Shown in pieces: positions 1 through 36,870 of a DNA stretch of 36,870 bases. The position numbers and the translations under genes are program-made. The notes beneath the pieces were generated by a model that was not told where the DNA came from, searched no databases, and saw nothing but the letters and a program-made list of their open reading frames with translations. The stretch comes from Geminicoccaceae bacterium (GTDB lineage Bacteria; Pseudomonadota; Alphaproteobacteria; Geminicoccales; Geminicoccaceae): the NCBI GenBank assembly GCA_007694015.1, contig RECO01000094.1, forward strand, positions 1 to 36,870, in the 5' to 3' direction. How positions within the stretch are numbered: position 1 is the first letter of the stretch; each line of letters opens with the position of its first letter.

Positions 1-35
1 TGCACCATGATCTGCAGGTTGGGGGAACGGCGCAT
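1..35 (-). CDS. suhB: SuhB-like inositol monophosphatase, N-terminal fragment (cut by window edge)
   Basis: Reading leftwards from an ATG at 35-33, the eleven visible codons give MRRSPNLQIMV. This resembles the start of alphaproteobacterial SuhB-type inositol-1-monophosphatases, a Mg-dependent phosphatase family. In many alphaproteobacteria this gene lies directly after efp, as it would here, on the same strand and 181 bp downstream. A GGAG lies about 11 bases before the ATG. Only the start is visible, so the call rests on 11 residues plus gene order; the repeat-filled gap from efp is unusually long. Confidence 0.55.
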   Translation of the reverse strand, partial: MRRSPNLQIMV

Positions 36-75
36 GGGCAGGGACTCCGGTGGAGACGGGAGGAAAACGTAAGGG

Positions 76-98
76 CTAGGGGGCTTTTGGCCCCCTAG
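76..98. repeat. Perfect inverted repeat with T-rich loop
   Basis: A 9-bp perfect stem (CTAGGGGGC / GCCCCCTAG) closes a 5-base loop, TTTTG. The core AGGGGGCTTTTGGC recurs exactly, on the opposite strand, at 4072-4085. It lies between efp and the suhB-like gene and directly abuts the palindrome at 98-173. Confidence 0.6.
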
Positions 99-173
99 GA
101 CCCCCAGCCAGCGGCGCTGCCGCTGCCACTTTTTCAAAAGTGGCGGCGGCGGTAGCCGTCGCCTGGGGGGTCC
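98..173. repeat. 76-bp foldback (palindromic) element
   Basis: The arms run from GGACCCCC at 98 to GGGGGGTCC ending at 173 and are imperfect reverse complements. The centre is a perfect 9-bp hairpin (GCCACTTTT at 125-133 paired with 136-144, loop TC). The outer arms carry related GC-rich pieces (AGCGGCGCTGCCGCTGCC versus the complement of GGCGGCGGTAGCCGTCGCC). A related element with the same arm sequences is at 36515-36827. No gene lies inside it. Confidence 0.6.
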
Positions 174-204
174 AAGGGGGGACCATCAAGTCCCCCCTTG
201 CCTT
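165..204. repeat. 40-bp block repeated in inverted orientation at 36484-36523
   Basis: Forty bases here are exactly the reverse complement of 36484-36523. The block includes the hairpin at 174-199. It sits just 3' of efp (minus strand) here, and 5' of the scsB-like gene at the far end of the window. Identity over 40 bases in unrelated intergenic regions indicates a dispersed repeat. Confidence 0.75.
174..199 (-). terminator. Strong GC hairpin after efp, possible terminator
   Basis: A perfect 9-bp stem (AAGGGGGGA / TCCCCCCTT) has an 8-base loop and lies 18 bp past the efp stop on the minus strand. There is no clear T-tract after it in the efp direction, and the same block occurs elsewhere as a dispersed repeat. 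Termination is therefore possible but not shown. Confidence 0.35.
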
Positions 205-216
205 CCTTCGACTTCG

Positions 217-783
217 CTAATCGCGCGCGCGCTCGACGTAGCTGAACTCGGTGGTGTTGACGACGACGCGGGTGCCGGCCTCGATGTGGGGGGGGACCAT
301 GACGCGCACGCCGTTGTCGAGGATGGCGGGTTTGTAGGAGGCGGCGGCGGTTTGGCCTTTGACCACCGGGTCGGCCTCGACGACCTCGAGAACGACGGTT
401 TCGGGAAGGCTGACGCCGAGGGCGCGGCCTTCGTAGGTTTCGACCGTGCAGATCATGCCCTCCTGGAGGAAGACCGCCTGGTCACCGAGCATGTCCTTAG
501 TGAGCGTGACCTGCTCGAAGTTTTCCTGTTCCATGAAGTGGAGCAGGTTGTCTTCGGCGTAGAGGAATTGGTATTGGGCCTCGTCGAGGCGGACGCGCTC
601 CACGGTTTCGGCGGCGCGGAAGCGCTCGTTGAGCTTGGTACCCTCGACGATGGCCTTCATTTCGGCCTGGAGATAGGCTGGCCCCTTGCCGGGCTTGACG
701 TGCTCGGTCTTGAGCACGCGCCAAAGCTTGTCCTGGTGTTCCAGCACCATGCCGGGCCGGATCTCGTTGCCGTTGATCTTCAT
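217..783 (-). CDS. efp: Elongation factor P
   Basis: This is a 188-residue protein, the normal length for EF-P, which enters the ribosomal E site and rescues ribosomes stalled on proline runs. The N-terminal KOW-like domain starts [16 protein letters not shown]. The modifiable loop KPGKGPAY puts Lys33 at the tip, the residue lysylated by EpmA/EpmB in species that carry them; neither gene is in this window. The OB domains follow, and the C-terminus contains [17 protein letters not shown], close to the family signature. An AGAG ribosome-binding site lies before the ATG. It starts 9 bp after the ThiE-like gene's stop, so it is probably co-transcribed with pgk-fbaB. Confidence 0.97.
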
Positions 784-792
784 CGATGCTCT

Positions 793-1380
793 CTAATTGC
801 TGGCCGTCGGTGCCGAGGTGCTGAGCCGTTCTGCGGCTGCCATCTCGTGCGCGAGATCGGCGTTCACCCAATCCCCATCGACCAGGAGAAAGTCGGCTCC
901 CGCCCTCACCAAAGCCGAGATCGAGCCCGCCTCGGCGCGCGCCGCACACGGCAGGACGAATAGCTGTTGCCACCAGTGGAGGCAATCGCTCACGCTGTCG
1001 AGCGAACCATCGAACAGCACGACGTCACACCCGAACTCGCCCGCCTCCATCGCAACGTGGCGCGACGTGCCGACAGCGACGACGATGATGCCGGGCCGCC
1101 CCCAAGCCCGGCGCAACGCCGTGACCTCCATCTCGGCATCCGCGCCGAGGGTGACGATGACGCCGTCGGCGCCGGGCTCCGGCTCGAAGGCACCGGCGAG
1201 GAGCAGGGCCGCGGGCAGCGAGGCGGCGAGACCCTCGGGCACTGCGTCGGCCTCGGCGACGAGGCCCGCCAGGCGGTCCGCGGCGGCCAAGACCTGGAGC
1301 GCGTCACGCAGGCTGGGCGACGGGGCTGCCGGCACCCGCACGAGGAGCCGGCAGCGCGCGTCGTCGATTTCGCGTTCCAC
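793..1380 (-). CDS. Degenerate ThiE-like (thiamine-phosphate synthase fold) protein
   Basis: A 195-residue protein. I chose the GTG at 1380 because it follows the fbaB stop by 10 bp; the longer open frame runs back through fbaB out of register. The segments GADGVIVTLGADAE, a middle ALRRAWGRPGIIVVAVGTSRH and a late AGADFLLVDG align in order with ThiE TIM-barrel strands. However, the ThiE pyrophosphate and pyrimidine contacts (GVHLGQxD, GxSxH) are replaced or lost. A ThiE homologue after fba is a familiar alphaproteobacterial arrangement. I infer a ThiE relative that may have lost catalysis. True ThiE activity is unlikely from these motifs, and no TPP riboswitch is visible upstream. Confidence 0.7.
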   Translation of the reverse strand: MEREIDDARCRLLVRVPAAPSPSLRDALQVLAAADRLAGLVAEADAVPEGLAASLPAALLLAGAFEPEPGADGVIVTLGADAEMEVTALRRAWGRPGIIVVAVGTSRHVAMEAGEFGCDVVLFDGSLDSVSDCLHWWQQLFVLPCAARAEAGSISALVRAGADFLLVDGDWVNADLAHEMAAAERLSTSAPTASN

Positions 1381-1390
1381 CAGGGCGGGC

Positions 1391-2308
1391 TCAGGACTCG
1401 CCGAGGTAGATCTTGCAGATCTGGTCCAGCAGTTCCATCGCCTCGGCCTTGGGACGGCGGAAGGCGTTGCGGCCGACGATCGACCCGGACCCGCCACCGT
1501 CGCGAATGCCACGGACGTCATCGAGGAACGATGCGGTGTCCTTGGCCTCGCCGCCGGAGAAGACGACCAGGCGCTTGCCGGCGTAGCAGACCTGCATGAT
1601 GTGCTCGATGCGCTTGGCGAGGGTCGAGCCGTCGATCTTCTGCTCCTCGTAGACCTTCGCGGCCTCCTTGAGGTCGAGGGCAGCCGACGGCGGCTTCACC
1701 TTGATGATGTTGGCGCCCATGAGGGCCGCCATGTGCGCGGCGTAGGCGACGATGTCGAAGGCCACCTCGTTGGTCACCTTGCCGCCGCGCGGGTAGGACC
1801 AAACGACGACGCAAAGGCCGTTTGCCTTCGCCTCGTAGGTCAGTTCGCGGAGCTCCTCCATCATGCCGTAATTGGCCTCGGAGCCGGGATACATGGTGAA
1901 GCCGATGCCGACGCAGCCGAGGCGCAGGGCGTCCTTGACGCTCGCGGTGATGGCCTGGTCGCCGACGCCGGTGTGCAGGCTGTTGGCGCTGTTCATCTTG
2001 AGGATGAGCGGCAGCTCGCCGGCAAAGGTGTCGGCACCCGCTTCCAGGCTGCCCAAGGGTGCTGCGTAGCCCGACAGTTCGGCGTCGAGGGCCAGCTCGA
2101 ACAGGTAATGCGGGTCGTAGGCAGCCGGGTTGGAGGCGAAGGAGCGGGCCGGCCCGTGCTCGAAGCCCTGATCGACCGGAAGGATCACCAGCTTGCCAGA
2201 GCCGCCGAGGCGGCCGTGCATCAACAGCCGGGCGAGGTTGCCTTTGACCCCGGCATTCTCGCCCTCGTACCAGGAGAGGATTTCCTTTACCTTGGGTGTC
2301 AGTCGCAT
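1391..2308 (-). CDS. fbaB: Class I fructose-bisphosphate aldolase (DhnA/FbaB type)
   Basis: A 305-residue aldolase that reversibly cleaves fructose-1,6-bisphosphate to dihydroxyacetone phosphate and glyceraldehyde-3-phosphate through a lysine Schiff base. The DhnA-type family is recognised by LVILPVDQGFEHGP near residue 43, the barrel strand GANIIKVKPP carrying a candidate catalytic lysine, and the phosphate-binding end with LVVFSGGEAKD and GSGSIVGRNAF. It is metal-independent and unrelated to class II Fba. Its ATG overlaps the last 10 bases of the preceding gene, which implies translational coupling. It lies one gene downstream of pgk, consistent with a glycolysis/gluconeogenesis operon. Confidence 0.95.
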   Translation of the reverse strand: MRLTPKVKEILSWYEGENAGVKGNLARLLMHGRLGGSGKLVILPVDQGFEHGPARSFASNPAAYDPHYLFELALDAELSGYAAPLGSLEAGADTFAGELPLILKMNSANSLHTGVGDQAITASVKDALRLGCVGIGFTMYPGSEANYGMMEELRELTYEAKANGLCVVVWSYPRGGKVTNEVAFDIVAYAAHMAALMGANIIKVKPPSAALDLKEAAKVYEEQKIDGSTLAKRIEHIMQVCYAGKRLVVFSGGEAKDTASFLDDVRGIRDGGGSGSIVGRNAFRRPKAEAMELLDQICKIYLGES

Positions 2309-2760
2309 GGCGTCATCCCGTTGCTGTTCGGATCATGGCTCAGATGCGCGCTTTCGTAGCAGCCTCGGCGGAATTGGTCACTGTGCTCGAAGCGCCAACG
2401 CGCGATTTGGGCAGTAACCTGGGGGTGGGCGGTGAGAACCACGTGCGGCAGCTCTGGCGCCTCGCGCGCGCCATGCGCTGCGATCAACGCCGTGAGAGCC
2501 GCCGCGGCCGGGCCCTGCACCGTGTGATGCAGGTGACGGCAGCCGACACGCAGCGCCGCCAAGACGGTGCCAGCACGGTCGCCGCACATGACGACCACTG
2601 GCCGGCCGAGGACTTCTTCCGCGGCCTGCCAGAACGCCGGCCCGGACGCTTGCGCGTTGCGTCCGTAGAGCTTCACGCCCCGTCGGACAGCAGCGGCCCA
2701 AGCCACTACGTCGCGCGCTTGGTGCGTGTCGTTGACCGCGATCCGCAGCGGTCGGTTCAG
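2299..2760 (-). CDS. Hypothetical protein between pgk and fbaB
   Basis: About 153 residues, not recognised. The frame stays open between the pgk stop and the fbaB start and overlaps fbaB by 10 bp, so it looks like a real operon member. Visible features are a likely first beta strand ([10 protein letters not shown]), a [18 protein letters not shown] segment, a second strand [16 protein letters not shown] and [11 protein letters not shown], suggesting a small alpha/beta fold. No ATG or GTG suits the start: CTG at 2760 overlaps the pgk stop, GTG at 2706 would remove the first strand, and an in-frame ATG further upstream would overlap pgk by tens of bases. The N-terminus is therefore uncertain. 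Confidence 0.6.
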
Positions 2761-3953
2761 GCGCGGAGCGCGGCGACGCCGGGCAACTCCTTGCCCTCCA
2801 GCCATTCGAGGAAGGCGCCACCCGCGGTCGAAACGTAGGAGAAGCGTTCCAGAACGCCGGCCTTCGCCAGCGCCGCCACCGTGTCGCCGCCGCCGGCGAC
2901 CGTTTTGAGCTTGCCGGCATCGGTAAGGTCGGCGGCGGCCAGCGCCACACCGGTGGTGCCGGCATCGAACGGGTCGAGCTCGAAAGCGCCCATCGGACCG
3001 TTCCAGAGCAGCGTCTTGCAACCGGCCAGCGCCGTCTCGACCGCTTTGACCGTCGCCGGGCCGACATCGACGATCATCTCGTCGGCCGCCACCTCCTCTG
3101 GCGCCACGACGCGATTGTCCGCCTGGGCTTCGAAGGTGGTCACGACGACCGCGTCCTCCGGCAACAGGATGCGGCAGCCCTTGGCCTCGGCGTCGGCCAG
3201 GATGGCGCGGGCGGTGTCGGCCAAGTCTTTCTCGCACAGCGACTTGCCGACCGGCTTGCCCTGGGCGTGCAAAAAGGTGTTGGCCATGCCGCCACCAATG
3301 ATCAAGAGGTCGACCTTGGCGACGAGATTGCCGAGCACGTCGAGCTTACTCGATACCTTGGCGCCGCCAATCACGGCAGCAACCGGCCGCTCCGGGACCT
3401 CCAATGCGGCCTGCAGCGCTTCGAGTTCGGCCTGCATCAAGCGGCCGACATAGGTGGGCAGCCGCGAGGCGACACCGGTAATCGAGGCGTGGGCCCGGTG
3501 CGAGCAGGAAAAGGCGTCGTTGACGTAGAGGTCGGCGAGCTTGGCGAGACCGTCCGCGAAGGCCGGGTCGTCCTTCTCTTCGCCGGCATGAAAGCGCAGG
3601 TTTTCCAACAGCACGAGGTCGCCATGTGCCGCTTTGGCCACGGCCGCATCGGCGACGGCGCCGATGCAGTCATCGGCGAAGTGGACCTTGCGGCCGGGCA
3701 GTGCCCGCTCCAACGGTGCCACGATGGGACGGAGCGACATCGAGCTTTCGACCTTGCCCTTGGGCCGGCCGAAATGCGAAGCGACGACGACGACGGCACC
3801 GGCTGCAGCCAGTTCTTCCAGGGTCTCGGCGGCGCGTTCGATGCGGGTGGCGTCCGTCACTTCGCCTGCGGCCATGGGCACGTTGAAGTCGACTCGGACG
3901 AGCACGCGCTTACCGCGTGCGTCGATGTCGTCGAGCGTTTTGAACGCCGGCAT
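2757..3953 (-). CDS. pgk: Phosphoglycerate kinase
   Basis: A 398-residue cytosolic kinase that interconverts 1,3-bisphosphoglycerate + ADP and 3-phosphoglycerate + ATP. The N-terminal domain carries the signature [12 protein letters not shown] near residue 20 and SHFGRPKGK. The hinge and C-domain carry [34 protein letters not shown] and the nucleotide loop GGGDT near the end. Length and motifs are complete. A strong GGGAGGAAG site lies upstream of the ATG. There is no gap (GAPDH) gene beside it here; the upstream gene on this strand is an unrelated hypothetical protein. Confidence 0.98.
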
Positions 3954-4064
3954 CGCTTCCTCCCGTTATTTCGGCGGCTGGTTCGAGCGCAGATTGGGGT
4001 AACACGCACCCTGGGCGCCGTCCACGCCGACCAAACGCCGCCGGCCTTGGCCGGCCGATCGGGG

Positions 4065-4087
4065 GCAGGGCGCCAAAAGCCCCCTGC
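4065..4087 (-). terminator. Hairpin after the 4120-4647 gene, possible terminator
   Basis: An imperfect hairpin (GCAGGG / CCCTGC outer stem, with a TTTTG-type loop on the minus strand) lies about 35 bp past the stop of the gene ending at 4120. It shares the 14-base core AGGGGGCTTTTGGC with the hairpin at 76-98. No long T-tract follows. Confidence 0.3.
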
Positions 4088-4119
4088 GTTCGAACCCTCT
4101 CGTTTGTGCGCTGCGTCGT

Positions 4120-4647
4120 TCAGCGCGAGTCGCGGGCGGCCTGCGCGTTCTTGACGAACTGGGAAACCCGACCCGCTTCCATGGCGCTGCCGATCTGGGG
4201 GGCTTTGGTGTTGGGATTGGCCCGCATGCCCTTGCGGCTGGTTCGCCCAGCGTCGACCGGCCGGCCGCGCCCCCCAGCGCTGCTTTGGCGGAGGGCCAGG
4301 GCGCGGCGGGCCGCTTCGACCGTCGCCTCGCGCCCGTTCGCGCGCTGCCGGCGCGCACGTTCGGCATTCACCCGCTTGAGCGCTTGGGCAAGCACGTCGA
4401 GCTTGAGCGCCGAGCCTTCGTCGCGCTTGGAGGCCTCGGCCCCCTTTGGACGGGCCTTGCCGCGCATCTCGCGGCGGCGGCGATGCGCCTCGGTGCGGGC
4501 CTTGTCCCTGAGGTCGCGCAGCCGCTTGGTCAGGTCGCCCAGCGCCGCCTCGTCGAGCGTTTGCACGTGCGGATGATGGGAGTGAGCGACCGTTTCCTGC
4601 TCATCGACGTTGAGCGCGCGTCGCTCGTCGCGTTGGCTGATGGACAC
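4120..4647 (-). CDS. Basic, helical hypothetical protein
   Basis: A 175-residue protein, not recognised. I chose the GTG at 4647 because AAGGAGGG sits 7 bases before it; the ATG at 4668 has no ribosome-binding site. The product is very rich in Arg, Lys and Ala. It has a His-rich stretch (AHSHHPHVQ) near residue 30, then long charged helices (LTKRLRDLRDKARTEAHRRR) and ends ANPNTKAPQ...QFVKNAQAARDSR. There is no signal peptide or membrane segment. The composition would suit a nucleic-acid- or ribosome-associated protein, but that is inference from composition alone. It stands by itself, with terminator-like hairpins on both sides. Confidence 0.75.
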   Translation of the reverse strand: MSISQRDERRALNVDEQETVAHSHHPHVQTLDEAALGDLTKRLRDLRDKARTEAHRRRREMRGKARPKGAEASKRDEGSALKLDVLAQALKRVNAERARRQRANGREATVEAARRALALRQSSAGGRGRPVDAGRTSRKGMRANPNTKAPQIGSAMEAGRVSQFVKNAQAARDSR

Positions 4648-4733
4648 GGCAGAGCCCTCCTTGAACATGACCGGAGGACGCAGCGTAAAGCGCCGTCGCG
4701 CCCGGTCAACGGGGCACCGCTCCACGACGCGCA

Positions 4734-4759
4734 AAGGCCCCCGGTGAACCGAGGGCCTT
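4734..4759 (-). terminator. Rho-independent terminator candidate after the TRAP-binding protein gene
   Basis: The stem AAGGCCC / GGGCCTT (7 bp) plus an inner CGGT / ACCG (4 bp) has a 2-base loop and a single C/A mismatch between the stems. It lies 25 bp past the stop at 4784. On the minus strand the stem ends in CCTTT, a short T-run. Confidence 0.6.
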
Positions 4760-4783
4760 CGTGACCAACCCGTCAGGCGAAGC

Positions 4784-5899
4784 TCAGGCCGGCTCGGCGT
4801 AGGTGTAGTCGAGGCCGCGGGCGCGGGAGAAGGCTTCCTCCGACAGCGCCGACCAGGCCATCGCGTCCTTTCGAAAGCGCAGGATGTTGTCCATGACCTC
4901 GCGCGACATCGCATCCTGGGAGGCGAGATCGTTCATGACCTGCCCCGCGAGGTTGCCCAATGCGGTCAGCGTTTCGTCGTTGAGCATGCGCTGCTGGACG
5001 TTGTGCTCGTTGATCAGCTTTTCCAACGCGTCGTTGTTGCGGGCAACGAACTCGGACAGCACGGTGGAATTTACGGCGCGGTTGGCGGCCTCGACGATCC
5101 TCTTGAGATCGTTGGGCAATTGCTCCCAGGCGCGCAGGCTGATGAAGTTGTCGAGCACCGTTGCCGGCTCGTGCCAACCCGGTCCGTAATAGTAGCGGGC
5201 GAACTGGTGAAAGCCGAAGGCGAGGTCGTTGAACGGTCCCACCCACTCCGCGGCATCGATCGCACCGGACGACAGGGCCGGCGGGATTTCGCCACCGGGC
5301 AGGTTCACCACCGTCGCTCCAGCCGCCGCCGCCACGCGCCCGCCGAGACCCGGCAAGCGGTAGCGCAAGCCGCGGAAATCCTCGATGCTGTGGATCTCCT
5401 TGTTGAACCACCCCATCATCTGGGTGCCGGTGTTGCCCGAAGGGAAGAACTTCGTGCCCATTTCGGCATAGACCTTGTCGGCCAGTTCCTGGCCGCCGCC
5501 GAAGAGAAACCAGGCGTTCTGTTCTTGGGCGTTCATGCCAAACGGCATGCAGGCGATGAACTGCGTCGCCGGCACCTTGTTCAGCCAATAATACGGAGCG
5601 CCGTGCCCCATCTCCAAGGTGCCGCCCTCGACCGCGTCCATGGTCTCGAAGGCCGGCACGATCTCGCCGGCGCCGAACACCTCGATCTGCAGCCGACCGT
5701 CCGACATGTCGCGGATCAGCCGGGCGAGCAACTCCGCCCCGGTGCCCAGGCCGGGAAAGTTTTTGGGCCACGTCGTCTGCATGCGCCAGCGGAAGGTTTG
5801 CTGGGCAATGGCTGGCTTGGGGAAGGTGGAGGCGGCGACGGCGGCCCCGCCGGCGACGGCGCCCGTTGCGAGTGACTTGATGACGGATCTGCGTTGCAC
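4784..5899 (-). CDS. TRAP transporter solute-binding protein, DctP/TakP type, Tat-exported
   Basis: A 371-residue periplasmic binding protein. The start is a GTG at 5899 with AGGGAG about 8 bases upstream. The N-terminus is a Tat signal: twin arginines in RRSVIK, a glycine/alanine-rich hydrophobic stretch and a likely cleavage after PAIA. The mature part begins FRWRMQTTWPKNFPG and has the family hallmarks EVFGAGEIVPAFETMDAV, GMNAQEQNAW and LPGLGGRVAAAAGATVVNLPGGEI, plus a substrate-site AAEWVGPFNDLAFG. It resembles the 2-oxoacid/lactate-binding TakP branch, but the ligand cannot be read from sequence. No DctQ or DctM membrane subunit gene is nearby, so it is an orphan here. Confidence 0.9.
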   Translation of the reverse strand: MQRRSVIKSLATGAVAGGAAVAASTFPKPAIAQQTFRWRMQTTWPKNFPGLGTGAELLARLIRDMSDGRLQIEVFGAGEIVPAFETMDAVEGGTLEMGHGAPYYWLNKVPATQFIACMPFGMNAQEQNAWFLFGGGQELADKVYAEMGTKFFPSGNTGTQMMGWFNKEIHSIEDFRGLRYRLPGLGGRVAAAAGATVVNLPGGEIPPALSSGAIDAAEWVGPFNDLAFGFHQFARYYYGPGWHEPATVLDNFISLRAWEQLPNDLKRIVEAANRAVNSTVLSEFVARNNDALEKLINEHNVQQRMLNDETLTALGNLAGQVMNDLASQDAMSREVMDNILRFRKDAMAWSALSEEAFSRARGLDYTYAEPA

Positions 5900-5984
5900 G
5901 GATCGATACTCCCTGACGAAAAGGCCAGACGAGGCCAACGGCCCACGACGGAGCGCCATGCATAGCTGCCTTGCAATGGAACGG

Positions 5985-6806
5985 CTAGCCTTTGGTCGAA
6001 GCCTGGAAAGGTATCCAGCGGTCGCCCGCGAGGACCTCCAGGGGGCGAAACCGGGCCTTGTAGGCCATCTTTCGCGACCCCTCGATCCAATAGCCGAGAT
6101 AGACGTAGTCGAGGCTGGCCGCGGCGGCGAGGCCAAGATGACGCAGGATGATTTCGGTACCGAGGGAACGGGCGGCCTGCGCAGGATCGAAGAACTTGTA
6201 GACGCCCGAAAGGCCGCTCGCCACCTCGTCGGTCAAGCTGGCGGCGATCAAGGCGCCCTTGGCGTCGCGCAGTTCGATCAGGCGGGTGCTGACCGGGCTC
6301 GTTTCCAGCATCCGCCGAAAACTCCCCCGATCCATGTCGGCCATGCCGCCGTCGCCATGCCGCCCTTGGATGTAGGCACGAAACAGCCGGTAGCGCTCCT
6401 CGCTGTAGCTCGGCGGTTCGACGTAGGTGATCAGATCGGCGTTGTGCTTCGCCACCCGACGCAAGTTGCGGCTGGGGGCGAAGCCGGCGACCGCGATGCG
6501 CACCGAGCGACAGGCCTGACAGCCCGGGCAGATCGGTCGGTAGAGGATGTTTTGGCTGCGGCGAAAGCCCGCCTGCATCAGCACCTCGTGCCGGCGATCG
6601 GCATCCATGCCCTGGACGATCGTGAACAGACGACGTTCCTCGCGCCCCGCAAGATAGGGACAAGGCTGCAATTCGGTGCTGGCGAAGGTGGTCAGCCGCG
6701 TGCTGGCGCGGGTGCTTTCGACGGTCGGCGGGCGCGAGGTCGAAACGGCCAAGGCTTCATCCGGAGCAAAAACTACGTGGCCGCACTGTGCCCCTGATCG
6801 GCGCAC
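5985..6806 (-). CDS. bpt: Aspartate/glutamate leucyltransferase (arginyltransferase family)
   Basis: Up to 273 residues. The enzyme transfers leucine from Leu-tRNA to N-terminal Asp or Glu of proteins, marking them for ClpS/ClpAP (N-degron pathway). The N-terminal ATE domain has QPCPYLAGREERRLFT and the cysteine cluster CPGCQAC, typical of the family. The C-terminal acyltransferase domain has SGVYKFFDP, LGTEIILRHL and LDYVYLGYWIEGSRKMAYKARFRP. The GTG at 6806 gives an N-terminus longer than usual and lacks a ribosome-binding site. A TTG at 6752 preceded by GGATGAAG would give a more typical length. Its stop is 85 bp from the TRAP gene. Confidence 0.93.
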   Translation of the reverse strand: MRRSGAQCGHVVFAPDEALAVSTSRPPTVESTRASTRLTTFASTELQPCPYLAGREERRLFTIVQGMDADRRHEVLMQAGFRRSQNILYRPICPGCQACRSVRIAVAGFAPSRNLRRVAKHNADLITYVEPPSYSEERYRLFRAYIQGRHGDGGMADMDRGSFRRMLETSPVSTRLIELRDAKGALIAASLTDEVASGLSGVYKFFDPAQAARSLGTEIILRHLGLAAAASLDYVYLGYWIEGSRKMAYKARFRPLEVLAGDRWIPFQASTKG

Positions 6807-6843
6807 GAGAAAAGCGCGCCGTGGTCCGGGATGGTGGAGCCAC

Positions 6844-6897
6844 TAGTGCACAGGCGCATTCGGAGCGTTCCGCTCCGGATGCGCCGTTGATGCACTA
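6844..6897. repeat. Hairpin repeat element A
   Basis: The outer inverted repeat is TAGTGCA / TGCACTA. The inner 15-bp stem is GGCGCATTCGGAGCG paired with CGCTCCGGATGCGCC, with one T/G wobble and a 3-base loop. It shares TAGTGCACAGGCGCA with element C at 36828 and its overall plan with element B at 6910. It is a REP/MITE-like intergenic palindrome between bpt and a small hypothetical gene. Confidence 0.75.
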
Positions 6898-6909
6898 ACT
6901 CCATGGAAT

Positions 6910-6962
6910 CGTGCAGCTTTGGCGCAGTCGGACGTGATTCGTCCGACTGCGCCGCTGCACTA
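6910..6962. repeat. Hairpin repeat element B
   Basis: A perfect 14-bp stem (GGCGCAGTCGGACG / CGTCCGACTGCGCC) has a 5-base loop, TGATT. It is flanked by GTGCAG and CTGCAC, which continue the pairing, and ends TGCACTA like element A. The arms match element A in plan but not base for base, with compensating changes that keep the stem paired. Confidence 0.75.
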
Positions 6963-7017
6963 GCAGACGGGCCGCGTGGAGGGGAGGAAACCTGGAGCGG
7001 CGTAGGGGGCGAGGCGC

Positions 7018-7440
7018 TCAGCCCACGCCGCGCAAGGCCACGGGGCTCAGCCGGGTCAAGTCGAAGCGCAACCGTTCGACGAGTTCCAAACCGCGAACGA
7101 CGTCGGGATCGCGTGGGCTACCACTCGCGGCAACACTGCGCTGCAACCGGTTGGCAGCCGCTTCGGCGAGGCCACACAAATCTTCGAAGGATTGTGCCCC
7201 GCAACGCAGCAGATCCGCTTCAGCGGCTCCGATCTCGCCGTCGACGCCGCCCTGCGACGTCGGCCACTCGGCGCTCTCGACTTCGGCGCGCGTCATGCCG
7301 GCGAGTTCGAGGGCCTGTGCCGCCCACGCCGGTAGCGGGGTTTGGGGGGGAGAGCCCGCTAGCGCCTGGTTGCGGGGGCGGCGTTGTTCCAACACGCGCA
7401 AGCGGTGGTTGACCAAGCGGCTTTCGGCGATGACGGCCAT
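7018..7440 (-). CDS. Hypothetical protein
   Basis: A 140-residue protein, not recognised. The ATG at 7440 is preceded by GGGAGA at good spacing. The sequence is Ala/Leu/Glu-rich and mostly helical in character. It has a short basic start (ESRLVNHRLRVLEQRR), a proline-rich linker (GSPPQTPLPAW) and a longer helical part (GEIGAAEADLLRCGAQ, LAEAAANRLQRSV, GLELVERLRFDLTRL). There is no signal peptide or membrane segment. It stands alone between the paired hairpin repeats and an AT-rich region. The codon use fits the surrounding genes, so I take it as real. Confidence 0.65.
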   Translation of the reverse strand: MAVIAESRLVNHRLRVLEQRRPRNQALAGSPPQTPLPAWAAQALELAGMTRAEVESAEWPTSQGGVDGEIGAAEADLLRCGAQSFEDLCGLAEAAANRLQRSVAASGSPRDPDVVRGLELVERLRFDLTRLSPVALRGVG

Positions 7441-7673
7441 GGTGCGCGTCTCCCAGGCTTTCTGCCCCTATTGTTGCGTCATGTGCACGGATTCGGTCAA
7501 TAAAAAGTAACGCTATCATTCAAAAGTAGATAGCCGCGACGGTATTATGTCAAGTCAAATAAAACCCACAATACAAATTTCATTTATAGAAAAATTCACT
7601 AAAATTTTTCCCATTTGACGGGCACGGCGAGAGTGCTACCTGCAGGTTCGGATTCGAAGGGAGCCCTAACCGC
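7441..7673. promoter_or_regulatory. AT-rich divergent intergenic region
   Basis: This 233-bp gap separates a minus-strand gene from a plus-strand gene. Roughly 7497-7616 is strikingly AT-rich for this genome. A TTGACG at 7615-7620 could be a -35 box for the DUF502 gene, with only a weak -10 (TACCTG) 16 bases later. On the minus strand TTGACC at 7500-7495 precedes an AACAAT at an over-long 19-base spacing. The motif TATTATGTCAAGTC at 7543-7556 resembles the exact 14-mer found at 26402 and 31129. Confidence 0.45.
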
Positions 7674-8404
7674 TTGGACCGTAACTCGCCGCAGCCGCCA
7701 CTGCCGGAACCCCCGAAGTTGCCGGAAGCGCCGGAAGAGCCGCGGCCGAAACTGCTGCCGCGCCCCAGTTTGGCCGGGCGGCTGCGCAACTACTTTCTGG
7801 CGGGCGTCATCGTGCTGGCGCCCGTCAGCATCACCTTCTGGATCGTCTGGCAGGTGATCGAACTGGTCGACAGCCTGTTCAAGAGCGTTTTGCCGCCGGC
7901 CTACCACCCCGAGCGCTGGCTGCCGTTCAGCATCCCGGGCCTGGGTGCCGTGTTGATGGTCGGTCTGATCACGCTGATCGGCATGCTGACCGCGGGCTAT
8001 GTCGGCCGAAGCATCATGCGGGTGGGGGAAGCCATCCTCAACCGGATGCCCGTCATCCGGAATATCTACGGGGCGTTGAAGCAGATCTTCGTCACAGTGT
8101 TCTCCGAGCACTCGCAGTCGTTTCGCGAGGTGGTGCTGTTGGAATACCCGCGGCGGGGGACTTGGGCGATTGGCTTCGTCACCGGCACGACACGCGGTGA
8201 AATCCAGGACCGGGTCGAGCCCCGCCTGATCAACGTGTTCGTGCCGACGACACCGAACCCGACGTCGGGCTTTTTGCTCTTCGTCCCGCGCGAGGACGTG
8301 CTGAAGCTCGAGATGTCGGTCGAAGAGGGGGTCAAGATGGTCATCTCCGGCGGCATCGTCGTGCCCGAACGCCTCCAGCAGGCGGCGGCAGCCGCGTTGA
8401 GCGG

Positions 8405-10417
<2,013 letters not shown>

Positions 10418-10503
10418 GGCTATGGGGTCGTTGCGGGGCTTGCTTGGCGGCACGGTCGAATTGCGATAGATGACGGCGCCCGTACTCGAGCACGGAGATC
10501 GCC

Positions 10504-10766
10504 GTGGGTGAACCCGAAACGGTGCGTCGCAAGCGCCTCGCCTATCGCAGCCTCTATCGCGGCGTGCGCGAGACCGACATCATCTTTCGCCGCTTCGTCG
10601 ATCGGCATCTCGACGACCTGGATGGCGCGGACCTCGACCGCTACGAGGCGCTGTTGGACGAGCACGACCAGGACATCCTCTCCTGGGTGACGGGGCGCGT
10701 GCCGGTGCCCGTCCGCCACGACCACACCGTCTTTCAAAAGCTCTCGGAGGACGTGAGCGCAAACCC

Positions 10767-10770
<4 letters not shown>
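10504..10770 (+). CDS. sdhE: SdhE, FAD assembly factor of succinate dehydrogenase
   Basis: An 88-residue protein of the SdhE/Sdh5 (DUF339) family, which helps insert covalent FAD into the SdhA flavoprotein. The diagnostic RGxxE motif is present as YRGVRETDIIF near residue 18, followed by the helical core FVDRHLDDLDGADLDRYEALLDEHDQDILSWV. Length is normal. The GTG start has GGAG 6 bases upstream. Its TGA overlaps the mfd GTG, so the two are probably translationally coupled. The sdh genes themselves are not in this window. Confidence 0.95.
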
Positions 10771-14258
<3,488 letters not shown>

Positions 14259-14259
14259 G

Positions 14260-15189
14260 ATGGACGTGTTCCTCTACACCCATCCCGCTGCCCTGCAGCA
14301 CGATACGGGGCCCGGTCATCCCGAGGCGGCGATCCGCTTGCAGCGCATCTTGAAGGCGCTCGACGACACGCCCGACCTCCACCTCGTTCGCTACGAGGCA
14401 CCGCGGGCGACGCGCGACGTGTTGGCGCGCGCCCACACGGCCACTCATGTGGCCAACATCCTCGATCAAGTCCCGCTGCGCGGGCGGATGCCCATCGACG
14501 CCGACACCTGGCTCAGCCCTGGCACCGGCGAGGCGGCGCTGCGGGCAGCCGGCGGGGTGGTGGCGGCGACCGACGCGGTACTCGCCGGCCGCGCCAAGCG
14601 GGCGTTCGTTGCGATGCGGCCGCCGGGCCACCACGCCGAGCCGGCGCTCGCCATGGGCTTTTGCTTTTTCAACAACATCGCCGTCGGGGCCCACCACGCG
14701 CTGGCGGTGCATGGGCTGGAGCGCGTCGCCATCCTCGATTTCGACGTGCACCACGGCAACGGCACAGAGGCGATCTTCGAGGCCGAGCCGCGCGTGCTTT
14801 ACGCGTCGATTCACCAAGCGCCGCTCTTTCCGGGCACCGGCCACGTCGACGACGTCGGTGTGGGCAACATCGTCAACACGCCGGTGCCGGGCGGTACGAC
14901 CGGGCCGCGCTGGCGCGCCGCTCTGGAGGCGCGCATCCTGCCCGCGATGGACGCGTTTCGCCCCCAATTGGTGATGATTTCGGCCGGCTTCGACGCCCAT
15001 GCGTCCGACCCGCTGGCGAGTTTACTCCTGACCGAGACCGACTTCACCTGGGTGACCGACCGCATGGTCGAACTTGCGAACCGTCATGCCGATGGGCGAG
15101 TGGTGTCGGTGCTGGAAGGTGGCTACGATCCCGATGCCCTGGCGCGCGCCGTCGTCAGCCATCTTCGCGCGCTGGGAGTGGGGACATGA
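14260..15189 (+). CDS. Histone deacetylase-like (class II HDAC/acetylpolyamine amidohydrolase) enzyme
   Basis: A 309-residue arginase-fold zinc deacetylase. The active site is intact: RPPGHHAEP (His124-His125), LDFDVHHGNG (Asp162 and His164 as zinc ligands), SAGFDAHASDP (Asp250 the third zinc ligand) and EGGYD (Tyr289, transition-state tyrosine). In bacteria such enzymes deacetylate polyamines, small molecules or proteins; the substrate here is unknown. It starts one base after the mfd stop and overlaps xseB by 4 bases. An HDAC gene beside xseB-ispA-dxs is a recurring alphaproteobacterial arrangement as I recall it, with no known functional link. Confidence 0.95.
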   Translation: MDVFLYTHPAALQHDTGPGHPEAAIRLQRILKALDDTPDLHLVRYEAPRATRDVLARAHTATHVANILDQVPLRGRMPIDADTWLSPGTGEAALRAAGGVVAATDAVLAGRAKRAFVAMRPPGHHAEPALAMGFCFFNNIAVGAHHALAVHGLERVAILDFDVHHGNGTEAIFEAEPRVLYASIHQAPLFPGTGHVDDVGVGNIVNTPVPGGTTGPRWRAALEARILPAMDAFRPQLVMISAGFDAHASDPLASLLLTETDFTWVTDRMVELANRHADGRVVSVLEGGYDPDALARAVVSHLRALGVGT

Positions 15190-15470
15190 AGGCGGCCAAG
15201 GCCCAACCCAAGGACGTGGCGACGCTGAGCTTCGAGGAAGCCCTGGGCGAGTTGGAGAGCATCGTCGATCGCTTGGACAAAGGCGACATCGAGTTGGCCC
15301 ATTCGATCGAAGCCTACGAGCGCGGCACCGCACTCCGCCAGCACTGTGAGCGGAAACTCGACGAAGCCCGGCTCCGGGTCGAGCGGATCAGCCAGGGCAG
15401 CGACGACCAGTTCACGACGAGCCCGCTGGATCCCCTGGCGAGCGACACGCCGAATGGGGCCGGGTCGTGA
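15186..15470 (+). CDS. xseB: Exodeoxyribonuclease VII small subunit
   Basis: A 94-residue protein. XseB subunits form a helical stalk on XseA in the enzyme that degrades single-stranded DNA. The family core is clear: SFEEALGELESIVDRLDKGD then ELAHSIEAYERGTALRQHCERKL, followed by DEARLRVERI and a polar tail. It overlaps the HDAC gene (ATGA) and ispA (GTGA) by 4 bases each. The catalytic partner xseA is not in this window. Confidence 0.95.
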   Translation: MKAAKAQPKDVATLSFEEALGELESIVDRLDKGDIELAHSIEAYERGTALRQHCERKLDEARLRVERISQGSDDQFTTSPLDPLASDTPNGAGS

Positions 15471-16357
15471 GCTTCGACGACTTCACCGCGGCACGCGAGC
15501 GTCTGGTCCCGCTGATCGACCAGGAACTCCTGGCGCTCGTGCCCGAGGGAATCCACGACGCGAGCCGCCTCACGGCGGCCATGCGCTACGCTTTGATGGC
15601 GGGCGGCAAACGGGTGCGGCCACTCTTGACCGTCCTTACGGGCCGGCTGTTCGACGTCGCGGAGACGGCCGCGATCCGCATCGGTGCGGCGATCGAGTGC
15701 GTCCACACCTATTCCTTGATCCACGACGATCTGCCGGCGATGGACGACGCGCTCGAGCGACGCGGCCGGCCGACCCTGCACAAGGCGTTCGACGAGGCGA
15801 CGGCTATCCTGGCGGGCGACGCGCTGCAGGCGTTGGCGTTCGAAGCCCTGGTATCGCGCCGACTGGCGGTGCCAGTCGAGGCCAAGGTGGCGCTGGTCGG
15901 TGGCCTCGCGCGCGCGGCGGGGCTGCCCGGCATGTGCGGCGGCCAGATGCTCGATCTCGAAGCGGGCAGCACCACCCGCCTCGAGGACGTCGAACGATTG
16001 CAGGCGCTCAAAACCGGTGCGTTGATCACCTTCAGTTGCGAGGCGGGAGCATTGGCCGGCGCGGCGGGCGAGGACGCCTTGGCTGCCGTGGTCGACTATG
16101 GTCGTGCCATCGGTGCCGCCTTTCAAATCCGCGACGATCTGCTCGACGTGACGGGCGATGCGGCCGTGGTAGGCAAGGATTTGGGCCGCGACCTAGCGCA
16201 GGAAAAGGCGACCTTCGTCAGCTGCCTGGGGGTCGAAGGTGCCAGTGCGGCGCTCGCCGATGCCGTGCAAAAGGCTGAGGCTGCCTTGGATCGCTTCGGC
16301 TCGGCAGCGCGACCCCTGGCGGAGCTGGCGCGCTACATCGCGGCGCGAACCAGCTAA
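15467..16357 (+). CDS. ispA: Farnesyl diphosphate synthase (polyprenyl synthetase)
   Basis: A 296-residue prenyltransferase that condenses IPP with DMAPP/GPP to farnesyl diphosphate, the precursor of squalene, ubiquinone and undecaprenyl chains. The first aspartate-rich motif is DDLPAMDD at 87-94, preceded by [10 protein letters not shown]; the second is [10 protein letters not shown] starting at Asp223. AGGKRVRP near residue 46 binds the diphosphate. Length and motifs fit IspA (C15) rather than the longer-chain octaprenyl synthases. The GTG start overlaps the xseB stop. It feeds the hopanoid genes downstream. Confidence 0.96.
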
Positions 16358-16388
16358 ACGAACGAGCGATGCGTTGTGTGAGAGGCAT

Positions 16389-18311
16389 ATGTCGGCAACC
16401 CCCCTGCTCGATGACGTGAACGATCCGACCGACCTGCGGCGGCTGGAGGTCTCGGCCCTGGAAAAGCTGGCCGACGAGCTGCGGCAGGAGACGATCGACG
16501 CGGTCTCCCATACGGGTGGCCATCTCGGCGCCGGCCTCGGTGTGGTCGAGCTGACGGTGGCGTTGCACTACGTCTTCCAAACGCCACGCGACAAGCTGAT
16601 CTGGGACGTCGGCCATCAGGCCTATCCGCACAAGATCCTGACCGGCCGGCGTGACCGCATCCGCACGCTGCGCCAGCCAGGGGGGCTCTCCGGGTTCACC
16701 AAGCGCAGCGAGAGCGAGTACGACCCGTTCGGGGCCGCGCATAGCTCGACCTCGATCTCGGCCGGCCTCGGCATGGCCGCCGCCCGCGACCTTGGCAAGG
16801 ACGCCTTCAACGTCGTGGCGGTCATCGGCGACGGGGCGATGACCGCCGGCATGGCCTACGAGGCGATGAACAACGCCGGCGCCAGCAAGTCGCGGCTGAT
16901 CGTCATCCTCAACGACAACGACATGTCGATTGCGCCCAATGTCGGCGCCTTGAACAACTACCTGTCGCGGGTGGTCTCGTCGTCGCCGTTCCGCACGGCC
17001 CGCGACGTGATGAAGCAGCTCACCCACTATTTCCCGAAGCCGCTCGCGAAGGCGGCGGCCAAGGCCGAGGGCAAGGCGCGCAGCCTGATGACGGGCGGCA
17101 TCTTGTTCGAGGAGTTGGGCTTCTACTACGTCGGGCCGGTCGATGGGCACGATCTGGAGCACTTGGTGCCCGTGCTCGAAAACGTCCGCGACAACTGCAA
17201 GACGGGGCCGGTGCTGGTCCACGTCCGAACCCAGAAGGGCAAGGGCTTCGCTCCCGCCGACGATGCGATGGACAAGTGCCACGCCGTCAACAAGTTCGAT
17301 CCGGCCACCGGCCTGCAGGTCGCCAAGACCTCGAACGCGCCGAGCTTCACCGGTGTATTCGCCAAGGCCTTGGTACAAGCGGCGGAACGCGATCCGAAGA
17401 TCGTCGGCATCACGGCAGCGATGCCCGACGGCACCGGCATCGCCAAGCTGATGGAGCGCTTTCCCGATCGCACCTTCGACGTGGGCATCGCCGAGCAGCA
17501 CGCCGTGACCTTCGCCGCCGGCATGGCGACCCAGGGCTACAAGCCCTTCTGCGCCATTTACTCGACCTTCCTTCAGCGCGCCTACGACCAGGTGGTGCAC
17601 GACGTCGCCCTGCAGAACCTGCCGGTAAGGTTCGCCATCGACCGCGCCGGTATCGTCGGTGCCGACGGCGCCACCCACGCCGGCAGTTTCGACGTCGCCT
17701 ATCTCGGTTGCTTGCCGAACATGGTCGTCATGGCGGCGAGCGACGAAGCGGAACTGGTGCACATGGTGACGACGGCTGCCGCCTACGATGGCGGGCCGAT
17801 CGCCTTCCGCTATCCGCGCGGCGAGGGGCCGGGCGTGGAGGTGCCGGAGGAAGGCCAAATCCTGCCGATCGGCAAGGGGCGTGTCCTGCGCACCGGCAGC
17901 ACGGTGGCGCTCTTGGGCTTCGGCACGCGGGTCTACGAGTGCCTCGCTGCGGCCGACCAGCTGGCGCAGCAAGGCATTTCGACCACCGTGGCCGACGCTC
18001 GCTTTGCGAAGCCCCTCGACCGCGACCTGATCACCCAGCTCGCTCGCGACCACGCCGTGCTGTTGACGGTGGAAGAGGGCAGCATCGGTGGCTTCGGCAG
18101 CGCCGTGCAGCAGCTCCTCTTGGAGGAGGGGCTGCTCGATGGCGGCCTCGTGCGGCTGCGCAGCCTCGTTCTGCCCGACCGCTACCTCGATCACGGCAAC
18201 ACCCAAGCGCTCTACGCCGAAGCCGGGCTGGACGCCAAGGCGATCGCGGCGCGCGCCTTGGCGTTGCTCGGCGGTGCGGTGCAGCAGCGGTCGACCTCGG
18301 CCGCCTCTTGA
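16389..18311 (+). CDS. dxs: 1-deoxy-D-xylulose-5-phosphate synthase
   Basis: A 640-residue thiamine-diphosphate enzyme making DXP from pyruvate and glyceraldehyde-3-phosphate, the entry step of the MEP isoprenoid pathway. I chose the ATG at 16389 ([10 protein letters not shown]) with GAGAGG before it; the frame is open further upstream within ispA. Visible are [21 protein letters not shown], the TPP/Mg loop [29 protein letters not shown] and, in the second half, [17 protein letters not shown] and [19 protein letters not shown]. Complete. It lies 31 bp after ispA and its TGA overlaps the hpnC start. Confidence 0.97.
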
Positions 18312-19171
18312 CCGCCCAAGGTCTGGCCGACCCGTTCGAGGCGCCGTCGGGCAAGCACGCCGGCAGCGAGAACTTTCCGGTTGCCTCGTGGCTGATCCCG
18401 CGCGAGTTGCGACCGCACGCGATGGCCTTCTACACCTTCGCGCGCGCCATCGACGATGTCGCCGATTCCGACCTGTCACCGGAAGAAAAGCGCTTCCGAC
18501 TCAAAGCCTTCGACGCAGCTCTTGAGAGGCCCGACGAAGGCGGGCCGCGCGCCGCCTTGGCTCTGGCACGGAGCCTCGCCGTGACGCGGGTCAGCGCGCG
18601 TCACGGTCGCGATCTGATCCGCGCCTTCCTGCGCGACGTCGACCAAGGGCGCTACCGCGACTGGGACGATCTGATGTCGTACTGCGCGCTGTCGGCGGCA
18701 CCGGTCGGGCGCTATCTCATGGACTTGCATGGCGAAGATGCAGCACTGCACGAAGGTAGTGACCAGCTCTGCGCGGCCCTGCAGGTGATCAACCACCTCC
18801 AGGACTGCGGCGACGACTACCGCGAGATGGATCGGGTCTACATCCCCGAACCGTGGCTCCGCGCCGAAGGACTGGGGGTAGAGGTGCTGGCCGAGGCAGA
18901 GGCCGTGCCGGGGCTGCGCCGCGTGTGGGATCGGCTGCTCGACGAAACGCAAGTACTCTTGGCCCATTCCAAGCCGCTCGCTGCCCGGATCCAGAGCCGG
19001 GGCCTGGCTTTGGAGACGGCGGCGATCCAGGCACTTGCCCAGCGTCTCGTGGCGGAACTCCGCCGGCGCGATCCCTTGCGCGAGCGGGTGGTGCTGGGGC
19101 GCGGCACGATGGCCTGGGTCGGCCTTGCCGGTGCTTTTGGCGCCTGGCGACGGCGGTGGGGCCAGGGCTGA
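18308..19171 (+). CDS. hpnC: Squalene synthase-like HpnC (hydroxysqualene-forming step)
   Basis: A 287-residue enzyme of the squalene/phytoene synthase family. In the bacterial HpnCDE route, HpnD makes presqualene diphosphate from two farnesyl diphosphates, and HpnC turns that into hydroxysqualene. The N-terminus has the HpnC signature [18 protein letters not shown]. The first Asp motif is RAIDDVADS and the second [15 protein letters not shown]. The likely start is a TTG overlapping the dxs stop as TTGA, with no strong ribosome-binding site, which suggests translational coupling. The stop shares one base with the hpnB ATG. Confidence 0.93.
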
Positions 19172-20301
19172 TGCTGGAGGTCTCGGCGTTCGCGTGTCTG
19201 GCTGCGTGGCTGGTGCTTCTCTTCGCCCGCGACGGCTTTTGGCGCCAGGATCAACGCCTGGGCGAACGGGAACCGAGCCGGACACCCCCCGTCATCGCCA
19301 TCGTGCCGGCGCGCAACGAAGCGGCGACGGTCGTCGCCTGCCTGGAGGCGCTGTCAGCACAGGACTATCCGGGCGAACTCACCGTTCTGTTGGTCGACGA
19401 CGGCAGCGACGATGCGACCAACGAGCTGGCGCGAGGGGTTGCCGAGAGGAGCCTCCGGCCGATCCGCGTGCTGGCCGCACCGCCGAAGCCTCCGGGTTGG
19501 AGCGGCAAAATCGCGGCGCAAGAGGCGGGCCTCGACGCGCTCGAGGGTCTAAGCCCGGCGCCGAGCTGGTTGTGGCTGACCGATGCCGACATCGTCCACG
19601 GACCCGACGTGCTGCGGCGGCTCGTGGGTGAGGCCCTGGCCCGGCGGGTCGATCTGGCGTCGACCATGGTCCGCCTGTCGACGCGCAATGCCGTCGAGCG
19701 GTGGCTGGCCCCGGCCTTCGTCTATTTCTTCCAACTGCTCTATCCGTTTCGCGCGGTGAACGACCCGGCGCGCGGCGTCGCCGCTGCCGCTGGTGGCTGC
19801 ATTCTGGTGGATCATGCGAAGCTCCGCGCCGCTGGTGGCTTCGCGCCGATCGCGGACCAGTTGATCGACGACATCGCGCTGGCACGACTGATCCGTGCCC
19901 GCGGCGGTCGTTTGTGGCTGGGGCTGAACCATGCCAGCCACAGCGTCCGCGGCTACGACTTCGGCGCGTTCGCCAACATGGTCGCCCGGACGGCCTTCAC
20001 CGAACTCCGCCATTCCTATCCGCGGCTCGTGATATCGCTTCTGGGCTTGAGCCTCGTCTTCGTCGCACCTTGGGCGCTGCTCGTCTTGGCCGACGAGGCC
20101 GGCCGGCTGGCGGCCTTGGCCGCGTGCGTGCTGATGCTTTGGAGCTACGTACCGACGGTCCGGGCCTATGGCTTGCCACAGCTCTGGGTTGCAACCCTGC
20201 CGGTGGCGGCGGTCGCCTATATGGGGATGACCCTTCTCTCGGCGTGGCGACACGCCCGCGGTGCCGGCGCCGCCTGGCGCGGGCGGACCTATGCCGGCTG
20301 A
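19171..20301 (+). CDS. hpnB: HpnB, hopanoid-associated family 2 glycosyltransferase
   Basis: A 376-residue membrane-bound glycosyltransferase. An N-terminal membrane segment (about residues 1-18) is followed by a GT-A domain with VIAIVPARNEAATV, LLVDDGSDDAT, a WSGKIAAQEAGLD loop and the DxD-like WLWLTDADIVHG. Two or more hydrophobic segments close the C-terminus (VISLLGLSLVFVAPWALLVL and following). HpnB is named for its recurrent place in hopanoid clusters; its donor and acceptor have not been firmly established as far as I know. It sits between hpnC and hpnD, interrupting the squalene genes. The ATG overlaps the hpnC TGA. Confidence 0.92.
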   Translation: MLEVSAFACLAAWLVLLFARDGFWRQDQRLGEREPSRTPPVIAIVPARNEAATVVACLEALSAQDYPGELTVLLVDDGSDDATNELARGVAERSLRPIRVLAAPPKPPGWSGKIAAQEAGLDALEGLSPAPSWLWLTDADIVHGPDVLRRLVGEALARRVDLASTMVRLSTRNAVERWLAPAFVYFFQLLYPFRAVNDPARGVAAAAGGCILVDHAKLRAAGGFAPIADQLIDDIALARLIRARGGRLWLGLNHASHSVRGYDFGAFANMVARTAFTELRHSYPRLVISLLGLSLVFVAPWALLVLADEAGRLAALAACVLMLWSYVPTVRAYGLPQLWVATLPVAAVAYMGMTLLSAWRHARGAGAAWRGRTYAG

Positions 20302-20402
20302 GCCGCGGCAATGGCGGCCTGCATGAAGCTGGGGGTTGACCGACACCGGCGCGGCGGTTGTCCTGACGCGGCCGTGCCGTGGCCACGCCGAGCGGAGAGA
20401 CC
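20302..20402 (+). promoter_or_regulatory. 101-bp gap inside the hopanoid gene string, possible internal promoter
   Basis: This is the longest spacer within 10504-25196. It contains TTGACC at 20336-20341, a fair -35 box, but only a weak -10 (TGTCCT) 17 bases later. GGAGAG sits just before the hpnD ATG. A promoter here is possible but not supported by a good -10. Confidence 0.25.
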
Positions 20403-21269
20403 ATGAGGTCCGTGTCGTCCCTGGAACCCGATGTGGTCGATGACCGCTACGTCGATCGCGTGGTGGCCGCCGCCGGGTCGTCGTTCTTCTGGGCGATGCG
20501 GCTCTTGCCGCCACCGCGGCGGCGCATCGTCTTCGCCATCTACGCGTTCTGCCGTGAGGTGGACGACATCGCCGACGACGACCGGCCGCGGGCACAGAAG
20601 CTCCAAGACCTCCAGTTCTGGCGGGCGGAAATCGCGCGGCTTTATGCTGGCGAGCCGACCCGGCCCATCACCCGCGTGCTCGCCGGCGGCACCGGACGCT
20701 ACGGGCTTGACCGCAACGACTTCGAGGCAATCATCGACGGTATGGCGATGGACGCCGAAGGGCCGGTGGTGGCGCCGAGCCGCGCCGAACTCGATCTCTA
20801 TTGCGATCGGGTGGCGAGTGCGGTCGGCCGTTTGTGCGTGCCGGTGTTCGGCGAGCCAGGCGCGCGGGGCAGGGCGGTGGCCGACCCGCTCGGCCGGGCG
20901 CTGCAACTCACCAACATCCTGCGCGACCTCGACGAAGACGCCGCCCTCGGCCGCCTCTACCTGCCGCGGGAAGCGCTGGAGGAAGCCGGTATTCCGCTCG
21001 ATCCGACCAGAGCCATCGCCCATCCGGCATTGCCTACCGTCTGTGCCGACCTCGCCGCGGAAGCCGCTGGCTGCTACGACGCCGCCGCCGCGGCCATCCG
21101 CGCGTGCGACGGCCGCCGCATTCGGCCGGCACGGATGATGATGGCCGTCTATCGCTGCACCTTCGACCGGCTCGCCGCGCGTGGCTGGGCGGCGCCGCGA
21201 CGTGCGGTGCGACCGAGCAAGGGGCTCAAGCTTTGGATCGCACTCCGCTCGGCCTTCGGGGAGGTGTGA
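20403..21269 (+). CDS. hpnD: Presqualene diphosphate synthase HpnD
   Basis: A 288-residue squalene/phytoene synthase family enzyme that condenses two farnesyl diphosphates to presqualene diphosphate, the first committed hopanoid step in the HpnCDE route. Visible are SSFFWAMRLLPPPRRR, the first Asp motif CREVDDIADDD and the second NILRDLDEDAALGRLYLP, then CDGRRIRPARMMMAVYR. I chose the ATG at 20403 with GGAGAG upstream over the in-frame ATG at 20379. Its TGA overlaps the hpnE ATG by one base. Confidence 0.94.
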   Translation: MRSVSSLEPDVVDDRYVDRVVAAAGSSFFWAMRLLPPPRRRIVFAIYAFCREVDDIADDDRPRAQKLQDLQFWRAEIARLYAGEPTRPITRVLAGGTGRYGLDRNDFEAIIDGMAMDAEGPVVAPSRAELDLYCDRVASAVGRLCVPVFGEPGARGRAVADPLGRALQLTNILRDLDEDAALGRLYLPREALEEAGIPLDPTRAIAHPALPTVCADLAAEAAGCYDAAAAAIRACDGRRIRPARMMMAVYRCTFDRLAARGWAAPRRAVRPSKGLKLWIALRSAFGEV

Positions 21270-22570
21270 TGGCCATCGTCTACGTCGTCGGCGCCGGCCT
21301 CGCGGGGCTGGCCGCGGCTACGGCGGCCGCGGCAGCCGGCCGCCACGTCGTGCTGCTGGAGATGGCCCGCCATGCGGGGGGGCGCTGTCGGACATTCCAC
21401 GACCCGACGCTCGATCGCCGGATCGACAACGGCAATCACCTGATCCTCTCCGGCAATGGCGACGTGACCCGCTATCTGGACCGCATCGGCGGCAGGGGTC
21501 GCTTGATCGAACTCGCCCCCGCCCGCTTTCCCTTCGTCGATCTGACGACCGGGGAGCGGTGGACGGTGGCCCCCAATGCCGGGCCCGTTCCCTGGTGGTT
21601 ACTGGCGAAAGGCCGCCGTCCCAAGGGGGCAGACCTGGTCTCGTTGTTGCGCGGCGCGAAGTTCTTGACCGCCGGCAGCGAAGCGCGGGTGGCCGACCTG
21701 TTGCCGGCGGACGATCCCGCGTTCCGGCGTTTTTGGGAACCGCTCGCGGTCGGCGTCTTGAACACCAGGGCCGAGGCAGGGGCAGCCACGCTATTGCGCC
21801 CGGTCCTCTTGGAGACCTTCGCGAAGGGCGAGGCCCATTGCCGACCTTTGCTTGCCACCACCGGGCTCGGCGACGCCTTGGTCGAGCCCGCAGTGGAGCA
21901 GTTGCGACGCCAGGGGGCTTCAGTCCATTTCGGGGCCCGGGTCGAGGCCCTGAGCTTCGCGGGTGAGCGGGTGACGGGGCTGCGCAGCGCCGGCGCTTGG
22001 CTGCCGCTCGAAGCCCATGATGCGCTGGTTCTGGCAACCCCACCTTGGGCGACCGCGGCACTGGTTCCCGGTCTGACCGGCCCGATGGCCTTTGCGCCGA
22101 TCTTGAACGTGCACTTCAAAATCGATCGATTGCACGTTGAAAGACCGAGCTTGTTGGGTGTCATCGGCGGTCTGACCCAGTGGGTTTTCCGACGCCACGA
22201 CGTGGCCGCGGTAACGGTCAGTGCGGCCGAAGCCGTGATCGACGAGCCGGCTGACCGCTTGGCCGCAAGCATCTGGCCGGAGGTGCGGACCGCACTCGAG
22301 CTTTCGCCGGCGCTGCCGGTGCCGCCTTTTCGCCTGGTGAAAGAACGTCGGGCCACGCCCGTGCAGACCCCCCGAGCGGCAGCGCAACGGTGGCAACCCC
22401 GCACCGCTTGGTCCAATCTGACGCTCGCCGGCGACTGGACGGCGACGGGTCTGCCGGCCACCATCGAAAGTGCGGTGCGCAGTGGCCACGTTGCCGCACA
22501 ACTGCTAATGAAGAGGTCGCATGCTGCATTGCAGCAGGAGGCGCTCGCCGTCGCGGGCCAGCGGCCCTGA
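21269..22570 (+). CDS. hpnE: Hydroxysqualene dehydroxylase HpnE
   Basis: A 433-residue FAD-dependent amine-oxidase-family enzyme that reduces hydroxysqualene to squalene. The dinucleotide-binding motif VVGAGLAGLAAATAAA is at the very N-terminus, followed by the second FAD signature GGRCRTFHD. The C-terminal FAD contact is LAGDWTATGLPATIESAVRSG. It completes the HpnC-HpnD-HpnE set in the order hpnC-hpnB-hpnD-hpnE. The ATG overlaps the hpnD stop. Confidence 0.94.
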   Translation: MAIVYVVGAGLAGLAAATAAAAAGRHVVLLEMARHAGGRCRTFHDPTLDRRIDNGNHLILSGNGDVTRYLDRIGGRGRLIELAPARFPFVDLTTGERWTVAPNAGPVPWWLLAKGRRPKGADLVSLLRGAKFLTAGSEARVADLLPADDPAFRRFWEPLAVGVLNTRAEAGAATLLRPVLLETFAKGEAHCRPLLATTGLGDALVEPAVEQLRRQGASVHFGARVEALSFAGERVTGLRSAGAWLPLEAHDALVLATPPWATAALVPGLTGPMAFAPILNVHFKIDRLHVERPSLLGVIGGLTQWVFRRHDVAAVTVSAAEAVIDEPADRLAASIWPEVRTALELSPALPVPPFRLVKERRATPVQTPRAAAQRWQPRTAWSNLTLAGDWTATGLPATIESAVRSGHVAAQLLMKRSHAALQQEALAVAGQRP

Positions 22571-22581
22571 ACGCCGAACCC

Positions 22582-24519
22582 ATGGGATTTGCCTTGTTGT
22601 TGGAACCATCGACGAACGAGCTGTTGCAACGCGTCGACAGCGTGGTGGAGGACGCCGCCACCGCTTTGGAGCAACGCCAGAAGGCCGATGGGCATTGGGT
22701 GTTCGCACTGGAGGCCGATGCGACGATCAGTAGCGAGTACATCATGCTCGAGCACTTCCTCGACCAGATCGACGAGGCGCTCGAGGCCGATCTGGCGGTC
22801 TATGTCCGCAGCCTACAGGGAGATCACGGCGGCTGGCCGCTGTTCCACGGCGGCGAGTTCAACATCAGCGCGAGCGTCAAGGCGTATTTCGCGCTGAAGC
22901 TCTTCGGCGATCCGGTGGATGCGCCGCATATGGTGCGCGCTCGCGAAGCCATTCTGGCGGCGGGCGGGGCGGCGCGATCGAACGTCTTCACGCTCTACAG
23001 CCTGGCCCTGTTCGAGCAGGTACCCTGGCGGGCGGTGCCGACCATGCCGGTCGAACTGATGCTCATGCCACGCTGGTTCCCGGCCAATATGTGGGCGTTC
23101 TCCTACTGGTCACGCACGGTCATCGCACCATTGCTGGTGGTCTCGGCCTTGAAGCCGAAGGCCCGGAACCCACGCCGCGTCGATATCCGCGAGTTGTTCG
23201 TGACGGCACCCGAGGCCGAGCAGGATTATATCCGTAATCCCACCGGCACGCGAATCGGCGAAGCCTTCTTGCTGCTCGACAAGATCTTGAAGGTGGCGGA
23301 GCCGCGCTTCTCGAAGCGGCTGCGCAAGCGGGCGATCGACCGCGCCGTCGACTTCATCGTCGAGCGGCTCAATGGCGAAGAAGGCGTCGGCGCCATTTTT
23401 CCGGCCATGGCCAATACCGTGATGGCCTTTGCGGCCTTGGGGCAGGGGCCCGATCATCCCCAACGCGCGCTGGCGATGCGGGCGGTGCAAAAGCTCGTCA
23501 CCGTGGACGACCAGGGGCGGCGCTTTTGCCAGCCCTGTGTGTCGCCGGTGTGGGACACGGCGTTGAGCCTGCACGCCCTGGCCGAGGCGGGTGCAGGCGT
23601 TGATGCACGGGCGACGGCTTGGCTGCGCGCCAAGCAGGTGCTCGACGTCAAGGGCGACTGGGCCGTGCAACGGCCGGACGTGCGGCCGGGTGGCTGGGCG
23701 TTCGAATACGACAACCCGCATTACCCCGATATCGACGACACCGCCCTGATCGGCATGGCGCTCGACCGCGCCAAGGACCCGTCGAACGACGAGGCCATTC
23801 AACGGGCCGCGGAGTGGGTGTTGGGCCTACAGAGCGCCAATGGCGGTTGGGGTGCGTTCGATGCCGACAACACGCGCTACTACCTGAACCACATCCCCTT
23901 CGCCGACCACGGCGCCTTGCTCGACCCGCCGACGGCCGACGTCACCGCCCGCTGCCTCGGCTTTCTGGCCCAGATCGGCTACGATGCGACGCATCCGGCG
24001 GTGGCGCGGGGGCTCGACTATCTGCGCCGGGAGCAGGAGCCGGACGGCAGTTGGTTCGGCCGCTGGGGGACCAACTACGTCTACGGCACGTGGTCGGTCT
24101 TGAGTGCCTTGAACGCGCTGCAGGTGCCGAAGGACGATCCTGCCGTGCGCCGCGCCGTGGCCTATCTGCTCTCCCAGCAGCGCACGGACGGCGGCTGGGG
24201 CGAAGATGGCGCCACCTACTTTGCGGACCGGCGGGGTGAGGCCAAGGCGTCGACCCCGTCACAGACGGCCTGGGCCTTGATGGGGCTGATGGCGGCAGGG
24301 GCCACGGCCGAACCCGCGGTGGCCAGGGGCGTGCGTTTTCTGGTCGATCACCCGCGGGAGGGTTCGGAGTGGGAGGAGCCGTGGCACACGGCCGTCGGCT
24401 TCCCGCGCATTTTTTACCTCCGCTACCACGGCTACCGGCACGTTTTTCCGCTCTGGGCGCTGGCACGCTACCGCAACCTCGTCCGCAGCAATGCCGGCGA
24501 GGTGGCCTACGGCATCTGA
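22582..24519 (+). CDS. shc: Squalene-hopene cyclase
   Basis: A 645-residue monotopic membrane enzyme that cyclises squalene to hopene and diplopterol. I chose the ATG at 22582, 11 bp after hpnE; the upstream extension is hpnE read in another frame. The catalytic protonating motif is DIDDTAL at Asp383-Asp386 (the DxDD motif). Several QW repeats are visible, e.g. LQSANGGWGAFD, REQEPDGSWFGRWG and QQRTDGGWGEDG. The end FYLRYHGYRHVFPLWAL is typical. It is also called hpnF. The length fits bacterial SHC. Confidence 0.97.
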   Translation: MGFALLLEPSTNELLQRVDSVVEDAATALEQRQKADGHWVFALEADATISSEYIMLEHFLDQIDEALEADLAVYVRSLQGDHGGWPLFHGGEFNISASVKAYFALKLFGDPVDAPHMVRAREAILAAGGAARSNVFTLYSLALFEQVPWRAVPTMPVELMLMPRWFPANMWAFSYWSRTVIAPLLVVSALKPKARNPRRVDIRELFVTAPEAEQDYIRNPTGTRIGEAFLLLDKILKVAEPRFSKRLRKRAIDRAVDFIVERLNGEEGVGAIFPAMANTVMAFAALGQGPDHPQRALAMRAVQKLVTVDDQGRRFCQPCVSPVWDTALSLHALAEAGAGVDARATAWLRAKQVLDVKGDWAVQRPDVRPGGWAFEYDNPHYPDIDDTALIGMALDRAKDPSNDEAIQRAAEWVLGLQSANGGWGAFDADNTRYYLNHIPFADHGALLDPPTADVTARCLGFLAQIGYDATHPAVARGLDYLRREQEPDGSWFGRWGTNYVYGTWSVLSALNALQVPKDDPAVRRAVAYLLSQQRTDGGWGEDGATYFADRRGEAKASTPSQTAWALMGLMAAGATAEPAVARGVRFLVDHPREGSEWEEPWHTAVGFPRIFYLRYHGYRHVFPLWALARYRNLVRSNAGEVAYGI

Positions 24520-24524
24520 GGTCC

Positions 24525-25196
24525 ATGCGGCTCGGCATCGTCTCCGGGCTGGAACGCGAGCGCCGGGCCTGCGCGCGCGGCTGGGGCCATGGCTACACGG
24601 CGGAGGCGCCGCTCTACGGCGTTGGCATGGGGCCGGAGGCGGCGGCGGGTGCGACGCGTGACCTGATCGAACGCGGCGTCTCATTGATCGTCAGCTTCGG
24701 TCTCGCCGGTGCCCTGGAGCCGCGGCTGCGGCCGGGCAGTTTGGTCGTTCCCGCTGAGGTGGGTGACGGCGCCACCAGCTATCCGGTTGCGTCGGCGCCG
24801 CTGCGCGCGGCCCTGGAAGGCGAGGGGGGACGGCTTTTGAGTGTGGCCGTCCCTTTGGTCGACCCCGACGCCAAGCTCGATGCGGCCGTCAAGGGCTTCG
24901 ACGCTGTCGACATGGAGAGCTTCGCCGCCGCCGACGTGGCGCACGCGGCCGGCGTCCGCTTTCTCGCGGTGCGCGCCATTAGCGATCCGGCGCGCCGCCC
25001 GCTACCGCACGTGGCCCGGGTCGCGGTCGGCGCCAACGGCAAGCTCCGCCCGCTCGCCATCGCCGCGGCCTTGACCGGCCGGCCCGGCGATTGGCCGTTG
25101 GTGTGGCGGACGGCCCTGGATGTCCGCGCGGCCGAGGCGAGCCTAAGACGCGCGGCGGCGACGCTCGCGCGTCTCACCGGGCAGGGGCTGCTCTAG
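24525..25196 (+). CDS. hpnG: HpnG, adenosylhopane nucleosidase/phosphorylase
   Basis: A 223-residue member of the nucleoside phosphorylase (MTAN/PNP) superfamily. HpnG removes adenine from adenosylhopane on the way to bacteriohopanetetrol. Visible are [13 protein letters not shown] at the start, [23 protein letters not shown] and the nucleoside-site [15 protein letters not shown], followed by [11 protein letters not shown]. The ATG lies 5 bp after the shc stop. The last 54 bases overlap the 3' end of hpnH on the opposite strand. Confidence 0.93.
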
Positions 25197-26285
25197 CGCC
25201 TTCTGCACGTGGCGCTCGAACACGTAATCGGCCGGGCGCTGCTGCGACAGGTCGATGTCAGGGACCATCGGCTTTTCGGTCTGGATGCCGCGCCAAGCCA
25301 CGGCGAGCGCCTTCCACGGCTTGGCGATGGTGTCGTTCACCGCCGTCGGCTCGTAGCCGCAGTGGACCATGCAATCGGCGCATTTCTCGTAAGCACCCGT
25401 GCCGTAGCGGTCCCACTCGGTTGTTTCCATGAGTTCTTTGAAGGTCTCCGCATAGCCTTCACCGACCAAATAGCACGGACGCTGCCAACCGAAGATGTTG
25501 CGGGTCGGATTGCCCCACGGCGTGCAGCGATAGTCCTGGTTGCCCGCAAGGAAATCCAGATAGAGCGAGGACTGGTTGAAGACCCACTTTTTGCCCGTGT
25601 TGCGACGGAAAACATCGCGAAACAGGTTGCGGGTTTGTTGCCGGTTCAAGAAATGTTGCTGGTCGGGAGCGCGTTCGTAAGCATAACCCGGAGACACGGT
25701 GATGCCCTCGACGCCGAGCGTCATGCAGTAGTCAAAGAAGGCAGCAACCCGTTCCGCATCGGCATTGTTGAACAGGGTGCAGTTGATCGTCACCCGAAAG
25801 CCGCGATCGCGGGCGGCTTCGATCGCCCGCACGGCGCGCTCGAACACGCCGTCCTGGCAGACCGACTTGTCGTGCTCTTCCTTCAGGCCATCCAGATGGA
25901 CGGAGAAGGTCAGGTAGACGCTGGGCGTAAACTGCTCCAGCTTCTTTTCCAGCAGCAGCGCGTTGGTGCAGAGGTAGACGAATTTCTTGCGGGCGACGAT
26001 GCCGGCAACGATGTCCTTGATGCCGGGGTGCAAGAGCGGCTCACCGCCAGGGATCGAAACGATCGGCGCGCCGCACTCGTCGACCGCCGCCAAGCAGTCC
26101 GCGACGCTCAAATGCCGGTCCAGGATCGGCTTCGGGTAATCGATCTTGCCGCAGCCGGCGCAGGCCAGGTTGCAGCGGAACAGCGGTTCCAGCATCAGCA
26201 CCAACGGGTAGCGCTTTCGGCCGCGGAGCTTTTGCTTGACGATGTAGCCGCCGACGCGAAGCTGTTGGATCAAGGGGATCGACAA
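25143..26285 (-). CDS. hpnH: HpnH, adenosyl-hopene transferase (radical SAM)
   Basis: A 380-residue radical-SAM enzyme that joins 5'-deoxyadenosyl to hopene, the first step of side-chain extension. The [4Fe-4S] motif CNLACAGC places cysteines at 38, 42 and 45. Family features include [30 protein letters not shown] and [13 protein letters not shown], and a C-terminal cysteine-bearing region [15 protein letters not shown]. The start is a TTG with GAGGT upstream; [14 protein letters not shown] matches the usual HpnH N-terminus. It converges on hpnG and diverges from polA, so it has its own promoter. Confidence 0.96.
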
Positions 26286-26530
26286 GGGCGCTGACCTCGA
26301 GCAGGGGGATGCGTCAGGACACCCAACACGAAGCGCCGGCCCAGCGCAACCGCAGCATTGTCACGGCTCCCAGGAGCAATACGCGAGGATACGGGAAGCG
26401 ATATTATGACAAATCATAGAGCTCCCGGTAGAGGCCGTTTTCAAGAGCCAACTTCCCGGTTGACCGTTGCCAACGGGCCACGACCGCGTCGGCATTTGGC
26501 GGCGCCCCGACTTGGCGCTACATCGTCGCC
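26286..26530. promoter_or_regulatory. hpnH-polA divergent intergenic region
   Basis: A 245-bp gap that must hold both promoters. A locally AT-rich patch around 26400-26420 contains TATTATGACAAATC (26402-26415), whose reverse complement GATTTGTCATAATA occurs exactly at 31129-31142, with a near match at 7543. The patch also forms TATGA-TTTG-TCATA, a short perfect dyad on the minus strand, an operator-like shape about 117 bp from hpnH and 115 bp from polA. No convincing -10/-35 pair was found. Confidence 0.4.
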
Positions 26531-29248
26531 ATGACCGACACAGCACCCCGCCTGCTCCTCGTCGATGGCTCCGGCTACATCTTCCGGGCCTTCTTCGCCC
26601 TGCCGCCGATGACCCGGCCCGACGGCACCCCCGTCAACGCCGTGTATGGCTTTTGCAACATGCTCTGGCGGCTGATGCAGGACCGCCCCAACGACCACAT
26701 CCTCGTCGTGTTCGATGCCTCAGGCGAGAGCTTCAGGAACGAGATCTACGACCAGTACAAGGCGAACCGGGAAGAAGCGCCCGAAGACCTGAAGCCGCAG
26801 ATGGCGATCGTCCGCGAGGCGGTGGACGCCTTCGGCCTGCCGCACATCGAGCAAATCGGCTTCGAGGCCGACGACCTCATCGCCACCTATGCGCGCTTGG
26901 CCAAGGCCGCAGGCGAGCCCGTGCAGATCGTCTCCTCCGACAAGGACCTGATGCAGCTCATCGGCCCTGGCGTCACCATGTGGGACCCGATGAAGAACCG
27001 CGACGTCGACGACGCCGTGGTGAAGGATCGCTTCCACGTCACACCGGACAAGGTGCGCGACGTGTTGGCGCTGGCCGGCGACAGCTCGGACAACGTCCCG
27101 GGCGTGCCCGGTATCGGCGCCAAGACGGCGGCGCAATTGTTGGAGCAGTTCGGCGACCTCGAAACCCTCCTCGCCAACGCCCCGAGCATCAAGCAGCCGA
27201 AGCGCCGCCAGACCCTGATCGACTTCGCCGACCAGGCGCGGCTGTCGCAAAAGCTCGTGACACTCAAGGACGACGTGCCGGTCGAATTGCCGCTGGACGC
27301 GTTGAAGCGTCCCGCCTTCGACTCCGCCAAGGCCAAGGCATTCCTCGACGTCAACGACTTCAAGTCGCTGAAGAACCGCATCGACCAGGCGGTCGGCGAA
27401 GCGGCGGCGACAATCGAGGCCATCGCCGGCGAGATCGAAACCGTGCTCATCCAGGACCTCGAGGCGCTGGAGGGCTGGCTCGCCGCTGCCGACCGGGCGG
27501 GGGTGCTCGCCCTCGACGTCGAGACCACGTCGTTGAACGTCGCCGCCGCCGAACTGGTTGGGGTGTCGCTCGCCATCGAACCCGGCAAGGGCGCCTACCT
27601 GCCGCTGCAGCATAAGGACGAGTTCGGCCACCTCGTTGCCGGCCAGGTCGACCTGGAAGAGGCCCTGGCCAGGCTGCGCGCCCCGCTCGCCGAGGGCGCC
27701 ATCCTCAAGGTGCTGCACAACGCCAAATACGACCTCGCCGTGCTGGCCCGCTACGGCCTGCCCGTGCAGCCGATCGACGACACCATGCTGCTTTCCTACG
27801 TCCTCGACGGTGCCGCCCACGGCCATGGCATGGACGAGCTGGCCCGCCGCCATCTGCAGCACGAGACCATCCCGTTCGAGGCCGTCTGCGGCAAGGGCAA
27901 GAGCCAGATCACCTTCGACCAAGCGCCGATCGAGAAGGCCGCCGCCTACGCCGCCGAGGACGCCGAGGTCACGCTCCGCCTCTGGCGCCAGCTCAAGGCC
28001 CGGCTGGTGCACGAGCACCAGGTCGGTGTCTACGAAACCCTGGAACGCCCCCTGCCCCCGATCATCGCCGCGATGGAGACCGCGGGTGTCCTGGTCGACA
28101 CCGACATTCTGAAGCGGCTCACCGCCGACTTTACCCAGCGCATGGCCCAGCTCGAGGACGAAGCGACCAAGCTCGCGGGGCGCCCCTTCAACCTGGGCTC
28201 ACCCAAGCAACTCGGCGAAGTCCTGTTCGACGAACTCGGCCTCGGCGGCTCCGGGAAGAAGACCAAGACCGGCAGTCACGCCACCGGCGCCGAGGTCTTG
28301 GAGGAACTCGCCGCCCAAGGCCACGAGTTGCCCCGCGTCGTGCTCGACTGGCGCCAGCTGCAGAAGCTCACCCGCACCTACACCGAAGCCCTGGTCGACG
28401 AGGTGCAGCCCACGACCGGGCGCATCCACACCTCCTACATGCTGGCATCCACCTCCACCGGCCGGCTGAGTTCGACCGACCCGAACCTCCAGAACATCCC
28501 CATCCGCACCGAGGAAGGCCGGAAAATCCGCACCGCCTTCATCGCCGCCGACGGCCACGCCCTGGTCTCCGCCGACTACTCCCAGGTGGAGTTGCGCATT
28601 CTCGCCCACATCGCCGACATCGGTCCCTTGAAGGACGCCTTTGCCAACGACGTCGACATCCACAGCGTCACCGCCGCCGAAATGTTCGACGTGCCGGTGG
28701 ATCAGGTGTCGGGCGAGCTCCGCCGCCGCGCCAAGACCATCAACTACGGCATCATCTACGGCATCGGTGCCTGGGGCCTCGCCACCCGCCTCGGCATCGA
28801 CCAGGCCGACGCCAAAGCCTTCATCGCCCGCTATTTCGAACGCTACCCCGGCATCAAGGCCTATATGGACCGGGTCAAGGACGAGGCCCGCACCCATGGT
28901 GCGGTCCGCACCCTCTTCGGCCGGCGCTGCGTCATCCCCGAGATCAACACCAAGGTCGTTGCCCGCCGCGCCTACGCCGAGCGCCAAGCCATCAACGCCC
29001 CGATCCAAGGCTCCGCTGCCGACATCATGAAACGCGCCATGATCCGCGTCGACCGCCGGCTGCGCCAGGACGAGAGCAAGGCGCGCCTGCTCCTCCAGGT
29101 CCACGACGAACTGGTTCTCGAAGTGCCGAAGGACGAAGTCGTCGCCACCACCGACCTCCTCCGCCACGAAATGGCCAACGCCGCCGCGCTCTCCGTCCCC
29201 CTCGTCGTCGACGTCGGCCACGGCACCAACTGGGACGCCGCGCACTGA
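26531..29248 (+). CDS. polA: DNA polymerase I
   Basis: A 905-residue polymerase used in Okazaki-fragment processing and repair. The N-terminal 5'-3' exonuclease (about 1-290) has LLLVDGSGYIFRAFFALPP, VSSDKDLMQL and the helix-hairpin GDSSDNVPGVPGIGAKTA. The 3'-5' proofreading domain is intact, with LALDVETTSLN (Asp329, Glu331) and HNAKYDLAVLARYG. The polymerase domain has SADYSQVELR (Asp682), the O-helix RRRAKTINYGIIYG and motif C VHDELVLEV (Asp859). Complete. It is transcribed divergently from hpnH, and about 200 bp separate it from the next gene. Confidence 0.98.
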   Translation: MTDTAPRLLLVDGSGYIFRAFFALPPMTRPDGTPVNAVYGFCNMLWRLMQDRPNDHILVVFDASGESFRNEIYDQYKANREEAPEDLKPQMAIVREAVDAFGLPHIEQIGFEADDLIATYARLAKAAGEPVQIVSSDKDLMQLIGPGVTMWDPMKNRDVDDAVVKDRFHVTPDKVRDVLALAGDSSDNVPGVPGIGAKTAAQLLEQFGDLETLLANAPSIKQPKRRQTLIDFADQARLSQKLVTLKDDVPVELPLDALKRPAFDSAKAKAFLDVNDFKSLKNRIDQAVGEAAATIEAIAGEIETVLIQDLEALEGWLAAADRAGVLALDVETTSLNVAAAELVGVSLAIEPGKGAYLPLQHKDEFGHLVAGQVDLEEALARLRAPLAEGAILKVLHNAKYDLAVLARYGLPVQPIDDTMLLSYVLDGAAHGHGMDELARRHLQHETIPFEAVCGKGKSQITFDQAPIEKAAAYAAEDAEVTLRLWRQLKARLVHEHQVGVYETLERPLPPIIAAMETAGVLVDTDILKRLTADFTQRMAQLEDEATKLAGRPFNLGSPKQLGEVLFDELGLGGSGKKTKTGSHATGAEVLEELAAQGHELPRVVLDWRQLQKLTRTYTEALVDEVQPTTGRIHTSYMLASTSTGRLSSTDPNLQNIPIRTEEGRKIRTAFIAADGHALVSADYSQVELRILAHIADIGPLKDAFANDVDIHSVTAAEMFDVPVDQVSGELRRRAKTINYGIIYGIGAWGLATRLGIDQADAKAFIARYFERYPGIKAYMDRVKDEARTHGAVRTLFGRRCVIPEINTKVVARRAYAERQAINAPIQGSAADIMKRAMIRVDRRLRQDESKARLLLQVHDELVLEVPKDEVVATTDLLRHEMANAAALSVPLVVDVGHGTNWDAAH

Positions 29249-29385
29249 GGGCGGCCGGCCGGTCGCGTCCGCCATGCTCGACGCAGCTGCGCCGCCAGCA
29301 TCGCCAAAGCGCCCCATCGACAGCCCCTGCACCCCGCCCACCGTCCTCGTTGCCTTGCTTTTTTTTGCTCGCAACGTCTTTGGCA

Positions 29386-29405
29386 GTTCCCACCACCGTG
29401 GGAAC
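29386..29405. promoter_or_regulatory. Perfect dyad upstream of the glutamine-synthetase-like gene
   Basis: GTTCCCAC / GTGGGAAC forms an 8-bp perfect inverted repeat with a 4-base centre (CACC), 45 bp before the ATG at 29450. It follows a run of eight T (29350 region). It could be an operator, or a terminator/attenuator hairpin after polA; no T-tract follows it, so an operator is more likely. The rest of 29249-29449 holds nothing I can name. Confidence 0.35.
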
Positions 29406-29449
29406 ACGCCAACAATTCGTTTCAGCCCAATTACGAAATCGTTGAACTC

Positions 29450-30820
29450 ATGTCCCATCCGCTGGTCGCGCTGCCCGAAGACTTTGCCGCCGAATGTGCC
29501 GCCTTTACCGCCGTGCATGGTGCCGTCGAAACGATCGAGCTGTTGCTCGTGGACCTCAACGGCGTGGTCCGCGGCAAGTGGCTGCCGGCCGCGACGCTCG
29601 CCAAGCTGGCGCTGGAAGGCGCCCGCTTGCCGCGTTCCACCTTCGGGCTCGACATTTGGGGCGAGGACGTGGACGAAGCGGGCATTGCGCTGGCCACGGG
29701 CGACCCCGACGGCTTCTTGAAGCCGGCCCCCGGCACGCTGGTGCCGGTGCCCTGGGCGAAGCGGCCGACGGCGCAGCTGTTGACGTCGCTCTTGGAGCCG
29801 GATCAGCACACCCCCTGCCCGCTCGACCCCCGCCGCGTGCTGCAACGCGAGGTCGACGCCCTCGCCTCGTTGGGCTTCAAGCCGATGGTAGCGTTGGAGT
29901 TGGAGTTCTACCTCGTCACCGCCGAGGGCGACCACGCCCTGCCCCCGCCCGGCACGCCGACGCTCGGCTCGCAGCTCTACGACCTCGACGTGATGCGCAG
30001 CTTCTCCGATCTGTTGGAGGCGATGGCGGCCAACTGCGCCTGCCAGAACCTGCCGACCGAGACGGCGATCGCCGAGTTCGGCCCCGGTCAGTTCGAGATC
30101 AACCTGCACCACGTGGCGGATGCCGTGCGCGCCGCCGACCACGCCGTCCTGCTGCGCCGCTGCCTCAAGCAGACCGCGCGTGCCCACGGCCTCGACGTCA
30201 CCTTCATGGCCAAGCCCTATGGCGACCAGAGCGGCAGCGGCATGCACGTCCACGTCAGCCTGCTCGATGCGGACGATCGGCCGGTGTTCGCGGGCGAGGC
30301 GGACCGGCTCGCCCCGCCGCTCCGGGCCGCCATCGCCGGCGTGCTCGCCACCGCCGCCGACAACCAGCTGGTCTTTGCGCCCACGGCCAACGCCTATCGC
30401 CGCTTCCAGCAAAGCTCCTATGCCCCGCTGGTCGCCTGCTGGGGCTTCGACAATCGCAACGCCGCCGTCCGCGTGCCGGCAACCACCGGGCGGGCCGCAC
30501 GGTTGGAACATCGAGTGGCCGGGGCCGACGCCAATCCCTATCTGGTGGTGGCGGCGATCCTCGCCGGCGTGCGCCAAGGCTTGATCGAGAAGCGCAGCCT
30601 GGGCGCCCCGGTCGACGGCGACCGTGTCGCGCATGCCGGCTTTGCCTTTACCGACCGCTGGGGCGAAGCCATCCAGCGCTTTCGCGATGCGGATCATCCG
30701 CGCGGTTGGATGGAGGCGGAACCGCACCGCGCCTTCGTCACGGCCAAGGAAAAGGAGCGGGCGACCATGCTGACGAGGGTGAGCGATGTCGAATATGCCA
30801 CGTATCTGCGCCGCTTTTAG
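29450..30820 (+). CDS. Glutamine synthetase family protein (gamma-glutamylpolyamine synthetase-like)
   Basis: A 456-residue protein of the GS type I fold. The N-terminal beta-grasp has LLLVDLNGVVRGKWLP, the form seen in PuuA/GlnT-like enzymes rather than in GlnA. The catalytic domain shows ELEFYLV, AIAEFGPGQFEINLHH, the ATP/ammonium-site segment SGSGMHVHVSL and DNRNAAVRVPATTG, so catalysis looks intact. The missing GlnA-type adenylylation loop also argues against nitrogen-assimilation GS. The substrate is probably an amine or polyamine condensed with glutamate, inferred from family only. It may be regulated through the dyad at 29386. The last 35 bases overlap a small lipoprotein gene. Confidence 0.9.
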   Translation: MSHPLVALPEDFAAECAAFTAVHGAVETIELLLVDLNGVVRGKWLPAATLAKLALEGARLPRSTFGLDIWGEDVDEAGIALATGDPDGFLKPAPGTLVPVPWAKRPTAQLLTSLLEPDQHTPCPLDPRRVLQREVDALASLGFKPMVALELEFYLVTAEGDHALPPPGTPTLGSQLYDLDVMRSFSDLLEAMAANCACQNLPTETAIAEFGPGQFEINLHHVADAVRAADHAVLLRRCLKQTARAHGLDVTFMAKPYGDQSGSGMHVHVSLLDADDRPVFAGEADRLAPPLRAAIAGVLATAADNQLVFAPTANAYRRFQQSSYAPLVACWGFDNRNAAVRVPATTGRAARLEHRVAGADANPYLVVAAILAGVRQGLIEKRSLGAPVDGDRVAHAGFAFTDRWGEAIQRFRDADHPRGWMEAEPHRAFVTAKEKERATMLTRVSDVEYATYLRRF

Positions 30821-31103
30821 CGCGCTGGCGCTGGCCGGCTGCACGGTCATGAGCGCCGAGGAGCGCCTGCAGCGAGATTGTCTGGCGAGCGACCAGGCCA
30901 GTTGTGCCGCCTTGGAGCGGCGCGCCGACTTGCCAGAAACGCTGCGCGCGCCCACCAGTACCGCCGAACCGCGCCTCTACCCGAGAGCCGGCGTCACCGT
31001 CGGCACCGGCGGCAACATCGGTGGCGGTGTCGGCCTCAGCATCGGCGCCGACCCGTTCGCCGACCCGTGGCGCGATCCCTGGGAGCGGCGCGGCCGCTGG
31101 TAG
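30786..31103 (+). CDS. Small hypothetical lipoprotein
   Basis: A 105-residue protein, function unknown. The ATG at 30786 has GAGG upstream and lies within the end of the GS-like gene in another frame. The N-terminus is a short lipoprotein signal: basic start, hydrophobic AAFSALALAGC with the lipobox cysteine at residue 19. The mature part is polar (AEERLQRDCLASDQASCAALERRADLP), then glycine-rich (VTVGTGGNIGGGVGLSIGADP), and ends in a DPFADPWRDPWERRGRW repeat-like tail. It is probably outer-membrane anchored. Co-transcription with the upstream gene is inferred from the overlap. Confidence 0.75.
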   Translation: MSNMPRICAAFSALALAGCTVMSAEERLQRDCLASDQASCAALERRADLPETLRAPTSTAEPRLYPRAGVTVGTGGNIGGGVGLSIGADPFADPWRDPWERRGRW

Positions 31104-31312
31104 GATGGCGCTCGGCGCGACCCTTCGCGATTTGTCATAATACCCGTTATCCCCAGGCCAAACACTTGTAAAACATAGAAAGTAGGGTCGGACAGTTCGT
31201 TTTGTAGAATCGTTTTTTTTGGGACGCCCGCGGCGGCCGCGCGGGCGGCTTGCCAGGTGATGAACGGGTTCCAAAAAGCGATACGGAACCTAGCACGACT
31301 AGGCGCAAAATC
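31104..31312. other. Intergenic region with shared 14-mer and GC hairpin
   Basis: A 209-bp gap between convergent genes. It holds GATTTGTCATAATA (31129-31142), identical to the complement of 26402-26415; a T8 run at 31213-31220; and a hairpin GCCCGCG / CGCGGGC (31226-31246). The T-run lies before, not after, the hairpin for plus-strand transcripts, and would read as A on the minus strand, so this is not a classical terminator for either gene. The AT-rich stretch 31129-31220 encodes nothing I recognise. Confidence 0.4.
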
Positions 31313-32194
31313 CTAGATGGCCAAGGCGCGGTCCAGGGCGTGGAGGGTTTGGACGACCGCCGGCCAGCCGCTCGGGCGCCAGCCGAGCGATTGCAGCTTG
31401 GTGGTCTGCATCAGCCCCTCGGGGCCGGGGCTCGGGGGTGGCAACGGGCCGCCCAAGAGGCGCGCCAGGGCGCGGTGGGTGACGTAGACGTCCGAGACGT
31501 TGAAGGCCTCGCCCGCGACCTCTGCCGGGGGTGCGGTCAAGAGCAGGTGGACGGCCTCGGCGAGATCGGGGCCGTAGACCTCGGTGCCACCGCGCGGCGG
31601 CGGCGCCCGGTGGCTGCGGCAGTCACGCACCAAGGCCACCCATTTCGCGCGTTCGATCGGCTGCGTCAGGCCGAACACGCCGGTGGCGCGGAGGCTGCAC
31701 ACGGGCCACCCTTCCGCCTTGCCGTAGCCGCGCAGGACCGCCTCCACCGCCGCCTTGTAGGCGCCGTAATGGGTGGTGGGGGCAAGCGGGTGATGCTCGT
31801 CGAGGGCCCGATCCGCGAGGCGGGGGCCGTAGACGGCGCGGCTCGAGAGAAAGACGACGCGGCCGACGCCGGCCCTTCGCGCCGCCTCGATCAGCCGCAG
31901 CGAGCCCTGGAGGTTGGTGCGGAGAAAGCCCGCCACGTCAGCGCCTTCGCCGCCCCGGTAGTGGCCCGGCAGGTGGTGGAAGGCGGCGTGCACCAGCGCT
32001 GCGGCACCGGCGACGAGGCGTTCGGCGCTGGCGGCATCGTCGAGGCCGCCCAGAACCCAACGGATCGGGCCCGGAAAGCCGGCCAAATCGCTGGCGGGTC
32101 GAGACCAAGCCACGACCTCGTGGCCGCGGGCGAGGAGGTCGGCAGCCACGAAGCGGCCGACATAGCCCGTGGCGCCGGTGAGGGCGACCAGCAC
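31313..32194 (-). CDS. NAD(P)-dependent epimerase/dehydratase (extended SDR)
   Basis: A 293-residue Rossmann-fold protein. The cofactor loop TGATGYVG is at residues 6-13. The active site has FLSSRAVYG with a serine near 118, and YGAYK at 143-147 (YxxxK). The C-terminal substrate domain (GEAFNVSDVYVTHRALARLLG) fits nucleotide-sugar epimerases and related reductases. The exact substrate cannot be told. The GTG start lies one base past the stop of the ubiG-like gene, so the two are likely co-translated. Confidence 0.88.
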   Translation of the reverse strand: MLVALTGATGYVGRFVAADLLARGHEVVAWSRPASDLAGFPGPIRWVLGGLDDAASAERLVAGAAALVHAAFHHLPGHYRGGEGADVAGFLRTNLQGSLRLIEAARRAGVGRVVFLSSRAVYGPRLADRALDEHHPLAPTTHYGAYKAAVEAVLRGYGKAEGWPVCSLRATGVFGLTQPIERAKWVALVRDCRSHRAPPPRGGTEVYGPDLAEAVHLLLTAPPAEVAGEAFNVSDVYVTHRALARLLGGPLPPPSPGPEGLMQTTKLQSLGWRPSGWPAVVQTLHALDRALAI

Positions 32195-32195
32195 C

Positions 32196-32918
32196 TCAGC
32201 CGCGTTTTTTCGCCGAGCCCAGATAGTTGACCGCGGTCAAGGGCACGAGGCCGAAGGTCGGATCGAGCCGGCGGTTGATGCCGGTCGGGCCGAAGCCCTG
32301 GAACCGGCCGACAGTGTAGCCGCGCCGCGTCAATGCCCGCTGCAGATCCGCCGGGCGAATGAACAACGCCGGATCGTGCGTGCCTTCGGGCAGGAGGCGC
32401 AACACCTTCTCGCCCATGGTGACGACGACGAAGCTGGCAAGCGGGTTCTTGTTGATGGTGTCGAACAGAAACCAGCCGCCCGGCTTCAACACGCGCGTGA
32501 CCTCGTCCAACACGCGCTCCAGGTCGGCCACGTGCTCCAACGAATCGCACGCCACCACCACGTCGAAGCGGTGGTCCGGGAGGGGCAGCGCCTCGCCCAC
32601 GCCTTCGACGTAGTCGATCGAAAGACCCATCCGTTCGGCGTGCCGGCGAGCGGCGGCGAGGGCCTGCGCGGCCGGATCGACGCCCGTGACCTTGGCCCCC
32701 TTCTCGGCCATCGCTTCCGCCATGAAGCCGCCGCCGCAGCCGAGATCCAGCACCTCCAGGCCCTGCCAATCGCCGACGATGCGGTCGAAATGGCGCAGCC
32801 GGGCCGGCACCATGTTGTGCAGGGTGCGCAACCAAGCCGTGTCGCCCGCCCACCACCGCTCGGCGTGGGCGTCGTACATTTCGAGATCGTTCGCGGGACG
32901 GGGCGCGGGACGGGCCAT
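32196..32918 (-). CDS. ubiG: UbiG-like SAM-dependent O-methyltransferase
   Basis: A 240-residue class I methyltransferase. I chose the ATG at 32918, which has GAGGAG upstream. The early DLEMYDAHAERWWAGDTAWLR resembles the UbiG N-terminal segment, although the family's usual LNPLR block is altered to MVPARLRHF. SAM motif I is LDLGCGGGFM (Asp58-Gly64). Motif II/III region has LPLPDHRFDVVVACDSLEHV, followed by LKPGGWFLFDTINKNPLA, typical of UbiG. The end VPLTAVNYLGSAKK also matches. It probably methylates ubiquinone-ring hydroxyls (two steps of Q biosynthesis). A divergent paralogue acting on another quinone-like substrate cannot be excluded. It is followed at one base by an epimerase gene. Confidence 0.75.
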   Translation of the reverse strand: MARPAPRPANDLEMYDAHAERWWAGDTAWLRTLHNMVPARLRHFDRIVGDWQGLEVLDLGCGGGFMAEAMAEKGAKVTGVDPAAQALAAARRHAERMGLSIDYVEGVGEALPLPDHRFDVVVACDSLEHVADLERVLDEVTRVLKPGGWFLFDTINKNPLASFVVVTMGEKVLRLLPEGTHDPALFIRPADLQRALTRRGYTVGRFQGFGPTGINRRLDPTFGLVPLTAVNYLGSAKKRG

Positions 32919-33026
32919 GCGGGGGGCTCCTCGGACACGGGCGCTGTGGCTAGGGACTTCCAGCGCAATGTGGCGCAAAGCCGGCCGAGGTCGAGCCCTG
33001 AGCACCACGCCGGGGTCGGGCGCTCG

Positions 33027-33986
33027 TCAGTCCGCCATGCGGTCGCCGCCCCGAGCGCGGACGACGCGGTTTCGCCCCAGGTCCTTGGCGGTGTAGAGGG
33101 CGCGGTCGGCGCGGGCCATGGCGTCGTCGACCTTGCGGTCCGAAGGCAAGAGCTCGGCGACGCCGAAGCTCGCCGTCAGCCGCAACGGCCCATGGTCGGT
33201 CGCAAGAGCGCATCCGGCCACGGCCGCGCGCAGCTTCTCCGCGATCCGGACGGCAGCGCTGGCGTCGGCACCCGGCAGGCACACGAGAAATTCCTCGCCG
33301 CCGAGCCGGCCGACGACGTCGCTGCGCCGCAGCGCCGCCGTGCAGACCCTCGCCACGGCGCGCAAGGCTTCGTCGCCGACGCCATGACCATAGGTGTCGT
33401 TGACCGCCTTGAAGCGGTCGAGATCGAGCAGCACCAGCGCCGCAACGCCGCCGAAACGCTGGACCCGCTCCAGCTCGCCCTGCACCAGTTCCATCACGAA
33501 GCGGCGGTTGGGCAACTCCGTCAGCGGATCGGTGGCCGCGAGGCGGGCCAGTTCCAGCTCCACGAGCTTGCGCTCGGTGATGTCGAGATGCGAGACGACC
33601 GCCCCGCCACCGGCCACCTCCAGCGGCGTGACCCGGCCGAGAAACCACCGCCGTTCGGTCGGGGAATGACAGGGATATTCGAGTTCGAACACCGCACTCC
33701 GCCGCTCCAGCACGGCGCGCACACCGCGCGTGAAGAGGCTCGCCTCGGCTTCTTCGGCATCGGTCGACGATTGGCAAACCTGCAGGTAGTTGCGACCGAT
33801 ATCCGAATAGTCTGGCGGCGCGCCGTTCTCGAGCGCGAAGCGACGCCACGCCCGGTTGACCGCGACGATCAAGCCCCGCTGATCGAGCACGCAGATGTGC
33901 GAGGCGAGCGCATCGAGCACGGCCTTGGCGTAATCCGGGTCGGCAATCGGTGTGCTGGGCCGTGGCAGCGTGACGGCATGATCCAC
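33027..33986 (-). CDS. PAS domain-containing diguanylate cyclase
   Basis: A 319-residue cytosolic signalling protein. A PAS domain covers about residues 18-140 (ICVLDQRGLIVAVNRAW and the closing VVSHLDITERK). A GGDEF domain follows with LVLLDLDRFKAVNDTYGH and the active-site GGEEF at 229-233. The product-inhibition I-site RxxD (Arg220-Asp223) sits the usual five residues before it. It should therefore make c-di-GMP from GTP with feedback control. There is no membrane segment and no EAL domain. The GTG start has GAGG upstream. The upstream region contains two TTAA tetramers 11 bp apart and a large foldback. Confidence 0.94.
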   Translation of the reverse strand: MDHAVTLPRPSTPIADPDYAKAVLDALASHICVLDQRGLIVAVNRAWRRFALENGAPPDYSDIGRNYLQVCQSSTDAEEAEASLFTRGVRAVLERRSAVFELEYPCHSPTERRWFLGRVTPLEVAGGGAVVSHLDITERKLVELELARLAATDPLTELPNRRFVMELVQGELERVQRFGGVAALVLLDLDRFKAVNDTYGHGVGDEALRAVARVCTAALRRSDVVGRLGGEEFLVCLPGADASAAVRIAEKLRAAVAGCALATDHGPLRLTASFGVAELLPSDRKVDDAMARADRALYTAKDLGRNRVVRARGGDRMAD

Positions 33987-34048
33987 GAGAGAACCTCGAG
34001 CAACGTCCGCGGTTGCCGCGAACCACAGGCCACCCTGCGCGCGTTCCT

Positions 34049-34063
34049 TTAAGGATCACTTAA
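34049..34063. promoter_or_regulatory. Paired TTAA tetramers upstream of the diguanylate cyclase
   Basis: TTAAGGATCACTTAA has two TTAA tetramers one helical turn (11 bp) apart, 63-77 bp before the GTG at 33986, in otherwise GC-rich DNA. The arrangement is operator-like, but no known consensus is recognised. Confidence 0.25.
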
Positions 34064-34118
34064 GACCACAGCCCAGCACCGAAGGCGGCCGTCAACTCGA
34101 GCGTTTTGCGGTATGCTC

Positions 34119-34232
34119 GACCATCCCGCGCCCCCGCCCGCCGGGGTCCCCACGCTGCTTTGCAGCGCGGGGTGGCCGGCCACCCATGGCATCGTGCACT
34201 CGTGGTTGGCCGGGCGGGGGTGAGGGATGGTC
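34119..34232. repeat. 114-bp multi-branched foldback element
   Basis: The outer arms GACCATCCC...CCCCCGCCCG (34119 on) pair with CGGGCGGGGG...GGGATGGTC (ending 34232). Inside are CGCTGC-TTT-GCAGCG with CCCC/GGGG extensions and a second partial stem around GGCCGGCCAC / GTGGTTGGCC. The whole would fold like a cloverleaf on either strand. It lies 3' of the scsB-like gene and 5' of the diguanylate cyclase gene, both on the minus strand. It could be a structured RNA, a terminator complex or a foldback repeat. Confidence 0.55.
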
Positions 34233-34243
34233 CGTGCGCTACC

Positions 34244-34275
34244 TAACCGGGAAACGCTCTAACCGGGAAACGCTC
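34244..34275. repeat. 16-bp tandem duplication at the scsB-like stop codon
   Basis: TAACCGGGAAACGCTC occurs twice back to back (34244-34259 and 34260-34275). The second copy ends at the last base of the scsB-like stop codon. It looks like a small slippage duplication. Confidence 0.7.
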
Positions 34276-36371
34276 TAGCCGGCGGCGGCGTTGCGGAGCG
34301 CGGTGCGGACGAGGCTCGGCGTCAGGACCTGGGGCAGCACCTGCGCCGGCGCGCCGTTCGCGCCATAGACCACGTAGAGCGGGACCCCCGGATGGTCGTA
34401 GCGGCGGAGATAGTCGGCGATCACGGCGTCGCGGTTGGTCCAGTCACCGACGAAATAGGTGATGCCGTGCTCGGTCAGCAGCCGCTCGAAGTCGCGGCCG
34501 GACAGGGCGACGCGCTCGTTCACCTGGCAGGTGATGCACCAGGCCGCCGTCAGATGCACGAAGACGGGCTCGCCGGCGGCACGGGCTTCGGCCAAGCGCT
34601 CGGGATCGAAGCGTTCGCCGAGCGTGAGCGGCTCCGCCTCGCCGGTCGCGGCGGTCACGGGCAGGCTGGTGGCCGGCACGGTCAGGAGTGCGAGCGCCAC
34701 CACCCCGGCCACCGCCCCGCCGAGCCGTGCCGTTCGGCTGGCACCGCCGAGCGCCGGTGCGGCGAGCCAGAGGCCGAAGGCGAGCAGGACGGCGCCGACC
34801 AGCACGGCCAGCACCGCATCGGGGCCGGCCTGCTGCGCCAGCACCCAGACGAGCCATGCCGCCGAGGCGTACATCGGAAAGGCGAGGCCCTGGCGCAGCC
34901 GCGTCATCCACGGGCCCGGACGCGGCAGGCGGCGGCCCATGCCCGGCACCCAGGTCACCAGCAAGAAAGGCAAGGCGAGACCGACACCGAGCGCCAGGAA
35001 GACCGCGAGGGTGACGTGGGCCGGCTGGGTCAGGGCGAAGCCCAGGGCCGCCGCCATGAAGGGTGCCGTGCAGGGGGTGGCGACGACCACCGCCAAGAGG
35101 CCGGTGGCGAAGGCCCCGAGCCCGTCAGGGCGCGCTGCGACGCTGCCGCCCACGTTCGGCGTCAGGTTGAGGGCGAACAACCCCGAAAGGTTGAGGCCCA
35201 CGACGAACAGGACATAGGCGAGGAGCGCCACCACCACGGGCGATTGCAGCTGGAAGCCCCAGCCGATCTGGGCGCCGCCGGCGCGGAGCGCGATCAACGC
35301 CCCGGCGACGGCCGCGAAGGTGACGAGCACGCCCGCGAGATAGAGGAGGCCGTGGCGCCGGAGCGTCGCCCGGTCGCTGCCGCCGACTTCGACCAGCGCC
35401 AACGCCTTCATCGACAGGACGGGGAAGACGCACGGCATCAGGTTCAACAAGACCCCGCCGGCCAGCGCCAACAGCACGGCGGCCAAGAGGCCGAGACCCG
35501 CCCCGCCCCGCAGCGCGCCTTCGGCCCAGCCGGGGGCGCTCGCCAGCATGGGCAGGTCGACGATCAGCGCCTGCTCGAAGTGCTGCGGCCCCAGGGCTTC
35601 GGTCAGGACCAGCACGCCTTCGAGCCGCTCGGCGGGCGGGGCTCGCCCCGGCGGCAGGTGCAGGACGAGGCCGTCGGCGCGGACCTCCCAGGGCTGGGCT
35701 GCGGGATGGTTCAGCCGGCCGGATTCGGCCGGGAAGAACCGGACGTCCTGCAAGAGTGCCGGATCGAAGTGGCCTTCGATCGTGAGTTGCAAGGGCTCCG
35801 GACCGCTCGCCGTCAAGTCGAAGGGCGAGGGCTGGGGCAGGCGCGCCTTGAAGCGGTCGAACAGGGCGAGTGTCGCAGGATCGGCCAGGGTTTCGGGGCC
35901 GGTCGCAAGGCTGAGCCCGACGGTGCCGCTCTCCGGGATGCAGATGTCGGCGCAGACCAGCCAGAGCGCATCGGCTTCGAGCGGGACGGGCTCGCCGAGC
36001 GGCCAGTCGGCCGGCACGCTCACCTCGACCAGGTGCAACACCTCGCCGTAATAGCCGAAGTTCATCAAGGGCCCGTAGGGCACCGCCTCGGGCAAGGGCC
36101 ACTGGATCGGCCCCGCCACCACGCCCGGCAAAAGCTGCCAATCCAGATTGGTCGCAGCCCCACTGTCGCCAGGATTTTTCCAATAGGTGTGCCAGCCCGG
36201 AATGATGTCCAAATGCAGGCCGACCCAAACGGTGTCGCCGGGCGCTACCGTCGCCACCTCACTGACCAGGCTCGCCTTGACCCGTTCGGTCTGGACCACC
36301 TGCGCCTCGGCGCCGGCCCAACCCGAGAGGACCAAGAAGGCCCCCGCCACCCATCGCATGATACTCGTCAT
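34275..36371 (-). CDS. ScsB/DsbD-type thiol:disulfide interchange protein
   Basis: A 698-residue inner-membrane reductase that carries electrons from cytosolic thioredoxin to periplasmic thiol proteins. The ATG at 36371 is chosen (a second ATG at 36359 is possible); a signal sequence follows (VAGAFLVLSGWAGAEA). The N-terminal periplasmic domain has the cysteine pair LVCADIC (140, 144), a CxxxC as in ScsB rather than the wider-spaced E. coli DsbD pair. The membrane domain (about eight helices, 290-575) carries LMPCVFPVLS (Cys314) and VVATPCTAPF (Cys434). The C-terminal thioredoxin domain has AAWCITC (612, 615). No scsC or ccm partner is nearby. The upstream region is filled with repeats. Confidence 0.92.
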   Translation of the reverse strand: MTSIMRWVAGAFLVLSGWAGAEAQVVQTERVKASLVSEVATVAPGDTVWVGLHLDIIPGWHTYWKNPGDSGAATNLDWQLLPGVVAGPIQWPLPEAVPYGPLMNFGYYGEVLHLVEVSVPADWPLGEPVPLEADALWLVCADICIPESGTVGLSLATGPETLADPATLALFDRFKARLPQPSPFDLTASGPEPLQLTIEGHFDPALLQDVRFFPAESGRLNHPAAQPWEVRADGLVLHLPPGRAPPAERLEGVLVLTEALGPQHFEQALIVDLPMLASAPGWAEGALRGGAGLGLLAAVLLALAGGVLLNLMPCVFPVLSMKALALVEVGGSDRATLRRHGLLYLAGVLVTFAAVAGALIALRAGGAQIGWGFQLQSPVVVALLAYVLFVVGLNLSGLFALNLTPNVGGSVAARPDGLGAFATGLLAVVVATPCTAPFMAAALGFALTQPAHVTLAVFLALGVGLALPFLLVTWVPGMGRRLPRPGPWMTRLRQGLAFPMYASAAWLVWVLAQQAGPDAVLAVLVGAVLLAFGLWLAAPALGGASRTARLGGAVAGVVALALLTVPATSLPVTAATGEAEPLTLGERFDPERLAEARAAGEPVFVHLTAAWCITCQVNERVALSGRDFERLLTEHGITYFVGDWTNRDAVIADYLRRYDHPGVPLYVVYGANGAPAQVLPQVLTPSLVRTALRNAAAG

Positions 36372-36440
36372 GAGGGTCAGATACGCCCCACACCCCGAAG
36401 CGCAAGGCGCGCCTTGGTCGCTCATGGGCGCGGGAAGCCA

Positions 36441-36487
36441 GGGAAGGGAAGGAAGGGTAGGGAAGGGAAGGAAGGGAAGGAAGAAGG
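36441..36487 (+). repeat. Polypurine tract with multiple GGG runs (G-quadruplex candidate)
   Basis: 47 bases are purine apart from one T. GGG runs separated by AA, AAGGAA and TA give a textbook G3-loop pattern on the plus strand. The mirror-like purine strand could also form a triplex. It lies 70-116 bp upstream of the scsB-like ATG, on the non-transcribed side of its 5' region. Confidence 0.7.
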
Positions 36488-36523
36488 CAAGGGGGGACTT
36501 GATGGTCCCCCCTTGGACCCCCC
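36484..36523. repeat. 40-bp block, inverted copy of 165-204
   Basis: Exact reverse complement of 165-204, including the perfect hairpin AAGGGGGGA / TCCCCCCTT. Here it joins the polypurine tract to the foldback element. Confidence 0.75.
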
Positions 36524-36827
36524 CAGGCAGCGGCTTTGCCGCTGCCAATGGAAAGGGGAGACGGCGGCTTTGCCGCTGCCAATGGAAAGGGGAGACGGCG
36601 GCTTTGCCGCTGCCAATGGAAAGGGGAGACGGCGGCTTTGCCGCTGCCAATGGAAAGGGGAGACGGCGGCTTTGCCGCTGCCAATGGAAAGGGGAGACGG
36701 CGGCTTTGCCGCTGCCAATGGAAAGGGGAGACGGCGGCTTTGCCGCTGCCAATGGAAAGGGGAGACGGCGGCGGGGCTGCAGCTCAACTCGACAATTGGC
36801 GGCGGCGTAGCCGTCGCTCGGGGGTCC
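36515..36827. repeat. Foldback element with an internal tandem array
   Basis: The left arm begins GGACCCCCCC AGGCAGCGGC and the right arm ends GCCGTCGCTCGGGGGTCC, an imperfect reverse complement of the left. The arms match those of the 76-bp foldback at 98-173. Between them lies the 7 x 34-bp array. Its unit starts with the inner arm sequence (GCGGCTTTGCCGC), so the array seems to have grown from one arm. Confidence 0.55.
36530..36767. repeat. Tandem array, seven perfect 34-bp units
   Basis: The unit begins GCGGCTTTGCCGCTGCCAAT and ends GGGGAGACG; copies start every 34 bases from 36530 to 36734 with no differences seen. Each contains a small hairpin GCGGC-TTT-GCCGC. The period is not a multiple of three and the unit lacks stop codons, so all frames appear open without coding. 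Perfect identity suggests recent expansion or ongoing length change. Confidence 0.92.
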
Positions 36828-36870
36828 TAGTGCACAGGCGCAATCGGAGCGTTCGGCTCCGATTGCGCCG
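36828..36870. repeat. Hairpin repeat element C (cut by window edge)
   Basis: It starts TAGTGCACAGGCGCA like element A at 6844. It continues with a perfect 14-bp stem GGCGCAATCGGAGC / GCTCCGATTGCGCC and loop GTTCG. The closing TGCACTA arm would lie beyond the window. It abuts the foldback element at 36827 directly. Confidence 0.75.

What the first reader, a model, noticed from the sequence alone, without database searches (positions are those of the whole stretch)
36515..36827. Foldback element whose arm appears to have expanded into seven perfect 34-bp repeats
The outer arms match a simple 76-bp foldback at 98-173, but here a 7 x 34-bp perfect array sits between them. The unit is made from the inner arm sequence plus a short purine-rich piece (GAAAGGGGAGACG). 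This suggests replication slippage or foldback-driven amplification of a palindromic repeat, next to the scsB-like promoter region where length changes could affect expression.
Basis: seen in the sequence. Interest (0 to 1): 0.6.

Follow-up and report, generated by a model that had tools for sequence, protein, structure and literature searches.

The report
Tandem hairpin minisatellite in dispersed palindrome
A real array of seven identical 34-bp hairpin units sits inside one member of a large, apparently undescribed family of folded intergenic repeats found only in this uncultured alphaproteobacterium; shorter arrays of the same unit sit in at least fourteen other members, so it is an unusually long case of local repeat expansion rather than a one-off.

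Summary
A 34-bp unit is repeated 7.1 times at 100% identity (36530-36772) between inverted arms. It sits in one of roughly 250-300 related intergenic elements in this 3.8-Mb Geminicoccaceae-like MAG. Each element has one or two GC-hairpin "caps" (A or B), a C-run/G-run basal stem and a palindromic body. Cap A occurs 59 times and cap B about 350 times here. Cap A was absent from 40 relatives and 384 class genomes; cap B gave one single-mismatch hit in 31 family genomes.

The unit is a body hairpin plus a purine-rich linker, but that module recurs at 15 loci (up to 4 hairpins elsewhere, spacing about 31-35 bp). Units are 91-96% alike within a locus and 72% between loci, which fits local amplification by hairpin-assisted slippage. 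No RAYT/IS200 transposase domain was found.

The right cap is missing because a second repeat, a 121-bp CTAG-flanked MITE-like element, starts at 36827 and the contig ends inside it. "Seven" is not secure: contigs broken in a sister array overlap by exactly 55 bp, so a longer array had to be resolved by the assembler. An effect on scsB is unproven; a terminator-like hairpin lies between array and gene.

The parts
36530..36772 (+). Tandem array: 7 perfect copies of GCGGCTTTGCCGCTGCCAATGGAAAGGGGAGACG plus 5 nt (GCGGC)
   Evidence: Tandem Repeats Finder, 100% matches; units listed
36526..36546 (+). First, complete body hairpin (GGCAGCGGC-TTT-GCCGCTGCC); later copies keep only the inner stem
   Evidence: sequence; fold
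36486..36515 (+). Cap hairpin A (AAGGGGGGAC-TTGATG-GTCCCCCCTT and flanks), one of 59 genome copies
36432..36485 (+). Purine tract next to cap A (GGAAGG-like simple repeats); reads as a pyrimidine tract towards scsB
36515..36523 (+). Left half of basal stem (GGACCCCCC)
36820..36827 (+). Right half of basal stem (GGGGGTCC)
36798..36818 (+). Right body hairpin (about GGCGGCGGCGTAGCCGTCGCT), matching the ordinary A-B elements
   Evidence: comparison with copies listed (e.g. L021) and the alignment
36827..36870 (+). Left part of a CTAG-flanked 121-bp MITE-like element inserted at the right stem/cap junction; cut off by the contig end
79..202 (-).
34275..36371 (-). Neighbouring gene: ScsB/DsbD-like protein with a signal-peptide-like start; not part of the element

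Best explanation
The array is a local minisatellite expansion of a standing 'hairpin + purine linker' module inside one copy of a lineage-specific family of composite palindromic intergenic elements. Elements with two or more neighbouring, near-identical short GC hairpins give the replication machinery repeated chances to stall on one hairpin and re-pair at the next, adding or removing one unit. At this locus the process has produced about seven identical units. Shown: the family, its architecture, the module at 15 loci, homogeneity within loci against divergence between loci, and array ends in hairpin sequence. Inferred: slippage as the mechanism and its being recent. Whether the whole elements spread as passengers or are kept as 3'-end or terminator-like structures is not settled; the outward hairpin-plus-pyrimidine-tract layout and the bias of single caps to gene 3' ends favour a transcription-end role, at moderate confidence.
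For: 100% identical tandem units. The same module, consensus about GCGGCnnnGCCGCTGCCAGTTGnnRGGRGAGAC, at 15 loci with spacing of about 31-35 bp (one interval at C302 is 29); within-locus identity 0.963 (0.91 without this locus), between-locus 0.716; linkers alone 0.646 between loci against 0.446 when shuffled. This array begins and ends in GCGGC, leaving a 5-bp direct repeat 34 bp apart in the presumed single-unit ancestor; several other arrays overhang by most of a hairpin. Caps: A 59 copies, 0 in 40 relatives and 0 in 384 class genomes; B about 350 copies, one single-mismatch hit in 31 family genomes. Stem flanks of the caps change on both sides in a compensatory way (CAG..CTG, GAG..CTC, TAG..CTA, GAC/GTC to GAT/ATC). 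Single caps face a gene 3' end 42 times against 13 (p = 1e-4). The 21 nt outside caps are 36-39% T and 43-48% C, against 16% T in the background. Cap B's exact hairpin occurs in 68 IMG/VR contigs, mostly with a T-rich 3' side like intrinsic terminators.
Against: No second strain or read set was available, so length variation was not observed. The copy number depends on the assembler. Amplification by another enzyme or by unequal recombination would leave similar tandem sequence. Gene strands come from a home-made codon model, not an annotation.
Confidence: 0.72

Rival explanations
1. The array is a selected protein-binding or supercoil-regulating array, like gyrase-binding BIME-2 in E. coli, with units added because more copies bind better.
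For: Unit spacing is narrow across loci (31-35 bp, about three helical turns) and the linker is partly conserved between loci (0.646 against 0.446 shuffled). BIME-2 are tandem units that bind gyrase (PMC2817692).
Against: Most elements have no array (tandem units in 12 of 165 caps scanned); linker sequence differs between loci; no shared gene context among arrays.
Confidence: 0.13
2. Transposase-driven amplification, as proposed for RAYTs making BIMEs by rolling-circle copying between palindromes.
For: Dispersed palindromes plus tandem modules are what the RAYT/BIME model describes (PMC2817692).
Against: No Y1_Tnp (PF01797) domain in the genome, while control genomes gave hits. Units are direct repeats of one hairpin, not alternating inverted REPs.
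Confidence: 0.06
3. The array is real but seven is an assembler's estimate; the true number may be smaller, larger or mixed in the population. (Compatible with the best explanation.)
For: C42 and C79 break inside a sister array with an exact 55-bp overlap; C158, C162, C168 and C214 also end in hairpin-unit sequence; this 243-bp array is the only long one assembled through.
Against: The contig does continue on both sides of the array, so paired or longer reads may have spanned it.
Confidence: 0.45
4. The array encodes a repetitive N-terminal extension of ScsB, or a separate repeat peptide.
For: The minus-strand reading frame runs open from 36752 through the array into scsB.
Against: The opposite strand is open across the array too; 34 is not a multiple of 3, so each unit shifts the frame; ScsB has a signal-peptide-like start at 36371, and homologues match from residue 1-34 of that start onwards.
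Confidence: 0.02

Closest known systems
BIME-2 / REP clusters of E. coli and Stenotrophomonas (RAYT-associated)
   Same: Dispersed intergenic palindromes; some members hold tandem modules; linkers differ between loci; palindromy kept by compensatory changes (PMC2817692)
   Different: Units here are direct repeats of one hairpin, not alternating inverted REPs; no Y1_Tnp/RAYT domain found; different sequence and cap architecture
PIT / TM_ECO potential intrastrand triplex elements of E. coli (PMC4666352)
   Same: Each cap is a G-run/C-run hairpin with a further C-run (or G-run) alongside, in the block order needed for an intrastrand triplex; pairs in inverted configuration, often of two types
Minisatellites / VNTRs (e.g. 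MIRU-VNTR of mycobacteria; general knowledge)
   Same: Intergenic tandem repeat of tens of bp, homogeneous within a locus, with similar units at several loci
   Different: Each unit carries a GC hairpin and the array is enclosed in a larger foldback; length variation not yet observed
REPIN-type and IS-derived MITEs
   Same: The 121-bp CTAG-flanked element that interrupts the right end looks like one
   Different: The cap-bounded family has variable body length, no target-site duplication noticed and no constant ends beyond the cap

Membership tests
REP/BIME (RAYT-associated) | Dispersed extragenic palindromes in high copy (>100 per genome) | tested here: met
   cap A 59 and cap B about 350 copies; caps facing a gene 3' end lie mostly 15-100 nt from it
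REP/BIME (RAYT-associated) | Cognate RAYT (Y1_Tnp) in the genome | tested here: not met
   PF01797 search: 0 matches, controls positive; genome 93% complete
REP/BIME (RAYT-associated) | Tandem modules made of alternating inverted REPs | tested here: not met
   units are direct repeats of one hairpin plus linker
REP/BIME (RAYT-associated) | GTAG or CGTC tag beside the palindrome | not tested
   no systematic tag search made; the tag classes are known from PMC3733652 (title and abstract only)
PIT / TM_ECO | Consensus CCCTCNCCC-N3-6-GGGNGAGGG-N3-GGGNGAGGG | tested here: not met
   0 matches in 316 kb of own-genome DNA
PIT / TM_ECO | Three consecutive blocks able to form an intrastrand triplex, stem 6-15, loops 1-6 | tested here: inconclusive
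   block order G-C-C / G-G-C present in each cap, but G/C runs are 5-7 long and hairpin loops 7-10; the same C-run can pair with the opposite G-run instead
Minisatellite / VNTR | Head-to-tail repeats of 10-100 bp, homogeneous within the locus | tested here: met
Minisatellite / VNTR | Copy number varies between strains or cells | not testable with these tools
   no second genome carrying the locus, no reads
CRISPR array | Repeats separated by unique spacers | tested here: not met
   the whole 34-bp period is identical in all copies
Known structured RNA (Rfam) | Match above the gathering score | tested here: not met
   no match in the window

The most novel reading that the evidence does not exclude
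A lineage-specific family of a few hundred capped foldback elements, spread by something other than a RAYT, whose bodies hold an intrinsically unstable hairpin module, so that dozens of intergenic regions carry independently expanding arrays acting as tunable transcription-end or supercoil elements.
Probability: 0.2. Interest if true: 0.6.

Novelty: new variant of a known kind. Interest (0 to 1): 0.38.

Why it matters
It adds a family of composite palindromic repeats in a poorly sampled alphaproteobacterial group, without the RAYT usually invoked. It also gives a natural series (1, 2, 3, 4, about 7 units of one module at 15 loci) in which hairpin-linked repeat expansion can be followed. Such arrays break short-read assemblies, so they are likely under-counted in metagenomes.

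Tried and rejected
CRISPR (no spacers) and known RNA families (no Rfam match). Coding repeat (both strands open across the array, period not a multiple of 3, signal-peptide-like start downstream). RAYT origin (no Y1_Tnp). E. coli PIT membership (consensus absent). Plasmid origin was tested with the simple element at 60-215, phage origin with the array element: no match. Exact cap A in GTDB contigs and its core in IMG/VR: none. A rule that A caps must pair with B caps: AB 30, BB 21, AA 2, but A loci were over-sampled, so it was not tested further. Orthologous site: the 60%-identical Geminicoccaceae homologue has a short upstream gap and an oppositely oriented reading frame, with no such repeat seen on reading it, but it is too distant to serve as an empty-site control.

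Full report
Observation. The window is contig C12 of a 3.81-Mb, 322-contig genome. The 34-bp array is real in the assembled sequence: seven perfect units plus 5 nt, 36530-36772, between arms that pair. The region folds far better than its shuffles (z = -6.6).

Context. The array sits in one copy of a dispersed family. Cap A (AAGGGGGGACTTGATGGTCCCCCCTT) has 59 copies at up to 2 mismatches in this genome and none in 40 relatives; its core was also absent from 384 other genomes of the class. Cap B (AGGGGGCCAAAAGCCCCCT) has 351 copies at up to 2 mismatches against 1 for the reversed control; a 17-base version gave one single-mismatch hit in 31 other family genomes. In the sampled loci, 165 caps make 54 two-capped elements and 57 single caps, which extrapolates to about 250-300 elements in the genome; that is an estimate, from a sample that over-represents cap A. 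The host is placed near Geminicoccaceae only by its closest scsB homologue (60% identity).

Architecture. Typical A-B elements are about 115 bp: purine tract, cap A, CCCCCC, palindromic body, GGGGG(G), cap B, pyrimidine tract. The alignment of 20 supports cap A, a basal stem and cap B as three helices, with both-sided changes in the cap flanks; the G and C runs themselves never vary and so say nothing. Bodies differ: two hairpins around ACTTT/AAAGT in most, one long unrelated hairpin in some. The family is therefore mosaic.

The module. At 15 loci the body holds two or more short hairpins (GCGGCnnnGCCGC) joined by TGCCA-GTTG-purine linkers, mostly 31-35 bp apart; 13 of them have three or more hairpins, counting C42/C79 as one locus. 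Units agree within loci (0.963; 0.91 without this array) and less between loci (0.716). Linkers are more alike between loci than shuffled linkers (0.646 against 0.446), so the module is probably shared by descent or copying, and each locus has then been made uniform locally. This array is framed by GCGGC at both ends, a 5-bp direct repeat one period (34 bp) apart in the presumed single-unit ancestor, which is what slippage would need.

Right end. The element's right cap should follow GGGGGTCCTAG at 36820-36830. Instead, a second repeat begins with CTAGTGCA at 36827. That repeat is a 121-bp element with CTAG at both ends: 11 listed copies, the one at 6843-6963 included, are identical, a 93% subfamily exists, and 73-77% relatives occur in two family genomes. 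In other loci it sits in the CTAG of cap B or its junction, so the window's array element most likely has a second element nested in its right junction, and the contig ends inside that.

Copy number. C42 and C79 stop in a sister array and overlap by exactly 55 bp, as expected from an assembly graph with k = 55; this is one instance. A 243-bp array of 34-bp units cannot be read through at that k without extra information, so seven is provisional.

Function. Read outwards, each cap is a GC hairpin followed by a pyrimidine tract (36-39% T, background 16%), and cap B's exact hairpin occurs, mostly with T-rich tails, in 68 viral contigs. Single caps prefer gene 3' ends 42 to 13, and convergent over divergent neighbours 15 to 1, by a home-made codon model. 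This favours a transcription-end role, though the T-runs are short and the comparable E. coli PIT motif showed no terminator activity, as reported in PMC4666352.

Known kinds. REP/BIME and PIT/TM_ECO are the nearest. The first fails on RAYT and on alternating orientation, the second on sequence, with loop length against it too; both remain good guides to how such elements behave. Overall this is a new variant of a known kind, of moderate interest.

Noticed in passing
window 6843-6963 and 36827-36870; about 25 full-length copies genome-wide: A 121-bp MITE-like element flanked by CTAG on both sides, with 11 listed copies identical over all 121 bp, a 93% subfamily, 53-bp short forms, and 73-77% relatives in two other family genomes. 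It often lands in the CTAG of cap B. No transposase for it was sought.
   Followed up: partly
L231 (C32) near 3300, L228 (C17) near 1650, L245 (C64) contig end: Some bodies or contig ends hold long pure C or G runs (about 14 to 24 nt), suggesting unstable homopolymers or assembly errors.
   Followed up: no
window 34217-34282; also ends of contigs C217 (L006) and C44 (L238): The stretch GGGATGG(T/C)CCGTGCGCTACCTAACCGGGAAACGCT, with its 16-bp unit repeated 2.5 times in the window, recurs at other contigs, so another repeat family is likely present.
   Followed up: no
IMG/VR loci L075-L142: The exact 19-nt hairpin AGGGGGCCAAAAGCCCCCT recurs in 68 viral contigs as a probable intrinsic terminator, many with similar flanking text, pointing to a few related phage groups.
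   Followed up: partly
L027, L044, L245, L260 and L006 beside caps: Several bodies continue into an AT-richer stretch with GTTCGTTTTG-like text (e.g. GACAGTTCGTTTTGTA, CTGGGTTCGTTTTGACTGGCG), which looks like another shared repeat.
   Followed up: no
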